From Bacteroidia bacterium (GTDB taxonomy: Bacteria; Bacteroidota; Bacteroidia; Bacteroidales; Azobacteroidaceae): 64,000 nucleotides of DNA. This document shows positions 1 through 64,000 of this stretch, one piece after another (within the stretch, counting starts at the first letter, position 1; each line of letters begins with the position of its first letter). The position numbers and the translations under genes are program-made. The stretch covers positions 14,421-78,420 of the forward strand of contig BNXY01000006.1 in NCBI GenBank assembly GCA_025999935.1. Direction: 5' to 3'. The notes under the pieces are model-generated. The model was not told the DNA's origin. It made no database searches and worked only from the letters and a program-made list of their open reading frames with translations.

Positions 1-2
1 AA

Positions 3-773
3 ATACCTATTTATAATCCATTCTCTACCCTATTATTATTTGAAAATAACGAGTTTAGTAATTATTGGTTTCGCACCGGTACGCCTACTTTTTTAATAGA
101 ATTGCTTAAAACGCGAAATAGACTTGAACCTATATTAGAACCGATAACGGTTAATTCGAGCGCATTTGACAGTTTTAATCCCCAATTTATCACTGAAATT
201 CCTTTATTATTTCAGACCGGTTATTTGACTATTAAACACAAAGCGTTTATTCAGGGTCGTCCGCACTACACGATTGAAATGCCTAATTTGGAAGTCAGAG
301 AATCGATGGTAAAATACCTGTTAAGTACTTACAGTCATTACCCCGTAGAGCGGGAAGATGATTTGAAAGAACGTATGCAACAGCAACTTTTAGCGAATGA
401 TGCCGGCGGTTTAGAACAAAGTCTTCGTGAAATGTTGGCAAGTATTCCTTACCCCTTGCATATTGGAAAAGAAGCCTATTATCATTCCTTACTTCTCTTG
501 TGGCTCAAATTACTTGGATTTGATATTCAAGGCGAGATAATGACCAATATTGGGCGAATTGATGCGATATGGAAATTTCCAGGACATACCATTATAGCTG
601 AAGTGAAATATCAACCTCAAGAAGAATCTATATCTGCTTTGTTGGATAATGCGATTAAGCAAATAAAAGAAAAACAATATGCAGACCGCTTCAACGATGG
701 GCAAAAAATATCTTTATTAGCCGTGGCTTTTGCAGGAAAAGAGATCGGATGCAGAATAATTCAACAAAAATAA
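3..773 (+). CDS. AAA-ATPase-like / PD-(D/E)XK nuclease family protein, 3' part
   Basis: The reading frame is open from the window edge, so the N-terminal ATPase part lies outside and only the last 256 residues are seen. Translated from base 3 the protein contains YNPFS and NYWFRTGTPTFL, typical of the linker after the ATPase module in the large Bacteroidetes family of AAA-ATPase-like (DUF1703-type) proteins. The C-terminal 100 residues hold the nuclease-like core: an Asp in GRIDAIW followed by Glu-x-Lys in IIAEVKY, the PD-(D/E)XK pattern. Family members are usually about 520 residues, so roughly half is missing. Their function is not established; defence or mobile-element roles have been suggested. 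A TTG codon at 102 could be mistaken for the start, but the frame clearly continues upstream. The SulP gene converges from the other side 11 bases downstream. Confidence 0.8.
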   Translation: MPIYNPFSTLLLFENNEFSNYWFRTGTPTFLIELLKTRNRLEPILEPITVNSSAFDSFNPQFITEIPLLFQTGYLTIKHKAFIQGRPHYTIEMPNLEVRESMVKYLLSTYSHYPVEREDDLKERMQQQLLANDAGGLEQSLREMLASIPYPLHIGKEAYYHSLLLLWLKLLGFDIQGEIMTNIGRIDAIWKFPGHTIIAEVKYQPQEESISALLDNAIKQIKEKQYADRFNDGQKISLLAVAFAGKEIGCRIIQQK

Positions 774-784
774 ATTGAAATGTA

Positions 785-2479
785 TTATTTTATTAATTCA
801 TCCGCCCGCTCTAACGCCTCATTGATATTGCTGCAAATATTTTCCTTGCCTACTTTATTTGCAAATCCGGATTTATCAAGCATTGCCTTGATTTTGTCGT
901 TTACGCCGGAAAGAACCAATTGAATATTTTCCTGATGCGATAAACGGTAAAGGCTTTCCAAGTTATGCAATCCGGTAGAATCCATAAACGGTACTTTTCG
1001 CATACGGATGATGCGAACTTTGGGTCGTTTGGAATTCATTAAACGCATACTTTCTTCAAATTTATTGGCGATTCCAAAAAAGAAAGGGCCGTCAATTTCG
1101 TAAACTTCCACGCCTGTTGGTAAAATCAATTTATCATTATCCGCCATTTTTTCTGCGTCCCTTTCCATATTCAATTCGTCTTTGATGACGGAAATATTTG
1201 AAGTTTCTGAAACTCGTTTTACCAAAAGCACCATAGCCAGCAAAATACCTACTTCAATGGCAATGGTTAAATCGAAAATTACAGTCAAAAAGAAAGTAAC
1301 CAACAGGATGGCAACATCCGATTTCGGGTTTTTCAATAAAGAAAGGAAAACTCGCCATTCACTCATGTTGTAAGCCACAATAATTAAAACGCCTGCCAAA
1401 CAAGCCATTGGGATGTGTTTGGTCAGCGGACTGAGAAAAAGCAATATCAACAACAAAACCACGGCATGAATAATGCCTGCAACAGGACTTCTTCCACCGT
1501 TTTTGATGTTGGTCATGGTTCTTGCAATGGCGCCCGTAACAGGGATTCCACCGAACAAAGGCACGATAACGTTGGCGGCTCCCTGGGCGATTAATTCCGT
1601 ATTGGAATTTTGTTTATCGCCGGTAATACCGTCTGCAACTGTTGCCGAAAGCAGGGATTCGATGGCGCCCAGCATGGCAATCGTAAACGCAGCAGGCAAG
1701 AGCAAGTTGATGGTGGACAGATTGATTGGAACCGGAGTGGGGGAGGGTAGGGAAGCATTAATCTGAAAGCGGTCGCCAATGGTTTCGATGCCGGTAATTC
1801 CCAGATAATTTCTTAGAATATAAACAATAACAGTCATCAGAATAATAGCAGTCAGGGAACCCGGTATTTTTTTTATGATTTTTTGAGAATAAACAATGAT
1901 AAGGACACTCAAAACGCCTACAATTATCGAACCCGGATTCAGGGTAGTGAAAACTTTTCCGTAAGCTATCCATTTAGAAATGAAATCAGCCGGCACACTT
2001 TCCATGCTTAGTCCGAAAAAATCTTTCATTTGGGTAGTAAAAATTGTTAGGGCGATACCACTTGTAAAACCGACGATGATAGGGTAGGGCATGAACTTAA
2101 TGATGGTGCCCAGCCGAAGCAATCCCATACCAATCAGCATCAATCCGGCTAAAACGGTAGCGACAGCCAATCCGCCCAATCCGAATTGTTGGATAATTCC
2201 GTAAACGATAACGATGAATGCGCCGGTTGGGCCGCCGATTTGGACGGAGCTTCCACCCAAGAAAGAAACGATAAATCCGCCGATAATAGCAGTTATCAAA
2301 CCTTTTTCGGGACTAACTCCCGATGCGATACCGAATGCGATGGCCAAAGGCAAAGCGACGATTCCAACGATTATTCCGGCCATTAAATCGGTCATGAATT
2401 TTTCTTTGGAATAATTTTTCAGCGAGGTAAATAATTTCGGTTTAAAATCCGGATTCACCTTTGAATTTAAAAGATTCAT
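785..2479 (-). CDS. SulP-family inorganic anion transporter with STAS domain
   Basis: A 564-residue inner-membrane protein of the SulP/SLC26 family, predicted to move sulfate, bicarbonate or a related anion. The N-terminus carries the family signature region (LMAGIIVGIVALPLAIAFG, about residues 33-51, then GGSSVQIGGPTGAF). Roughly a dozen hydrophobic segments follow to about residue 425. A cytoplasmic STAS domain occupies about residues 455-560, with the conserved DSTGLHNLESL segment that corresponds to the anti-sigma-antagonist fold. Length is normal for bacterial members. The gene stands alone, converging on the preceding nuclease gene and divergent from the TPR lipoprotein gene. A TAACTTTG -7 box lies 25 bases upstream. 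The substrate cannot be told from sequence. Confidence 0.93.
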   Translation of the reverse strand: MNLLNSKVNPDFKPKLFTSLKNYSKEKFMTDLMAGIIVGIVALPLAIAFGIASGVSPEKGLITAIIGGFIVSFLGGSSVQIGGPTGAFIVIVYGIIQQFGLGGLAVATVLAGLMLIGMGLLRLGTIIKFMPYPIIVGFTSGIALTIFTTQMKDFFGLSMESVPADFISKWIAYGKVFTTLNPGSIIVGVLSVLIIVYSQKIIKKIPGSLTAIILMTVIVYILRNYLGITGIETIGDRFQINASLPSPTPVPINLSTINLLLPAAFTIAMLGAIESLLSATVADGITGDKQNSNTELIAQGAANVIVPLFGGIPVTGAIARTMTNIKNGGRSPVAGIIHAVVLLLILLFLSPLTKHIPMACLAGVLIIVAYNMSEWRVFLSLLKNPKSDVAILLVTFFLTVIFDLTIAIEVGILLAMVLLVKRVSETSNISVIKDELNMERDAEKMADNDKLILPTGVEVYEIDGPFFFGIANKFEESMRLMNSKRPKVRIIRMRKVPFMDSTGLHNLESLYRLSHQENIQLVLSGVNDKIKAMLDKSGFANKVGKENICSNINEALERADELIK

Positions 2480-2503
2480 TATACACTATTTTAAAAAACG
2501 GTG

Positions 2504-2511
2504 CAAAGTTA
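2504..2511 (-). promoter_or_regulatory. Bacteroides-type -7 box for the SulP gene
   Basis: TAACTTTG on the minus strand matches the TAnnTTTG consensus exactly and lies 25 bases upstream of the SulP start. No good -33 TTTG is found at the expected spacing, so this is half a promoter by sequence. Confidence 0.45.
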
Positions 2512-2633
2512 CAAAAAACGGTCGGAAGTTAAAAGCAATTGATTAACTATCCAACACACCTAACCTTATTACCTCATTTGGCGCCTGTTTTCTTACGAAT
2601 TACTTGTTGGTATTCTACTTGATTGCTTTTTTA

Positions 2634-2665
2634 TTTGCAATAGTAAAAAAAAGGAATTATATTTG
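2634..2665 (+). promoter_or_regulatory. Bacteroides-type promoter for the TPR lipoprotein gene
   Basis: A -33 TTTG (2634-2637) and a -7 TATATTTG (2658-2665) are separated by 20 bases, matching the Bacteroidetes primary-sigma consensus in all fixed positions. The predicted transcript would begin about 15 bases before the ATG at 2687. Confidence 0.65.
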
Positions 2666-2686
2666 CAATTGAAATAAGTGAATGAT

Positions 2687-3835
2687 ATGAAAATTTTGCT
2701 AACCACAAAAACCAGCTGGTTTTCATGCCTGCTATTGGCGGCATGTTTTTCTTGTTCGAGATCCTCTTTGGATGTTGAAAATATTTTCAGTCAAGTTGAA
2801 AATATTGTTGAGTTACAGCCGGATAGCGCTATTATTCTGCTTGATTCTATTTTATACCCGGAAGACCTTCGGAAGAGTCAATGGAATAAATATACGCTTT
2901 TGCAAGTTCAGGCAAAGGACAAAAGCTATCGGGACATTGCATCCGATACGGTTATTTTTGCGGTAAAGAATTACTATCTCCAAAAGAAAAATTTTCGTAA
3001 TGCCGCGCTGGCTGCCTTTTATTCCGGAAGAGTCTATCAATCACGGAACGATTTTAAGCAAGCCATATCGGCTTATTTGCAAGCCGAAACGATTTCCCAA
3101 AAAACAGAAGATGATAAACAAAAAGGACTGATTCAATATTTCATTGGAGGCGCTTATTATGAACATGAAAATTATTCTGAGGCGATTGACCATTTCATAG
3201 CAGCCCAACAATATTTTAGCCGCTCTTCCGACAATGATAAACGGGAAATACAAACTCTCAATATTATCGGAAGCAGCTATTTTATGCAAGAAAATAGGGA
3301 CAGCGCTTTTATCTATTTTAATAAAGCCTTGCAGTTAGCAAAAGCATACAACGATACCGTTGTAGATAAAGAGTTAGAATCCACTATCCATTTAAATCTG
3401 GCGCATCTGTATTATGAACTTCAGCAAAAAGATTCAGCAAACTTTTATTTCAATACCGCATTGGATTTTTTTGAAGCGAACGACAAAATATCCTCTCTTT
3501 CCAACGCTTACAATTTATTTTCCCAATTAGAAGAAAAAGGCGGTAATTATAGAAAAGCATTGGAATATCATCAAAAACATACCCAATATTTAGAGACGAT
3601 AATAGGAGAAATAGAAAATAATAGCCTGCGGGAAATTAAGAGAAAATACCATTTGAAGAAAATCCGGAATGAAAAAGACCGGCTGCTTATTAAGCGGCAA
3701 TGGATTTTTTTGGATTTTTTGATAATCTTACTTGTAGTCGGAATCATTTCTTTTTATTTGTACAGTAAAAACTTACAAGAAGAAGCCATCCGATTAAAAA
3801 TGGAAATATGGCACAAGTTAGGAATTAAGCCCTGA
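2687..3835 (+). CDS. TPR-repeat lipoprotein with C-terminal membrane anchor
   Basis: A 382-residue protein. The ATG at 2687 is preferred over an upstream GTG (2678) because it places a lipoprotein signal directly at the N-terminus: basic start, hydrophobic run and lipobox LAAC with Cys20. The body is alpha-helical with several degenerate TPR units from about residue 80 to 300 (for example AALAAFYSGRVYQS, KGLIQYFIGGAYYEHENYSEAIDHF, HLNLAHLYYELQQKDSA). A single membrane segment follows near residues 343-362 (FLDFLIILLVVGIISFYLY), then only about 20 residues. Bacteroidetes have many TPR-transmembrane regulators that continue into a coiled coil and a LuxR-like HTH, as does the gene at 44955. This one stops before that part, so it is either a short form or a truncated sensor. 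No partner gene is adjacent. Confidence 0.8.
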   Translation: MKILLTTKTSWFSCLLLAACFSCSRSSLDVENIFSQVENIVELQPDSAIILLDSILYPEDLRKSQWNKYTLLQVQAKDKSYRDIASDTVIFAVKNYYLQKKNFRNAALAAFYSGRVYQSRNDFKQAISAYLQAETISQKTEDDKQKGLIQYFIGGAYYEHENYSEAIDHFIAAQQYFSRSSDNDKREIQTLNIIGSSYFMQENRDSAFIYFNKALQLAKAYNDTVVDKELESTIHLNLAHLYYELQQKDSANFYFNTALDFFEANDKISSLSNAYNLFSQLEEKGGNYRKALEYHQKHTQYLETIIGEIENNSLREIKRKYHLKKIRNEKDRLLIKRQWIFLDFLIILLVVGIISFYLYSKNLQEEAIRLKMEIWHKLGIKP

Positions 3836-3844
3836 GGAAGCATC

Positions 3845-3889
3845 AAATCTTTTTTCAATTTTTAATCTATTACAAACAAAAAAAGATTT
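3845..3889 (+). terminator. AT-rich hairpin after the TPR gene
   Basis: AAATCTTTTTT (3845-3855) is followed by its reverse complement AAAAAAGATTT (3879-3889) with a 23-base loop, 10 bases past the stop codon. The stem is weak and AT-rich, so termination is plausible but not certain. Confidence 0.35.
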
Positions 3890-3964
3890 AACCATTTTTT
3901 GGCATATATAGCACTTTTTCTTGTAATACTTCGCCGGATAATTATCTAATTCAATAAATTTTAT

Positions 3965-3972
3965 TATTTTTG
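3965..3972 (+). promoter_or_regulatory. -7 box upstream of the acidic protein gene
   Basis: TATTTTTG matches TAnnTTTG and lies 17 bases before the ATG at 3990. No matching -33 TTTG is present at 19-21 bases upstream. Confidence 0.4.
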
Positions 3973-3989
3973 TCGAAAAAACAATTATT

Positions 3990-5450
3990 ATGTCCAAGAA
4001 GAAAACAACATCAAAAACTCAAGAGTTAAGTCCTGAGAAATACATTCGCCAAAAGTCACAGAATCTTCCTATTTTTAAATGCTGGATTAATACGGGCTGG
4101 GACGATGAAAAATTTGCACAGATTATTATTTCCCGAAAACACGCAAACGGCAACCTGACGGCTTGCGTTTATTTGACCGATTTAGCTTGTTTAGGTGTAA
4201 AAGATACCGACTATTTTTTTAATGTTCCGGTCGAAACGTTGGAAGAAAAGTTAAACCAAAATCCAAGTATGAAATTTGATGAAATTTCTTACCCCTTGGC
4301 ACACAATATTATTTATGCAGCCATTGAATTTGCCGAAGAATATGGTTTTGAACCGCATAAAGATTATACGCAAACGACTTATTTTTTCTTGGAAGAAGAC
4401 ACAGACGACATTCCTTTGATAGAAATTGAATGTGGAAGCAAAAAAGATAGAAAACCATTGTATATAAATGCCGGACATGATAGCCCTGCACGAGCAAAGC
4501 AAATTATCGCTCAATTGGAAAAAACAGCAGGCAACGGAAATTTTAATTTCATTACTGAAATAGATGGGGATCACGAGGATTATGAGGACGAAGATGAGGA
4601 TTTTGATGAGGACGAAGACGAGGAGGATTTCAAAGAAGAATTTGACATGGCTCAAGAACTACTCAAATTAGACAAAGAAGAACAAAAAGCCCTGTTTTTT
4701 GAATTGGCCAAAATAAATGAAAAGGAATCGTCCCCCAAAGATTTTAAGAAATGGCTGATATTAGCCAATCTATTGATTTGGGATATTGTTGATGAGAAAG
4801 CAATAGATAAATATATGGATATAATCGAAAAAGATTTGGATTATTCTGTTATAGAAATAGATGAATTACCTAACAGCCTTTTTGCAGGCATACAAGATAA
4901 AGACCCGGACATAATTTGTAATTTATTCTATGACACGCTTGATGTGATAAGCGATGATATAAAAAGAGCGGAACAGGCTTTAAAAGAATTTCGCGATGAA
5001 ATGGGCGATGTTCCGGTTGCCGCCTTCATGGAATTACAATATCTGGCAAAAAAAAGCAAAAAGAAATATACCAAAAAGTTGGAAGAATATTATACGAAAT
5101 ATCCGGATTATTTATTGATTCGGCTAAAATGGCATATCCATTTATTTGAAACCCAAAAAAACATTTTTCAAAGGAATATCAATGTCATGAATCTTAAATC
5201 GCTGTTATCCGAATCAAATCAAGTAACTTATTATGAATCAGACGCGTTTATGGCTGCTTACATGGCTTTTTGTATATTATCTGACAATGATAATCCGGAA
5301 GATATGCTCACCAAAATTATTACTTTTGAAAAATATCTGAGCATCAATGATTTTTTGGTAAATAAAGATGCGCTTAATGAACTATCATCCTTTCTGTTCA
5401 TTGCAAAAATAGCGAAATTGACTGATTATTTTAAAAATACCAACACCTGA
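3990..5450 (+). CDS. Conserved-looking protein of unknown function with acidic linker
   Basis: A 486-residue soluble protein with no signal peptide or membrane segment. I do not recognise a named family. Three parts are visible. Residues 1-190 form a compact N-terminal module with conserved-looking stretches (CWINTGWDDEKFAQIIISRK, LTDLACLGVKD). Residues about 195-222 are an Asp/Glu-rich low-complexity linker. Residues about 225-486 are helical and Lys/Glu-rich, with a weakly repeat-like layout that could be an alpha-solenoid. The start codon follows a good -7 box. It ends 9 bases before the aminotransferase gene and may be cotranscribed with it, although no functional link is evident. Confidence 0.7.
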   Translation: MSKKKTTSKTQELSPEKYIRQKSQNLPIFKCWINTGWDDEKFAQIIISRKHANGNLTACVYLTDLACLGVKDTDYFFNVPVETLEEKLNQNPSMKFDEISYPLAHNIIYAAIEFAEEYGFEPHKDYTQTTYFFLEEDTDDIPLIEIECGSKKDRKPLYINAGHDSPARAKQIIAQLEKTAGNGNFNFITEIDGDHEDYEDEDEDFDEDEDEEDFKEEFDMAQELLKLDKEEQKALFFELAKINEKESSPKDFKKWLILANLLIWDIVDEKAIDKYMDIIEKDLDYSVIEIDELPNSLFAGIQDKDPDIICNLFYDTLDVISDDIKRAEQALKEFRDEMGDVPVAAFMELQYLAKKSKKKYTKKLEEYYTKYPDYLLIRLKWHIHLFETQKNIFQRNINVMNLKSLLSESNQVTYYESDAFMAAYMAFCILSDNDNPEDMLTKIITFEKYLSINDFLVNKDALNELSSFLFIAKIAKLTDYFKNTNT

Positions 5451-5459
5451 CATTACGCG

Positions 5460-6611
5460 ATGAAACCCATACAAATGGTGGATTTAACTTCCCAATATGC
5501 ACGGATACAAGCTGAAATGGACAAAGCCGTTTTGGAAGTTATCCGTTCGGGAAAATACATCAATGGGGATGCAGTACAGGCATTTGCTGCCGAACTTTCG
5601 CAACAGGTCGGCGCCAATTACGCGATTCCTTGCGCCAACGGAACCGATGCGCTCCAAATCGCCTTGATGGCTTTGGATTTGCAGCCGGGAGATGAGGTAA
5701 TTGTTCCGGCTTTCAATTATGTGGCAAGCGCAGAGGCTGTTGCCTTGTTGAAACTGAAACCGGTTTTGGTCGATGTCAATCCGCAGACGTTTAATGTAGA
5801 TGTAGATAAAATAGCAGATGCCATCTCTCCAAAAACAAAAGCCATTATTCCGGTGCACCTTTTCGGACAGTCCGCCGATATGGAACCCATCCTGAAAATC
5901 GCCAATGAAAACGGGCTTTTTGTCGTAGAAGACAATGCCCAAAGCATCGGTTCGATTTATTCTTTTTCTGACGGAGAACAAAAACAAACCGGAACCATCG
6001 GCGATATCGGAACATTGTCATTTTTTCCAACTAAAAACTTGGGCTGCTATGGCGACGGCGGGGCGATGCTGACCAATAATGAAACATTGGCAAAAAAACT
6101 CAAAATAATTGCCGCACACGGACAATCTAAAAAATATACACACGAATTGCTTGGCTGCAATTCTCGTTTAGATACGCTTCAAGCAGCCATTTTAAAAGTA
6201 AAATTGCCTTATTTGGAATCTTATAGCATGGCACGGCAAAAAGTTGCAGCCCAATATAATGAAGGCTTAAAAACATTGACTAATTTGTTGGAAACCCCTT
6301 GCCACATTCCCAATTCAACGCATGTATATAATCAATACACCTTGAAAATAAAGCACAATCGGCGGGATGATTTGCAAAAATACCTGAAAGAAAAAGGCGT
6401 TCCGACCATGGTTTATTATCCCCTATCCTTACAGCAACAACCTGCTTTTTGTCATTGCGGGCTTGACCGGCAATCCCCCATTATACGTATCGGAAGTGAT
6501 TTAAGCGAAACGGAACAACTTTGCCAATCCGTATTGTCTTTGCCGATGCATACGGAATTGGACGAGGAGCAAATTCGGTATATTATTGAACAAATTATGA
6601 AATATGAATAA
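5460..6611 (+). CDS. DegT/DnrJ/EryC1/StrS-family sugar aminotransferase (WbpE/WlbC-like)
   Basis: A 383-residue PLP-dependent nucleotide-sugar aminotransferase. The N-terminus ([19 protein letters not shown]), the substrate loop [12 protein letters not shown] and the PLP-lysine region [16 protein letters not shown] (Lys near residue 194) are all typical of the family. The nearest relatives by feel are WbpE/WlbC, which aminate UDP-2-acetamido-3-oxo-glucuronate; the following gene is the matching acetyltransferase, with which it overlaps by 8 bases. From residue 331 a stretch encoded by a palindromic repeat arm (reading [10 protein letters not shown]) sits just before the conserved VLSLPMH motif, where relatives have an unrelated loop. 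The frame stays open, so the enzyme may still be functional. The oxidoreductase and dehydrogenase steps of such a pathway are not in this window. Confidence 0.88.
6450..6478. repeat. Palindromic repeat arm inside the aminotransferase gene
   Basis: The 29 bases begin TGTCATTGCGGGCTTGACC and form one self-complementary arm of the repeat family seen complete at 24167-24247. It is read in frame as [10 protein letters not shown] at residues 331-340 of the aminotransferase. The stem pairs TTGCGGG with CCGGCAA, imperfectly. Confidence 0.75.
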
Positions 6612-7107
6612 CTATCAAGCGCATCCTACAGCCATTATCGATGCTGGTGCAATCATTGGAAAAGGTACGAAAATCTGGCATTTCTCACACATCATGCCTG
6701 AAGCGGTAATTGGCGAAAACTGCAATATTGGGCAAAATGTGGTCATTTCTCCGAAAGTGATTTTGGGAAATAATGTCAAAGTACAGAACAATGTATCGAT
6801 CTATACCGGAGTGATTTGTGAAGACGATGTATTCTTAGGCCCAAGTTGCGTATTTACCAATGTGATTAATCCGCGCAGTTTTATTTCCCGAAAAGGCGAA
6901 TTTCTTCCAACTGTGGTCAAAAAAGGAGCGACCATCGGAGCCAACGCCACCATTATCTGCGATGTCACTATCGGCGAATACGCTATGATAGGAGCAGGAA
7001 CGGTCGTAACAAAAGATGTTCCGGCTTATGCCCTGATCGTGGGAAATCCCGGAATACAAATTGGAATAGTTGATAAAGAAGGGAATACAATTATATCTCG
7101 TAGCTGA
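6604..7107 (+). CDS. Left-handed beta-helix N-acetyltransferase (WbpD/WlbB-like)
   Basis: A 167-residue hexapeptide-repeat acyltransferase. The hexapeptide pattern runs through most of the chain ([70 protein letters not shown]). His near residue 27 in IWHFSHI corresponds to a position conserved in WlbB-type enzymes, which acetylate the 3-amino group of UDP-2-acetamido-3-amino-glucuronate. The start overlaps the end of the aminotransferase gene by 8 bases, indicating translational coupling and a shared pathway. The product would feed a surface polysaccharide containing a 2,3-diacetamido uronic acid. The 3' end overlaps the convergent protoporphyrinogen oxidase gene by 17 bases. Confidence 0.88.
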
Positions 7108-8458
7108 TGGTCGCCCCCTGCAAAATCCTATCCGCCATACTGATGCCGTTGCGCAGATTTCCGGCGATAATCAAACCCGGATAACGCTTTTGCAAGCATT
7201 CGATAGTCGCCAGCCGTTCGCCCGTGCTGAGTTCATATTGCGGAATCGCGTGCGTATGACGGAAAATCCGAATCATATCCGGTTCCATAGATGCCGGCAA
7301 TTTGAGCATGGCGTGCAGTTCCTTACAAACTAATTCTTTTAATTCATTATCGGATAGTTGCGTTAGATAATGCTTTTTTATGCCGCCCACATAAAAAGTG
7401 AATAACGTACCGCTTTCCGGAGCGCGTCCCTGAAAACAAGCCGACGGAAACAGAATCCCCAGCACATCTTTTTTCTCAATGGAAGGCACCAATCCGCCGA
7501 AAGCGTTAAACTGCAAACCGCGGGTATCTTTAATTCCCACAGCAATTTCCACCACGGGCGCATATTGAAGATTACTGATTTTATCCATTTCTTCTTTGGC
7601 GATAAAAGGAAGTAAATTAGGCAGAGCATAAGCGCCAACGGTTGTGATTACTTTGGATGCAAGTATGGTTTCCTCTTCCTGAAGAGTAGAAAATGTCACT
7701 TTCCACTGATTTTCAAACGGATGAACAAGAATGTCGGACACCGATAGGCGAATGTTTTCTTTACCGATAGCATCGCCAAGTGCGTTAGTAAGGCTGCTTA
7801 ATCCTCCACGGGTGGAAAAAACTTTTTTGGTAGCCAACCGGTCGCGTTCCGTTTTCGGTTCCTTCGCTTTCGCAATACTTCCGCCTATGAAACTGCCGTA
7901 ATTTTGTTCCAAGTTATATAATTTGGGAAGTGCGTAGCGCGTTATCAATTTCATCGGGTCGCCGGCATAAATGCCTGAAAGAAAAGGGTCAACCGCATAA
8001 TTCACGAAGGATTTACCCAGCCGGCGGTTGGCTAATTCTCCCACCGATTCATCCGGGTTCGTTCCTTTTTTGCGGAAAGGTTCTCCCAAAATGCGGAATT
8101 TATCGGAAAGCGTGAACAAGGGCGTTGTGATACCGCCAATCAATCCGGAAGGTAGTTTGCGAAACCGGTCGCCTTTCCAGATAAGCCGGTTATTCGCGTT
8201 TTCATCGGCAATTTCCAATTCGCAGGCAGGCGATAAGGCATTCAACAATTCGGTAACTTCGGGATGAGAAACGCTTCCGGTGTTAGGTCCGCTTTCAAAC
8301 ACAAAACCGTCTTCTTCAAACGTCCGGATTTGTCCGCCCACCCAATGGTTTTTCTCCAAAAGCAAGACTTTCTTGCCTTCGTTAATCAAATGAAAAGCCG
8401 CGGTTAGTCCAGTGAGACCTGCACCGATGATTACTATGTCTGTGTGTTGTGTTTGCAT
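7091..8458 (-). CDS. hemG: Protoporphyrinogen/coproporphyrinogen oxidase (FAD-dependent)
   Basis: A 455-residue flavoprotein of the HemY/PPOX class (sometimes named hemG in databases), which oxidises protoporphyrinogen IX or coproporphyrinogen III in haem synthesis. It starts with a dinucleotide-binding fold ([18 protein letters not shown], then an acidic residue in [11 protein letters not shown]). The signature [14 protein letters not shown] lies near residues 158-171, and the C-terminal FAD segment contains [19 protein letters not shown]. Length fits the family. It lies 3 bases after hemN in the same direction and ends the minus-strand unit. It is the expected partner of oxygen-independent HemN. 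Confidence 0.92.
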
Positions 8459-8461
8459 TTT

Positions 8462-9829
8462 TTATACCGGTTTAGAAAACGACTTATCCGAATGAAGCAT
8501 CCGCTTGTCCAATGCGGCGGCAATATTGCGCACAAAGAGTGTTCCTTGTGGCGTGACCTGCATCTGTTTTTCATCGAACGTCAAGATACCATCGTTTGCA
8601 AAGGTATAAAAAAGTGCGGAATTATAAGCGGTTGCCTGTTTGATTTTTTCTTCGGAAATGGAAAGTCTGTCCGACAATTCCTGCCAATTCAGACTGTAAT
8701 TGCACATCAAGGTTTCGATTACTTCGCGGACAATTTGGTCTTCTTCATTCAAACGGTAACCTTTCACAGTGGCAAAACCGGTTTCTATTTTTTTGATGTA
8801 ATCTTCGATGTTCTTGCTGTTTTGGGCGTAGGCGTTTGAAAGTTGGCTGATGGCTGTAACCCCAAAAGCATAGACTTGACCGGTGGTGCGGCGGGTACAA
8901 TATCCTTGAAAATTACGGTGCAATTGTCCGTTTTGCAAAGCGGTATATAATTCATCGGTTGCTTTCACAAAATGGTCTAAGCCAATGGCATGGTAACCGG
9001 CTTGTTGCAAGATTTCTTTGGCCGTTTCGTACATTCGGCTTTTTTCTTCCTTGGCGGGAAGTCCGGTTTTTTCCAATACCAATTGTCGCTTATTGACCCA
9101 GGGAACATGCGCGTAGGAAAAAGTAACCAATCGGTCAGGTTGCAGTTCAATGGCGCAGGCAACCGTTTTCGCAAAACTTTTTTCGATTTGCAAAGGCAAT
9201 CCGTAGAGCAAATCCATGTTGATACCGGCATTTTTTTGCCGAAGAATTTGAATAATATTTTCCACAGGCAATAAAGACGGGCGACGATTGACCACTTTCA
9301 ACACCTTTTCGTCAAAATCCTGAATGCCCAGACTGAAACGATTAAATCCGGCATCTGTCAGCGATTGCCAATAATTTTCGTCCAAATAACCCGGATGACA
9401 TTCGATGGCAATTTCGGGTTGGTCGATGCAGGAAAAAGCGGAAAGCAGATGCTCGTTCAATTCTTTCAACACGCTCGCCGGAAGCACAGTAGGCGTACCT
9501 CCGCCATAATGTATTTGTGAAACAGGGCGATGCGTATCCAACAATTTCGCCGTTTTTTCAATTTCCTGATGCACCGCCGAAACATACCGGTCAATCTTTT
9601 CCGGTTTCATTATGGCGAAAGAATTGCATCCGCAATAATGGCAGAGATGGCGGCAAAAAGGGATGTGGATATAAAAGGAAATGCGCTTTTCTCCAACCGT
9701 ATTTGATTCTTTTACAGCTGTTTCATAATCTTTTACCGTAAAAGATTCCTCGAAATAGTTTGCCGGCGGATAACTGGTGTATCGCGGTACTGGCACGTTG
9801 TATTTTGCTAATAATTCAGTTGTTGTCAT
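8462..9829 (-). CDS. hemN: Oxygen-independent coproporphyrinogen III oxidase/dehydrogenase
   Basis: A 455-residue radical-SAM enzyme that decarboxylates coproporphyrinogen III without oxygen. The iron-sulfur motif CxxxCxxCxC reads CRHLCHYCGC near residues 62-71. Family-typical N-terminal text VPRYTSYPPANYF, the segment QIHYGGGTPT and a long C-terminal HemN domain are present, separating it from HemW. The open frame runs further upstream, but the ATG at 9829 is chosen: it begins MTTTELLAKYNVPVPRYTSYP-like sequence as in relatives, and its ATG overlaps the TGA of the preceding transporter gene (ATGA), a typical coupled junction. Confidence 0.93.
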   Translation of the reverse strand: MTTTELLAKYNVPVPRYTSYPPANYFEESFTVKDYETAVKESNTVGEKRISFYIHIPFCRHLCHYCGCNSFAIMKPEKIDRYVSAVHQEIEKTAKLLDTHRPVSQIHYGGGTPTVLPASVLKELNEHLLSAFSCIDQPEIAIECHPGYLDENYWQSLTDAGFNRFSLGIQDFDEKVLKVVNRRPSLLPVENIIQILRQKNAGINMDLLYGLPLQIEKSFAKTVACAIELQPDRLVTFSYAHVPWVNKRQLVLEKTGLPAKEEKSRMYETAKEILQQAGYHAIGLDHFVKATDELYTALQNGQLHRNFQGYCTRRTTGQVYAFGVTAISQLSNAYAQNSKNIEDYIKKIETGFATVKGYRLNEEDQIVREVIETLMCNYSLNWQELSDRLSISEEKIKQATAYNSALFYTFANDGILTFDEKQMQVTPQGTLFVRNIAAALDKRMLHSDKSFSKPV

Positions 9830-11025
9830 CTTGTTTTTTCTTTCCGAAACGCCACCAATATATAAATTAGCGAGGCGCACGCCAATCCAAATTCAAAGAG
9901 AAACAATCCGCTATATCCTGTTTTGTCGGCGACGTGTCCGCTGAGTGCGGCGATGCAGATACCGCTGAATTGGGCAATTACCGTTTGAATGGTAAAATCG
10001 GTACCTTCCCGTCCTTCGCGTACGCAGTCCATGGCAATGGTATAAACGGCTACGGTTGCCATTCCGTAACTTCCCCACAACAAGAGGATTCCTACATACA
10101 ACAATTGTATTTCCGGATTTGGATTCGTGGAAACCAAGTAGAAATAAAAAGTGGTAAAAAGAATCAGGATGGCAAACAAGATGCGGGAATGGAAACGCCC
10201 GATTCTTCGGATGATAAAGCCCGCCAGAAAAGAGGCGACCAATCCGGTAGCGGTTCCGAAAAAGCCGCTCATTTTGCCGATCTCTTTGATGTCATACCCC
10301 AAATCCACCAAATAGGGTCGCATCATGGCTAAAGTGCCAATCATGGCGGAATAATACAAAAGCAGGAAACCAATTTGTTTTCCGATGCCGGGCTGGGCAA
10401 AAAAATGCAGGATGTCGCGCATACTCGCCCGTTGCGCTTTTTCAATTTTAGGCTTGATTTTCAAACCTTTATTGAAGAGCAAGGGTAATAAAGCAACGAC
10501 GACAAACAACGCCAGAAAAGGGAGCAGGCTGTTCCATCCAATCTGTTTGAACAACAGCAACAACAAGCCTCCGCCAATCATTGCTCCGCCAAAACTGCCC
10601 ATGGCTTGCATACTGTTGACGAGGCTCTTGTCTTTCTTTTTGAACGAAAGCACGGCTAAAGCATCCGTAGCAATATCCTGCGTGGCAGAAGCCACAAAAG
10701 AGATAATGATAAGTGTAAGTATGGTTGAAAAGTTGGTATTCACGTTCAGAAACGCCACCGAAAAGATGATCGCGGCATAGACCAATTCCGAAGAGAATAT
10801 CCACCGTTTGTAGTCGTTTACGGTAGTTGAGTAGCGGTCGATAACGGGCGACCAAAGAAATTTCAGTATCCAAGGGAGTTTAATAAGTTGCAAGAAACCG
10901 ATGGAAGTCAGGGTAAAATTTTCCTGCCGCATCAATACCGGAATCACCGTTGAGAAGAAACTCATCGGAATCGTTTGCGCAATGTATAAGCAAAAGAAAG
11001 TAAATGTATTTTTTTTGTTAATCAT
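9826..11025 (-). CDS. MFS permease of the AmpG/RhtX-FptX type
   Basis: A 399-residue inner-membrane protein with about 12 hydrophobic segments. N-terminal text (FFCLYIAQTIPMSFFSTVIP, LPWILKFLWSPVIDRY) is characteristic of the peptide-acetyl-CoA/AmpG branch of the major facilitator superfamily. That branch includes single-protein siderophore permeases such as FptX and RhtX. The ATG at 11025 is preferred over 11061 because the extra residues are not part of the first membrane segment. It lies 75 bases after a TonB-dependent receptor gene and overlaps hemN by 4 bases. Context therefore favours import of a siderophore, porphyrin or iron chelate rather than muropeptide recycling; this is inference. 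Confidence 0.85.
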   Translation of the reverse strand: MINKKNTFTFFCLYIAQTIPMSFFSTVIPVLMRQENFTLTSIGFLQLIKLPWILKFLWSPVIDRYSTTVNDYKRWIFSSELVYAAIIFSVAFLNVNTNFSTILTLIIISFVASATQDIATDALAVLSFKKKDKSLVNSMQAMGSFGGAMIGGGLLLLLFKQIGWNSLLPFLALFVVVALLPLLFNKGLKIKPKIEKAQRASMRDILHFFAQPGIGKQIGFLLLYYSAMIGTLAMMRPYLVDLGYDIKEIGKMSGFFGTATGLVASFLAGFIIRRIGRFHSRILFAILILFTTFYFYLVSTNPNPEIQLLYVGILLLWGSYGMATVAVYTIAMDCVREGREGTDFTIQTVIAQFSGICIAALSGHVADKTGYSGLFLFEFGLACASLIYILVAFRKEKTR

Positions 11026-11100
11026 AATTTCAAACTGAAAGTGTACAGAAAACAACCCCAAAAGTAGGATTTTTTTTTGGAATTATCAATGATTTTGCGT

Positions 11101-13173
11101 TTATTTCAGTTTCACACTAAGACTTGTCCCGCACGTAAAAGGCTTCCCTTTCTGAGCATAACCCTGTCCGCCTGTTTCAAAATAGAAAGCGGTATATTCT
11201 GTATTGCTTATATTTCTCGCCCAAATCGATAGGGTTGCAATGCCTTTTGAGACAGCTATTTTCCCGTTTAATAGTCCGTAATAGGGTTGGGAAACGGCAT
11301 TGTCTTCGTTCCAATAAATGCGACCGGCGCCGCTGTAATTGAGGTTTACCGTCATCCGGTCAATTCGTTTGCTTGTCAGTGGTATTTGGTAGTCGCCTCC
11401 GAGTACAAAAGTATGAGACGGAACCAAAGGCAGATATTTTCCTGCATAATCAAGCGTTTCGCTGCGTTTGTATTCTTTGAATGTTGCCTGCGTATAACCC
11501 CAATTCGTATAAAAAGTGAAGCCGTTGAAAAGAGCGCCTTGCAAGCTAATTTCCGCCCCTTTGCTTTCGGAACGCCCCGCATTAGTAAGCCTTTGTCCGA
11601 TTCCACTTGGGAGCGGTTGGGTAATCTGTTGATTTTTCCAATCAATATAGAAAAGGCAGATTTCCGATTTCAAGCGGTCATCCCAAAAGGATAATTTGGA
11701 ACCAATTTCGTAATTCCAACTATATTCGGGGTCGAACGAACGGTCTTCGTCCCGCTCAAAAGACGAATTGAATCCTCCTGTCTTATATCCTTTAGAAACA
11801 GATACATATAGCATCTTTGAAGTGGGGAGCGTATATTGCAAAGCCATTTTTGGCGTTACCTGACTGAAATGCAATTGGCTGTCGAAAGCATCGGTTTGTT
11901 CCTGTCCGGCAGACGTATTTTTATACGCTACATAATCGTTGGATGCTTTTTCGTAATCGTAACGAGCGCCTAATGTAAGCGACAAGCGATCTATAAATAA
12001 ATCATTCAGAATGGATTGATGATAAAATGAAATGCCGGAAGTAGGAATATCATACAGTTTTTGCGTATCATAATTTGCCGCTTTATACTCGGTCGTCACA
12101 TCATTATCTATCGCTTGGCGAAAAGCAAAAACGCCGAAAAGCCATTTGTACCAACTGCCGGAAACAGATTTGATATTTATTTCCTGCGACACGGTCGATT
12201 GCTTTTGATTCTGCTTGGCAAAATATTTATTTTCGGGCGTAAAATCTTGGTCAACTCCCTGTTTGTCGGAGAGATGCTGAAACGCCGTTTGACTATTGAT
12301 ACTGAACTGTTCGGTTGTATAAATCAAGGTGGCGCCGGTGGAAGAAATGGTACGCTTATATGAACTGTAATCATTATAATTGACATCGCCTGTTTTTTTC
12401 GTGTCGGCATCAACCACGGCATACGGATAACCGCCTTGGTCTAAATAATCCAAACTTTGCATCAATTTCAGGCTGAGATTGGGTTTAATCCGCCATTCCA
12501 AACGGATACGCCCGCTACCGGAATCGGAATTATCCGCTTTATTTCCGGTGTATTGATTGGTAAAATAACCGTCTGAATGATTGTAATTGCCTGAAACGGA
12601 ATATCCAAACGAGTTGTTTATTTTTTCGTAATGCGCCGCGCTCCCGCCCAAATTGGTATAATTTCCGGCAGAAGCAGAAATCAAGGTTTCCTGATATTGC
12701 AAGGGCGATTTGGTGTAAACATTAATCAATCCGCCCATCGTATTTCGACCATACAGCGTACCTTGCGGGCCTCGAAGCACTTCCATGTAATCGATTTCGT
12801 TCAGGTCGAAGTCGAAAGCCGATTTTTCAAAATAAGGAATGCCATCCACATACAAACCAATGGATGGAGAATTGATTTTAGAACCGATTCCCCGGATATA
12901 CACCGGCGAAGTGAGTTTGGATCCGTAATCCGGAATAAACAGATTGGGAACCAACGCGCTGATGTCTTTGATTCCGATAATATTTTGATTTTCAATATTT
13001 CCCCGGTTGATAGTTGAAGTGGAAACCGGCAGTGTGCGGAAATTTCCGTCATATTTGAATGAACGAATAACCACCTCGTCTAAAGAAATCTCTTTGACTT
13101 TAAGCGTATCGGTTTCTCCGGCAAAAAGATTGAAACAGAATAGAATACTTGCTACAAAAAAAATAAATCTCAT
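11101..13173 (-). CDS. TonB-dependent outer-membrane receptor (siderophore-type)
   Basis: A 690-residue outer-membrane receptor. A signal peptide (residues 1-19, ending around NLFAG) precedes a TonB-box-like stretch (SLDEVVIRSF). The plug follows (about residues 45-160), with conserved YIRGIGS, LYVDGIPY and VLRGPQGTLYGRNTMGG. The remainder is a beta-barrel ending in an aromatic-poor strand (FTCGTSLSVKLK). Unlike SusC proteins it has no STN or carboxypeptidase-like N-terminal extension and no SusD partner. Its length and plug resemble receptors for siderophores or other small chelates. The permease gene downstream and the flippase gene 4 bases upstream are in the same direction. Confidence 0.9.
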   Translation of the reverse strand: MRFIFFVASILFCFNLFAGETDTLKVKEISLDEVVIRSFKYDGNFRTLPVSTSTINRGNIENQNIIGIKDISALVPNLFIPDYGSKLTSPVYIRGIGSKINSPSIGLYVDGIPYFEKSAFDFDLNEIDYMEVLRGPQGTLYGRNTMGGLINVYTKSPLQYQETLISASAGNYTNLGGSAAHYEKINNSFGYSVSGNYNHSDGYFTNQYTGNKADNSDSGSGRIRLEWRIKPNLSLKLMQSLDYLDQGGYPYAVVDADTKKTGDVNYNDYSSYKRTISSTGATLIYTTEQFSINSQTAFQHLSDKQGVDQDFTPENKYFAKQNQKQSTVSQEINIKSVSGSWYKWLFGVFAFRQAIDNDVTTEYKAANYDTQKLYDIPTSGISFYHQSILNDLFIDRLSLTLGARYDYEKASNDYVAYKNTSAGQEQTDAFDSQLHFSQVTPKMALQYTLPTSKMLYVSVSKGYKTGGFNSSFERDEDRSFDPEYSWNYEIGSKLSFWDDRLKSEICLFYIDWKNQQITQPLPSGIGQRLTNAGRSESKGAEISLQGALFNGFTFYTNWGYTQATFKEYKRSETLDYAGKYLPLVPSHTFVLGGDYQIPLTSKRIDRMTVNLNYSGAGRIYWNEDNAVSQPYYGLLNGKIAVSKGIATLSIWARNISNTEYTAFYFETGGQGYAQKGKPFTCGTSLSVKLK

Positions 13174-13177
13174 AAGC

Positions 13178-14674
13178 TTAGTTTTGTTTTAGATAACGAT
13201 TGAGATAGGGAATATCTTTCAAAGACAAATCCCGCCGGATCAAGACCAGTAAATAAATACCGATTAATATTGTCCGGAATCCCAATCGAATATATAAATT
13301 TTCAATGGGTATGAATATTGCGATACAATACAAGAGCAGGGCAAGTCCGGAATAGAGGAAAATCGTTTTCAAATCGTATTTTATCGGATAATGCTTCTGT
13401 CCGACAAAATACGAAAAAAGCATGATCAATCCGTTGCCGGTAAATGCCGCCCAAGCACAAGCCTTGTAACTATATAAAGGAATAAAAATAATGTTTAAGG
13501 TAATAATCACAATGCAACCGGTCACGGAAAAAATGGTTCCCCAATAGGTTTTGTCCGATAATTTATACCAAATTGAAAGATTGAAATAAACCGCAAAGAA
13601 CAGTTCGCCAATCAAAACAATAGGTACAACCGATAATCCGGCCCAATAGTTAGAATTAATAAAATACTTGATAATATCTAAATAAAACATTACGCTGAGA
13701 AAAACGAGTAATCCGAAGATAACGAAATATTTCATGACATCGGAATAAGATTGTTTCGCATTTTTATCTTTGCTTTTTTCAAAAACAAACGGCTCGTAAG
13801 CATAACGGAAAGCTTGCGTAAACATCATCATGATTAAGGCAATTTTGAAACAAGCGCTGTAAATTCCCAATTCACTTTTCCAATGTGCGTGGTCTGGATA
13901 GACCTCCGGAAAGACCAATTTGTCCACCACCTGATTGCTCATTCCGGCTAAGCCCATTAGCATTAACGGGAAACAGTAACGGAATATTTTTTTTGCCAAT
14001 GCCCAATCGAAACTATATTTAAACCCGGTCAATTCGGCAAAAAGACAGGCAGTTTGAATACCGGTAGCCAGCAAATTGGAAATAAATATGTATCCCAAAC
14101 GAAAATCGCCATTCCAAAACCACGCGATTAAAGACGGATAATGTCGGTCTATCCAAGGGCAAATCAATAAAAAGAAGACACAAAAGACACTATACAGTAC
14201 CACATTCAGTACTTTCAAAAAACCAAATTTGATGGGTCTTTTCTTATAACGCAGGTAAGCGAAAGGAATAGCGCTGATGGCATCCATTCCCAAAATAAGG
14301 ATAATCAGGCGAATATAGTTGCTTGGGGCATCATCGTCCCAGAAAAAATTTCGAACAAACGGGAGAAATCCCAAAAAGACCACAAAAAACAAGGCCACGA
14401 TACCGCCGATACTAAGCAAAGTGGTGGAATAAACCGCATCTACTTTGTATTTGTCTGTTTGGTTGACAAAACGAAAAAATCCGGTTTCCATGCCGAAAGT
14501 AAGCACAACGAGGAACAATGCCATATAGGCGTATAGATAATTCATCATGCCAAAGTCGTCCGGCAGAAGCGTATAAGTGAACAGCGGCACCATCAACCAA
14601 GTAATCATTTTTGACACAATGGTTGTTCCGCCGTAGATAACGCTGTCTTTAATTAATGATTTTGTTTCTAACAC
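13178..14674 (-). CDS. Polysaccharide biosynthesis flippase (Wzx/MATE-like)
   Basis: A 498-residue integral membrane protein with about 14 hydrophobic segments. The N-terminus KDSVIYGGTTIVSKMITWLM and the segment FRFVNQTDK match the polysaccharide-export (PST/Wzx) family of lipid-linked oligosaccharide flippases. A Polysacc_synt_C-like half follows. It is the first gene of the minus-strand unit that continues with the TonB receptor, permease, hemN and hemG; only 4 bases separate it from the receptor gene. Why a flippase heads this unit is unclear; it may simply be a neighbour placed under a shared promoter. Confidence 0.87.
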   Translation of the reverse strand: MLETKSLIKDSVIYGGTTIVSKMITWLMVPLFTYTLLPDDFGMMNYLYAYMALFLVVLTFGMETGFFRFVNQTDKYKVDAVYSTTLLSIGGIVALFFVVFLGFLPFVRNFFWDDDAPSNYIRLIILILGMDAISAIPFAYLRYKKRPIKFGFLKVLNVVLYSVFCVFFLLICPWIDRHYPSLIAWFWNGDFRLGYIFISNLLATGIQTACLFAELTGFKYSFDWALAKKIFRYCFPLMLMGLAGMSNQVVDKLVFPEVYPDHAHWKSELGIYSACFKIALIMMMFTQAFRYAYEPFVFEKSKDKNAKQSYSDVMKYFVIFGLLVFLSVMFYLDIIKYFINSNYWAGLSVVPIVLIGELFFAVYFNLSIWYKLSDKTYWGTIFSVTGCIVIITLNIIFIPLYSYKACAWAAFTGNGLIMLFSYFVGQKHYPIKYDLKTIFLYSGLALLLYCIAIFIPIENLYIRLGFRTILIGIYLLVLIRRDLSLKDIPYLNRYLKQN

Positions 14675-14714
14675 AAAAAATAACGTTGTTATGAATTTTC
14701 CGAATGATAAGGCG

Positions 14715-14722
14715 CAAAGTTA
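14715..14722 (-). promoter_or_regulatory. -7 box for the flippase-to-hemG unit
   Basis: TAACTTTG on the minus strand matches TAnnTTTG and lies 41 bases upstream of the flippase start. A clear -33 TTTG is not seen. It is the only good box upstream of the five-gene run. Confidence 0.45.
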
Positions 14723-14806
14723 GTTAAAATTTTGGCTTTAGAAAAATATATCTTCATTTTCCGGCACGAATTTGACCATACGAAAGGGATATTGTTTATT
14801 GATAAG

Positions 14807-15499
14807 TTATGTGAAAAGCAGTTTGATTTTTTTCTCCAAAATAGCCATCCCAATACTTGCCTTTTCTTTGATAACAGTCACATTGGAAGAAACATCCACG
14901 TTATTAGGGTCAATGAGAAAAACAGGAGCGCTTCTCTTTACATAACGAATTAAACCGGCTGCCGGATAGACTTGCATGGAAGTGCCGACAATAACTACCA
15001 TATCAGCTGTGGAAACAATCTCCATCGCTTTTTCAATCAAAGGAACCGCTTCGCCAAACCAGACGATAAAAGGCCGGAGAACCGAACCATCTTCCGCCTT
15101 TTCTTCCGGAAGAATCGCCCTCGTCCCAATTTCATAAATGCTTGTTTTATCGGCATTGCAGGCTTTGGTCAATTCGCCATGCAAATGAATGACCGTTGAA
15201 CTACCGGCTCTTTCATGCAAGTTATCCACATTTTGAGTGATGATCGAAACGGAATACGATTTCTCCAATTCCGCAATAATTTTATGCCCTTGATTCGGCG
15301 CAACACTATTGAGTTGAGCGCGTCTATCATTATAAAACTGTTGCACCAGCACGGGATTGCGATGCCAACCCTCAATACTCGCAACCTCCATAACGTCGTA
15401 CTGCTCCCACAGTCCATTGGAATCCCGAAAAGTTGATATGCCGCTTTCGGCGCTCATTCCGGCGCCGGTTAAAAATACAATGTGTTGTTTGTTGCTCAT
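14807..15499 (-). CDS. cobB: Sir2-family NAD-dependent protein deacylase
   Basis: A 230-residue sirtuin that removes acyl groups from lysines using NAD. The NAD-binding motifs are clear: GAGMSAESGISTFRD near residue 12, TQNVDNLHERAG near 101 and the catalytic His in VIHLHGEL near 119. Tyr and Arg in the segment QQFYNDRRAQL match the pair that favours succinyl or malonyl groups in class III enzymes. The four zinc-binding cysteines of classical sirtuins are not intact: only one Cys (KACNADK) remains in the region, so the small domain probably folds without zinc. A truncated family length is normal for this branch. It is monocistronic, with the flippase downstream and an AraC-type regulator upstream. 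Confidence 0.9.
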   Translation of the reverse strand: MSNKQHIVFLTGAGMSAESGISTFRDSNGLWEQYDVMEVASIEGWHRNPVLVQQFYNDRRAQLNSVAPNQGHKIIAELEKSYSVSIITQNVDNLHERAGSSTVIHLHGELTKACNADKTSIYEIGTRAILPEEKAEDGSVLRPFIVWFGEAVPLIEKAMEIVSTADMVVIVGTSMQVYPAAGLIRYVKRSAPVFLIDPNNVDVSSNVTVIKEKASIGMAILEKKIKLLFT

Positions 15500-15574
15500 G
15501 ATTTATGTGAATTTTTTTACATCAGAAAAATAAAAGTAATTACGAAATATAGTTAAAAAAAACTTAAGTTTTTT

Positions 15575-16597
15575 TCATTCAATCCGTTGCTGTTTTCCAC
15601 ATATTGTTTTGAGATATTCGGTGGGTGTAATTCCCTCCTGCATCTTGAACACCTTATTAAACGAAGACTGATTTTTGAATCCGGAAGAAAGATAAATATA
15701 TTTCAAGGTATATTTCTGTGAATCTTCCTGCTGCATTAATTCCTTGACTTTTTCTATCCGGTAAAAATTGACAAGGTTATTGAAATTCATGTTTTCTTTG
15801 CTGTTGATTGCTTTGGACAGATAGGCAGGATTGATATTCAAGTCGTGAGCCATCTGCGTTAGTGAAAAATCTTCCTGAAGATAAGGCTGTTTGCTTGTAA
15901 AATACGCTACAATCTGGGTGTATATTTGCCTGTATTTTTCTTCTTCTTCATTTTCCGCTTCCAACAGATATTTTCTTTGTTCATCGTTCGCCAAACCAAT
16001 CGTATCCATCAACTGGGAAATTTGTATCCGGTGGAACCGGTGCATGTAATACAAACTATAACACACCAGCAGGAAAGCAGAAAATGCACTGATGATGTGC
16101 GCTTTCAATATATAGTGAGCAGGCATAATATCGAAATTGGGGTAAATGTCTCTAAACAAAACAGATGCGTAATAGCGCCGTAAAACCTGCGACAAAATGA
16201 TCGCCAGCGCCACCAGCAAAAAAACGAAACCCACCCATTTTGCGGCTTTTTTACCGGGATAAATCACATAAATACAGAGCGGCAGAACAGTGTACCAGAA
16301 AAACAAAGCTACTACACCTGCCGACAAGTCGAGAACAGTGATAGGAAACAGCACAACGAAAAGAAGGAGAAAATAAAGCGTGATAAGCTTTTTAGTGTAA
16401 ACGACCGGGACAACATACACTAAAACAATTGCTATTATGTGACCAAAGATTTCCAAAAATAAAATATATTTGAAAGGGTACGGCAATGGACTATATGAGC
16501 ATATTGCATAAACAGTAGATATTGCAACAAAGTATAAAATACCTAAAATAAATTGCTTAAATGTTTTTTCGTAAATCTGCAAATTTGTCTGGTTCAT
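15575..16597 (-). CDS. Membrane-anchored AraC-type transcriptional regulator (copy 1)
   Basis: A 340-residue protein with two halves. The first 200 residues contain about six hydrophobic segments (for example FILGILYFVAISTVYAICSY near residues 15-34). The last 110 residues are an AraC/XylS double HTH (SLTQMAHDLNINPAYLSKAI, then KYIYLSSGFKNQSSFNKVFK and GITPTEYLK). It is predicted to bind DNA from the inner membrane, perhaps sensing an envelope or lipophilic signal. The next gene upstream (16831-17841) is a close paralogue in the same orientation, so this is a tandem duplication. Function beyond regulation is unknown. Confidence 0.85.
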   Translation of the reverse strand: MNQTNLQIYEKTFKQFILGILYFVAISTVYAICSYSPLPYPFKYILFLEIFGHIIAIVLVYVVPVVYTKKLITLYFLLLFVVLFPITVLDLSAGVVALFFWYTVLPLCIYVIYPGKKAAKWVGFVFLLVALAIILSQVLRRYYASVLFRDIYPNFDIMPAHYILKAHIISAFSAFLLVCYSLYYMHRFHRIQISQLMDTIGLANDEQRKYLLEAENEEEEKYRQIYTQIVAYFTSKQPYLQEDFSLTQMAHDLNINPAYLSKAINSKENMNFNNLVNFYRIEKVKELMQQEDSQKYTLKYIYLSSGFKNQSSFNKVFKMQEGITPTEYLKTICGKQQRIE

Positions 16598-16618
16598 TTT
16601 TATGTATTTTTAACGGCA

Positions 16619-16649
16619 CGAAGGTACAAAAAAATTAAATAAAACCAAC
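16619..16649 (-). promoter_or_regulatory. Possible promoter for AraC-type copy 1
   Basis: On the minus strand TACCTTCG (16626-16619) matches seven of eight positions implied by TAnnTTTG, and GTTG (16649-16646) matches three of four of the -33 box, with 19 bases between. It lies 22 bases upstream of the start codon. Confidence 0.35.
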
Positions 16650-16830
16650 AATTTATGCAAGTCAATACAATTCTTTGGATATTTGTGTAATTATCGAACA
16701 AAAAATTTAAATTTTATGATTTGCATCCAAGCCGTACTTTCAAATTAAGGCTGTGAAAACTTTGTTATAACCCTGCCCGGCATAAGATGTTGCGTAAAGT
16801 ATGCTCTCCGGCAACACTTAAACTTTTTCA

Positions 16831-17841
16831 TCAACTTTCGCCGCTGTTTTCCTGATATTGTTTGAGATATTCGGAGGGGGTAACTCCCTCCTGCATTTTG
16901 AATGCTTTATTAAACGAAGACTGGCTATTGAATCCGGAAGAAAGATAGATGTATTTCAACCTGTATTTTGGGGAACCTTTCTGTTGCATTAATTCCTTGA
17001 CTTTTTCTATCCGGTAAAAATTGACAAGGCTGTTGAAACTCATATTTTCTTTGTTGTGGATTGCCCTGGACAAATAGGCGGGATTGATATTCAAGTCGTG
17101 AGCCATCTGCGTTAGTGAAAAATCTTCTCGAAGATAAGGCTGTTTGCTTGTAAAATATTCTATAATCCGGGCGTATATTTGCCTGTATTTTTCTGCCTCT
17201 TCATTTTTTCCCAATAAATTTTTATCTTTTTCGTCGTTATCCAAACCAATCGCATCCACCAACTGAGAAATTTGTATCTGATGAAACCGGTGCACATAAT
17301 ACATACAATAGCACACCATCAGAAAAGCGATAAATGCACTGACAACGTTGTCTATAAGCATAAGGTGAACATGCAAAGTGGCCGGAGGAAAAAAGCTACG
17401 CAGAACAGGTTCGTAATAATGCCATAAAATCTGCGAGGCAACGTACGCCGACACCATCATCAACAAGAAATAAGCTACCCATTTTACGGCTTTTTTATTG
17501 GGATAAACCACATAGATCCCGACCGGCAGACTCATGTGCCAAAAGAGCAAGGTGATTATACCTATCGACAAATTGAGGGTAATGCAAGGAAACATCAAAC
17601 CGATGAGAATAATAAAATAAGGAGTGATAAGTTTTTTGATATAAACGATTGGGACAAAATATACCACAACAATTGCCAATATATGAATAGCGGCCTCCAA
17701 AAAGAAAAGATAATTGAAAGGATATGACAATGGATAATACGAGTATATTGAAAGAAAAACGGATGCTACAATAAAGTACAGAATACCTAAAATAAATTGC
17801 TTAAGTGTTTTTTCGTAAATCACTGAATTATCCTGATCCAT
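16831..17841 (-). CDS. Membrane-anchored AraC-type transcriptional regulator (copy 2)
   Basis: A 336-residue paralogue of the preceding downstream gene, similar along its whole length: the same opening (IYEKTLKQFILGILYF), six hydrophobic segments and a C-terminal AraC HTH (SLTQMAHDLNINPAYLSRAI, GVTPSEYLK). The ATG at 17841 is chosen over one at 17871 because it aligns with the start of the paralogue. The hydrophobic halves have diverged more than the DNA-binding halves, suggesting that the copies sense different inputs while binding related sites. A good -7 box lies 114 bases upstream, giving a long untranslated leader. Confidence 0.85.
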   Translation of the reverse strand: MDQDNSVIYEKTLKQFILGILYFIVASVFLSIYSYYPLSYPFNYLFFLEAAIHILAIVVVYFVPIVYIKKLITPYFIILIGLMFPCITLNLSIGIITLLFWHMSLPVGIYVVYPNKKAVKWVAYFLLMMVSAYVASQILWHYYEPVLRSFFPPATLHVHLMLIDNVVSAFIAFLMVCYCMYYVHRFHQIQISQLVDAIGLDNDEKDKNLLGKNEEAEKYRQIYARIIEYFTSKQPYLREDFSLTQMAHDLNINPAYLSRAIHNKENMSFNSLVNFYRIEKVKELMQQKGSPKYRLKYIYLSSGFNSQSSFNKAFKMQEGVTPSEYLKQYQENSGES

Positions 17842-17954
17842 TATTATACTATTAAAATTTTTAAAAATCACAATTTACAAAGCAAATGCTTTATTTAATA
17901 ATAATCTGTCTTAATTTCTCACATTTATATAAACAATTGCTTTTATCAACGGCG

Positions 17955-17987
17955 CAAATATACAAAAAAATATTTTAAAATCCCAAT
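17955..17987 (-). promoter_or_regulatory. Promoter for AraC-type copy 2
   Basis: TATATTTG (17962-17955, minus strand) matches TAnnTTTG; ATTG (17987-17984) is a three-of-four -33 match 21 bases upstream. The region lies between the divergent regulator and PorT-like genes. Confidence 0.5.
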
Positions 17988-18112
17988 AATTTGTAATAAA
18001 AAAAATGCAATTATCCGAAATATTATGTATTTTTTCCCAATTCAACCTGCTTTTTACGCATAAAAGCAATAAGCTTTTTATTTTTACGTTATTATTTCGG
18101 AAAAGTATCGAA

Positions 18113-18817
18113 ATGAATAAGAGAATATCCATCATTATTAGCCTTCTGTTGTTAGTTTGCAGTCTTTTTGCACAGACGCAAAAGGTAAAGAATCAGCCTT
18201 ATGGCGATTATAAATTGTATCACTTCGGGATTACCATCGGAATGAATTTTCAGGATATGCTGTTGACCAATTCCGGTCTAACCAACGAAAACGGAGAAAC
18301 TTGGTATGCTACAATTCCCGATTATTCTCCCGGATTTACCGTGGGGCTGATCGCGGATATGTATCTGAATCCTTTTATGAATTTGCGTTTTACGCCTTCG
18401 CTTTCTTTTGGCGAAAAAAGTTTTGAATTTGTGGAACCGGATTTGAATGAAAGTTTTATAAGTTCTGTTCGTTCCAATTATCTGATGGCTCCTTTGGATT
18501 TGAAGTTTCGTTCAATGCGCCTGAACAATTACCGGCCGTATGCGCTTGCCGGCGTATATGCAGCGATCGATTTGGGGCGAAAATTGGATGAACCTATCCT
18601 TTTAAAGCCGATGAATTATGGACTTACCGTCGGTTTGGGCTGTGATTTTTATCTTCCGATTATCAAAATAGTTCCGGAAATCCGTTTTTGTTTCGGCTTG
18701 AACGATATTTTGGAGAAAAACCGCACCGACTTAACCGACCCCAGTATGAATAAATATCCGAACGCCCTTACCAAAGGCGTTTCCCGGATGATTATGATTA
18801 CGTTTAATTTTGAATGA
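18113..18817 (+). CDS. porT: PorT-like outer-membrane beta-barrel protein
   Basis: A 234-residue protein with a signal peptide (about residues 1-20, SLLLLVCSLFAQ) and a short eight-strand-like barrel. The segments YHFGITIGMNFQDM, FTVGLIADMYLNPFMNLRFTPSLSFGEK and the C-terminal Phe-containing strand MIMITFNFE resemble PorT, an outer-membrane factor needed for type IX secretion and gliding in Bacteroidetes. The ATG at 18113 is chosen because it opens the signal peptide; upstream codons in the same frame add a non-signal extension. It converges on cdsA, with 20 bases between the stops. Without other type IX genes nearby, the name rests on similarity alone and a general PorT-family barrel is the alternative. 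Confidence 0.7.
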   Translation: MNKRISIIISLLLLVCSLFAQTQKVKNQPYGDYKLYHFGITIGMNFQDMLLTNSGLTNENGETWYATIPDYSPGFTVGLIADMYLNPFMNLRFTPSLSFGEKSFEFVEPDLNESFISSVRSNYLMAPLDLKFRSMRLNNYRPYALAGVYAAIDLGRKLDEPILLKPMNYGLTVGLGCDFYLPIIKIVPEIRFCFGLNDILEKNRTDLTDPSMNKYPNALTKGVSRMIMITFNFE

Positions 18818-18837
18818 TTTTTTCAAATAACTACCTG

Positions 18838-19680
18838 TTATAGTTGAAACAGTTGCACGTAGAAAAGCAAAGCGTATATCGCCAGCAAAAAACTGTCGAA
18901 ACGGTCTAAATAACCGCCGTGACCGGGGAGGGATTGACCGGAATCTTTTACGTTTAAGGTGCGTTTTATCAAGGATTCGATTAAGTCGCCCCAAGTACCG
19001 AAAACGACTATCGCCAAAGACAATCCCAGCCAATGATAATAAGGAATTTTCGGTTCAAAATGGGCGAAAATGAATGATGACGCCAATGTGAAAATCAAAC
19101 CGCCGAAGAAACCTTCCCAGGATTTCTTGGGTGAAATGCGCTCAAAAAGCCGGTGTTTTCCAAACAAAACCCCGATTGCATACGCACCGCTATCATTGAC
19201 CCAGATAAATACAAGGAGAGATAAAACCAATAAGGAATTATACATCGGACTTCCGTCGGTCGTCATGCCGCGAAAAACAATCAAATTCAGAATAGATATC
19301 GGCAAGGCAATATAAAGTTGTCCCAAAAGGATATATGCAACATGGCTGACGGGGTCGGGTTGTTTTTCATACAATTCCGCAATCAGCAAAATGACGATAT
19401 AAAGCAGGTAGAAAGAAAAAATGGAATATCCGGGAAAAACGGAAGTTTCCGATACCTGCAAAAAAGCGCATACAAACAGCAGTAGTCCGCCGAAACAATT
19501 GTAATACAGATTAATCTTTGTCTTTTTCTGTGTGTTGATTAAACTGTAAAATTCCTTTAAACAGAGTATGATTACCAGCGAGAAAAGGGCGAGAAAAGTA
19601 TAGGAATTAGTAATTATTCCCAAGCATACAAGCGCTACATATACGATTCCCGTAATCAATCTGGTAATAAGATTCTTCAT
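18838..19680 (-). CDS. cdsA: Phosphatidate cytidylyltransferase
   Basis: A 280-residue membrane enzyme that makes CDP-diacylglycerol from phosphatidate and CTP, the entry to phospholipid synthesis. About eight hydrophobic segments are present. The C-terminal signature is complete: SPKKSWEGFFGG, then FGTWGDLIESLIKR, then KDSGQSLPGHGGYLDRFDS. The ATG at 19680 (MKNLITRLITGIVY) is chosen; a longer frame to 19752 would add a highly basic extension that is the out-of-frame shadow of the ftsH 3' end. It lies 10 bases after ftsH and is the last gene of the rsfS-ftsH-cdsA unit, an arrangement common in Bacteroidales. Confidence 0.93.
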   Translation of the reverse strand: MKNLITRLITGIVYVALVCLGIITNSYTFLALFSLVIILCLKEFYSLINTQKKTKINLYYNCFGGLLLFVCAFLQVSETSVFPGYSIFSFYLLYIVILLIAELYEKQPDPVSHVAYILLGQLYIALPISILNLIVFRGMTTDGSPMYNSLLVLSLLVFIWVNDSGAYAIGVLFGKHRLFERISPKKSWEGFFGGLIFTLASSFIFAHFEPKIPYYHWLGLSLAIVVFGTWGDLIESLIKRTLNVKDSGQSLPGHGGYLDRFDSFLLAIYALLFYVQLFQL

Positions 19681-19690
19681 TTCGCTTGAT

Positions 19691-21748
19691 TTACGCTGTT
19701 TTTTCCGGCGCTTTTTCTTCGGGATTTTCCGGCGCCTGAGCCGCAACTTCATCTCCAGTTATTAGACCTTGCTGCTCCAATATCTCTTGCGAACGGGAAA
19801 GCCATTTCCGTTTGCCGAATATCTTTTCCAAATCGTCGGCATAAATGACTTCTCTTTCAAGTAATACATCCGTCAACGACTTGTGCTGATTGCTGCTTTC
19901 GGTTAGTATGGACTTCGCTCGCGTATATTGTTCGCTGATAATTCGTTTTACTTCCTCATCAATCAAACGGGCGGTATCGTCGCTGTAGGGTTTTGAGAAA
20001 CCCCAATCCTGTCCGCTGGCGTCGTAGTAATTCAAATTCGGCAAGCGGTCGCTCATTCCGTAATAAACCACCATGGCATAAGCCTGTTTGGTTACTCTTT
20101 CCAAGTCATTGGCAGCGCCGGTCGAAATTTTACCCAAAATCAATTCTTCGGCAGCGCGGCCACCCAAAGTGGCGCACATTTCATCCTGCAACTGCTGATA
20201 GGTAGTGATTTGCCGTTCTTCGGGCATATACCAAGCGGCGCCCAAGGCTTTTCCTCGGGGCACAATCGTTACTTTTACCAAAGGATTGGCATATTCCAGC
20301 ATCCAACTCAAAGTGGCGTGACCGGCTTCGTGAATTGCAATGGTCCGGCGTTCTTCAACGGTTGTCACTTTTGACTTCTTTTCCAAACCGCCCACAATCC
20401 GATCGACAGCGTTCATAAAATCTTCTTTCTGAACAAATTCCTTGCCATTGCGCGCGGCAATCAAAGCTGCTTCATTGCATACATTGGCAATATCCGCGCC
20501 GGAAAATCCCGGTGTTTGGCGGGCCATAAATTCCGTATCTACCGATTGGTCTATTTTGATATTTCGCAAATGCACGACGAAAATTTCCTTCCGGTCGTTC
20601 AGTTCCGGTAAATCCACATTGATTTGCCGGTCGAAACGTCCGGCGCGCAAAAGGGCTTTGTCCAAAATATCCACCCGGTTGGTCGCTGCCAGAATAATTA
20701 CTCCGCTGTTGGAACCAAATCCGTCCATTTCCGTTAGCAACTGATTCAAAGTATTTTCCCGCTCATCGTTAGTGCCCATGTTCGGGTTTCTTCCGCGGGC
20801 GCGGCCGACTGCATCAATTTCATCAATAAAGACAATACAGGGCGCTTTTTCTTTTGCCTGGCGGAATAAATCACGCACCCTTGATGCGCCTACGCCGACA
20901 AACATTTCCACAAAGTCAGAGCCTGAAAGAGAGAAGAAAGGCACATCGGCTTCTCCGGCTACGGCTTTCGCCAACAAGGTTTTACCCGTTCCCGGAGGTC
21001 CAACCAACAAGGCGCCTTTGGGGATTTTCGCTCCCAAATCCGTATATTTGGCCGGTTTTTTAAGAAAATCGACAATTTCTTCCACTTCCTGTTTGGCTTC
21101 CGACAGTCCCGCCACATCTTTGAAAGTTATTTTTTGGGATTGCGGCGAGGATTTATCATACAATTGCGCCTTGGTTTTGCCTACGCTGAATAATCCGCCG
21201 CCTCCGCCGCCTGACATTCGCCGCATGATAAATATCCACAGAAAAACCAAAAGTAATACCGGAAGAATATTTAAAAGAATAGACCACAATAAGTTGTTGC
21301 CCTCGTCGTAAGTTATCGTGGCGTTAATTTCGTTTTTGTTTACCCATCTTTCGTAAAAATCAGTAAACTTGTCCGCTGAAGGTATCGTAACCGTAATGGT
21401 GGCGTCTCCCTCCTTTTTAAGCGGATTTTTACCGGGAAAACTTGGAATGGTATTAGGCTCTAAAATGCCGGAAACCAATTCCGGTTTGATGGTTGCAACG
21501 ACTTTCTTATTGGACAGATTGACCGACATCTTACTGAAGGTATTGTCTTCCGCCAATTTCTGAAATTCCGACCAACCTACATCTTTATTGTTAACAGGCG
21601 TATTGTTTGTGAAAAAAACAGCCATTAACATGATAATAATCAGGCCGTATATCCAAGTCATGTTGAATTTGAAAGGCTTATTATTATTCGGCCCCATTCC
21701 CCCCGGCAAATCGGGTTTCTTGTTGTTATTTTTATCGTTTTCGCTCAT
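19691..21748 (-). CDS. ftsH: ATP-dependent zinc metalloprotease FtsH
   Basis: A 685-residue inner-membrane AAA protease that degrades misassembled membrane proteins and selected regulators. Membrane segments lie near residues 30-47 and 155-176, flanking a periplasmic domain. The AAA module has Walker A GPPGTGKT (250-257), Walker [13 protein letters not shown] and the second-region-of-homology text [20 protein letters not shown]. The zinc site HEAGH lies near residue 467. A glycine run ([10 protein letters not shown]) follows the second membrane segment, as in other Bacteroidetes copies. The start overlaps the rsfS stop by 4 bases (ATGA). Confidence 0.97.
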
Positions 21749-22104
21749 AAAATATCAGGAATTTCAGTAACATCAGCATCCGCCCATAAATTTTCCAAGT
21801 TATAATATTCCCTGATTTCGGGAATAAATATATGTATCATAACCGTTCCGTAGTCCATGGCTATCCATTGGGCTTCCCGCATTCCTACGGCTCCCATCGG
21901 TTTTTCACGCAACTTTTCATAAACCAAATCCCATACCGAATCAGACAAAGCCGAAACTTGCGTAGGTGTATTCCCTTGACAAATAATGAAATATTGACAA
22001 ATAGAGCCTTCTAATTCAGACAAGTTCATAGTTATAATCCGCTTCCCTTTTTTCTCTTGTAACGCTTCTGTTATCGTATCTACTAAAATTTTTGTTTCTC
22101 CCAT
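21745..22104 (-). CDS. rsfS: Ribosomal silencing factor RsfS (Iojap family)
   Basis: A 119-residue protein that binds ribosomal protein uL14 and blocks subunit joining in poor conditions. Family text is clear: DYFIICQGN-like segment (QYFIICQGNTPTQVSALSD), the hydrophobic core WIAMDYGTVMIHIFIPEIREYYNLENLW, here describing the C-terminal half (residues about 85-112), and an acidic tail. It is the first gene of the unit with ftsH and cdsA and overlaps ftsH by 4 bases. Confidence 0.93.
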   Translation of the reverse strand: MGETKILVDTITEALQEKKGKRIITMNLSELEGSICQYFIICQGNTPTQVSALSDSVWDLVYEKLREKPMGAVGMREAQWIAMDYGTVMIHIFIPEIREYYNLENLWADADVTEIPDIL

Positions 22105-22199
22105 TCAAATATTTTTATTGTTTTTTTATTTCTACACAAACCGGCCGTTTTTAACATCCGGCCCTATTTACCGCTGAACGGTTTTATCATTGTAGCTTG

Positions 22200-22230
22200 C
22201 AAAGATAGTGTGTTTTTTTGTTTATTCAAT
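22200..22230 (-). promoter_or_regulatory. Promoter for rsfS-ftsH-cdsA
   Basis: TATCTTTG (22207-22200, minus strand) matches TAnnTTTG; ATTG (22230-22227) matches three of four of the -33 box 19 bases upstream. The leader to the rsfS start is about 90 bases and contains short GC-rich complementary segments (GGCCG/CGGCC) of unknown role. Confidence 0.5.
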
Positions 22231-22321
22231 AAATTTAGTGCAAAAACAAAATGATAATGCAAAATTTGGAATTGACAGCTATTTATTTCTTCTCTATTTT
22301 AGAATTATTTAACATTAATTC

Positions 22322-22353
22322 TTTGTCTGTCTAAAAAATTAGACGTATGTTTG
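22322..22353 (+). promoter_or_regulatory. Bacteroides-type promoter for the GLPGLI cluster
   Basis: A -33 TTTG (22322-22325) and a -7 TATGTTTG (22346-22353) are 20 bases apart, an exact consensus match. It lies 34 bases before the ATG at 22388 and probably drives the five closely packed genes to 28531. Confidence 0.65.
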
Positions 22354-22387
22354 TGCCGTGAATTATAAATTAAAAAAATATCTACTT

Positions 22388-23257
22388 ATGAAACGTTGGT
22401 TATTTTTGATTGCGCTACTGATGCCTATAGGGGTGTATTCGCAGATAAACATTCAGATGGGCGCCCAAAAACCGGTAAAGAATGAGGTTATCGATACCGG
22501 GGTGATTCGTGTTTTTTATGAATTATTGTCGGTTGCCGATCCGGAAAAGCCGGATAAAACAACTAAAGATTATTTGGTTTTGGAAATCGGGGAAAAAGGT
22601 ATTTCCCGCTTTTACAGTGACAATAAACGCCGGCAGGATTCAATCATGGCCGAATTGATTAAAATAAATCCTACTCGGATTGATATGGGAAAAGCCCTGA
22701 AAGATAACGGTATTTCATCGGGTGGCGATCAACGGGAAGTTTTTAAAAATTATCCTTCCGGAAAAATTATGGTAACCGACCATATTGTTTCGTCCGATTA
22801 TCTTTATGAAGAAAATTTGAATGATATTCAATGGCAAATCGGCACAGACACGGTAACGATTTTGTCCTATTTGTGTCAGAAAGCAACGGCCGATTTTCGC
22901 GGAAGGCATTACGAAGCTTGGTTTGCCCCTGATTTACCCATCAACGACGGGCCTTGGAAATTCATGGGCTTGCCCGGATTGATTCTGTCCATTCAAGATG
23001 TTGATAAACACTATCAATTTCAGGCGATTGGATTGGAAAATTCGACACTTCCGGTAAATTTTCCGAAAAAAGATTATTTGAAAACTTCCCGCAAAGAAGT
23101 GGAAAAAATTCAAAAGCGATTTATCGAAGACCCCATGGGATTTATTACCGCTTCCATGCCGGGGACTAATATCCAAATAAAAATGATGGATGAAACCGGC
23201 AGTGAAAAAACCGGCAGTGAAATTAAATTTCCGTATAACCCCATAGAATTAGAATAA
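22388..23257 (+). CDS. GLPGLI-family secreted protein (copy 1)
   Basis: A 289-residue exported protein. The ATG at 22388 opens a signal peptide (MKRWLFLIALLMPIGVYSQ); an upstream GTG at 22358 would add ten residues and is less likely. The family-defining motif GPWKFMGLPGLI lies near residue 190, preceded by the usual YEAWFAPDLPI and a CQKATADFRGR segment. GLPGLI proteins are restricted largely to Bacteroidetes and their function is not known. It is the first of two tandem family members and is followed after 1 base by the second. The shared cluster with a TonB-receptor-like barrel and a BlaI/BlaR1-like pair suggests an envelope-stress or ligand-response system. Confidence 0.88.
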   Translation: MKRWLFLIALLMPIGVYSQINIQMGAQKPVKNEVIDTGVIRVFYELLSVADPEKPDKTTKDYLVLEIGEKGISRFYSDNKRRQDSIMAELIKINPTRIDMGKALKDNGISSGGDQREVFKNYPSGKIMVTDHIVSSDYLYEENLNDIQWQIGTDTVTILSYLCQKATADFRGRHYEAWFAPDLPINDGPWKFMGLPGLILSIQDVDKHYQFQAIGLENSTLPVNFPKKDYLKTSRKEVEKIQKRFIEDPMGFITASMPGTNIQIKMMDETGSEKTGSEIKFPYNPIELE

Positions 23258-23258
23258 A

Positions 23259-24146
23259 ATGAAAAAAATTGTATTATCAATCTTTTTTGCCACGGTGGTT
23301 TATCCGGCATTTACACAGGATGTTGTTGTAGTTGGTTCCGCTACTGCCGGCCGGAAAGGAGAAGAAATGGGAAAAGAATACTTGGACATGGCGACTGTCA
23401 GGGTTTATTATTATTTTACCCAAAAGGAAAAGGCGAATGACAAATCGTTTGTTCGTCACGACACAATGACTTTAGATATCGGCGCTCAAATGTCGCATTA
23501 TTACGATATGACCCGGCCAAAAAAGGATGCTGAATCTCCGCTTAATCAATTAGACCCAAACAGGATTCAAACGATTTCGGTTTTAAAAGGCAACAGTGCA
23601 GATGAATTTGATAATTTTCTTGGAGAAAAACATGAACAGAATTATTTTGACGGGACTTCGGAAAAAATTTATAAAAACCGCATCAGCGGCCGGCTTACGC
23701 TTATTGATAATGCAAATGGTCTTTACCGGTGCGACGATCCGGTCGGTTTGCTTAACTGGGAAATTACGTCGGATACCGCAACCATTCTTGATTACAGTTG
23801 CCAAAAAGCGAAAATTCGTTTTCGTGGAAGGGATTATGAGGCTTGGTTTGCGCCGGAGATTCCCATTAATGACGGCCCTTGGAAGTTTTTCGGCTTGCCG
23901 GGATTGATTGTCAAAGTAAATGATGCAGAGGGATTGGTCGCTTTTGAATGTGTGGGTTTACAAAATTTGGATACGCCTTATGAAATCGGAATTCCCCAGG
24001 GGAAATACATTCAATGCAATCGCAAAGAATTGGAGAAAGTCATCAGAGAACGAGGCGCATCCATGCGTGTTTTTGTCAATGGCGGCAATGTTGTCATTGC
24101 AGGTAAAAGTTTAAGTCCTTCCTTTAAGTTTTTGGAATTAGAATGA
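23259..24146 (+). CDS. GLPGLI-family secreted protein (copy 2)
   Basis: A 295-residue paralogue of the preceding gene. A signal peptide (about residues 1-19) is followed by the shared core: CQKAKIRFRGRDYEAWFAP and the motif GPWKFFGLPGLI near residue 210. The N-terminal 130 residues differ clearly from copy 1, so the duplication is not recent. The stop overlaps the start of the barrel gene by 4 bases (ATGA), indicating coupled translation. Function unknown. Confidence 0.88.
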   Translation: MKKIVLSIFFATVVYPAFTQDVVVVGSATAGRKGEEMGKEYLDMATVRVYYYFTQKEKANDKSFVRHDTMTLDIGAQMSHYYDMTRPKKDAESPLNQLDPNRIQTISVLKGNSADEFDNFLGEKHEQNYFDGTSEKIYKNRISGRLTLIDNANGLYRCDDPVGLLNWEITSDTATILDYSCQKAKIRFRGRDYEAWFAPEIPINDGPWKFFGLPGLIVKVNDAEGLVAFECVGLQNLDTPYEIGIPQGKYIQCNRKELEKVIRERGASMRVFVNGGNVVIAGKSLSPSFKFLELE

Positions 24147-26884
24147 AAAAAAAATTATCTGTCCTCTGTCATTGCGGACTTGATCCGCAATCTCATGATG
24201 GCCGCTTAATGATTGTAAGGGGATTGCGGGTCAAGCCCGCAATGACAATTTTTCTATTATTGATGTTTTCCATCGTTTCCAGTGCTCAGACTGTAATTCA
24301 GGGAACGGTTAAGGATGTGCAGGATAATAAGGGAGTCAATGGGATTAATGTGATGCTACAAGAACCCGGCAATTCGGCCATATCCGCTTTTGCCATGACG
24401 GATATCAATGGAAAATACAAATTGGAATACAAAGGCGAAAAAGATTCCGTCACGATTTCAGCATCCGGATTCAATATTCAAAAGCAACTAAAAACCGTTG
24501 CTCGAAAAAATCAGACAGTAGATTTTGCGGTTTCATTTGAATCGATTTCCCTGAAAGAGGTGAAAATCACGCCTCCGAAAATCAGACAGCGCGGCGATAC
24601 CATCAATTATTTGGTGGATGGTTTTATCGACAAAAACGACCGAACCATCGGCGATGTTTTGAAGAAATTGCCGGGAATTGATGTCAAGGAAAGCGGTCAG
24701 ATACTTTATCAGAATGAACCCATCAATAAAATGTATGTTGAGGGTTTGGATTTGTTGGGCGGACGTTACGGGATTGCAACGAACAACATTCAGGCGAAAG
24801 ATGTGCAAAGTGTGGAAGTGCTCGAAAATCATCAACCGATAAAGGCCTTGAAAGACCGGGTTTTGTCGGAACAGGCGGCGCTTAATCTGAAGTTGAAGGA
24901 TTCGGCCAAGGGAACGATTACTTCCAACGGACTGCTGGGCGCAGGCGCTTCGCCGCTTCTTTTGGCAGGGGAAATAACCGGCATGTATTTTACGAAAGGC
25001 CGGCAGAATATTACGACTTACAAGGGAAATAATACCGGAAACGATGTCAGTCGCGACTTAAATTCATTTTATTCTAATGCTGCCAGTCAGATGTCGGGCG
25101 GAGGTTTGCTTAGTGTTCAATCGCCGTCGTCGCCGTCAATCAGCCAGAAACGTTATTTGTTTAATCGCGCCAATGCTTTCACTTTCAATAATCTATGGAA
25201 ATTGAAAAGCGATTATCAACTGAATGCCAATATCCACTATCTGAACGACCGGATTGATAAAAGCAGTTTAGACCACACGGAATATTATTTGCCGGGAGAT
25301 AATTTGGTGCGGATTGAAGAAAAAATTAATTCCCGGCTTTACAGCAATCGTGCGGATGCCGAATTTCAATTGTCCGGAAATAAAGACAAATTCTACCTGA
25401 ACAATTTACTGAAAATAACCGGAGCGTGGGACAATGAGCGCGGTAACGCCATCGGTGCGGACAGCGTTCGCCAACGCTTGGATAAACCGAATTACGGGAT
25501 TAATAATACTTTTAACTGGGTTAAGAATTACGAAAAAACCGCTTTGAATATTTCTTCTTTCAATGGATTTTCAACATCGCCCCATACTTTAACGGTCAAT
25601 CCCGTGCTCTACGACAACCTGTTTGAGCAGTCAACGAGTGCGGAAGCGATGCGGCAGTCCGTGACTTTGAATAATTTCCGTTCCATCACTACGGCATCGG
25701 CAGGTTATGACAAAGGCAAATTGAGTCAGAATTACGCCTTGAGTTTTCGGGCGGATTTGCAGCATTTAAATTCAGATTTGCAGGGAGTTGCGGGTCAAGC
25801 CGGCAATGACAAGTTGAATACTGTCCCCGATTCTTTGCGGAACGATTTGCAATGGAACAAATTGGAATGGCTTTTTACGCCCCGCTATACCTATATATAT
25901 AATGATTGGCGGTTAAGTTTTTCTTTACCGTTCAATTACACCGCTTTGTTTATCGACGACCAAGTGAGAAAGAAGGAAGAAAACTATTCTCGCCTGTATT
26001 TCAATCCCTCGTTCATGGTTCAATACAAAATGTCGGCTTATTGGGATATGTATGCAAATGCAAGTTATTCAAACGGTATGGGAGGTATCAGCAACGAATA
26101 TGCCGGATACATCATGCGTTCTTACCGCAATTTGATGCGCAATGAAGGGGATTTGTACGAAACGAAATCACAGAGTTACAGCATTAACCTGAATTACCGG
26201 AATCCCATCAAATCTGTATTCGGAAATGCCCGCGTTGCTTATTCCAATAGCAAAGCAAATTTGCTGTATGGTTACGATTTTGACGGAATCTTGCAGGTAC
26301 AGAAATCATTGGCCCTTCCAAACAGGAGAGAAGGTATTTCTTCGGAATTTAACTTGAATAAAACGGTCGATGTCCTTGCATCCACCATCCGATTGGGCGG
26401 AGCCTATTCCACATCCACTTCTTCGCAATTGGTTCAGGGAGAAATTATCAAATACGGCAGCGAACGCTATTCGCTCACTCCGGCCATAAACACGAAACTT
26501 CAATCCTGGTCAAGTTTTTCTTACAGTATTACTTTCAGCGAGAGCCAAACACGATTAAAATCCGGAAACAATGATTTAGATCCCATCCGAACGGTTTCTC
26601 AACGCGCCAATTTCAATCTTTTTCCCTTGAAAGGACTGACTGTCAATTTGGAATACGAATATTTCTACAACAATGCCATCGCTTCCGGAAGCCGCACCAT
26701 GTCGTTCGGCGATGTCGGAGTAAAATATAAATGGAATAAGCTGGAATTTTTGTTGAATTACACCAATATTTTCAATTCCAAACAATATATTTCGGCATCG
26801 TATAGCGACATCAGTTCTTATTATTATGCCTACGACTTGCGTTCGGCGGAAGTTTTATTAAGTGTTCGATTTAAAATAAAATAA
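24143..26884 (+). CDS. TonB-receptor-like outer-membrane beta-barrel with interrupted signal peptide
   Basis: A 913-residue outer-membrane protein. A carboxypeptidase-regulatory-like domain (about residues 50-130, VIQGTVKDVQDNKGVNGINV) precedes a plug-like domain (LPGIDVKESGQILYQNEPI, MYVEGLDLLGGRYG) and a long barrel ending FKIK. No SusD partner is present. The N-terminus is remarkable: residues 9-35 are encoded by an 81-base palindromic repeat (24167-24247). Joining residues 1-8 to residue 36 onward restores an ordinary signal peptide ending SSAQ, so the repeat was inserted in frame into signal codons. An internal ATG at 24209 would give a basic-plus-hydrophobic start that could still serve as a signal. 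A second repeat arm encodes residues near 549-557. The GLPGLI neighbours suggest a shared envelope function. Confidence 0.85.
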   Translation: MKKKLSVLCHCGLDPQSHDGRLMIVRGLRVKPAMTIFLLLMFSIVSSAQTVIQGTVKDVQDNKGVNGINVMLQEPGNSAISAFAMTDINGKYKLEYKGEKDSVTISASGFNIQKQLKTVARKNQTVDFAVSFESISLKEVKITPPKIRQRGDTINYLVDGFIDKNDRTIGDVLKKLPGIDVKESGQILYQNEPINKMYVEGLDLLGGRYGIATNNIQAKDVQSVEVLENHQPIKALKDRVLSEQAALNLKLKDSAKGTITSNGLLGAGASPLLLAGEITGMYFTKGRQNITTYKGNNTGNDVSRDLNSFYSNAASQMSGGGLLSVQSPSSPSISQKRYLFNRANAFTFNNLWKLKSDYQLNANIHYLNDRIDKSSLDHTEYYLPGDNLVRIEEKINSRLYSNRADAEFQLSGNKDKFYLNNLLKITGAWDNERGNAIGADSVRQRLDKPNYGINNTFNWVKNYEKTALNISSFNGFSTSPHTLTVNPVLYDNLFEQSTSAEAMRQSVTLNNFRSITTASAGYDKGKLSQNYALSFRADLQHLNSDLQGVAGQAGNDKLNTVPDSLRNDLQWNKLEWLFTPRYTYIYNDWRLSFSLPFNYTALFIDDQVRKKEENYSRLYFNPSFMVQYKMSAYWDMYANASYSNGMGGISNEYAGYIMRSYRNLMRNEGDLYETKSQSYSINLNYRNPIKSVFGNARVAYSNSKANLLYGYDFDGILQVQKSLALPNRREGISSEFNLNKTVDVLASTIRLGGAYSTSTSSQLVQGEIIKYGSERYSLTPAINTKLQSWSSFSYSITFSESQTRLKSGNNDLDPIRTVSQRANFNLFPLKGLTVNLEYEYFYNNAIASGSRTMSFGDVGVKYKWNKLEFLLNYTNIFNSKQYISASYSDISSYYYAYDLRSAEVLLSVRFKIK
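24167..24247. repeat. Complete 81-base palindromic element inside signal-peptide codons
   Basis: Left arm 24167-24192 and right arm 24222-24247 are reverse complements over 26 bases with two mismatches; each arm is itself a hairpin of the form TTGCGGGTCAAGCCCGCAA. The length is exactly 27 codons and no stop is introduced in the host frame. Other arms of the family lie at 6450, 25788 and 28543. Confidence 0.85.
25788..25811. repeat. Palindromic repeat arm inside the barrel codons
   Basis: The bases TTGCGGGTCAAGCCGGCAAT and four following form one arm of the 24167 family, read in frame as VAGQAGND in a region expected to be a surface loop of the barrel. Confidence 0.7.
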
Positions 26885-26886
26885 TT

Positions 26887-27270
26887 ATGGTATTACAATT
26901 AACAAAAGCGGAAGAGCAGGTAATGAAAATCCTGTGGAGCATAGAACAGGGAACCGTCCAGGATATGCTGGAACGATTCGAGCCGCCCAAACCGGCCCGC
27001 ACCACTGTTGCTACAATTCTCAGTATCTTGGAAAACAAAGGATTCGTCCAACATGAAAATGGAGGGAAAGCAAATATTTATTCTCCGTTAATGAAGAAAA
27101 AAGAATATTCCAAATTCCAATTATCCGGCGTGATGAAGAATTATTTCGACAATTCGTTTGCCTCTATGGCCTCATTCTTCGCAAAAGAAAACAATCTTTC
27201 TTTGGAAGAATTGGATTCGTTATTGGAAGAAACAAGGGAAGCTTTGCGTAAAGAAAAAATAAAAAAATAA
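26887..27270 (+). CDS. BlaI/MecI/CopY-family transcriptional repressor
   Basis: A 127-residue winged-helix repressor. The N-terminal wing-helix is typical (TKAEEQVMKILWSIEQGTVQ, then ARTTVATILSILENKGFV with the recognition helix near residues 38-55). The C-terminal 50 residues are a helical dimerisation region. In BlaI/BlaR1 systems the repressor is cleaved when the membrane peptidase senses its ligand. The BlaR1-like gene follows after 4 bases, so the pair is complete. The target is probably the promoter of its own cluster. Confidence 0.92.
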   Translation: MVLQLTKAEEQVMKILWSIEQGTVQDMLERFEPPKPARTTVATILSILENKGFVQHENGGKANIYSPLMKKKEYSKFQLSGVMKNYFDNSFASMASFFAKENNLSLEELDSLLEETREALRKEKIKK

Positions 27271-27274
27271 CATT

Positions 27275-28531
27275 ATGGAAAACTTTATTTTCTATCTGCT
27301 TAAATCCGGAATCTGGATTACCGTTTTCTGGTTGATTTACCGGCTGTTTCTTCGGAAAGAAACTTTCTTTCAATTCAACCGCTACTTCTTGTTGGCCGGT
27401 TTACCGGCATCCTTTGCCTTGGCATTGTGTCAATACCGCTACCCTGTCCACCTGAATCTCCAATTAATGATTGCGCCCGAAGCGGTTGCCGCACAACCGG
27501 CGCCAACGGGTTTGCTTATCGGATGGCCGGTCGTTTTTGTTGCGATTTATGTTGTAGGCATGTTTGTTGTATTGATGCATCATCTCATTGGATTAAACAA
27601 AATCGGCCGTTTGATACGGAAGCAAAAATCAAGTATCCATACGAAACCGCCGGTTATTGAAATACCGCAGATTCAATCTGCCTTTTCTTTTTTCGGATAT
27701 GTGTTTATGGATAAAACTGCAAACCTTTCCGAGGTGGAAAAGCGATTGATTCTGGAACACGAAACGGCGCATATTGAACAACGTCACTGGATGGATTTGC
27801 TGCTGTCTCAAATGGTGTGCGCCTTGCAATGGTTCAATCCCTTTGTCTGGTTGTACCGGAGCGCCGTTAAACAGAATCACGAATTTTTGGCCGACCGTTC
27901 GGTTATCCAAAAAGGAAATTCCCAAGCGGTTTACCATGCCGCATTAATCAATTACACATTAAAAGCGCCTGTTTTTGCTTTAGCAAACGCATTTGCAACT
28001 CACAAATTTAAACGAATCAACATGATGAAAAAGAATGTTTCCAAACCGGCGAAAAAATTCGCCGCATTGTTATTAATCCCCGCATTAGCCGTCTTCTTAT
28101 GGGCTTTTGCCAAACCGGAGTATAAATATGCCATCTCCGTTCATTCGGAACCGGAAATGGTAGCTGTTAAAGATACGATTATCATTACCACGGATAAAGA
28201 GCCGGAAGGGATAACCGTTATCACAAAAGGAAAAGTGAAGAATGTAAAAACAATTGGCAGTACAAAAACAGAGGAACGAGTTGTAAATTCGGATTCAGTT
28301 GTTGTTATTGGATACGGGTCAATGAAAAAAATGACCGTAACATCAACAAATACCACACATTCAGGCAAAGACCCGCTTTTTATTGTGGATGGCAAAGTAG
28401 TCTCTTCTATAGATAAGTTAAATGAAAAAGACATTCATTCAATTTCCGTACTGAAAGATGGGGCAGCCACATCGATATATGGAGATGCGGGGAAAAACGG
28501 TGTTATCTTGATTACAACGAAAGCCGATTAA
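27275..28531 (+). CDS. BlaR1-like M56 metallopeptidase with C-terminal TonB-plug-like domain
   Basis: A 418-residue inner-membrane peptidase. The first 110 residues hold three hydrophobic segments. The gluzincin motif HETAH lies near residue 165, with downstream NHEFLADRSVI containing the third ligand. A fourth membrane segment lies near residues 262-278 (FAALLLIPALAVFLWAFAK). In place of the penicillin-binding sensor of true BlaR1, the periplasmic tail is short and ends in a plug-like segment (VVVIGYG near 325, then LFIVDGKVV, ISVLKDGAATSIYGDAG and GVILITTK). That text is the same as the start of SusC/TonB receptor plugs. Such fusions occur in Bacteroidetes but their ligand is unknown. It is the last gene of the cluster. 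Confidence 0.85.
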   Translation: MENFIFYLLKSGIWITVFWLIYRLFLRKETFFQFNRYFLLAGLPASFALALCQYRYPVHLNLQLMIAPEAVAAQPAPTGLLIGWPVVFVAIYVVGMFVVLMHHLIGLNKIGRLIRKQKSSIHTKPPVIEIPQIQSAFSFFGYVFMDKTANLSEVEKRLILEHETAHIEQRHWMDLLLSQMVCALQWFNPFVWLYRSAVKQNHEFLADRSVIQKGNSQAVYHAALINYTLKAPVFALANAFATHKFKRINMMKKNVSKPAKKFAALLLIPALAVFLWAFAKPEYKYAISVHSEPEMVAVKDTIIITTDKEPEGITVITKGKVKNVKTIGSTKTEERVVNSDSVVVIGYGSMKKMTVTSTNTTHSGKDPLFIVDGKVVSSIDKLNEKDIHSISVLKDGAATSIYGDAGKNGVILITTKAD

Positions 28532-28542
28532 CGACATTTTGG

Positions 28543-28568
28543 GATGGCAGGTCAAGCCCGCCATGACA
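28543..28568. repeat. Intergenic arm of the palindromic repeat family
   Basis: Twenty-six bases including GGTCAAGCCCGCCATGACA, 11 bases after the BlaR1-like gene. The arm is a diverged version of the 24167 arms (GGC for TGC at the stem). It may also act as a weak hairpin terminator. Confidence 0.6.
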
Positions 28569-28653
28569 AAAGAGAAATGTAAATAATTATTTAACAACTC
28601 AAAAAAAGATTTAGCTTTTTATTTTAAAATTTTTCTATTTGAAAGAAAAATTG

Positions 28654-28661
28654 TATCTTTG
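28654..28661 (+). promoter_or_regulatory. -7 box for pckA
   Basis: TATCTTTG is an exact match to TAnnTTTG and the usual strong form followed by CA. At 20 bases upstream the -33 position reads TTTT, one mismatch from TTTG. The leader to the ATG at 28720 is about 50 bases and very AT-rich. Confidence 0.55.
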
Positions 28662-28719
28662 CACTCTCTAAATCATATTGATATATACAATAATTATTAT
28701 AAAATTAAAAATTTTAAAA

Positions 28720-30309
28720 ATGGCAAACTTAGATTTAAGCAAGTACGGCATTAACAACAACATCCCTGTTGTTTACAATCCGTCTTACGAAGAGCTTTTT
28801 CAAGCTGAATTAGATCCGAAAAACGAAGGATTCGAAAAAGGCGTATTAACAAACACAGGAGCAGTGTCTGTGGATACGGGTAAATTTACCGGTCGTTCGC
28901 CGAAAGACCGTTTCATTGTGAAAGATGCTGTTTCCGAAAACACGATTTGGTGGGACGGCAACATCAACAAACCAACTACAACCGAAGTTTGGAACGATTT
29001 GAAAGCCAATACAATCAAAGAATTGAACAAGGCTGAAAAATTGTATGTGGTGGATACTTATTGCGGAACCAACGAAGACACCCGCATGAAAGTGCGTTTC
29101 ATCGTAGAAGTGGCTTGGCAGGCGCATTTTGTAACCAATATGTTCATCCGTCCTTCTCATTACGAATTGGCCAACTACGGCGAACCTGATTTCGTTGTAT
29201 TCAACGGTTCAAAAACAACCGACCCGGATTGGCAAAAACACAATTTGAACTCGGAAGTTTATGTGTTGTTCAACCTGACCGAAAAAGAACAAATCATCGG
29301 CGGTACTTGGTACGGCGGCGAAATGAAAAAAGGCATGTTCTCCATGCAGAACTATTATCTGCCCTTGCGCGGAATCGCTTCGATGCACTGCTCTGCCAAT
29401 GTAGGTAAAGACGGCGACGTAGCCATATTCTTCGGTTTGTCCGGAACCGGGAAAACCACCCTTTCCGCCGACCCGAAACGTTACTTGATCGGTGACGACG
29501 AACATGGTTGGGACAACAACGGCGTATTCAACTACGAAGGTGGTTGCTATGCAAAAGTGATTGATTTGAGTAAAGAAAATGAGCCGGACATCTGGCGCGC
29601 TATCTGCCGCGACGCTTTGTTGGAAAACGTAACCGTGAAAGCAGACGGTACGCCCGACTACTCGAAAGAAGCTTCTAAAACAGAAAACACCCGCGTTTCT
29701 TATCCGATTTATCATATCAATAAAATCGTGCTTCCTTCCCGTGCAGGTCACGCCAAGAAAATCATTTACCTGTCGGCAGATGCTTTCGGCGTATTGCCTC
29801 CGGTTTCTATCTTGGACGAAAAATCGGCGCAATATCACTTCCTTTGCGGTTATACTTCCAAATTGGCCGGAACGGAACGCGGTATTACCGAACCGCTTCC
29901 TTCGTTCTCTCCCGCATTCGGCGAAGCTTTTCTGACCTTGCACCCAACTCAATATGCAAGCGTATTGGCAAAGAAAATGAAAGAACACGGCGCAAAAGCC
30001 TATTTGGTAAACACCGGTTGGAACGGCACAGGCAAACGTATCTCTTTGAAGGATACCCGCGCCATCATCGACGCCATCATCGACGGTTCTATCGAAAAAG
30101 CGGAAACAATCAAGGTGCCTATTCTGAATTTGATCGCTCCGAAAGCATTGCCGGGCGTTTCCGACATCCTCGACCCGCGTACCACTTACGGTGCAAACGT
30201 TGCAGAATGGGAAACAAAAGCGAAGTCTTTGGGCGCAAAATACATCAAGAATTTTGAACAATACTTGCCGGAAGGTAAGGATTTGATTCCTTCGGGACCG
30301 CAATTGTAA
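28720..30309 (+). CDS. pckA: Phosphoenolpyruvate carboxykinase (ATP)
   Basis: A 529-residue cytosolic enzyme interconverting oxaloacetate and PEP. In Bacteroidales it mainly fixes CO2 onto PEP on the way to malate, fumarate and succinate. The P-loop [13 protein letters not shown], the metal-binding and kinase-2 text [12 protein letters not shown] and the signature FEGGCY-like [13 protein letters not shown] are all present, with GRSPKDRF near residue 60. The ATG at 28720 is preferred over 28678 because relatives begin there ([11 protein letters not shown]). Codon choice is strongly biased toward C-ending codons compared with the neighbours, consistent with high expression. A strong hairpin terminator follows. 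Confidence 0.97.
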
Positions 30310-30330
30310 TTATACAATCCATCTACAAAA

Positions 30331-30359
30331 GGGTGTCCCTCCATGGGACATCCTTTTTT
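30331..30359 (+). terminator. Intrinsic terminator of pckA
   Basis: GGGTGTCCC and GGGACATCC pair over nine bases (one G-U) around a five-base loop and are followed by six T. It starts 21 bases after the stop codon. Confidence 0.85.
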
Positions 30360-30396
30360 AACTTTCATCTTTTTTAACTTTAAAATAATATTATTC

Positions 30397-31539
30397 ATGA
30401 AAAACAAACTATTCTCAATTGCAGCAATTTTAACTTTATTTGCGTTCTTTTGCAGCGCTCAACCCTATGCTCCGGTAAACAAAAATGCTACGCCGGAAGC
30501 AAAGCAGTTATTAAGCTTTCTCTACTCAGTTAGAGGTAAATACACCATTACAGGCCAGCACAATTTTGTCAGTGATTTTCCCAAGTACGACGAAACCGTA
30601 CACGCGATGACCGGAACTTATTCCGCCTTGTGGGGCGCTGATTTCAGTTTTTCGGCACAAGGAGATAATGCCCGGAAGTTCCAACATTGCGGCCCGCTGA
30701 ATCTTTCCGTTCCGATGGATAGCTGTTATGATAATGGAAAAACAGTAGCCGAACAGCGTCAACTCTTGGTAAACGAAGCCATCAAACAACATGCTAAAGG
30801 CCGGATTATTACCCTGATGTGGCATAGCTGCTATCCAACCAACGGCGATGAATGTAACGGCGACGATATCTGGCGTTTGAGCGCGGGTATCGAAAGACCC
30901 AACGCTGCCGAATGGAAAGAACTTACCACCGATGGTACGCCTCTGAATAAAGCATGGAAAAAACAATGGGATGGCGTTGCCTTCTATCTGAAACAATTGC
31001 AGGATGCCAAAGTGCCCGTTTTGTGGCGGCCTTATCATGAAATGAACGGCGAATGGTTCTGGTGGGGTTATCAACCGGGAGAAAACGGATTTAAGAAACT
31101 TTGGATTATGGCCTACAATTATCTGACCAACCATCACAAACTCAACAACTTGTTGTGGGTATGGAACACCAATGCTCCGCGGGATATCGTGGGCGATGTA
31201 GCAGGCCCGTATGCCGATTACTTCCCGGGCGTGGACTACGTGGATGTTTTGACGGCAGATGTTTACCGCAATGATTGGAGGCAATCGCATCACGATCAAC
31301 TGATGGAACTCGGTAAAGGAAAATTGATTGGTTTGGGCGAAGTAGGAAACGTTCCCGAACCGGCGCTGTATGAAACGCAACCCAACTGGTCATGGTTTAT
31401 GGTTTGGGGTTATTGCATCTACGATTTCCGCAGCAGAGACAGAAATGTAAATCCGGCGGCAAAAGCTATTTATGACAACCCGAAAAGCATTACGGCAGAT
31501 AAAATCGAATTATCTAATAATGCTTATCAATTGAAATAA
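30397..31539 (+). CDS. GH26 beta-mannanase-like glycoside hydrolase
   Basis: A 380-residue exported enzyme of glycoside hydrolase family 26, predicted to cut beta-1,4-mannan. The ATG at 30397 opens a signal peptide (about residues 1-21, LTLFAFFCSAQ). GH26 landmarks follow in order: YTITGQHNF near residue 50, ITLMWHSCYP near 135, the acid/base Glu215 in RPYHEMNGEWFWWG, and the nucleophile Glu315 in GLGEVG. Length is normal. The gene lies alone between pckA (terminator upstream) and gltA (bidirectional terminator downstream), outside any SusCD locus in this window, so its glycan partners are elsewhere. Confidence 0.92.
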   Translation: MKNKLFSIAAILTLFAFFCSAQPYAPVNKNATPEAKQLLSFLYSVRGKYTITGQHNFVSDFPKYDETVHAMTGTYSALWGADFSFSAQGDNARKFQHCGPLNLSVPMDSCYDNGKTVAEQRQLLVNEAIKQHAKGRIITLMWHSCYPTNGDECNGDDIWRLSAGIERPNAAEWKELTTDGTPLNKAWKKQWDGVAFYLKQLQDAKVPVLWRPYHEMNGEWFWWGYQPGENGFKKLWIMAYNYLTNHHKLNNLLWVWNTNAPRDIVGDVAGPYADYFPGVDYVDVLTADVYRNDWRQSHHDQLMELGKGKLIGLGEVGNVPEPALYETQPNWSWFMVWGYCIYDFRSRDRNVNPAAKAIYDNPKSITADKIELSNNAYQLK

Positions 31540-31553
31540 GCAAAAAATAAAGG

Positions 31554-31596
31554 AAGAAGCGGTTTCAAAAGTGCAATGCTTTTGAAACCGCTTCTT
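31554..31596. terminator. Bidirectional terminator between GH26 and gltA
   Basis: An 18-base perfect stem (31554-31571 with 31579-31596, AAGAAGCGGTTTCAAAAG and its complement) around a seven-base loop. It is flanked by T on one side and A-rich sequence on the other, fitting termination of both convergent genes. Confidence 0.85.
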
Positions 31597-31662
31597 TGCT
31601 TAAATAGAGTAAATCGCCTCTTAATTAATTTATTCACTATTCATTTGAAACAGCCTCGTTCT

Positions 31663-33006
31663 TTACCTGTTTTTGATAGAAATATATTCCTGTACATCCA
31701 AAATGTTCCGGTATGCCGGGCGAATAATCCGTTTGCTCTTGAAGTTCAGCTCTTCGATGCGGTGCGTCGTCCAACCGACAATACGCGCCATGGCGAATAA
31801 AGGCGTATAAATTTCCTGCGGCAAACCAATCATTTCATACACGAATCCCGAATAGAAATCAATGTTTGAGGATACGCTTTTTTTGCTTCCCTTGAAATTG
31901 TAGAAAGACGCAATCGCCCTTTCTTCCAGCAATTCGAGGAATGCAAATTCTTCTTCTCGCCCCTTTTCCTTTGCCAAGTCACGCGCCAACTCCTTTAACA
32001 GTATGGCACGCGGGTCGGAAATGGTATAGACCGCATGACCGATACCGTAAATCAAACCGGTTTTGTTGTAAACCTCCTTGTTGAGCATCCGGTTGAAATA
32101 TTTGTCGATTTCAGCGACACTTTTCCAATCAGCGATGTTTTCTTTCAAATGATTGAACATGTCCACAACCTGAATATTGGCGCCGCCGTGCAAAGGTCCT
32201 TTCAGCGAACCGATGCCGGCTGCGATGGAAGAATAAGTGTCCGTTCCGGTCGAGCTGGTTACGCGCACACTGAATGTGGAGTTGTTGCCGCCGCCGTGTT
32301 CCGCCTGCAACACCAACAACAGATCGAGGGTGCGGGCTTCCAATGAAGTATAATCCTTTTTCAGCATGTACAGGAAGTTTTCTGCAATCGTCAGATTTTC
32401 ATTCGGATGGCGGATATGCAGGGAACGTCCGTGTTCGCTGTGCCGTAAAATATTGTAGGCGTATGCAATAATGGTTGGAAATCGGGCAATCAATTGAATG
32501 GACTGGCGCATCAGATTATCGGGAGATGTGTCGTCGGGATTTGAATCGAAATTATACATTTCCAACACACAGCGCGCCAAAGAGTTCATGATGTTGTGTC
32601 CTTCCAAATCAATGATATTCATTTTGGTTTTCTGTTCCAAAGGCATGTTGTCGTTGATTAGTTCCCTGAAATTTGCCAACTCTTCCTTATCCGGCAATTT
32701 CCCGGAAAGCATCAGATAAGCAACTTCTTCAAACCCAAAACGTTTGTCCTTGATTAAATCGTGAACAATGTCTTCGACGTCGTAACCGCGGTAAAAAAGT
32801 TTGCCGGGAATGGCTTTCAATCCTCCTTCCGGCAAGCGTTCGTACCCGACTACATTCCCGATTTGGGTAAGTCCCACCAATACTCCGGATCCGTCTTCGT
32901 TACGAAGTCCCCGTTTTACATTGTGCTTCACAAACAGATCATTATCGATCTTGCTGGTCGTCTTTACAGACTCCGATAATTTGTAAATTAGATATTCTTT
33001 TTTCAT
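31663..33006 (-). CDS. gltA: Citrate synthase
   Basis: A 447-residue enzyme condensing oxaloacetate and acetyl-CoA. Catalytic regions are visible: EHGGGNNSTFSVRV near residue 240 (His), GIGHAVYTISDPRA near 325 (His) and the Asp region near 378 (SSNIDFYSGFVYEMIG). The protein is of the longer Bacteroidetes type with an N-terminal extension. It is the last gene of the acn-icd-gltA run; an inverted-repeat element separates it from icd by 107 bases. Confidence 0.95.
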   Translation of the reverse strand: MKKEYLIYKLSESVKTTSKIDNDLFVKHNVKRGLRNEDGSGVLVGLTQIGNVVGYERLPEGGLKAIPGKLFYRGYDVEDIVHDLIKDKRFGFEEVAYLMLSGKLPDKEELANFRELINDNMPLEQKTKMNIIDLEGHNIMNSLARCVLEMYNFDSNPDDTSPDNLMRQSIQLIARFPTIIAYAYNILRHSEHGRSLHIRHPNENLTIAENFLYMLKKDYTSLEARTLDLLLVLQAEHGGGNNSTFSVRVTSSTGTDTYSSIAAGIGSLKGPLHGGANIQVVDMFNHLKENIADWKSVAEIDKYFNRMLNKEVYNKTGLIYGIGHAVYTISDPRAILLKELARDLAKEKGREEEFAFLELLEERAIASFYNFKGSKKSVSSNIDFYSGFVYEMIGLPQEIYTPLFAMARIVGWTTHRIEELNFKSKRIIRPAYRNILDVQEYISIKNR

Positions 33007-33031
33007 TGTAATAATTTTTTAATTCGTAATT

Positions 33032-33127
33032 GTCTTGAACCTTGATGATAATAAGATTTTTAAGATTACCTTGATTAAGAAAAATCTTAAGAATCTTTTT
33101 AATCTTGATAAAATCAAGGTTCAAGAC
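33032..33127. repeat. 96-base inverted-repeat element overlapping the icd stop
   Basis: Perfect 15-base terminal inverted repeats (GTCTTGAACCTTGAT at 33032-33046 and its complement at 33113-33127) enclose an AT-rich, partly self-complementary centre. The right arm supplies the last codons and TGA of icd. It looks like a dispersed MITE-like repeat, but no second copy lies in the window. Confidence 0.7.
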
Positions 33128-34304
33128 GTAATTTTTTAATAATCGTTTCACCAAATTCTATAGTGCCCAAGGGTTTTCCGTTCGGCATGAATCGCGCCAA
33201 ATCGGTTGTAGCCTCCCCATTAATAAACGCTTCTTCCATGGCTTTTGTTGTCAAATCGGCAGCCTCTTTCCATCCGAGATATTCGAGCAGCATCACGGAA
33301 GAAAGAATCAGTGAGGACGGGTTGACCTTGTTTTGCCCTGCAATATCGGGCGCTGTGCCGTGAGTGGCTTCAAAAATAGCGTGACCACTCAAGTAATTGA
33401 TATTGGCTCCGGGAGCGATGCCGATACCGCCGACCATTGCCGCCAATTGGTCGGAAATATAATCACCGTTGAGATTCAATGTCGCAATAACCGAATATTT
33501 TTCCGGTGTCAATAAAGTGTTTTGTAAGAAAGCATCGGCAATCACATCGTTGATAATGATTTTTCCTTCGGACAATTCTTTGGCAAATTCTCGTTCCGCC
33601 AAGGCATAACCCCATTTTTTGAAGCCGCCTTCGGTGTATTTCATGATGTTGCCCTTGTGCACCAAAGTAACACTGGGCAAATGATTTTCCAAAGCGTATT
33701 CGATAGCCGAACGCACCAAACGTTCCGTCCCTTCGATGGAAACCGGTTTTACGCCAAAGGCGGAAGTATCCTCAAACCGGATTTTCGTCACGCCCATCTC
33801 GTCTTTCAGGAAACGGAGGAATTTCCGAGCTTCGGGCGTGCCTTGTTGCCATTCAATGCCCGCATAAATATCTTCGGTATTTTCCCGGAAAATAACCATA
33901 TCCACCTTTTGCGGCTCTTTGATTGGCGATACAACGCCCTTAAACCAGCGCACGGGGCGCAGACAAACATACAAATCCAAAGTTTGCCGAAGCGCTACAT
34001 TCAACGAACGGATGCCTTCGCCGATAGGTGTGGTTAGAGGGCCCTTTATACCAACCAAATGTTCGCGGAAAGCATCCAAGGTTTCATCGGGCAACCAGTT
34101 GCCGGTTGCTTTAAAGGCTTTTTCACCCGCCAAAACTTCTTTCCATTCAATCGAACGTTTTCCCTGATAAGCTGTTTTTACTGCCTCATTGACAATCTTT
34201 TGACTTACCGGCGTTATTTCCGCTCCTACACCGTCGCCTTCGATAAAAGGTATCGTCACTTGGTCGGGAACAATTAATTTTTCACCTTGTTTTTGTACTT
34301 TCAT
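33114..34304 (-). CDS. icd: Isocitrate dehydrogenase (NADP+)
   Basis: A 396-residue enzyme converting isocitrate to 2-oxoglutarate. The N-terminal [14 protein letters not shown], the substrate loop [24 protein letters not shown] (described here as the segment near residues 88-111) and the segment [13 protein letters not shown] near 140 identify the prokaryotic NADP type. The catalytic Lys/Asp region [20 protein letters not shown] lies near 310. The C-terminal residues RLEP and the stop are encoded by the right arm of an inverted-repeat element, so the natural end may have been replaced. It lies between acn and gltA in the oxidative TCA operon. Confidence 0.95.
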
Positions 34305-34322
34305 ATTTTTTTAGTCTTTTTT

Positions 34323-34448
34323 CCGTAAGCTGAAGCATACGGTTAATAAAGTATCGTCCCGTGCGGGACTTGTCGGAACATTTTATTTTCTCACAAAACT
34401 CAGCCTCGCAGAGGCGACACTTTATTAACCGTGGGCTTTAGCCTACGG
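34323..34448. repeat. 126-base inverted-repeat element overlapping the acn stop
   Basis: Terminal inverted repeats of 30 bases (34323-34352 and 34419-34448, four mismatches) enclose two internal hairpins, GTCCC-GTGC-GGGAC and GCCTC-GCA-GAGGC. The structure is that of a mobile-type palindromic repeat. The right end encodes the last residues and TAA of aconitase. Confidence 0.75.
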
Positions 34449-36708
34449 TTGTGAATGCTTGTTTTTTTAGATAATTTAATGCACTGCCTGCCCGAAACCA
34501 TTGAATCTGCAAATCGTTGAAACTGTGATTTGCCTGAAAAGATTCTTCGCTGCCGTCGTCATGAGTGAGTATTGCCGTGAGCGGTTTACCTGCTTGAAAA
34601 TCCGACAGTCCGCTAATTGTGATGCGGTCGTTTTCCCGTATCCTGTCGTAATCGCTTTTATTTTCAAAAGTGAGCGCCAACATGCCTTGCTTTTTCAGAT
34701 TGGTTTCGTGAATCCGGGCAAAACTCTTGGCTAATATCACTTTCACATTCAAGAAGCGAGGCTCCATCGCTGCATGTTCGCGCGACGAACCTTCGCCGTA
34801 ATTTTCTTCCGCTACCACTATCGACGACAAACCGGCTGTTTTATAAAATTTCGCTACATCGGAAATCGGTTCGTATTGATGCAGAATTTGGTTGGCAACC
34901 AAGTTGGTTTTCCCATTGAAAGCATTGACTGCGCCTATCAGCATATTGCCCGAAATATTTTCCAAATGACCGCGGAAACGAAGCCAGGGGCCTGCCATGG
35001 AAATATGGTCGGTAGTACATTTGCCTTCCGTTTTAATCAGCAAAGGCATCTTTTTCAAATCATTTTCGTTGAATGCAGGGAAAGGTTGCAACAATTGCAA
35101 ACGTTCGGATTTCGGATTGATACTAATTTTCGTACTTTCCGTTCCGTAAGCGATATACCCTTTGTCTTCCACCTCAAATCCTTTGGGAGGGAAATCACTT
35201 CCCTGCGGCTCGTTGAGCAGAATTTCACGACCGTCTTTGGTCTTTAATTTATCCGTTAAAGGATTGAAAGACAGACTGCCTGCAATGGTCAATGCCATAG
35301 TTAATTCGGGCGATGCCACAAAAGCGTAGGTATTGGGATTGCCGTCGGCGCGTTTGGCAAAATTGCGATTAAACGAAGTCACAATGGCATTTTTCCGTGT
35401 ATTATCATCAGTATGTCGTTTCCATTGTCCGATGCAAGGACCGCAGGCATTCGCCATAATCACACCGCCAATTCTTTCAAAATCAGCAATCAAGCCATCA
35501 CGTTCGGCGGTATAACGAATCTGTTCAGAACCCGGATTGATAATCAGCGGAGCCGCCACCGGAATATTATCTTCCAACGCTTGACGGGCAATGGATGCCG
35601 CGCGACTTAAATCCTGATAAGACGAATTGGTGCACGATCCTATCAAACCTACTTCCATCTTTTGCGGATAATCATTGGCTTTTACTTTGGCGGCAAATTC
35701 CGAAATCGGCGTAGCTGCATCAGGTGTAAAGGGGCCATTGATATAAGGCTCTAAATCAGACAAATTAATTTCGATAACTTGGTCGTAATAAGCGCTTGGA
35801 TTACTTTCTACTTCCGGGTCGGCTTGCAGGTAAGGCGCTATTTGATTCGCTAAACCGGCAATTTCCGCACGTTCGGTTGCCCGCAGGTAAGCTGCAATAT
35901 TCTCATCGAAAGGAAAAATTGAAGTGGTGGCGCCAACTTCCGCACCCATATTACAAACGGTAGCTTTCCCTGTGGCAGAAAGTGAAGTTGTTCCTTCGCC
36001 GAAATATTCGATAACCGAATTTGTTCCGCCTTTGACGGTCAGTATGCCTGCCAATTTAAGGATAAGGTCTTTGGGAGATGCCCAACCGTTCAATTTTCCG
36101 GTCAGTTTGACGCCGATGATTCGAGGCATTTTCAATTCCCATTCCATTCCGCTCATCACATCGACGGCATCCGCACCGCCTACGCCGATGGCAATCATTC
36201 CCAATCCGCCCGCATTAGGCGTATGCGAATCCGTGCCAATCATCATGCCGCCGGGAAATGCGTAATTTTCCAACACCACCTGATGAATAATGCCCGCGCC
36301 CGGTTTCCAAAAGCCTATTGCGTATTGGTTGGAGACCGATTGCAGGAAATCATAGACTTCGTTATTGTTGGCGGTTGCCGTATCAATATCGGCTTTCGCG
36401 CCTTTATCCGCCTGAATCAGGTGGTCGCAGTGAACCGTTGCCGGAACAGCGGATTTCTTTTTTCCCGCATTCATAAACTGCAACAACGCCATTTGCGCCG
36501 TAGCATCTTGCATGGCCACGCGGTCGGGGCGAAAATTGACATAATCTATTCCACGTTGGTAACTCTGCCTGTTTTCGGCGTCAAAAAGATGGGCATACAA
36601 AATTTTCTCGGTCAATGTAAGCGGTCGATGAATCGTTTTTCGCACCTCGTTTACTTTTTTCGGGAAGAGAGAATAAAACTTTTCTAAAATTTCAAAATCA
36701 TGTATCAT
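34438..36708 (-). CDS. acnA: Aconitate hydratase
   Basis: A 756-residue iron-sulfur enzyme isomerising citrate to isocitrate. The [4Fe-4S] ligands are visible as a Cys in [14 protein letters not shown] near residue 357 and the pair in [11 protein letters not shown] near 421. Text [19 protein letters not shown] near residue 155 and [18 protein letters not shown] near 640 complete the active site. The length and sequence resemble the mitochondrial-type branch. It is the first gene of acn-icd-gltA. The last residues (VG) and TAA are derived from a palindromic element. An exact consensus promoter lies just upstream. Confidence 0.95.
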
Positions 36709-36724
36709 AATATCGGATTTTTTA

Positions 36725-36756
36725 CAAATATACGCTATTTTATTATATTAACCAAA
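36725..36756 (-). promoter_or_regulatory. Promoter of the acn-icd-gltA operon
   Basis: TATATTTG (36732-36725) and TTTG (36756-36753) on the minus strand are 20 bases apart, an exact match to the Bacteroidetes consensus, 17 bases before the acn start. Confidence 0.7.
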
Positions 36757-36847
36757 TTGATATTTTTTATCTCTATATCAATAAAATCTATAAGAGATGC
36801 ATATTATTTTTTATTCTTATTATCTTTACATCCAAAATCAGGCGTTT

Positions 36848-37720
36848 ATGGAATTGGGAAAAGGTTGGTATCACGTTATTGCAGGCTTTGTTGTCATTGT
36901 TTGGGGTGTCACTTTTATTTCTACAAAAGTGATTTTGTTGTCCGGCCTTAGTCCGGAGGATATATTTTTCTACCGCTTCCTGCTGGCTTATATTGGGATA
37001 TGGTTTTTCGGTAAGCACCGTTTATTTGCAGATAATCTGAAAGACGAAATCTATTTTGTTTTTCTCGGAATTACAGGCGGTTCGCTTTATTTTCTGACGG
37101 AAAATTATGCCGTGCAATACACCTTGCCGTCTAATGTTTCGCTCTTGGTTTGTGTCGCGCCTTTGTTTACCGCCCTACTCTCCATCTGGTTTTTGAAAAA
37201 TGAAAAAATCAGCCGGTCATTGGTTCAGGGTATATTGATTGCGTTTGTGGGAGTCGCTTTGGTTGTGTTTAACGGACAATTTATTCTCAAACTGAATCCG
37301 ATCGGCGACGTTCTGAGTATCGCCGCCGCTTTCTGTTGGGCGGTTTACAGCATTCTTCTAACCAGAGTTAACAATCGTTATCCGAACGTGTTTATTACCC
37401 GAAAAGTATTTTTTTACGGATTATTGACCATCCTCCCCTTCTTTTATTTCAAACCCTTGACAATCAATCCCGAAATCTTATTCCAACCGCAAGTTATCGG
37501 CAATATACTCTTTCTCGGAGTCATTGCTTCTCTGCTGTGTTATTTATTTTGGAATCTGACCGTTAAAAAATTGGGCGCCATATTGACAAACAATTATATC
37601 TACATCATTCCGGTAATAACGCTGATTACCTCAGCCATTATCATTCAGGAAAAAATTACCGTTTTTGCGATTGTTGGGACGATGCTGATTTTAGCGGGGG
37701 TTATTCGGGCGGGGAAGTAG
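36848..37720 (+). CDS. EamA/DMT-family transporter
   Basis: A 290-residue inner-membrane protein with ten hydrophobic segments arranged as two EamA repeats (first repeat opening VIWGVTFISTKVILLSGLSPED near residues 15-36, here named by its position; second opening near residue 145, GDVLSIAAAFCWAVYSILL). Members export amino acids, nucleobases or drugs; the substrate here is unknown. The ATG at 36848 is preferred over 36797, which would add a hydrophobic, tyrosine-rich extension. A near-consensus TATCTTTA box sits only 10 bases before this ATG, so transcript and start are not fully settled. Single-gene unit followed by a strong hairpin. Confidence 0.87.
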   Translation: MELGKGWYHVIAGFVVIVWGVTFISTKVILLSGLSPEDIFFYRFLLAYIGIWFFGKHRLFADNLKDEIYFVFLGITGGSLYFLTENYAVQYTLPSNVSLLVCVAPLFTALLSIWFLKNEKISRSLVQGILIAFVGVALVVFNGQFILKLNPIGDVLSIAAAFCWAVYSILLTRVNNRYPNVFITRKVFFYGLLTILPFFYFKPLTINPEILFQPQVIGNILFLGVIASLLCYLFWNLTVKKLGAILTNNYIYIIPVITLITSAIIIQEKITVFAIVGTMLILAGVIRAGK

Positions 37721-37737
37721 TAACTTTAAACAGAATC

Positions 37738-37784
37738 TATTTCTTGCTATAAGTCGATATTTTTATGACTTATAGCAAGAAATA
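37738..37784. terminator. Hairpin between the EamA and ccsA genes
   Basis: An 18-base perfect stem (37738-37755 with 37767-37784, including TTCTTGCTATAAGTC) around an 11-base T-rich loop, between convergent genes. It lacks a clear T run after the stem. Confidence 0.65.
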
Positions 37785-37810
37785 ACACTACTCTCTATCC
37801 ATTTTTTATA

Positions 37811-38959
37811 TCACACATAACTATGCACCCCTCCCAGAAAATAGCTAACGCCGAAGAACGTCATCAAAATAGAGAAAAATGCAATGACACAATAAATGTG
37901 GAATTTTTTCGGGTTCCGGAAGAAAGGAAAGCTGCCTTTGTGCAAGGGCAAAGCATAAATTAGAAGGGTAATCAAAGCCCATGTTTCTTTGGCGTCCCAA
38001 CCCCAATACCGTCCCCAGGAAATGTTGGCCCAGACTGCGCCGATAAAGATTCCTGCCGATAGAAGAAAGAGGGCGGGATAAAGCAAAAGCGTATTCCAAA
38101 CAGACAGTTTTTTACGCAATTTTCCGGAAGACAGGCCGACTATACTTATTATCATAATCACTAAAAGCAGAAGATAGGCAATCATAATGACCGAAACATG
38201 AATCGCCAATAAAGGTGAACGTAAAACCGGTGTCATCGGATTCAATTGGGAGATATAATACCACAATCCGGCAACGGGAATCAAGGTGTAAAGCAGGCCT
38301 TTCCGGCCGATTCGGATAAAAAGCAATGCCAGCATGGAAACCGCAAGCAACAGATAACCCGTGTAAGTAACCACAATGCCCCAAGGGTCGTGATTGACCG
38401 ACAATACCGTGCCCATTTCATCCGGGTCATAATCCATCTGATAAAAACGATAACCTTGTTGCTTAAAAATTTTATTCATCGAAATCCGGGAAACTTCTTC
38501 ATCCACTTTGATGAAACTGATATAATCGGCCGGTTCATCGGTTCCGGAATGATATTCAATATCGAAAAGGAGTAGCTTGATATCGAAAGGAAGAGGGCGC
38601 TTCACAGCATCCTCTTCCGAAATATAGAAATTGGCTATTTCTCCTTGTCTGATATGCACATATCCACGGTCTGCCGTAAGATAAGTAATCAGCGCTCCAA
38701 GGAGTATAATTACTAACGAACAATGAAATAAAATGCGCGTGAACTGCGGCCGGAACAATGTCCGGTGAACGCTGAAAATATAAACCGACGAACTGATTCC
38801 CAAAATCGCCCAGAGGATTACAAACCACCAAGCGCCGTAAATCCATTCGTGAACCGCCTCGCTACCCTGAAATTTTTCAAGAACAGTGGCGGAAGCGAGA
38901 ACCAATATCAGTATTCCTAAAGAACCGAATGCGCAATATTTTAATAAACGTTTTGACAA
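37811..38959 (-). CDS. ccsA: Cytochrome c biogenesis protein, ResB-like/CcsA fusion
   Basis: A 382-residue membrane protein of the system II cytochrome c assembly machinery, which carries haem across the membrane and attaches it to CXXCH motifs. Residues 1-210 look like a shortened ResB (three hydrophobic segments, then an extracytoplasmic part). The rest is CcsA, with the haem-handling signature WGRYWGWDAKETWALI near residues 312-327 and conserved His in IHVSVIMIAY near 243. It is much shorter than the usual fused proteins. It follows a gene for a di-haem protein after a 59-base gap, in keeping with a role in maturing it. Confidence 0.85.
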   Translation of the reverse strand: MSKRLLKYCAFGSLGILILVLASATVLEKFQGSEAVHEWIYGAWWFVILWAILGISSSVYIFSVHRTLFRPQFTRILFHCSLVIILLGALITYLTADRGYVHIRQGEIANFYISEEDAVKRPLPFDIKLLLFDIEYHSGTDEPADYISFIKVDEEVSRISMNKIFKQQGYRFYQMDYDPDEMGTVLSVNHDPWGIVVTYTGYLLLAVSMLALLFIRIGRKGLLYTLIPVAGLWYYISQLNPMTPVLRSPLLAIHVSVIMIAYLLLLVIMIISIVGLSSGKLRKKLSVWNTLLLYPALFLLSAGIFIGAVWANISWGRYWGWDAKETWALITLLIYALPLHKGSFPFFRNPKKFHIYCVIAFFSILMTFFGVSYFLGGVHSYV

Positions 38960-39018
38960 TTGTATATAAGTTAATTAATTATGTAAACGCATAAACAAAT
39001 TATTTAGTATATGTCTTT

Positions 39019-40515
39019 TTAAATCGATTCCAAAAACTTAACCAATGCATCCCGGTCTTCCTTCGACAGGTTATAGAACTTGTCTCTGGATTTTTTCGCA
39101 TCTCCGCCATGCCACATAATGGCTTCGGTATAGTTGCGGGCGCGCATGTCATGCAGATGTTCACTCGCTCCCGTACATTTTTCCGACAGACCGCGTCCCC
39201 AAAGCGGCATGGTGCGGCACCAACCGGTGCGAATGTCGTTAACCATCTCTAACTTATGCTGTAACAAGTCGGTATAAGGCCATATTTTTTGGTAGGGGTA
39301 GCGCGGAAGCTTGCCTTTTACCATCGGGTCGCCGCTGTAATCGTCGGCGCCGGTTGTCCAGGAAGGACGGTGGCAGGCGGCACAACCCGCTTCATGAAAC
39401 ATTTTCTTTCCCCGTTGCACAGTGGGGTCATCCAAGTCACGAGCCGCCGGAACTGCCAATCCCCGATGCCAAACCATGAAGTCTATATAGTCTTCATTAC
39501 TCATTTCTGCCGGTAAATTCCGGGACATCAAGTTTGCATAGATTTCCTCTTCGGTCTTTTCGAGTTCCTGTTGTATCGACTTATTCTTCGACATCTCCTT
39601 CGCATAAGCATCTGTGATATAATTGTATGTCCGGTCCGAACGGTTCACGTTGGTAATGTTCCAGATAGCATTCGCTCCCGGCCCGTTTTGCAGAGTGCCG
39701 CGGGTAAGCCCATACGTGTAACGTCCCGGATGAGAAGTTCCGTCCGCTTCCTTGATGAAATTGGCGGGGTCGTACTTCGCATCATTCAGGGTAAATCCCA
39801 AACTTTTTTCATAAGCGTACTGGGCTAAGAGCGAATCGTCCGGAATGGCGTCGATTAAGCCTGTACCGTAAATCCCGATTGTCGCTTCCAAACGGACTTT
39901 ATAGAAATCGGGCATCGGCACATTAAAAGCGCTTCTTTCTATTGTAACTTCCGGATAAATAAGGCTATACTTTTCTCCATCGGGAAAGGTGTTATTATAG
40001 GTATCCGTATAATTTTTCCATTCTATCCTGATGCCGTCTTCATTGATAGGCGGCAAGTAAGGCGAAACGGCCTGTGTCTGCGGCATTCCGGTAAGCGAAC
40101 TTACATAATTGTCGTTCGCATCGGTAACGACCAAAAGATAGCCGTTGCCATAGTCATTCGCCCGATAGCGATCCATGCGCTTGCCGTGGCCATAACCCGG
40201 ATGACAGGTCAGGCAGGAGTTGCGCACATAAGCCGGACCTAAACCGGTGCGTACGCCCGAAGCATTGCTGTTAAATGTTTTTTCGAAAAGAATTTCCCCC
40301 AACTGGAAATTTGTGCTCATGCCGCTATTTTCTACCGCAAGAGTCGGGAGTTCGTAGGCATAAGGCGATTCGTCAAACACAGTGCCTAATTGTCCGCCGG
40401 AGTAGTACTCTTCGGACAGTGGTTTTTCGGATGTGTTCTTTGAGCTGTTGTTTTCCTCACATGCGAATAAAACCGAAAGACTTATAAGACTTAAAATAAT
40501 ATTTTTTTTGTTCAT
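39019..40515 (-). CDS. Di-haem c oxidoreductase-family lipoprotein (DUF1111)
   Basis: A 498-residue exported lipoprotein (lipobox ending VLFAC, Cys19) of the di-haem oxidoreductase family. Two haem c sites are present: CLTCH near residue 100 and CAACH near 378. Family-like text includes LGPAYVRNSCLTCHPGYGHG-type surroundings of the first site and PLWGRGLSEKCTG near 440. These proteins are often encoded with imelysins in iron-related operons, as here: imelysin lies 64 bases upstream. Haem attachment would need the adjacent CcsA. Confidence 0.87.
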   Translation of the reverse strand: MNKKNIILSLISLSVLFACEENNSSKNTSEKPLSEEYYSGGQLGTVFDESPYAYELPTLAVENSGMSTNFQLGEILFEKTFNSNASGVRTGLGPAYVRNSCLTCHPGYGHGKRMDRYRANDYGNGYLLVVTDANDNYVSSLTGMPQTQAVSPYLPPINEDGIRIEWKNYTDTYNNTFPDGEKYSLIYPEVTIERSAFNVPMPDFYKVRLEATIGIYGTGLIDAIPDDSLLAQYAYEKSLGFTLNDAKYDPANFIKEADGTSHPGRYTYGLTRGTLQNGPGANAIWNITNVNRSDRTYNYITDAYAKEMSKNKSIQQELEKTEEEIYANLMSRNLPAEMSNEDYIDFMVWHRGLAVPAARDLDDPTVQRGKKMFHEAGCAACHRPSWTTGADDYSGDPMVKGKLPRYPYQKIWPYTDLLQHKLEMVNDIRTGWCRTMPLWGRGLSEKCTGASEHLHDMRARNYTEAIMWHGGDAKKSRDKFYNLSKEDRDALVKFLESI

Positions 40516-40579
40516 GTATCTGAATTTTAATCCAAACCTAACAGGTTTTTAAAACGGGTTAGGTTTAAATGAATGTTAA

Positions 40580-41674
40580 TTATTTTTCTAATTCTGCTTT
40601 TACTTTGCTTAAACTGCCGCTCAAAGCTTGGCATGCTCCAATCGCTACTCCCGCCTCAGCGCTCGCATAATTGATAGCAAAAGGGTAAGGAATGGCTTCA
40701 ATTTTCGCAATCGCATTGGCAATCGCCGCTTTTACTTCCGTGTCCAAAGTCGCATTTTTATCTTTAATGTATTGACTTAATGATGCGCCCCGGTGACTTT
40801 CTACGCCTCCCAAGTAAGCATTTTCAATACTTTTGATGTTGTCAATGAAATCCACTTTAGAGTTGAAACTGTAAGGCGATTCGATGTAATTCACATCGTC
40901 TTTGCCGTAAGCCGTACCAATCTTCACTTCTCCGACTTCATCCGCAATGTCGATGCAACCCTGTACGATGGTGGTAGCGGCATGTGTAACGGTGCGGTAT
41001 CTACTGCCGGCTTTACCTGCATTCAACATTTCCTCGCCATACGAGCGTCCGCTAATTTCGTCTTCTCCCGCCCAAGCTGTTTCCAAACGGATACACTGGT
41101 TGCGCAAATCGCCTGCTACAGCAACGGCATAAATCAGTTCGTTCGTTGTAATATCGCCGATAGCTTTCGGTTTACCTTCCCTAAACAGAATATATTCAAT
41201 ACCGTGGAAACCCAGGAGCGAAACCCCCAAATGGTCGGCAGCCCATAAATCGCCGTCCGGTGCATTCATACTGTTAATAAAAGCCGCATTGCCAAGCGTA
41301 TTGTTAAAAGCCGGCTCGTCCAAAGGCCAGGTGTCGATATGCGGGTCGATACCGAAATCGGAAGCAGGGCCGTAAAGAAAGGCTTCACTCAGTTCCCAAT
41401 AGGCGCGGGAAGCAAACCATGCGTTGATAGCGGTTTGCAGATTAGCCGCAGTCTTGTTGGCTTTTAAAGTCGCCATCGCCTCGTAGAGATCGACGGTAGC
41501 CTCTGCCAGCGAGTGGTAAGTGGCAATAATTGTATGGTTTACATACTGCGGAATGATGGGAGCCAAAGCTTCTTCCTTTTCGGAAAAAGGGTCAACGTCA
41601 TCGTCGCTACAGGAAATGAATCCGCCGAAAGTGAAAACGGCGAACAGTAAATAAAATGGGAATTTTAGTTTCAT
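40580..41674 (-). CDS. Imelysin-family lipoprotein (EfeO/IrpA-like)
   Basis: A 364-residue lipoprotein (signal ending GGFISC, Cys22, followed by Ser-Asp-Asp). The imelysin GxHxxE motif reads GFHGIE near residue 155, and WPLDEPAFN and SYGEEMLNAG support the two-domain helical family. Imelysins bind or respond to iron outside the cytoplasm. The order porin, imelysin, di-haem protein, ccsA on one strand with short gaps suggests an operon handling iron at the envelope. Confidence 0.87.
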   Translation of the reverse strand: MKLKFPFYLLFAVFTFGGFISCSDDDVDPFSEKEEALAPIIPQYVNHTIIATYHSLAEATVDLYEAMATLKANKTAANLQTAINAWFASRAYWELSEAFLYGPASDFGIDPHIDTWPLDEPAFNNTLGNAAFINSMNAPDGDLWAADHLGVSLLGFHGIEYILFREGKPKAIGDITTNELIYAVAVAGDLRNQCIRLETAWAGEDEISGRSYGEEMLNAGKAGSRYRTVTHAATTIVQGCIDIADEVGEVKIGTAYGKDDVNYIESPYSFNSKVDFIDNIKSIENAYLGGVESHRGASLSQYIKDKNATLDTEVKAAIANAIAKIEAIPYPFAINYASAEAGVAIGACQALSGSLSKVKAELEK

Positions 41675-41693
41675 ATTAATTATTTTTTATTAG

Positions 41694-42989
41694 CTACATA
41701 TTAAAGAATCCGGTATAGGCAATTCCCAATGAAACAGAGGGTTCGTTAGCGAATGGTTGTTTCAATAAACCTTTGGAATATTCGGCTTTTACTACGATTT
41801 CCCGCATCGGAAAATAATTGAGGCCAAAAGCCAGTCGTTGCCGTCCGCACCATTGTTCGTCCTGAATGCTTTCGTCCGTCTTGTACATCGAATCGTATTG
41901 TTCATAACGTCCGAAGATGTACAATTTTTGTTGTTTGGCGTGAAATTTCGACACTTGCGAGAAAATATCATAACCCGCTTCTACGCCTCCGCTTATCGCA
42001 TCCGAAGCGATATTGCTACGGGGAGAAGTGGATTGATTCGGCAGATTCCTGTTATATAAGGAGATGGTTTTCGCATCGCTCAAATGGCCGTAATCGAAAG
42101 AGCCGCGCGCTATCCAGTTGTGCGCATTGTATTCAAAATCAACACTGCCGATACTTACTACGCCTTTCACATTTTTGTATTTTTCGGCATACGAAGGCGT
42201 GATGCTATTGGCGAAACTCTCTCCATAGTAACCGCTTACGCCTATCCTTAATCCCGGAACCGAATAATTGTCTATCCGCACCGCGCCTGCATATTTATTC
42301 GCTGTTTTAAACTCGTAGGGCGATGCAGAAGCTCCGCCTATCCATCTTTTATTGCTGAACAGCTCGGAATCCAAGCCCGGCAAAAGCAGGATTTCGTAAC
42401 GCCAACGAGAAAATTTTCCCCAAAGGCTGATACCGGTTTCGTGCCAGGTACAGGGAAGTATCGTGTTCTCGCCTTCCGGACGATAGACGGTAAAAAACTG
42501 ATTGGGCAAGTGATTGCCGTTGGTATAGCCTATGGGTACGATGATATGTCCCAATCTCAGGTTGAGGGCTTTGCTAAAAGTTTTTTCTATCCAGAACTGT
42601 TCCAAGGCCACTTCGCCGCCGCGCTCAATTTCCGATTCGTATTCGCCGCCTTCCTCCGGTTCTATTTCCACAGCCGATTCGGTGCCGCCATGTTCAAACT
42701 CTATCTCGGAATTAAGTCTCCATCCGTTGCCAAATTCATAACCGACGAAAAAAACTACATGCGGCAAGTCGAAACGGCCATGACTGGGGTCGTTTTTGTA
42801 GTTATTCGGATTCATGTAGCGAAAAGGGTTTCCGCTGTAATAATTGCGGGAAAAAGCCGCTTCGCCATAACCGCCCAATAAGAGCTGTTTTGGAGAAGAA
42901 ACTTGTGTTGAATCAGCGGTTTGCGCCTGAATGTTTACAAAAGAAAATGCAATCAGAAATAGAATGATAAAACGGAACTTGTATTTCAT
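41694..42989 (-). CDS. Outer-membrane porin-like protein of the imelysin operon
   Basis: A 431-residue beta-barrel. The ATG at 42989 opens a signal peptide (about residues 1-23, LIAFSFVNIQAQ). Barrel text such as DLPHVVFFVGYEFGNGWRLN and RLGHIIVPIGYTNGNH, and a final strand ending GIAYTGFFNM, resemble phosphate-selective-porin-like proteins. An acidic loop (EIEPEEGGEYESEIERGGE, near residues 107-125) could bind cations. It is the first gene of the imelysin/di-haem/ccsA unit and may be its outer-membrane entry. The ligand is not known. Confidence 0.8.
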   Translation of the reverse strand: MKYKFRFIILFLIAFSFVNIQAQTADSTQVSSPKQLLLGGYGEAAFSRNYYSGNPFRYMNPNNYKNDPSHGRFDLPHVVFFVGYEFGNGWRLNSEIEFEHGGTESAVEIEPEEGGEYESEIERGGEVALEQFWIEKTFSKALNLRLGHIIVPIGYTNGNHLPNQFFTVYRPEGENTILPCTWHETGISLWGKFSRWRYEILLLPGLDSELFSNKRWIGGASASPYEFKTANKYAGAVRIDNYSVPGLRIGVSGYYGESFANSITPSYAEKYKNVKGVVSIGSVDFEYNAHNWIARGSFDYGHLSDAKTISLYNRNLPNQSTSPRSNIASDAISGGVEAGYDIFSQVSKFHAKQQKLYIFGRYEQYDSMYKTDESIQDEQWCGRQRLAFGLNYFPMREIVVKAEYSKGLLKQPFANEPSVSLGIAYTGFFNM

Positions 42990-43036
42990 TATTAATACCA
43001 ATTTTGCTGTTTTTATGTCTGTTTAATTTGACACCG

Positions 43037-43068
43037 CAAAAGTATTTATTTATGAAAGGTGAAACAAT
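43037..43068 (-). promoter_or_regulatory. Promoter of the porin-imelysin-ccsA operon
   Basis: TACTTTTG (43044-43037, minus strand) matches TAnnTTTG; ATTG (43068-43065) is a three-of-four -33 match 20 bases upstream. No iron-box could be identified with confidence. Confidence 0.5.
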
Positions 43069-43258
43069 CGCAAGTTTTCGGTATTTTTATAGGGGATAGT
43101 AGTTATTAATGGGGATGCCTTCTGATTTTGCATTGCATCTTTTGTTAGTGAATTACCGGTCTTTAATATGTATGTACGACCTTTGCCTTGAACGTAATTC
43201 AAACAAAACCACCTTAGTAGCAAAGGTGTGTTGCGATAACCAACACAAACCTCAAATA

Positions 43259-44791
43259 TTAAAACGGCACCTCGTCTGTTTGAGCCACCATTCTTGAATG
43301 GGGTCTTTCCGCCGGCATTAAGTTCTCCTGACTATTGACCCGCGACCGGTGTTCTTCAATGATTTGGCTTTCGTTTAGATTTTGGAAGCGGGCGTATTCT
43401 TTTTTAAATTCGAGTAAAACATCTCCGGTAGAGCCGTTACGGTGTTTTGCGATAATGATTTCCGCTTTTCCGGTCAAATCGTTTCCTTGTTCGTCGGCAT
43501 AGATTTTGTAATATTCCGGACGGTGGATAAAACATACGATGTCGGCGTCCTGTTCGATGGCGCCCGATTCGCGGAGGTCGGAGAGTTGCGGTCTTTTGGC
43601 GTCGAATCCGTCGCCGCGGCCGGTACGGTTTTCCACGCTACGGTTCAACTGCGAAAGCGCTATGACCGGGATATTCAATTCCTTGGCCAAGCCTTTCAGT
43701 GAACGGGAAATGATGCTTACTTCCTGTTCACGGCTACCAAACGACATCCCGCTGGCGTTCATCAACTGCAAATAGTCGATAATGACACATTTCACTTTAT
43801 GTTCTTTTACCAATCGCCGGGCTTTGGTGCGCAATTCAAACACGGACAAACTGGGGGTGTCATCGACGAAAATCGGGGCATCGTAAAGTACGCGCACTTT
43901 GCTGTCCAACTGATGCCATTCGTGAGGCGCCAATTGTCCGTTTTTGATTTTTTCGCCGGGCAATTGGGTCACATTCACAATCAAACGGTTAACCAATTGA
44001 ACGTTCGACATTTCCAAGGAGAAAACGGCGACCGGAATGTTGAAATTGACCGCCATGTTTTTCGCCATTGAAAGGACAAAAGCGGTTTTACCCATGGCGG
44101 GACGTGCGGCAATGATAACCAAATCCGAATTTTGCCAACCGGAAGTGATTTTGTCCAAATCCTTGAATCCCGATTGAAGTCCGCTCAATCCGTCGGTACG
44201 TTTGGCGGCTTCCCGCATCAAATCGAAAGCTTCCTTGATGATAGGGTTGATATGGGTTACATCTTTTTTTACGTTTCGCTGGGAAATTTCAAACAACTGA
44301 CCTTCGGCTTCCTGCATCAAATCGTCCACGTCGTTGGTTTCGTCAAACGCCTTGCTGGCCACATCCGAAGAAAAGCTAATCAATTCGCGCGCCATGTATT
44401 TCTGCGCCACAATCCGGGCATGGAAATCCAAGTGGGCGCTCGACACGACTTTTTGCGACAATAAGGCAATGTAGGAAGCGCCGCCTGTGGCTTCCAAGTT
44501 GCCTTCTTTCCGCAATTGTTCGACAACAGTCAGGATGTCGATGGGTTTTTGCTGGATAGCCAGATTTTGGATGGCGGTAAAAATTAATTCGTGCGCTTTG
44601 TCGTAAAAACTTTCAGGTGTAAGAATTTCACTGATGATTGCATAAGCGTCTTTTTCGAGCATCAATGCGCCCAGAATCGCTTCTTCCAATTCGCGCGCCT
44701 GTGGCTGTAATCTACCTGTTTCTTCCGTGTTTACCTGTGGTTTCTTCGTCCTCGTACCTGCTTTTTGTTTGCTTTTGTCTTGTAATGCCAT
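43259..44791 (-). CDS. dnaB: Replicative DNA helicase DnaB
   Basis: A 510-residue hexameric helicase that unwinds DNA at the replication fork. The N-terminal DnaB domain spans about residues 28-130 (AILGALMLEKDAYAIISEIL). The RecA-like C-terminal domain has Walker A ARPAMGKTAFVL near 232, Walker B CVIIDYLQLM near 340 and the arginine-finger region near 455. No intein is present. The disordered C-terminal tail ends in VPF, typical of Bacteroidetes DnaB. It is monocistronic, divergent from the TPR/HTH regulator gene. Confidence 0.97.
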   Translation of the reverse strand: MALQDKSKQKAGTRTKKPQVNTEETGRLQPQARELEEAILGALMLEKDAYAIISEILTPESFYDKAHELIFTAIQNLAIQQKPIDILTVVEQLRKEGNLEATGGASYIALLSQKVVSSAHLDFHARIVAQKYMARELISFSSDVASKAFDETNDVDDLMQEAEGQLFEISQRNVKKDVTHINPIIKEAFDLMREAAKRTDGLSGLQSGFKDLDKITSGWQNSDLVIIAARPAMGKTAFVLSMAKNMAVNFNIPVAVFSLEMSNVQLVNRLIVNVTQLPGEKIKNGQLAPHEWHQLDSKVRVLYDAPIFVDDTPSLSVFELRTKARRLVKEHKVKCVIIDYLQLMNASGMSFGSREQEVSIISRSLKGLAKELNIPVIALSQLNRSVENRTGRGDGFDAKRPQLSDLRESGAIEQDADIVCFIHRPEYYKIYADEQGNDLTGKAEIIIAKHRNGSTGDVLLEFKKEYARFQNLNESQIIEEHRSRVNSQENLMPAERPHSRMVAQTDEVPF

Positions 44792-44817
44792 TCGTTTTTT
44801 TCAATTTTTTAGAACTA

Positions 44818-44825
44818 CAAAGTTA
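44818..44825 (-). promoter_or_regulatory. -7 box for dnaB
   Basis: TAACTTTG on the minus strand matches TAnnTTTG, 26 bases before the dnaB start. The -33 position reads TTCG, three of four. Confidence 0.45.
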
Positions 44826-44901
44826 AAATACCGGGCTGGTTTTATCGAATTTCAGGCTTTAATTTTTTCAACGTGTTATCAACAGTTCAAATATTTTATT
44901 G

Positions 44902-44909
44902 TATCTTTG
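44902..44909 (+). promoter_or_regulatory. -7 box for the TPR/HTH regulator gene
   Basis: TATCTTTG followed by CC, an exact TAnnTTTG match 45 bases before the ATG at 44955. No clear -33 element. Confidence 0.5.
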
Positions 44910-44954
44910 CCATTAATAGTATTTTATTATTTTTAGACATAATCGGTATAGAAC

Positions 44955-46619
44955 ATGAAAAAATGCGCCTTACTATTTTTATGGTTATTGTTCGTTGTGA
45001 ATGGTTTATCTGCAAAGACGGAAATGGATTCGATTTTTCAGGTACTGTTTCAAGCGATGAATAACGGGGAGAAATATACCCTTGAAAAAGAGCGGAATAT
45101 CAATGAAATCAAAAGAAAGCTTGAAATTCCCGATTTGACGGACAATCAACGTTATTCCGTTTATGACCAATTACATAAAGAATACAATCCGTTCAAAACG
45201 GATTCTGCCGTTTATTATTTGGAACTTAATCTGAAAATTGCCGAAAAACTTCATAATATAGAATATATATACAGTACAAAATTATATTTATCCTTTAGCT
45301 ATTGGATAAGGGGTCGTTTCCTCGAATCCGTTCAGGTACTGAATGACCTCGACCGTAGCCAATTCGACCATTTGCCGGAGTGGTTGCTCCTTAGTTATTA
45401 TGAATCATACAAACGTATCTACCTTTATTATTCGAGAGAAGACAGCAATAATTATTATTACCCGATCAGTAATTTGTATCGCGATTCTTTGCTGTTTATT
45501 GTTCCCGAAAATTCACTGTCTCACAGTATATTGACGGCCGAAAAATTAACGGATGAAAATCGGACGGAAGAAGCCAAACAGTTGTTAATTAAATATTTGT
45601 CCGATTATCCTGATGAAAATCATGACCGGGCAATTACTGAAAATGTATTGGCTACCATTTACAAAAAAGAAGGAAACATCGAGATGCAAAAAAAGCATTA
45701 TGCCTTGTCCGCCATTTGCGACATTCGGAATGCAATTAAAGAAAATGCTTCCATGATGTCACTGGCATTTCTTTTTTATGAAGAAGGCAATATCGACCAA
45801 GCATACAAGTGTATCAAATTCTCTATGGATGATGCGGTTTTTTGCAATGCTCGTTTTCGAACGTTTGAAATATCGAAAATTTTTCCGATTATTGACTTTG
45901 CTTATCAGGAAAAAGCGGCCAAGCAAAAGGCGGAATTACAAAAATATCTGTTGTTTGTCAGTTTTTTGTTGCTGTTTTTGATTGCGGCCATGGTTTACGT
46001 TTACCGGCAAATGAAACGTATTGCCCGTATTCGTAAGGAATTATATCATACGAATGTAAAATTGAACGAATTGAACAAAGATTTGCAGGAATCGAATATA
46101 AAATTGCAAGAATTGAATGCTCAACTTTTGACAGTCAATCAAAAATTGGCGGAGACCAACCGTGTAAAAGAGGCGTATTTGGGTAAATTCATTGATTTAT
46201 GTTCCAATTATATCGAAAAATTGGATAATTATCGACGCAACCTGAACAAGATTGCGAACAGCGGAAAAATGGAAGAATTGTTTAAATCGCTCAAATCGTC
46301 CCAATTTATAGAAGATGAATTGAGCGGTTTTTATACCAATTTCGACGAAACTTTTTTACAGATTTATCCTACTTTTATTTCGGATTTTAACGCTTTGTTT
46401 CCGGAGGAAGAAAAGCAAGTTCCCAAACAGAGCGAGTTGCTCAATACCGAATTGCGTGTTTATGCGCTGATTCGCTTGGGAATCCACGACAGCGCCAAAA
46501 TAGCGATTTTCCTGCGCTATTCCATAACAACAGTTTACACTTACCGTTCCAAATTAAAAAACAGGTCTTTATATCCGGAAAATTTAGAAGAGCAAGTGAT
46601 GAAAATCGGTTCATATTGA
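44955..46619 (+). CDS. DUF6377-type regulator: TPR sensor, membrane segment, coiled coil, HTH
   Basis: A 554-residue membrane-linked regulator of a type common in Bacteroidetes. A signal peptide (about residues 1-20) is followed by a helical TPR-like extracytoplasmic region to about residue 320. One membrane segment follows (LLFVSFLLLFLIAAMVYVY, near 331-349), then a coiled coil (LNELNKDLQESNIKLQELNA, near 368-388). The C-terminal LuxR-like HTH reads LRVYALIRLGIHDSAKIAIF near 497-516 and YSITTVYTYRSKLKNRS. It is predicted to pass an envelope signal to DNA in one polypeptide. The 3' end overlaps the convergent gdhA remnant by 9 bases. Confidence 0.82.
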   Translation: MKKCALLFLWLLFVVNGLSAKTEMDSIFQVLFQAMNNGEKYTLEKERNINEIKRKLEIPDLTDNQRYSVYDQLHKEYNPFKTDSAVYYLELNLKIAEKLHNIEYIYSTKLYLSFSYWIRGRFLESVQVLNDLDRSQFDHLPEWLLLSYYESYKRIYLYYSREDSNNYYYPISNLYRDSLLFIVPENSLSHSILTAEKLTDENRTEEAKQLLIKYLSDYPDENHDRAITENVLATIYKKEGNIEMQKKHYALSAICDIRNAIKENASMMSLAFLFYEEGNIDQAYKCIKFSMDDAVFCNARFRTFEISKIFPIIDFAYQEKAAKQKAELQKYLLFVSFLLLFLIAAMVYVYRQMKRIARIRKELYHTNVKLNELNKDLQESNIKLQELNAQLLTVNQKLAETNRVKEAYLGKFIDLCSNYIEKLDNYRRNLNKIANSGKMEELFKSLKSSQFIEDELSGFYTNFDETFLQIYPTFISDFNALFPEEEKQVPKQSELLNTELRVYALIRLGIHDSAKIAIFLRYSITTVYTYRSKLKNRSLYPENLEEQVMKIGSY

Positions 46620-46991
46620 TAAAAGAAATTCGCTGTCAATACCCTCCGGGTCATAGATATAACCGTCAGAATCCGAAAGCGTGACCACTTTTGCGCCTAA
46701 CTCAATCAGTTTTTCCACCGTGTATTGGGCAACATTTCCGGAACCGGAAACAGCACATACTTTTCCTTTGATATCAATGTTTCTCGTTTTCAACATTTCC
46801 AACAGAAAATAAATATTACCGTAACCCGTAGCTTCCGGACGAATCAAAGAACCGCCAAATTCGAGGCCTTTACCGGTAAAAGTTCCTGTGTGTTCATGAG
46901 CCAATTTATTCCCCTTCCTTTCCCCTTTTGCAGCCTCGTCCTGTCGACCGAGCGCAGCGAGTGGAGACATCTCCTGATAATCGTTAAACAC
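46611..46991 (-). pseudogene. gdhA: Remnant of NADP-type glutamate dehydrogenase
   Basis: An open frame of 126 codons. Residues about 35-118 match the NAD(P)-binding core of hexameric glutamate dehydrogenase: FTGKGLEFGGSLIRPEATGY, then the nucleotide fold VCAVSGSGNVAQYTVEKLIE and SDSDGYIYDPEGI. The enzyme is normally about 445 residues. The catalytic N-terminal half and the last third are missing. The first 33 residues (MSPLAALGRQDEAAKGERKG and flanks) are unrelated to the enzyme and come from a GC-rich stretch (46929-46975) that resembles a dispersed repeat. With both ends lost the product cannot be active, so this is a decayed insertion or deletion remnant. A functional copy presumably lies elsewhere. 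Confidence 0.85.
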
Positions 46992-47030
46992 TAATTGGGA
47001 GATTTGTCGTACACCCCCCGCAGGGCAAGC

Positions 47031-47062
47031 CTTGTATTTCTGAAAATAATTATTTAACTTTG
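47031..47062 (+). promoter_or_regulatory. Promoter for the TolC-family gene
   Basis: A -7 TAACTTTG (47055-47062) and a -33 CTTG (47031-47034, three of four) are 20 bases apart. The leader of about 70 bases contains two short hairpins (CTGGC...GCCAG and CAGTC-CT-GACTG). Confidence 0.5.
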
Positions 47063-47137
47063 ACGTGATTTTTATTAAAACCTGGCGGCGATGAGGCCAG
47101 TCCTGACTGAGAATATGAATTATTAATTACACAAATC

Positions 47138-48415
47138 ATGAGAAAAGAAATATTTTTAGCATTTATCGGCTTGTTCGTTAGTTTCAGCGTCTATTCGCAA
47201 AACTTGGAGAAGACACAACAAACCATTGATTATAAAACTTATATTGAATTGGTTTGGCGACAGAACCTTGGTTATGCTGCCGAGAAACTCAACGTGAACA
47301 TTTCTGAGGCCAACATCAAGGCGGCCAAGGTATTCAACGACCCGCAGCTGAGTGTGGAATACGGCGACAACAGCGAAGCGTACATGCAAATGGGACGTTA
47401 TGCGGCCGTGGAACTGAGTAAAACTTTTTCCGTTGGGAAACGCGGCGCCAACATCGACCTCGCCAAAAGTGAAAAGGCATTGAACGAGGCTTTGCTGGAA
47501 GATTATTTTCACCGTTTGCGTGCGGAGGCCACGCTGGCTTACCTCGAATCGTTGAAACAATCGGAACTTTACAAGGTAAAGGAAAATTCGTATAGCAACA
47601 TTCGCCGTTTGGCCGAAGCCGACAGCATCCGTTTCAAATTAGGCAAAATCACGGATGTGGACGCCGTACAAAGCAAACTCGAAGCGGATATTGCATACAA
47701 CGACTTGCTTCAGGCGCATACCGAGTTATTCAATGCCCATTCTTCCCTTGGATTATGGACGGGCGTTTTCAACAAAGACGTCATTTACCATCCGTCCGGA
47801 AGTCTGCAAACCAAAGAACGCGCTTTCGATACCGAGCAACTTCTGCAAACGGCTTTGGAAAATCGGGCGGATTTGGCCGCCGCTTTGAAAAATGTGGATG
47901 TCGCTGCAAAGGAATTGAAAGTGACCCAACGCGAACGCAATATGGATTTTGATATTGCCTTGGGTTATAATTACAACACGGAGGTGCATAACGAAATCGC
48001 TCCCGCCCCAAGATTCAGCGGCGTAACATTAGGCGTAGCCGTTCCCTTGAAGTTTTCCAATGCCAATAAAGGCGCACTCAGAGCCGCCGAATTTCGCAAA
48101 CAACAAGCGGAGATAAATTACCAACAGGCTGAATTGGAAGTGCAGACTTCGGTAATGCAAAGTCTGCGGCAATACTTGTCCCTGCTCGAACAGGTGAAAC
48201 GCTACGAAACCGGCATGTTGGACAATGCCAAGTCGATTCTGAACGGAAAAATTTACAGTTACGAACGCGGCGAAACGTCACGCTTGGAGGTTTTGGTAGC
48301 TCAGCAAACCTACGACGAACTCCGCACGGCTTATATCGAAACGGTTTTCAACAGTCTTGCCGCGTTGATTGAGTTGGAACGGAGTGTTGGGATTTGGGAT
48401 GTTGCGGTGGAATAA
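47138..48415 (+). CDS. TolC-family outer-membrane efflux protein (CzcC-like)
   Basis: A 425-residue outer-membrane efflux protein. A signal peptide (about residues 1-20, FVSFSVYSQ) is followed by two OEP repeats rich in long amphipathic helices with heptads (ANIKAAKVFNDPQLSVEYGD near residue 55; LRAAEFRKQQAEINYQQAEL near 312). The size and text fit the CzcC branch of heavy-metal or cation efflux rather than long TolC proteins. The CzcB and CzcA partners expected next to it are absent: the neighbours are the gdhA remnant and an alpha-galactosidase. It is therefore either an orphan that serves a pump encoded elsewhere or what is left of an operon. Confidence 0.88.
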   Translation: MRKEIFLAFIGLFVSFSVYSQNLEKTQQTIDYKTYIELVWRQNLGYAAEKLNVNISEANIKAAKVFNDPQLSVEYGDNSEAYMQMGRYAAVELSKTFSVGKRGANIDLAKSEKALNEALLEDYFHRLRAEATLAYLESLKQSELYKVKENSYSNIRRLAEADSIRFKLGKITDVDAVQSKLEADIAYNDLLQAHTELFNAHSSLGLWTGVFNKDVIYHPSGSLQTKERAFDTEQLLQTALENRADLAAALKNVDVAAKELKVTQRERNMDFDIALGYNYNTEVHNEIAPAPRFSGVTLGVAVPLKFSNANKGALRAAEFRKQQAEINYQQAELEVQTSVMQSLRQYLSLLEQVKRYETGMLDNAKSILNGKIYSYERGETSRLEVLVAQQTYDELRTAYIETVFNSLAALIELERSVGIWDVAVE

Positions 48416-48494
48416 AAAATCAGATATTCGGAAGGATAATAAAGTATTTCAGTATCAATTAACTGATGAAGGTGGTAAATTTGGAAAGTTTTTC

Positions 48495-48502
48495 TACCTT
48501 TG
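48495..48502 (+). promoter_or_regulatory. -7 box for the GH36 gene
   Basis: TACCTTTG followed by CA matches TAnnTTTG and lies 33 bases before the ATG at 48535. A TTTG occurs only 11 bases upstream, too close for the usual -33 spacing. Confidence 0.45.
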
Positions 48503-48534
48503 CATGCAAGTAATAACCCCCAAAAAGAAGTATT

Positions 48535-50697
48535 ATGAAGACCAAATGTTTAGTTCTTATCAATTTATTTATCTGTTTGCTGAACGTAAACGGACAAAAT
48601 GCTATTCAAATTACAACCGATAATGTCGGTTTGGTTTACCGAATCGGCGATAATGGTCGCCTGTATCAGACTTATATCGGGAAAAAACTGGAACATAGCC
48701 GGGATTTCGTTTACCTGCCCAACCTGGGCGAGGCTTACATAACGAACGGTATGGAAGATTATTTCGAACCGGCAATCCGCGTACTGCATGGCGACGGTAA
48801 TCCCTCACTGCTGCTCAAATATGTTTCGCACGGGACCAAACAGCTTCAACAGGATGTTACGGAAACAGTCATTCTTTTGCGTGACGACAAATATCCGGTG
48901 GATGTAAAACTGTACTTCACAGCATACAACAAGGAAGATATCATAAAGACTCATTCCGAAATAACGCACCATGAAAAAAAACCGCTTACCTTATATAATT
49001 ACGCCTCGTCGATGCTTCACCTGAATGCCGGCAAATATCATCTTACGGAGTTTACCGGCGATTGGGCGCATGAAGTGAACATGAGCGAAAATCCCCTGAC
49101 CTTTGGAAAAAAAATGCTGGATACGAAACTTGGAAGCCGAGCAGATATGTTTTGCAGTCCGTTTTTCCTCCTGTCGTTGAATGAATCCGCACGCGAAAAC
49201 AGCGGAGATGTACTTTTCGGAACAATCGGATGGACGGGAAATTTCCGTTTTACGTTTGAAGTTGACCAGGAAAACAAACTGCGAATCATTTCGGGCATCA
49301 ACCCCTTTGCATCGGAATACTCGCTGCAGCCGGGCGAAATATTCCGTACACCGGAATTTATATTCACCTACAGTTCGGAAGGAAAAGGCAAAGCAAGCCG
49401 CAATTTCCACAAGTGGGCGCGTAAATTTCAACTCAAGGATGGCGAAAAAACACGTTTTACCTTGCTGAACAACTGGGAAGCGACTTATTTTAATTTCAAT
49501 GAAGACAAACTCATTACGATTATGGATGAGGCGGTCAAACTGGGCGTTGATATGTTTCTGCTCGACGACGGCTGGTTCGCCAACAAGTACCCCCGCAGCA
49601 GCGACCGCCAGGGACTGGGAGACTGGGAGGAAACGAAAGAGAAATTGCCGCTCGGCGTCGGAAAACTGGTTGAAGAAGCAAGCCAAAAAGGAATCAAGTT
49701 CGGAATATGGATTGAGCCGGAAATGGTAAATCCCAAAAGCGAACTGTACGAGAAGCACAAGGACTGGGTCATTCATCTTCCCAATCGCGACGAATATTAT
49801 TTCCGCAACCAGATGGTACTTGACCTGAGCAATCCGGCCGTCCAGAACTTCGTCTTCGGTATCGTGGACAATCTGATGACCAAATATCCCGGTATCGCCT
49901 ATTTCAAATGGGACTGCAACAGCCCGATAACAAATATTTATTCTCCTTACCTGAAGGACAAACAGTCGCACCTCTACATTGAACATGTCCGCGGTTTATA
50001 CAAGGTGCTTGAACGGATAAAACAAAAATATCCCGATTTACCGATGATGTTGTGTTCCGGCGGCGGCGGTCGAACCGACTACGAAGCATTGAAATATTTC
50101 ACCGAATTTTGGGCGAGCGACAATACCGATGCTGTCGAAAGAATATTCATACAATGGGGCTATTCCCATTTCTTCCCGTCGAAATCAATAGCGGCTCACG
50201 TAACAACCTGGGGCAAGCAGCCGGTGAAATTCCGCACGGACGTAGCTATGATGTGCAAACTCGGCTTTGACATCCGCATGAACGACTTGAAACCGGAAGA
50301 ACAGCAATTTTGCCGCGAAGCGGTAGGGAATTTCAAACGCCTGGAAAGCACAATATTGGATGGAGATATGTATCGCCTTGCATCGCCCTGCGAAAGCGAC
50401 CATGCTGCGGTAATGTACGTAGAAGAAAGCGGTAAAAAATCCGTTTTGTTTACCTTCGATATTCATCCCCGTTATGCGGAAAAAAATCAACCTTTACGGC
50501 TTGCCGGCTTGAATCCCGATAAGGAATACGAGTTGAAAGAGATAAATCTGTTGCCCGGAGCGAGATCGCGTCTGTCATGCAACAATAAGAAATATTCCGG
50601 CGAATACCTGATGAAGGTGGGAATCCCCGTGTTTTCGGCCAGCCATACCGTAAGCCATTTGATAGAAATAACGGAGACGGGAGAACCACTACTTTGA
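48535..50697 (+). CDS. GH36 alpha-galactosidase
   Basis: A 720-residue exported enzyme of glycoside hydrolase family 36, removing terminal alpha-galactose. A signal peptide (about residues 1-21, LFICLLNVNGQ) precedes a beta-sandwich N-terminal domain. The barrel follows with DDGWFANKYPRSSDRQGLGD near residue 342, IWIEPEMVNPKSELY near 393, the nucleophile Asp in YFKWDCNS near 459 and the acid/base region FWASDNTDAVERI near 522. Full family length. It lies 31 bases upstream of the ECF sigma gene, separated by a hairpin, and may belong to the glycan locus or precede it under its own promoter. Confidence 0.92.
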   Translation: MKTKCLVLINLFICLLNVNGQNAIQITTDNVGLVYRIGDNGRLYQTYIGKKLEHSRDFVYLPNLGEAYITNGMEDYFEPAIRVLHGDGNPSLLLKYVSHGTKQLQQDVTETVILLRDDKYPVDVKLYFTAYNKEDIIKTHSEITHHEKKPLTLYNYASSMLHLNAGKYHLTEFTGDWAHEVNMSENPLTFGKKMLDTKLGSRADMFCSPFFLLSLNESARENSGDVLFGTIGWTGNFRFTFEVDQENKLRIISGINPFASEYSLQPGEIFRTPEFIFTYSSEGKGKASRNFHKWARKFQLKDGEKTRFTLLNNWEATYFNFNEDKLITIMDEAVKLGVDMFLLDDGWFANKYPRSSDRQGLGDWEETKEKLPLGVGKLVEEASQKGIKFGIWIEPEMVNPKSELYEKHKDWVIHLPNRDEYYFRNQMVLDLSNPAVQNFVFGIVDNLMTKYPGIAYFKWDCNSPITNIYSPYLKDKQSHLYIEHVRGLYKVLERIKQKYPDLPMMLCSGGGGRTDYEALKYFTEFWASDNTDAVERIFIQWGYSHFFPSKSIAAHVTTWGKQPVKFRTDVAMMCKLGFDIRMNDLKPEEQQFCREAVGNFKRLESTILDGDMYRLASPCESDHAAVMYVEESGKKSVLFTFDIHPRYAEKNQPLRLAGLNPDKEYELKEINLLPGARSRLSCNNKKYSGEYLMKVGIPVFSASHTVSHLIEITETGEPLL

Positions 50698-50700
50698 TCC

Positions 50701-50725
50701 GTTTGTGCAAGGTGCTTGAACAAAC
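50701..50725. other. Hairpin between the GH36 and sigma-factor genes
   Basis: GTTTGT (50701-50706) pairs with ACAAAC (50720-50725) and CAAG (50708-50711) with CTTG (50715-50718), one mismatch between them. It lies directly before the sigma start codon, without a T run; it could be an attenuator, an RNA-processing site or chance. Confidence 0.4.
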
Positions 50726-50728
50726 AGT

Positions 50729-51289
50729 ATGGATGAAAAGAGTTTGATTTCGGCTGTTAAAAATGGAAGCGAATCTGCTTTTAAAGAAATATACAATGCT
50801 TATTGGCAGCGTGTATTTCTTTTTGCCTCGCTTTATATCACCGATAAAGACGAGGTAAGGGATATTGTTCAGGATGTTTTTGTAAAACTATGGGAATCAA
50901 GAAGTTTTCTTCGGGAAGAAGAGAATTTCAAAGGGTATTTATTCATCATTACGCGCAATCATGTTTTCAACAAGTCAAGGAGCGCGCATTTCAATTACGA
51001 TTTTTATCGGCAGACCATCGACAATGCATTGGAACATTCCTATCGGATAGAAGATGAACTGGAAGCCGAAGATTTGGAAAAACAAATCAATCGGCTGATA
51101 GAGGAAATGCCTTCGCAACGTCGCCGTGTTTTTATCTTGAGCCGCAAGCAGTATAAATCATACAAAGAAATAGCCGCCGTGTTGAATATTTCAGAAAAAA
51201 CGGTGGAAAGACATATCAATGAAGCCATTAAATACATAAAAACAAACCTTCAACTACTCTCCTTTTTTATTTTCTTTCGTTTATTTTAA
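50729..51289 (+). CDS. ECF-type RNA polymerase sigma factor
   Basis: A 186-residue ECF sigma factor of the Bacteroidetes-specific type tied to SusCD loci. Region 2 is clear near residues 15-80 (FKEIYNAYWQRVFLFASLYI, VRDIVQDVFVKLWESR). Region 4 lies near 125-175 (QRRRVFILSRKQYKSYKEIA and an HTH with LNISEKTVERHI). A hydrophobic phenylalanine-rich tail ends the protein. In known systems the factor is held by a FecR anti-sigma that reads the state of the SusC transporter. Here fecR does not follow directly; it lies 7.8 kb downstream after SusC, SusD and GH95. Confidence 0.93.
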   Translation: MDEKSLISAVKNGSESAFKEIYNAYWQRVFLFASLYITDKDEVRDIVQDVFVKLWESRSFLREEENFKGYLFIITRNHVFNKSRSAHFNYDFYRQTIDNALEHSYRIEDELEAEDLEKQINRLIEEMPSQRRRVFILSRKQYKSYKEIAAVLNISEKTVERHINEAIKYIKTNLQLLSFFIFFRLF

Positions 51290-51310
51290 TTTTATTTATT
51301 TTATTTTGGG

Positions 51311-51345
51311 GGATGAGCAATTATAAAATGTATTTATAATATGTA
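51311..51345 (+). promoter_or_regulatory. Shared 35-base leader, copy A (after the sigma gene)
   Basis: GGATGAGCAA, a ten-base variable centre and TATTTATAATATGTA are repeated at 59021-59055 at the fecR start, with 30 of 35 bases identical. Here the final ATG is followed at once by TAA, so no protein starts. It may be a sigma-dependent promoter or processing signal for the SusC operon, or the trace of a fecR gene that once stood here. Confidence 0.55.
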
Positions 51346-51495
51346 AATGAAATAATTTATTAATTTAAAATTGTATTATATGGAAATAAAAAAGGAATAA
51401 ACAGAAGCGCACAAGGATGCCGAGTCGCCTTACTCTATATTACGACCGGAGAGTTTTATTCAGACAATTATTATTATTCATCAAAAAATTATATT

Positions 51496-54400
51496 ATGAA
51501 GAACATAAAAATATTAGTGTTTTTAGTGATGTTATCGGGGTGTTCATTTTTTTCGGCGGTATATGCGCAAAAAAGCCTGTCGCTCAATATGACAAACGCT
51601 CCCTTGGCAAAAGTTATCAAAGAAATCGAATCGAAAAGTGATTATACATTTTTTATCAACGACACGCGCGTAAAAACCGGTACACTGGTTTCTGTCAATC
51701 TCAGTAATGCCTCAATTGAGCAAATATTGAAAACCGCGTTTGCTTCCACCGATTATTCGTATGAGATTATAGACAAGCAAATACTTGTAAAGGTAAAATC
51801 CGAATCACCCCAAGAATCATCTGCTGCAAGAAAGGTGAAAGGAGTGGTACGGGACATTCAGGGAGAGCCGGTAATCGGAGCCTCCGTAAAAGTAGAGGGA
51901 AGCGGCATCGGAAGCGCGACCGGTATAGACGGCGGCTATTCGCTCGATGTACCGGACAACAATTCCGTATTGACATTCAGCTATCTCGGCTACACTCCAC
52001 AATCGGTTGCGGTAAAAGACAAGCAGACAGTGGACATCATTCTTTTGGAAGATTTTAAATCGTTGGACGAAGTGGTCGTAGTAGGTTACGGCACACAAAA
52101 GAAAGTAAACCTGACAGGGTCGGTATCTTCCGTTTCCGGTAGCGATTTGGTAAAACGTCCCGTAACCAATCCCGTAACTATGCTTCAGGGACAAATTCCC
52201 GGATTATCGGTTGTGCAGGCTACCGGTCAGCCGGGCAATGAATCAGCCTCCCTGCGTATCCGCGGACAAGGCACATACAGTGACGCCGGCTCCGACCCGC
52301 TGGTGCTTATTGATGGTGTGCCGGGAACTCTTTCCAATTTGAATGCCAATGACATAGAAAATGTTTCCGTATTGAAAGACGCCAGTTCGGCATCCATTTA
52401 CGGTTCCAGAGCGGCAAACGGCGTGATATTAGTTACCACCAAAGCCGGACAAGAAAACAAGTTTAAGGTGGCATACAATGTTAATGTGGGTGTTCATACT
52501 CCGACACGGTTGATTAATCTCGTAACCAATTCGGTGCAGTATATGCGTTTGTTCAACGAAGCCAAGACTAATTCGGGCACTGCCAATTCAAGCACGATTT
52601 ATTCCGATGAAATGATTGCGCTGTATGAAAATGCGACGGACAGAACGAAATATCCCAATTTTAACTGGTTGGATTACGGATTCAATCCCGCCGTTGTTCA
52701 GAATCACGACTTGTCGGTAAGCGGTGGAAGCAATGGGACGACCTATAATATTTCCACAGGTTACATCAACCAGCCGGGTACGTTAATCGGCTATGGATTT
52801 GAAAAATACAACTTCCGTACCAACATCAAATCAAAACTGAAAGACTGGATCACGATAGGGAGCAATTTGTCGCTCGAACGCGGAGATGTGAAAGCAACGG
52901 CTCAAGGACAGGAAGATGCGATGCTGTCGCTACTGTCGCAGGCGCCCACATACAGTCCAAAATTGCCTGATGGATCGGGATATACGTATTATGCTTATCC
53001 GTTTGAAGACCATAATAAAAACCAAGTCGCTATCACAGAAACCGGCGTAACGAACAAAAGTGTCAACTACGACGCCTCCGCACAATTGTGGCTGGAACTG
53101 GAACTGTTCAAGGGACTGACCTGGTACACTAAAGGCGCCGCTAATCTCAGAGACAACACATCGAAAGACTGGCGACAAACAGTGCCTTTGTATAATTTCC
53201 ATACAGGCGAAGTTGTATCAAATCTGGATGTAGGAACAACCGGATTGACGGCAACGAACAGCAAAACGTTCTATACCAACCTGTTTTCCTACCTGAAATA
53301 TGCAACAACCGTTGGAAACCATTCCTTCGGAGCGCAGGTGGGCTACAGTCAGGAAACAAATCACTATGAATACCTGCGAGGATATCGCAAAGACTTCCTT
53401 GCTCCCCTGCCGGAATTGAATGCCGGCACAGACAATACCAACCAGCGGGCAGAGGGCACATCCTACGACTGGGCGTTGATGTCGCTGTTCGGACGGCTTA
53501 ACTACGATTATCTGGGACGCTATCTGGCAGAAGTAAATGTGCGTTACGACGGAACTTCGCGTATGGATCAAGATAAACGCTGGGGATATTTTCCTTCGTT
53601 TTCTTTGGGATGGCGGTTGTCCGAAGAAAGTTTTATTAAGGAACCGGCAGGCGACTGGCTTACCAATCTCAAAGTGCGCGGCTCGTATGGTTTGTTGGGT
53701 AACCAAAACATCAATGTAAATGGTCAACCTTATCCCTATCAGTCGATGTTGGATTATACGGGTAATTATCCCTTTGACAATGCGTCATTGAGTACGGGTG
53801 TAGCACAATCCGCCTATTCAAACAAGGATATTAAATGGGAATCAAGCTCAATATTTGATATCGGATTAGACCTTACGGTATTTGGCGGACTGTCGGTTAC
53901 GTATGACTATTACAAGAAAAATACAACAGATATTTTGAGAAGCGCACAGGTTTCAACCATTTTGGGCTTAACCGCTCCGATAGTGAACAGCGGCGCAATG
54001 GTAAATTACGGGCACGAAATCAGCCTGCAATATGCCGGACAAGTCGCTTCCGGAACATTCAAAGGACTGAATTACGGAGCCGGCGTTTACTATAACAAGT
54101 ATAAGAATGAAGCGGCTAATTTTGGCGCCGAAGAAATCGACGGATATTATCTGCGCCGTAACGGACTGCCGTACAATTCCTATTATCTGTTGGAGTGCAT
54201 TGGCGTATTCCAGACGCAGGAAGAAATTAACAATTCGCCCAAGCAATACAGCGGCAACGTCAAGCCCGGCGATTTGAAATATCGGGATGCCGACGAAAAT
54301 GGCGTAGTTGATGATAAGGACAAGGTGGTCATAGACGGCAAATTCCCGGCTTTCGAATATTCATTTAATCTGAACGCTTCTTGGAAAGGGTTTGACATTT

Positions 54401-54825
54401 CCGCATTTTTCCAAGGTGTCGAAGGACGAAAGATATTTGTCAACGGATGGGGCTATGAATCATTTCGGCAAGGTACGCCTCCTTCGACCGACTGGCTTGA
54501 CCGCTGGACAGGTCCGGGTACGTCCAACTGGATGCCGCGAATCACGTTTAACGAGCAGGATAACGGGGAAAACCGCAGAAACAGTACGTGGTTCCTACAG
54601 GACGCTTCGTATTTGCGTCTGAAAAACCTTACGGCAGGTTATTCGTTGCCCAAGAAATTGATTGCACATGCCCGTCTCGAAAAAGCAAGAGTATATTTTT
54701 CCGCAGACAATCTGTTGACGTTTACGCAGTACAAGGCTTTCGACCCGGAACGCGCCGGAGATGGCAGGTTTGCTCAGTATCCTCAAAACAAAATTGTGTC
54801 TTTCGGTCTGAATGTTGAATTTTAA
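51496..54825 (+). CDS. SusC/RagA-family TonB-linked outer-membrane transporter with STN domain
   Basis: A 1109-residue glycan importer. A signal peptide (about residues 1-24) is followed by an STN domain (about 45-95), which signals to FecR. A carboxypeptidase-like domain follows (about 114-190, KGVVRDIQGEPVIGASVKVE), then the SusC plug (VVVGYGTQKKVNLTGSVSSV near 194; LRIRGQGTYS; VLKDASSASIYGSRAANGVI near 288) and a barrel ending NVEF. The STN domain marks it as a signal-transducing receptor that fits the ECF sigma/FecR pair in this locus. The SusD gene begins 13 bases later. Confidence 0.96.
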   Translation: MKNIKILVFLVMLSGCSFFSAVYAQKSLSLNMTNAPLAKVIKEIESKSDYTFFINDTRVKTGTLVSVNLSNASIEQILKTAFASTDYSYEIIDKQILVKVKSESPQESSAARKVKGVVRDIQGEPVIGASVKVEGSGIGSATGIDGGYSLDVPDNNSVLTFSYLGYTPQSVAVKDKQTVDIILLEDFKSLDEVVVVGYGTQKKVNLTGSVSSVSGSDLVKRPVTNPVTMLQGQIPGLSVVQATGQPGNESASLRIRGQGTYSDAGSDPLVLIDGVPGTLSNLNANDIENVSVLKDASSASIYGSRAANGVILVTTKAGQENKFKVAYNVNVGVHTPTRLINLVTNSVQYMRLFNEAKTNSGTANSSTIYSDEMIALYENATDRTKYPNFNWLDYGFNPAVVQNHDLSVSGGSNGTTYNISTGYINQPGTLIGYGFEKYNFRTNIKSKLKDWITIGSNLSLERGDVKATAQGQEDAMLSLLSQAPTYSPKLPDGSGYTYYAYPFEDHNKNQVAITETGVTNKSVNYDASAQLWLELELFKGLTWYTKGAANLRDNTSKDWRQTVPLYNFHTGEVVSNLDVGTTGLTATNSKTFYTNLFSYLKYATTVGNHSFGAQVGYSQETNHYEYLRGYRKDFLAPLPELNAGTDNTNQRAEGTSYDWALMSLFGRLNYDYLGRYLAEVNVRYDGTSRMDQDKRWGYFPSFSLGWRLSEESFIKEPAGDWLTNLKVRGSYGLLGNQNINVNGQPYPYQSMLDYTGNYPFDNASLSTGVAQSAYSNKDIKWESSSIFDIGLDLTVFGGLSVTYDYYKKNTTDILRSAQVSTILGLTAPIVNSGAMVNYGHEISLQYAGQVASGTFKGLNYGAGVYYNKYKNEAANFGAEEIDGYYLRRNGLPYNSYYLLECIGVFQTQEEINNSPKQYSGNVKPGDLKYRDADENGVVDDKDKVVIDGKFPAFEYSFNLNASWKGFDISAFFQGVEGRKIFVNGWGYESFRQGTPPSTDWLDRWTGPGTSNWMPRITFNEQDNGENRRNSTWFLQDASYLRLKNLTAGYSLPKKLIAHARLEKARVYFSADNLLTFTQYKAFDPERAGDGRFAQYPQNKIVSFGLNVEF

Positions 54826-54838
54826 TAAGATAAATAAA

Positions 54839-56380
54839 ATGAGAACAAAAATATATTTAATCATTGTGGCAGCGGCTACAATATGTATGTCTTCTTGCAG
54901 TGACCTGCTCGAACTCAATCCACAGGATAAAATGTCGGAGGCGACTTTCTGGAAAACGGAAAAAGACTTTGGCAATGCGCTTACCGCCTGTTACGGAAGA
55001 TTGCAGAGTTCCTATTTTTCCTACGGTTTTCCCTTTTGGGATAATATTACGGATAACGGCTATGGTCAGCACAATTACGGTTCGAGTACGGATATTGCAC
55101 AGGGAAATATCAGCCCGACGACCGGAGGCTTGGTATCAAGTGTATATAACAATGGATATCTTTCCATAGCACGAATCAATATTTTCCTGCAAAATCTGAA
55201 GAATTTTACGGGAATGACAGAGGCGGCGAAGAAACAAAGCGAAGCCGAAGCACGGATGTTGCGGGCGTTTTTTTACAGTTATCTCTATCGCTGTTACGGC
55301 GATGTGCCGCTCGTTGATGAGCCTTTGACACTCGAAAACCAGTATCAGGCAAAGAAACCTGCGGCGGACATCTTGAAGTTTATGATGGACGATATTGACT
55401 TTGCCATTGCCAATCTGAAAGACGAAACATACATAAGCAGTAAGGGACGCTGGACGGTGAATGCCGCCAAAGCATATAAAGCAAGAATGTTGCTCTATGA
55501 TGCGTATGACAGCAACGGCAATGCCATTGTTGCACAAATGACCGCAGTCAAGACGTTGTTGACGACCATTACCGGCTACACGCTGGCGGCAGATTTTTCC
55601 GACAATTTTATGGCTTCTAAACAGGAAACCTGTCCGGAAATTCTCTTTTCGGTCAAATTCCTTGCGCCAAACAACATCACGGGCGCCGACCAGTGGTATG
55701 GCGACTGGATTGTTGTCAGCCCGACCGCCAATCTGATCAATGAATATGAGATGGCGGACGGAACGCCTGCTACTCCTGTTCCCTATAATGATAAAGGAAC
55801 AATTGACCCGAGTATATTTAATAACGCATCGCTTGCCTTACGGGAACCACGTGCCGCAAAAACAGTGTTTATAGACAAATTTTTTTCCGGCGGAACGGAG
55901 CATACCCCTGACAATAATAGACCCTTGGGAACGGGACTGTCCAAATTCCTTGCTCCCGACCTCACCGATGCGCTTTTTGGCTATGATTGGCAAAGCGAAC
56001 AAGATTGGGTGGTATTGCGTTATGCCGATGTGTTGCTGATGCTGGCAGAAGCCGAAAACGAAATCAACGGACCAACGGATATTGCATATAAAGCGGTCAA
56101 CGACGTGCGCGACAGGGGAAAAGCTTCTTTGCTGCCTGCCGGTTTGACCAAAGACCAGATGCGTGAACGCATCCGTCACGAACGGCGCATTGAACTCGCT
56201 TTTGAAGGACAACGTTACTTCGACCTTAAACGGTGGAAGATTGCCAAACAAGTATTGAACAATGTACAAGACGGATTGATTACCTATAAATTTGAGGACA
56301 AGCATTATCTGTGGCCATTGCCGAACGCGGAAATAGAGAAGTCGAAAGGGATTCTGGAACAAAATCCGGATTATAAATAA
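54839..56380 (+). CDS. SusD/RagB-family glycan-binding lipoprotein
   Basis: A 513-residue surface lipoprotein that lids the SusC transporter. The ATG at 54839 gives a lipoprotein signal with Cys20 in CMSSCSDLLELNPQDKMSE (about residues 16-34). TPR-like helices lie in the first 250 residues (ARMLRAFFYSYLYRCYGDVP near 137), and the RagB C-terminal signature is clear (RIRHERRIELAFEGQRYFDLKRW-type segment near 440-462 and WPLPNAEIEKSKGILEQNP at the end). It is the obligate partner of the preceding SusC. A GC-rich palindrome follows the stop. Confidence 0.95.
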   Translation: MRTKIYLIIVAAATICMSSCSDLLELNPQDKMSEATFWKTEKDFGNALTACYGRLQSSYFSYGFPFWDNITDNGYGQHNYGSSTDIAQGNISPTTGGLVSSVYNNGYLSIARINIFLQNLKNFTGMTEAAKKQSEAEARMLRAFFYSYLYRCYGDVPLVDEPLTLENQYQAKKPAADILKFMMDDIDFAIANLKDETYISSKGRWTVNAAKAYKARMLLYDAYDSNGNAIVAQMTAVKTLLTTITGYTLAADFSDNFMASKQETCPEILFSVKFLAPNNITGADQWYGDWIVVSPTANLINEYEMADGTPATPVPYNDKGTIDPSIFNNASLALREPRAAKTVFIDKFFSGGTEHTPDNNRPLGTGLSKFLAPDLTDALFGYDWQSEQDWVVLRYADVLLMLAEAENEINGPTDIAYKAVNDVRDRGKASLLPAGLTKDQMRERIRHERRIELAFEGQRYFDLKRWKIAKQVLNNVQDGLITYKFEDKHYLWPLPNAEIEKSKGILEQNPDYK

Positions 56381-56400
56381 ATGGAGGTAACGACGATGCA

Positions 56401-56428
56401 GTAGGGGCAGGGCGCGCCCTGCCCCTAC
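56401..56428. repeat. 28-base perfect GC palindrome after SusD
   Basis: GTAGGGGCAGGGCG is followed directly by its reverse complement, giving 28 self-complementary bases, then CTTTT. It is far richer in GC than its surroundings and resembles a REP-type repeat. As RNA it would form a very stable hairpin between susD and the GH95 gene and could lower downstream expression. Confidence 0.75.
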
Positions 56429-56519
56429 CTTTTGGAAAATTGAATCAATTGTTGTAAATTTACGGCCTATTACAAAGTTCGCAATAAACTGCGGACAGAA
56501 CGAACACAATTATTTACGT

Positions 56520-58946
56520 ATGAAAAAAATAAAGCTCATCGCTATCGGTATCTTGTTATGTATCGGTGCAAAAGCAGAAAACAATGCGGGTCTGAAACTC
56601 TGGTTCGACCGTCCTGCCGGACAATGGGAAGAAACCATCCCGCTGGGTAACGGACGGCTGGGCATGATGCCGGACGGAGGCGTGGAAAAGGAAACGCTTG
56701 TGTTGAACGACATAACCCTGTGGTCGGGCGGTGTGCAGGACGCTGATAATCCCGATGCCGCCAAATACCTGCCGGAAATCAGGCAAATGCTTTTCGAGGG
56801 AAAAAACGCAGAGGCGCAAAAATTGATATACAAGACTTTTGTGTGCAAGGGTGCCGGTTCGGGATACGGAAATGGAAACGACGTCCCTTTCGGAAGTTAT
56901 GAAGTGTTGGGCAATCTGCATATTGATTACCAATACCCGCAGGGAAAGGTAGCGCCGAAAAATTATCACCGTCAATTATCGCTGGATGACGCCGTGGCAA
57001 CCACCTCGTTTGAGTCCGGCGGAGTAACTTATACCCGTGAATATTTCGCGGCATTCGGTCTGGATGTGCTGGTCATCCGTTTACAGGCATCCCGCAGCGG
57101 ATGTTTGAATTTTACCATAGACATGAATCGTCCGCAAGTCTATGAGACCCTGCTCGACGGCGATGAATTGCTTATGCGTGGGCAACTGAATAACGGTACG
57201 GATGGTAAAGGCATGCGCTACAATGCCCGCGTGAAAGTGAAAGTGGCGGGAAAAGGCGTTGTAAAAGGAAAAGACAACCGTATAAATGTTACGGATGCCA
57301 AGGAAGCTTTTATTTTTATTTCTGCCGCTACCGACTACAAAAATCCGGATTTTGAATCGAAATGCAGCCGGTTACTGCAACAGGCAATGACCGGCAATTA
57401 TGCCCGTATCAAGGCGGAACATACAAAACTGTATCGTAATTATTTCGACCGGGCGCACCTCAATCTACATTCACAGCCGGACCGGGACACCATCCCCACC
57501 GACCGGAGATTGGACGCTTTTGCCGCTCATCCCAACGATAACGGCTTGGTGGAACTCTATTTCCAGTATGGTCGTTATCTCCTTATTTCGAGCGCCCGTC
57601 CGGGACTGTTGCCTCCCAACCTTCAGGGACTTTGGGCAAATACCATCCACACCCCGTGGAATGGCGATTACCACCTGAATATCAATGTGCAAATGAATCA
57701 TTGGCCTGTGGAAATCACCAATCTTGCCGAACTGCATCAGCCATTGATACAGATGGTTGAATCGTTTGTCGAGCCGGGAAGCCGGACTGCCAAAGCCTTT
57801 TACAATGCCGGTGGCTGGGTAACGCACGTAATCGCCAATGTCTGGGGATTCACCGCGCCCGGCGAACATCCGTCTTGGGGCGCTACCAATACGAGTGGCG
57901 CGTGGTTGTGCGCCCATTTGTGGGAACATTTTGATTACAACCGCGACACGCAATACCTGCAACAAATCTATCCGACGCTGAAAGGCTCGGCGCAGTTTTT
58001 TCTGGATATACTCCAACCCGAGCCTACACACGGCTGGTTGGTAACCGCTCCGACCACCTCCCCCGAAAATTCGTTTTATTTGCCCGGAACCAAAACGAGC
58101 GCCAGTATTTGCATGGGTTCCACGATGGACAACCAGTTAGTTCGTGAAATATTCGGCAATGTCATCACGGCAAGCGAAATATTAGACGTGGATGCCGGTT
58201 TGCGCGACCGCTTGAAAGTGGCAATGGCCAAACTGCCGCCCAACCAAATCGGCAGTGACGGAAGGCTCATGGAATGGCTCGAAGAATATGAAGAGGTAGA
58301 GCCGCACCACCGCCACGTATCCCACCTCTACGGCCTGCATCCGGGCAATCAGATTACGCTGGCGGGAACGCCCGATTTGGCCGAAGCCGCCCGAAAATCG
58401 CTGATAGCGCGTGGCGACGGAGGAACAGGATGGTCGCGTGCGTGGAAAATCAATTTCTGGGCGCGCTTGGGCGATGGAAATCATGCCTATTTGTTGTTGT
58501 GCAATCTGTTGAAACCGGTCATGGAGAATAGTTTCAACATGAACAGGGGCGGAACTTATCCGAATCTTCTCTGCGCCCATTCGCCGTTCCAGATTGACGG
58601 CAATTTCGGCGGATGCGCCGGCATAGCGGAGATGTTCCTACAAAGCCATTCGGGCGTCATCGAACTGTTACCGGCCTTACCCGATGCGTTCTCCGACGGC
58701 TCATTCGACGGAATGCGGGTACGTGGAGGCGCTGACCTGTCGGCAACCTGGGCAGATAAAAAACTGATTTCCGCCACTTTGAAAGCAACCGCGGACAATA
58801 CATTCAAACTGCGGATACCGGCAGGCGCTACGGTAACGTTCAAAAAAGGCAAGGGAGAATCCTTGAATCCGACTGTTACAAACAACATCGCAGAGATTAG
58901 ACTCAAAGCGGGAGAAACAGTTTCGATAACTGTTCAAACTGTCTGA
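56520..58946 (+). CDS. GH95 alpha-L-fucosidase/galactosidase
   Basis: An 808-residue exported enzyme of glycoside hydrolase family 95, typically an alpha-1,2-L-fucosidase (some members cleave alpha-L-galactose). A signal peptide (about residues 1-19) precedes the N-terminal beta domain (KLWFDRPAGQWEETIPLGNG near 26). The (alpha/alpha)6 catalytic domain has the paired Asn of LNINVQMNHWP near 385-395, Glu in TSPENSF near 515 and Asp in FQIDGNFGG near 693, matching the known catalytic set. It follows SusD by 139 bases, separated by the GC palindrome. With GH35 and GH36 it suggests a fucosylated, galactose-containing target. Confidence 0.94.
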   Translation: MKKIKLIAIGILLCIGAKAENNAGLKLWFDRPAGQWEETIPLGNGRLGMMPDGGVEKETLVLNDITLWSGGVQDADNPDAAKYLPEIRQMLFEGKNAEAQKLIYKTFVCKGAGSGYGNGNDVPFGSYEVLGNLHIDYQYPQGKVAPKNYHRQLSLDDAVATTSFESGGVTYTREYFAAFGLDVLVIRLQASRSGCLNFTIDMNRPQVYETLLDGDELLMRGQLNNGTDGKGMRYNARVKVKVAGKGVVKGKDNRINVTDAKEAFIFISAATDYKNPDFESKCSRLLQQAMTGNYARIKAEHTKLYRNYFDRAHLNLHSQPDRDTIPTDRRLDAFAAHPNDNGLVELYFQYGRYLLISSARPGLLPPNLQGLWANTIHTPWNGDYHLNINVQMNHWPVEITNLAELHQPLIQMVESFVEPGSRTAKAFYNAGGWVTHVIANVWGFTAPGEHPSWGATNTSGAWLCAHLWEHFDYNRDTQYLQQIYPTLKGSAQFFLDILQPEPTHGWLVTAPTTSPENSFYLPGTKTSASICMGSTMDNQLVREIFGNVITASEILDVDAGLRDRLKVAMAKLPPNQIGSDGRLMEWLEEYEEVEPHHRHVSHLYGLHPGNQITLAGTPDLAEAARKSLIARGDGGTGWSRAWKINFWARLGDGNHAYLLLCNLLKPVMENSFNMNRGGTYPNLLCAHSPFQIDGNFGGCAGIAEMFLQSHSGVIELLPALPDAFSDGSFDGMRVRGGADLSATWADKKLISATLKATADNTFKLRIPAGATVTFKKGKGESLNPTVTNNIAEIRLKAGETVSITVQTV

Positions 58947-59020
58947 GGTTACCGTTTATAGGTAGGCAAATCTGCTTTTATACTTCACGCGGCATGGATT
59001 TTGTATCTTTCGTTTTGAGA

Positions 59021-59055
59021 GGATGAGCAAATTAAAAGGGTATTTATAATATGTA
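59021..59055 (+). promoter_or_regulatory. Shared 35-base leader, copy B (fecR start)
   Basis: Thirty of 35 bases match copy A at 51311-51345. The ATG inside it (59051) is the fecR start codon. A TATCTTTC box (59004-59011), one base from TAnnTTTG, lies just upstream, so fecR may have its own promoter. Confidence 0.55.
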
Positions 59056-60019
59056 TCGAGTAAAAAAAGATAATTTGAAAAAACAAATTGAAAATTCAAA
59101 AGGCAATCTTCCGATAGACGACAAGGTTCTGCTCGACAATGAATTTGTCAGACAAGAAATGGAAAGTCAATGGGAGAATACGACGGATGTTTTCGGTGCT
59201 TTGCCGGACGACAAACAGGAAATATGGCAGCGTATTTCGGAAAAAATATTTCCCCAAAAACTTCACAAGATACCCGCTTTCATCAAGCTGTACAGTGCGG
59301 CCGCGTCTCTACTGCTTTTGATTGCGGTGGGCGCTTTATTCTTGCAACGAAACAATCCGGAAGAATCTATTGTTTACATTGTCTGCACGGGCAATCAAGA
59401 CAAAAATATACTGACGCTCGACGACGGCACGAAAATAAAACTGGGCGCAGGAAGCCGGTTGACGTATCCCGACAAATTTCCTTCAGACAAGCGGGCGGTG
59501 GAATTGGACGGGCAAGCCTTTTTTGATGTGGCGAAAGATGCCGAAAAGCCTTTTTCCGTTAAAACGGGAGATGTAGTTGTTACAGCGGTCGGCACTTCGT
59601 TTGAAGTATTTCTCGACAGGCGCAACAACACCGTCGAGACAATACTGTTGACTGGCGAAATCAAGGTGGAATACCAACACAGAACCGAAACGGTATATCC
59701 CGATCAAAAACTCACTGTTTCGTTGTCAACGGGAGAAGTAAATGTACAAGTCGAAAATGCCGATAAATACTCGGCTTGGAGAAACTACAACGGGCTTGAT
59801 TTCACAAACGAGAAATTGTCGGTCATCATCCCCCGCTTGGAATATTGGTATGGATGCCGGATTGCTTACGATTCCGAATCGATTCTCGACGAACGGTTTA
59901 CATTTAAGGTTAAAAACGAGTCGCTGGACAGAATATTGGATTTGATGTATCAGACGGCTTTCATCAGATACAAGAAAGATGAGGAAAATTCGGTATATTG
60001 CTTATACATAAATAAATAA
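59051..60019 (+). CDS. FecR-family anti-sigma factor
   Basis: A 322-residue inner-membrane anti-sigma factor. The cytoplasmic part (residues 1-75) would bind the ECF sigma. A membrane segment lies near residues 78-97 (LYSAAASLLLLIAVGALFL). The periplasmic FecR domain follows (about 110-210, DDGTKIKLGAGSRLTYPD and VELDGQAFFDVAKDAEKPF), then a DUF4974 domain (about 245-320, LDFTNEKLSVIIPRLEYWYG). It should receive the signal from the STN domain of the SusC protein. Its place, 7.8 kb from the sigma gene and between the GH95 and GH35 genes, is unusual: normally fecR follows the sigma gene directly. Confidence 0.92.
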   Translation: MYRVKKDNLKKQIENSKGNLPIDDKVLLDNEFVRQEMESQWENTTDVFGALPDDKQEIWQRISEKIFPQKLHKIPAFIKLYSAAASLLLLIAVGALFLQRNNPEESIVYIVCTGNQDKNILTLDDGTKIKLGAGSRLTYPDKFPSDKRAVELDGQAFFDVAKDAEKPFSVKTGDVVVTAVGTSFEVFLDRRNNTVETILLTGEIKVEYQHRTETVYPDQKLTVSLSTGEVNVQVENADKYSAWRNYNGLDFTNEKLSVIIPRLEYWYGCRIAYDSESILDERFTFKVKNESLDRILDLMYQTAFIRYKKDEENSVYCLYINK

Positions 60020-60048
60020 TTTGCGAACTTAAATTAATAATTAAAATT

Positions 60049-61932
60049 ATGGTCAAGAGAAATTGTTTTATCTTTTTGATGCTGTTGCTTGTTTTGCCGA
60101 TGTCTTTGCCGGCGCAAAAGCATACGTTTGAAATAAAAGACGGAAATTTTGTGTATGATAACAAGTCTGTTCATATTATCTCCGGAGAGATGCATTATCC
60201 GCGTATTCCGCATCAGTACTGGCGTCACCGTATGCAGATGTTGAAGGCTATGGGGTTGAATGCGGTTGCTACTTATGTGTTTTGGAACGCACACGAACCG
60301 AAACCGGGAAAATGGGATTTCACGGGAGACAATAATCTTGCCGAGTATATAAAAACGGCGGGTGAGGAAGGTCTGATGGTGATTCTTCGTCCCGGCCCTT
60401 ATGTATGCGCCGAATGGGAGTTTGGCGGATACCCCTGGTGGTTGCAAAACGTGGAAGGGATGGAACTGAGGCGCGACAATGAACAGTTTTTGAAATACAC
60501 CCAATTGTATATAAACCGGCTGTATCAGGAAGTCGGCAAGTTGCAGATAACCAAGGGAGGTCCTGTCATCATGCTGCAGGCGGAAAATGAATTTGGGTCG
60601 TATGTTGCTCAACGGAAAGATATTCCGTTGGAAGAACACCGCAGCTATAATGCCAAGATTGTGCAGCAGTTGAAAAATGCCGGATTTGAAATACCCTTGT
60701 TTACATCGGACGGTAGTTGGCTTTTCGAAGGAGGCGCTACGCCCGGCGCTTTGCCGACTGCCAACGGAGAAAGCAATATCGACAATCTGAAAAAAGTCGT
60801 CAATGAATATCACGGTGGAAAAGGGCCTTACATGGTCGCCGAATTTTATCCGGGATGGCTGGCGCATTGGGTCGAGCCGCATCCGCAAGTGAACGCCTCC
60901 GGTATTGCCCGCCGCACGGAAAAATATTTACAAAACGATGTGTCTTTTAACTTTTATATGGTGCACGGCGGTACAAACTTCGGTTTTACCAGCGGAGCGA
61001 ATTACGATGACAAACACGATATTCAACCCGACCTGACGAGCTACGACTATGATGCGCCTATCAGCGAAGCCGGATGGGTCACGCCTAAATTCGATTCCAT
61101 TCGCAATGTAATTAAGCAATATGCAGGCTATGCGGTGCCGGATGCGCCGAAAGCCATTCCCGTAATAGAAATATCTTCCATCAAGCTCGATAAAATTGCC
61201 GGTTTGGATATTGAAAAATACAAAAAGGTCCAGAATGACACGCCGCTGACCTATGAGCAGTTAAATCAGGGCTACGGTTATGTTTTATACCGGAAACACT
61301 TTAATCAGCCGATAAGCGGGAAATTGGAAATAAAAGGATTGCGGGATTACGCCTTAGTGTATGTAAATTCGGAAAAAGCAGGCGAATTGAACCGCTATTT
61401 CAATAAATATTCTATGGATATTAACATTCCGTTTAATTCCACGTTGGAAATACTCGTTGAAAATATGGGACGAATCAACTTCGGTTCCGAAATTATTCAC
61501 AATACCAAAGGCATTATCAGTCCGGTTACTATAAACGGGATTGTGATGGAAGGCGACTGGGAAATGGTTCAAATACCGATGGATAAATCCCCCAATTTCA
61601 AGAGTTTGCCCTCTGCACGCGACAATACGGAAAGCGCTGCCAAATCCCTGACCGGCAAACCGGTATTGTACCGTGGAAGTTTCAATCTGTCCGAAACGGG
61701 CGATACCTTTCTGGATATGGAAGAGTGGGGCAAGGGAATCGTGTTTGTCAATGGAAAGAACATCGGCCGCTACTGGCGCATCGGCCCACAGCAAACGCTA
61801 TATATACCGGGCGTATGGTTGAAGAAGGGCAAAAATGAGATTGTCATATTCGAACAGCAGCATGACAAGCCTCATACGGCAGTGCGGACAACCAAAATTC
61901 CAGTGTTGACGAAACTTGTTCTTAATGATTAG
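60049..61932 (+). CDS. GH35 beta-galactosidase
   Basis: A 627-residue exported enzyme of glycoside hydrolase family 35. A signal peptide (about residues 1-22, LPMSLPAQ) is followed by the barrel: ISGEMHYPRIPHQYWRHR near residue 45, YVFWNAHEPKPGKWDF near 82, the acid/base Glu in LQAENEFGSY near 182 and the nucleophile Glu in VAEFYPGWLAHW near 263. A jelly-roll C-terminal part ends with GRYWRIGPQQTLYIPG. It lies 29 bases after fecR and is the last gene of the locus, releasing terminal beta-galactose. Confidence 0.94.
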   Translation: MVKRNCFIFLMLLLVLPMSLPAQKHTFEIKDGNFVYDNKSVHIISGEMHYPRIPHQYWRHRMQMLKAMGLNAVATYVFWNAHEPKPGKWDFTGDNNLAEYIKTAGEEGLMVILRPGPYVCAEWEFGGYPWWLQNVEGMELRRDNEQFLKYTQLYINRLYQEVGKLQITKGGPVIMLQAENEFGSYVAQRKDIPLEEHRSYNAKIVQQLKNAGFEIPLFTSDGSWLFEGGATPGALPTANGESNIDNLKKVVNEYHGGKGPYMVAEFYPGWLAHWVEPHPQVNASGIARRTEKYLQNDVSFNFYMVHGGTNFGFTSGANYDDKHDIQPDLTSYDYDAPISEAGWVTPKFDSIRNVIKQYAGYAVPDAPKAIPVIEISSIKLDKIAGLDIEKYKKVQNDTPLTYEQLNQGYGYVLYRKHFNQPISGKLEIKGLRDYALVYVNSEKAGELNRYFNKYSMDINIPFNSTLEILVENMGRINFGSEIIHNTKGIISPVTINGIVMEGDWEMVQIPMDKSPNFKSLPSARDNTESAAKSLTGKPVLYRGSFNLSETGDTFLDMEEWGKGIVFVNGKNIGRYWRIGPQQTLYIPGVWLKKGKNEIVIFEQQHDKPHTAVRTTKIPVLTKLVLND

Positions 61933-62337
61933 ATTAGCAAGCGCTTTTAGCCTAATGTTAAGTTGAATTTAACAAGCCCTTTTTCCAAATTATTACCGGA
62001 ATGAGAAAGATAATCAACCAAATAGAGAGGCATATTTAGTAAATCATCGTTTTTGGTTATGCTCTTTTTTAGGTATCATATACGATATTCATAAATATTT
62101 TTAATGATTATCCGCATAACGTCCTATTGTAAATTTTCGATTATTCCTGAATGCGAAATTCTACAATTTCTACTCCTTCATATTCAATTACTTCCACGTC
62201 AGGAATGATAGATGGCTGTGTTTTTGTCTTAAATTCAATATGTTGGGTTTCTTTTTGCATCTGCTTGTCCGGCTTTTTGTTGACTGTTTTTAATTACAAA
62301 AATACGCAAAATTTTTATGAATTATTGGGACAGGTAA
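61933..62337. other. Gene-free interval with decayed coding sequence
   Basis: No intact gene is seen. The minus strand carries a 39-codon fragment (next entry) and, further along the same strand, a second short open stretch (62075-61947, containing NMPLYLVDYLSHSGNNLEKG) that reads like protein but matches nothing I recognise. The interval looks like the site of a decayed gene beside the toxin-antitoxin pair. Confidence 0.5.
62141..62260 (-). pseudogene. Remnant of an AlbA_2/Schlafen-type DNA-binding protein
   Basis: Thirty-nine codons from ATG 62260 to TAA 62141. It starts MQKETQHIEFK, the usual start of proteins with the divergent AAA/AlbA_2 domain (ETQxIEFK), and continues with PDVEVIEYEGVEIVEFRIQE, which resembles a later strand of the same domain. 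The roughly 60 residues between these two parts in relatives are missing. This suggests an internally deleted relic of a transcriptional-regulator or helicase-like gene. It is too short for certainty. Confidence 0.45.
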
Positions 62338-63441
62338 TTATATTTTTCGATTCAATTTATTTTCCGCCCTGCAAGTCTCAATAACTTGTTCGATAATTTC
62401 TCCGGCGCGTTTTTTTTGTATTCCGGCTTCCGAGGCAACGAGCAAAATGTCTTTCATTGCCGGTTCGCCCTGTCCGTTGACGGTTGTGGTATGGTGGCCG
62501 TTGAAACCTGTGCTTGGCAAAATATCATACGCAGGCGATAATTTCCAAACGCCATTCTTGTATTGAAACGAAAAATTCTTTGCGTGGTCGTCTCGGTTGG
62601 ATATGGCAATATTGAACACCATCAACCGAAAGAGGGCATATACTTCTTCCATGTCTCGTGTAAGATTGAAACAGATTTTTAACAATACCGAATAATCCAA
62701 ACTTGGAATCCGGTAGTCGGCGTTCAATAATCCGGCGGCGCTAACCGTATGGATTTTCCCAAGCGCTGTCCGGTCGAACCGTTCTACCCCAAAATATTTA
62801 TTTTCAAACAAGCAGGTATCGGGCATATTGATTCCGCATTTTCGGGCAAGCAGAGAATATTCGTATTCCATTTGCCCAATATTCTGCGGGTCGATGCTTG
62901 CCTTAAATTTGACAAGCCAATATTTTTCGTTTATTTTGACAAAAATTTTCGGTCTGGCGCCACCCGAAGAACCTCCGTATTTATACAATGTATCCAAGTA
63001 ATCGCCTGTGTATTCGCTTGTCAGTATCTTTTCGGTTTCGGCGGCCAGGCGATCAAAATCTACCAATCCCGTTTCAATTGATACGCTTTTATCGGGAAAA
63101 TATTCCAGCGCTCCTCGTCCACCGGATCCTACAAGCGACAATCTTTGCAAAAGTGTTAATTTTTCAGGTGTAATGCCTCGTTGGCTAAGATAACGGTCAA
63201 GGATTAAATTTCCCCAACCATCGGGCAGACTGTCATCGAAAACGCCGAATCCACCGAGGAAAGGCTCGCGCTTGGCTACGAATAAACCTTGTTGCAAAGG
63301 CAAGAAATAGGGCGAAACCGAATAACCGTTTTTTATAAATTCCGTATCGTATTCAAAGGCGCAAAGATGATCTTTAGTCAGAGCCAATCGCCCAACTATC
63401 CTTGTATCCATCCGTATTTCTACAACATCTGTTTTATCCAT
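62338..63441 (-). CDS. hipA: HipA-family kinase toxin
   Basis: A 367-residue serine/threonine-kinase-like toxin. The N-terminal HipA domain has YFLPLQQGLFVAKREPFLGG near residues 43-62 and FDDSLPDGWGNLILDRYL. The phosphate-binding segment GGSSGGARPKIFVKI lies near 150-165. The catalytic and metal-binding regions read NIAISNRDDHAKNFSF near 278 and LSPAYDILPS near 303. All key residues look present, so it could be active; the length is shorter than E. coli HipA (about 440). HipA kinases act on targets such as glutamyl-tRNA synthetase, slowing growth. The start overlaps the antitoxin gene by 8 bases. Confidence 0.9.
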   Translation of the reverse strand: MDKTDVVEIRMDTRIVGRLALTKDHLCAFEYDTEFIKNGYSVSPYFLPLQQGLFVAKREPFLGGFGVFDDSLPDGWGNLILDRYLSQRGITPEKLTLLQRLSLVGSGGRGALEYFPDKSVSIETGLVDFDRLAAETEKILTSEYTGDYLDTLYKYGGSSGGARPKIFVKINEKYWLVKFKASIDPQNIGQMEYEYSLLARKCGINMPDTCLFENKYFGVERFDRTALGKIHTVSAAGLLNADYRIPSLDYSVLLKICFNLTRDMEEVYALFRLMVFNIAISNRDDHAKNFSFQYKNGVWKLSPAYDILPSTGFNGHHTTTVNGQGEPAMKDILLVASEAGIQKKRAGEIIEQVIETCRAENKLNRKI

Positions 63442-63760
63442 TCCGTTTGCCTCTTTTGCGGTTGACGCTTTTATCTTTCAGCAAATCATCCATGCTGCCG
63501 TATTGTTTCTCAAAAAACAAATTTTCAAATGCATCGGTCATGGCCAGCGCCATTCCCAACATAACCAAACTGCGTGCAGAAATTTCACCTGTGCGCTCAA
63601 ACCGTCTGTAAGTGGGTAGCGGAATACCCGCCCTCTGTGCAATTTCTTTTTGGGTATATGCCATTTCGAGCCGCCGTTGTTTTACCCGCCCGGCAATTCC
63701 GGTTAATATCGCATCCGGCGTTTTTTCTATAAGTGATAATATATTGTCTTTTAAATCCAT
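63434..63760 (-). CDS. hipB: HipB-like XRE-family antitoxin
   Basis: A 108-residue protein with a helix-turn-helix of the XRE type (RRLEMAYTQKEIAQRAGIPL near residues 29-48, then TYRRFERTGEISARSLVMLG). In HipBA systems it neutralises HipA and represses the pair. It lies directly upstream of hipA with an 8-base overlap. A basic tail (NRKRGKRNG) is unusual for HipB and may add DNA contacts. A -7 box and an inverted-repeat operator candidate lie at its start. Confidence 0.88.
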   Translation of the reverse strand: MDLKDNILSLIEKTPDAILTGIAGRVKQRRLEMAYTQKEIAQRAGIPLPTYRRFERTGEISARSLVMLGMALAMTDAFENLFFEKQYGSMDDLLKDKSVNRKRGKRNG

Positions 63761-63794
63761 TGTTTATTGAAAAAATAGTGTTTTTTATCACTTA
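63730..63794. promoter_or_regulatory. Inverted-repeat operator candidate of hipBA
   Basis: TAAGTGATAA (63730-63739, in the hipB 5' codons) and TTATCACTTA (63785-63794, upstream) are exact reverse complements over ten bases, centred on the hipB start codon region. The second lies directly after the -7 box. This fits binding of HipB dimers at two sites for autoregulation. Confidence 0.55.
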
Positions 63795-63802
63795 CAAAGG
63801 TA
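63795..63802 (-). promoter_or_regulatory. -7 box of hipBA
   Basis: TACCTTTG on the minus strand matches TAnnTTTG, 34 bases before the hipB start and abutting an operator half-site. No convincing -33 element. Confidence 0.5.
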
Positions 63803-63948
63803 ATTAAAATTTCGCAATCAAGGCCTCCCGCTTCCAATATATTTTATTTTCAATCCTATTTCTCAATTATCTCCGTAAGCAACCGCTGAACCCCGTGTTG
63901 TAATAATGCAAAAAAACTCCCATTTTTGCAAGTTTTTACTTACAAAAG

Positions 63949-63988
63949 TCTCTGAAAGATTCAGAGACCGTTCAGAGACATTCAGAGA
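63949..63988. repeat. Cluster of TTCAGAGA repeats
   Basis: TCTCTGAA (63949-63956) is followed by three direct copies of TTCAGAGA (63960-63967, 63971-63978, 63981-63988), spaced 11 and 10 bases. The first two form an inverted repeat. One helical turn of spacing suggests a protein-binding array. What lies beyond the window edge is unknown. A TGCAAAAA/TTTTTGCA hairpin lies just before (63908-63930). Confidence 0.6.
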
Positions 63989-64000
63989 TTTTTATAGATT

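Follow-up and report, generated by a model that had tools for sequence, protein, structure and literature searches.

An 81-bp palindrome lies in frame within the signal peptide of an outer-membrane-type gene from a member of the Azobacteroidaceae (Bacteroidales), which raises the questions of what the palindrome is, how it came to lie there, and whether the protein could still be exported. The locus was examined in a window of 64,000 nucleotides, this being the whole stretch of DNA that was analysed (contig BNXY01000006.1). The host gene (24143..26884, plus strand) is an open reading frame (ORF) encoding 913 amino acids with an N-terminal CarboxypepD_reg domain; the Pfam families PF13620 and PF13715 were matched at residues 52-141, directly after the signal peptide. 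Among the Pfam families, no barrel or plug family was matched in the host protein, and its domain and length point to an outer-membrane (TonB-receptor-like) type. It was noted that two tandem Porph_ging-type genes lie directly upstream in the window (22358-24146), and that the stop codon of the second overlaps the ATG of the host gene at 24143.

The palindrome occupies positions 24167..24247, with no strand of its own, and is read on the gene strand as CHCGLDPQSHDGRLMIVRGLRVKPAMT. It corresponds to codons 9-35 of the ORF and encodes 27 residues without a stop codon. The two arms, at 24167-24192 and 24222-24247, each span 26 nt; they are complementary at 24/26 positions (92%) and lie 29 nt apart. 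An earlier sequence-only reading of this DNA had described an 81-base palindrome with two 26-base arms and two mismatches that spans 27 codons with no stop, and these coordinates were exact and agreed with the ORF translation. From the sequence, its folding, alignment with other copies, and homologues that lack the insert, the element was annotated as a REPIN, an inverted doublet of REP units. The 5' REP (24167..24195, plus strand) is read as CHCGLDPQS and possesses a TGTC tag, the stem ATTGCGGA / TCCGCAAT, the loop CTTGA, and the tail CTC. It is followed by a spacer (24196..24218, no strand assigned), whose ends are approximate and were placed by alignment of copies, and by the 3' REP (24219..24247, minus strand), which lies in inverse orientation and reads GLRVKPAMT on the gene strand. 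As DNA, the 81 bases folded with a z score of -6.3, with 0/200 dinucleotide shuffles as good, and the mRNA stretch 24100-24300 was predicted to form a stable RNA hairpin (folding z -4.1). No known RNA families were matched in the window at gathering score, and no obvious target-site duplication was encountered on by-eye inspection of the aligned copies.

Homologues of the N-terminus were also examined; the sequence-only reading had interpreted the palindrome as an in-frame insertion and proposed this alignment. In a genus-wide search of 38 genomes, the closest full-length homologues were those of G053, G030, G031, and G047 (71%, 70%, 62%, and 60% identity, respectively). All four lack the 27 residues and possess an ordinary short signal peptide, with N-termini such as MKYAFIIGLLLSFSTLSYSQ and similar, followed by the homologous mature protein; the 60 bases preceding each of them resemble the end of the window's upstream gene. 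Nine more distant homologues from a first relatives search (at most 40% full-length identity) were also aligned and all lack the residues, as do the more distant homologues of G039 and G044. Because the four closest full-length homologues lack it, 24167-24247 is an in-frame insertion, and the proposed empty site is borne out. With the insert removed, the N-terminus becomes MKKKLSVL followed by IFLLLMFSIVSSAQ, and this rejoined form (MKKKLSVLIFLLLMFSIVSSAQ) matches the signal-peptide design of the homologues. A REP-like stretch at 25786-25811 of the same gene (3 mismatches) was considered as a second insertion and rejected; the homologues carry similar residues there, and the loop exceeds that of G053 and G030 by just 2 residues.

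The inserted sequence belongs to a dispersed repeat family. The REP core CATTGCGGRYTTGAYCCGCAAT was found at 47 sites in the window's genome (G000) at up to 3 mismatches compared to 0 for the reversed pattern, and the right arm of the palindrome had 5 matches in the window at up to 3 mismatches (0.00 expected). This family of 47 sites, together with the homologues lacking the 27 residues, refutes the alternative that these residues are native and the palindrome coincidental, which we regard as hardly credible; no support for it was found, and only the weaker match at 25786-25811 does look native. The copies occur as single REPs or doublets, with motifs in common among the doublet spacers. Elsewhere in the window, one single REP (6450..6475, plus strand) is read in frame as CHCGLDRQS inside a DegT/DnrJ/EryC1 aminotransferase ORF (about 5451-6608), where it is spanned by Pfam PF01041 and forms an insertion relative to PDB 3nyu, and another (28543..28568, minus strand) lies just past the stop codon of the ORF 27275-28531.

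At up to 2 mismatches, the core was found in 16/23 genomes of the genus compared to 0/16 other genomes of the order, and G006 and G010, two further REP-rich genomes of the genus, contained about 200 sites each. In a phylum sample of 395 genomes, 32 had at least one match and at least 10 were recorded only in G000 (43) and G400 (25); many of the other matches in this sample were the variant CATTCCGG...CCGGAAT. Confinement to one genus, which the counts within the order suggest, is contradicted by G400, which belongs to another family of the order and holds 25 sites. In named genomes, the REP-plus-tail pattern was found in 68 stretches, mostly from records of 'Bacteroidia bacterium PG1894_40' and Candidatus Symbiothrix, the latter placed in the Bacteroidales; we take these REP-carrying genomes to come from termite guts and protist symbionts. 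It was noted that 5/68 stretches (L160, L162, L180, L190, and L200) came from records titled as Lachnospiraceae, Oscillospiraceae, or Clostridiales MAGs, and that their flanking ORFs look clostridial, in our judgement. These represent either phylum crossing in a common habitat or mixed bins.

The anatomy of the element fits the CGTC-tagged REP superfamily. The portions of PMC3733652 consulted here describe REPs with a CGTC tag that is often altered to TGTC or CCTC, a stem of 8-9 bp whose first bases are AT, a loop of 4-5 nt, and tag-outward dimers with no dedicated transposase, across five phyla including Bacteroidetes. The focal element carries TGTC at both outer ends, and the other copies inspected carry TGTC or CGTC apart from a few divergent ones. 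Its stem (ATTGCGGG / CCCGCAAT) is 8 bp and begins with AT as in the superfamily, and its 5-nt loop CTTGA falls within the superfamily's range; the same portions describe an 8-bp stem with a 5-nt loop for the CGTC-2 family. The focal element and 11 further in-ORF doublets are tag-outward, with 3 the opposite way round. The tails here are mostly CCC or CTC, and those of the superfamily are mostly, not all, CCA in the portions of PMC3733652 consulted.

Mobilization by RAYT genes was considered and rejected, as the REP core (up to 5 mismatches) lay beside 0/25 RAYT-type loci in 21 distinct places, a scan that left out the weakest own-genome match (C34), and the numbers of REPs and RAYTs were uncorrelated by eye. 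Y1_Tnp genes had 7 matches in G000 and were present in 24/39 genomes; G007 and G030 contained 34 and 28 REPs with no Y1_Tnp match, and G001 and G033 possessed 3-4 Y1_Tnp matches with no REPs. The GTAG tag of RAYT-mobilised REPs was absent, the tag here being TGTC or CGTC.

An intriguing question is what the insertion has done to export. The original start and n-region codons, MKKKLSVL (24143..24166, plus strand), have counterparts in the similar short n-regions of the homologues, and the hydrophobic core and cleavage region IFLLLMFSIVSSAQ (24248..24289, plus strand) is undamaged. The insert was placed at the border between the two, leaving the core and the cleavage site between SSA and Q intact, with a hydrophobic window of 3.13 with the insert compared to 3.16 without it. 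Initiation at 24143 would give an n-region of 35 residues with a net charge of +5 (+3 without the insert). An in-frame ATG in the spacer (24209..24211, plus strand) is a candidate start that would give an n-region of 13 residues with a net charge of +3 and a signal peptide, MIVRGLRVKPAMT-IFLLLMFSIVSSA, of 26 residues up to the predicted cleavage point. A second in-frame ATG within the REP arm (24242..24244, plus strand; the M of PAMT) would leave an n-region of 2 residues with a net charge of 0. Among these candidates, 24209 would yield the most ordinary signal-peptide length. The sequence-only reading had expected that a signal peptide should not tolerate an insert at this site; that expectation gives way to a core that is whole, to the positive charge that was added, and to the repetition of similar placements in related genomes.

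That the insertion broke export and the gene is decaying is a very unlikely outcome, although a start at 24143 would lengthen the n-region from a few residues to 35, since no stop interrupts the other 878 codons, the core has stayed intact, and other exported-type proteins of three genomes carry similar insertions. Of the two outcomes offered by the sequence-only reading, loss of export and an internal start, the former is the less likely. We think that export probably continues, with initiation at 24143 or 24209.

The internal ATGs also bear on whether the element may act outside the protein. Under this alternative, translation would start at 24209 or 24242, leaving most of the palindrome 5' untranslated, and the hairpin would regulate translation or mRNA stability. 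The presence of both in-frame ATGs, the 26-residue signal peptide obtained from 24209, and the stable RNA hairpin at 24100-24300 are consistent with it, and the consulted portions of PMC3733652 state that many N-terminal REPs may be extragenic, with starts misannotated. However, the frame from the original start is open across the whole element, a start at 24242 would leave no basic residue, and several other REPINs have an apparent original n-region upstream in frame. In L369, MKIYSNF precedes the element and VLIILLMFALSVQSQ follows it, an arrangement shared with the focal gene, and in L368 the upstream n-region is MLLKKKLNNRSS. We consider an action outside the protein possible, and on balance improbable.

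We assessed the reading frames of all 98 in-ORF REPs from G000, G006, and G010, with each ORF taken to open at the first ATG, GTG, or TTG that follows a stop, rather than being a curated gene, and with the G010 stretches picked for holding REPs. A REP was scored as N-terminal and pre-core when it lay at most 70 residues from the ORF start and preceded a hydrophobic core (Kyte-Doolittle window of at least 2.0). With both arms of one REPIN counted as separate rows, this position was occupied by 16/25 REPs in the GLRVKPAMT frame compared to 3/73 in the other frames (p = 1.5e-9), an association that was found post hoc with cut-offs fixed after the data had been seen. Lookalikes were collapsed because G010 possesses a paralogous family sharing a GLRVKPAMT-type start, and the counts became 11/19 compared to 3/70 (p = 5.6e-7); G006 and G010 alone, which were not used to form the idea, gave 8/15 compared to 1/40 after the same collapsing (p = 4e-5). 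When only REPs within 70 amino acids of an ORF start were considered, the pre-core copies comprised 16/21 in the GLRVKPAMT frame and 3/19 in the others (p = 1.6e-4). The association kept its direction at four other hydrophobicity cut-offs, with 18 vs 6 cases at 1.5, 16 vs 4 at 1.8, 16 vs 3 at 2.2, and 11 vs 3 at 2.5.

Three N-terminal cases in the other frames also precede a hydrophobic core, and 5/21 N-terminal GLRVKPAMT copies have no core following. Twelve tag-outward REPINs each lie within a single ORF, and 6 of them precede an N-terminal hydrophobic core. The downstream arm of these pre-core REPINs is read as GLRVKPAMT in 6/6 cases; in the other 6 it is read as IAGQARND (n = 4) or GLRVKPAMT (n = 2). 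In G000, pre-core GLRVKPAMT copies lie in the focal gene, in L026 (a small lipoprotein-like ORF), and in L103 (an OEP efflux protein), and G006 and G010 hold more. It was noted that L026 and L134, orthologous lipoprotein-like ORFs from two genomes, have GLRVKPAMT (or ELRVKPAMT) immediately ahead of the hydrophobic core. The paralogous exported-type proteins of G010 (L351, L354, L356, and L387) carry tandem REP-derived n-region units (GLRVKPAMTSSPVRICSAMT...), which lengthen the n-region before the core LFTIICLLV.

The account that we favor, and hold to be probable, is that a CGTC-superfamily REPIN inserted in frame and stop-free between the n-region and the hydrophobic core, that the gene is very probably still expressed and its product exported, and that the GLRVKPAMT arm behaves like a portable n-region. 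Expression and export would be very probable because the core and cleavage region are whole and GLRVKPAMT puts basic residues before the core. The frame bias suggests that the 3' arm read as GLRVKPAMT may supply a basic signal-peptide n-region, in which case export would probably be kept, and that copies inserted at export signals in this frame may survive selection better than those in other frames. One point against this account is that a strong hairpin near the start could lower translation.

REPs were also encountered inside many genes. In G000, 34/45 REP units fall within ORFs of 100 codons or more and 11/45 outside, a set from which two window sites were left out. The corresponding in-ORF counts were 24/59 in the G006 stretches (with a further 4 at an ORF edge) and 40/71 in the G010 stretches (4 at an edge). 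By the same rule, ORFs cover 0.88 of the G006 and 0.83 of the G010 sequence examined; REPs are therefore not enriched in genes, and the in-gene share of G000 is merely nearer to chance than the share usually ascribed to REPs. Because four of the six REP frames are open, a REP in an open frame within an ORF is by itself no evidence. A Pfam family was matched in 29/30 REP-bearing ORFs of G000, with the REP inside the matched stretch in 11, including ArgS, ketoacyl synthase, dihydrolipoyl dehydrogenase, MurG, an AcrB-type pump, and a nucleotide-sugar dehydrogenase. Whole REPINs lie between the domains of Mfd, MutS2, and a hybrid histidine kinase. Some near-start copies are probably upstream of the true start (the alpha-L-fucosidase, GH97, and SufB ORFs).

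Orthologue alignments placed the ArgS, Mfd, and Lpd copies in variable-length loops, and REP-like residues were found in the same ArgS and Mfd loops of G005. The net length gain in ArgS and Lpd was smaller than a REP, so that a simple 30-bp insertion is unproven for single REPs. Exact insert lengths sought from PDB alignments were ambiguous because the REPs occupy loops of variable length, and one query had no match at the cut-off. It was noted that in two species the same gene of C11-peptidase type (L024 in G000, L318 in G006) has a REP whose site and frame coincide, through either shared ancestry or a repeated hit. The REPs of the amidohydrolase-type orthologues L019 (G000) and L390 (G010) occupy one position but are read in different frames, and this suggests that a single tolerant site was hit independently. 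The ArgS and Mfd loops of G002, G004, and G010 (L242 to L246 and L267 to L275) hold other repeat-like insertions, such as LPLPWGEGAGG in the G002 Mfd loop, as if several repeat families were using the same tolerant loops.

The copies in the loops of ArgS, Mfd, and Lpd are what would be predicted by tolerance, and thus by the alternative that the REPIN is a neutral hitchhiker. In that case the element would be selfish DNA, the n-region would be free to vary in length, and GLRVKPAMT would be merely harmless, the arm giving nothing useful; intragenic REPs are interpreted likewise in the consulted portions of PMC3733652. However, pure tolerance by itself predicts no bias toward one of four frames, and the bias is strong. 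If only basic n-regions were tolerated, the outcome would be almost indistinguishable, and here the neutral explanation shades into the favored account of a retained export signal. We regard neutrality as a serious contender that falls somewhat short of probable.

A bolder proposal, which we consider rather unlikely, is that the element is a portable front end for signal peptides, such that landing before a core in that frame rebuilds or replaces the export signal and the host keeps the element for this reason. The 3' arm, (M)GLRVKPAMT, contains an ATG, has a second just before it in some copies, and carries two basic residues. If this proposal were true, a selfish palindrome would be remodeling the exported proteins of these gut symbionts as it spread through them, and non-exported proteins may even become exported.

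In the open-access papers searched, we found neither the REP peptides nor the REP DNA of this element, and nothing relevant on palindromes in termite or Bacteroidales symbionts, on REPs at signal peptides, or on their insertion in frame. The locus is a genuine in-frame insertion of a REPIN, a known class of repeat, in a host that has been little studied, and the frame preference at signal peptides looks unreported. These results add a Bacteroidales group that includes the gut symbionts Candidatus Symbiothrix to the hosts of protein-coding palindromes, for which Rickettsia is the best-known example. They also offer a possible reason for the persistence of some intragenic copies, in that one frame makes a plausible signal-peptide n-region. 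If the n-region reading is right, the frame and position of the palindromes would be predictable from the rules of protein export, and many odd N-termini in these genomes would be explained.

Several known systems resemble this element in part. The RAYT-associated REPINs treated in the consulted portions of PMC3116915 and PMC6006769 are likewise inverted REP doublets dispersed through a genome, but the REP core here was near none of the 21 RAYT-type places scanned. A 168-bp Yersinia MITE in YPO1552, a single locus in the consulted part of PMC2229807, is likewise a small mobile sequence that forms part of a predicted signal peptide; there the MITE's own hydrophobic residues contribute, whereas in the present gene the core is resident and a basic n-region stands before it. 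The CGTC superfamily, as covered in the consulted portions of PMC3733652, shares the tag, AT-stem, loop, tag-outward dimers, and some intragenic copies, including copies in DNA-repair genes, whose counterparts here are Mfd, MutS2, and a DnaX-like ORF. Most REPs are placed between genes in those portions, in contrast to the 34/45 found inside ORFs here, and they make no mention of a preferred frame at signal peptides. The comparison with Rickettsia palindromes drawn in the sequence-only reading was sound in kind, as RPE-4 and RPE-6 of R. conorii belong to the same superfamily and lie within genes, in frame (consulted portions of PMC3733652 and PMC2229807), the likeness drawn here being one of class. 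The feature characteristic of the Rickettsia elements, palindromes inserted in frame in conserved protein genes, is present here in another phylum.
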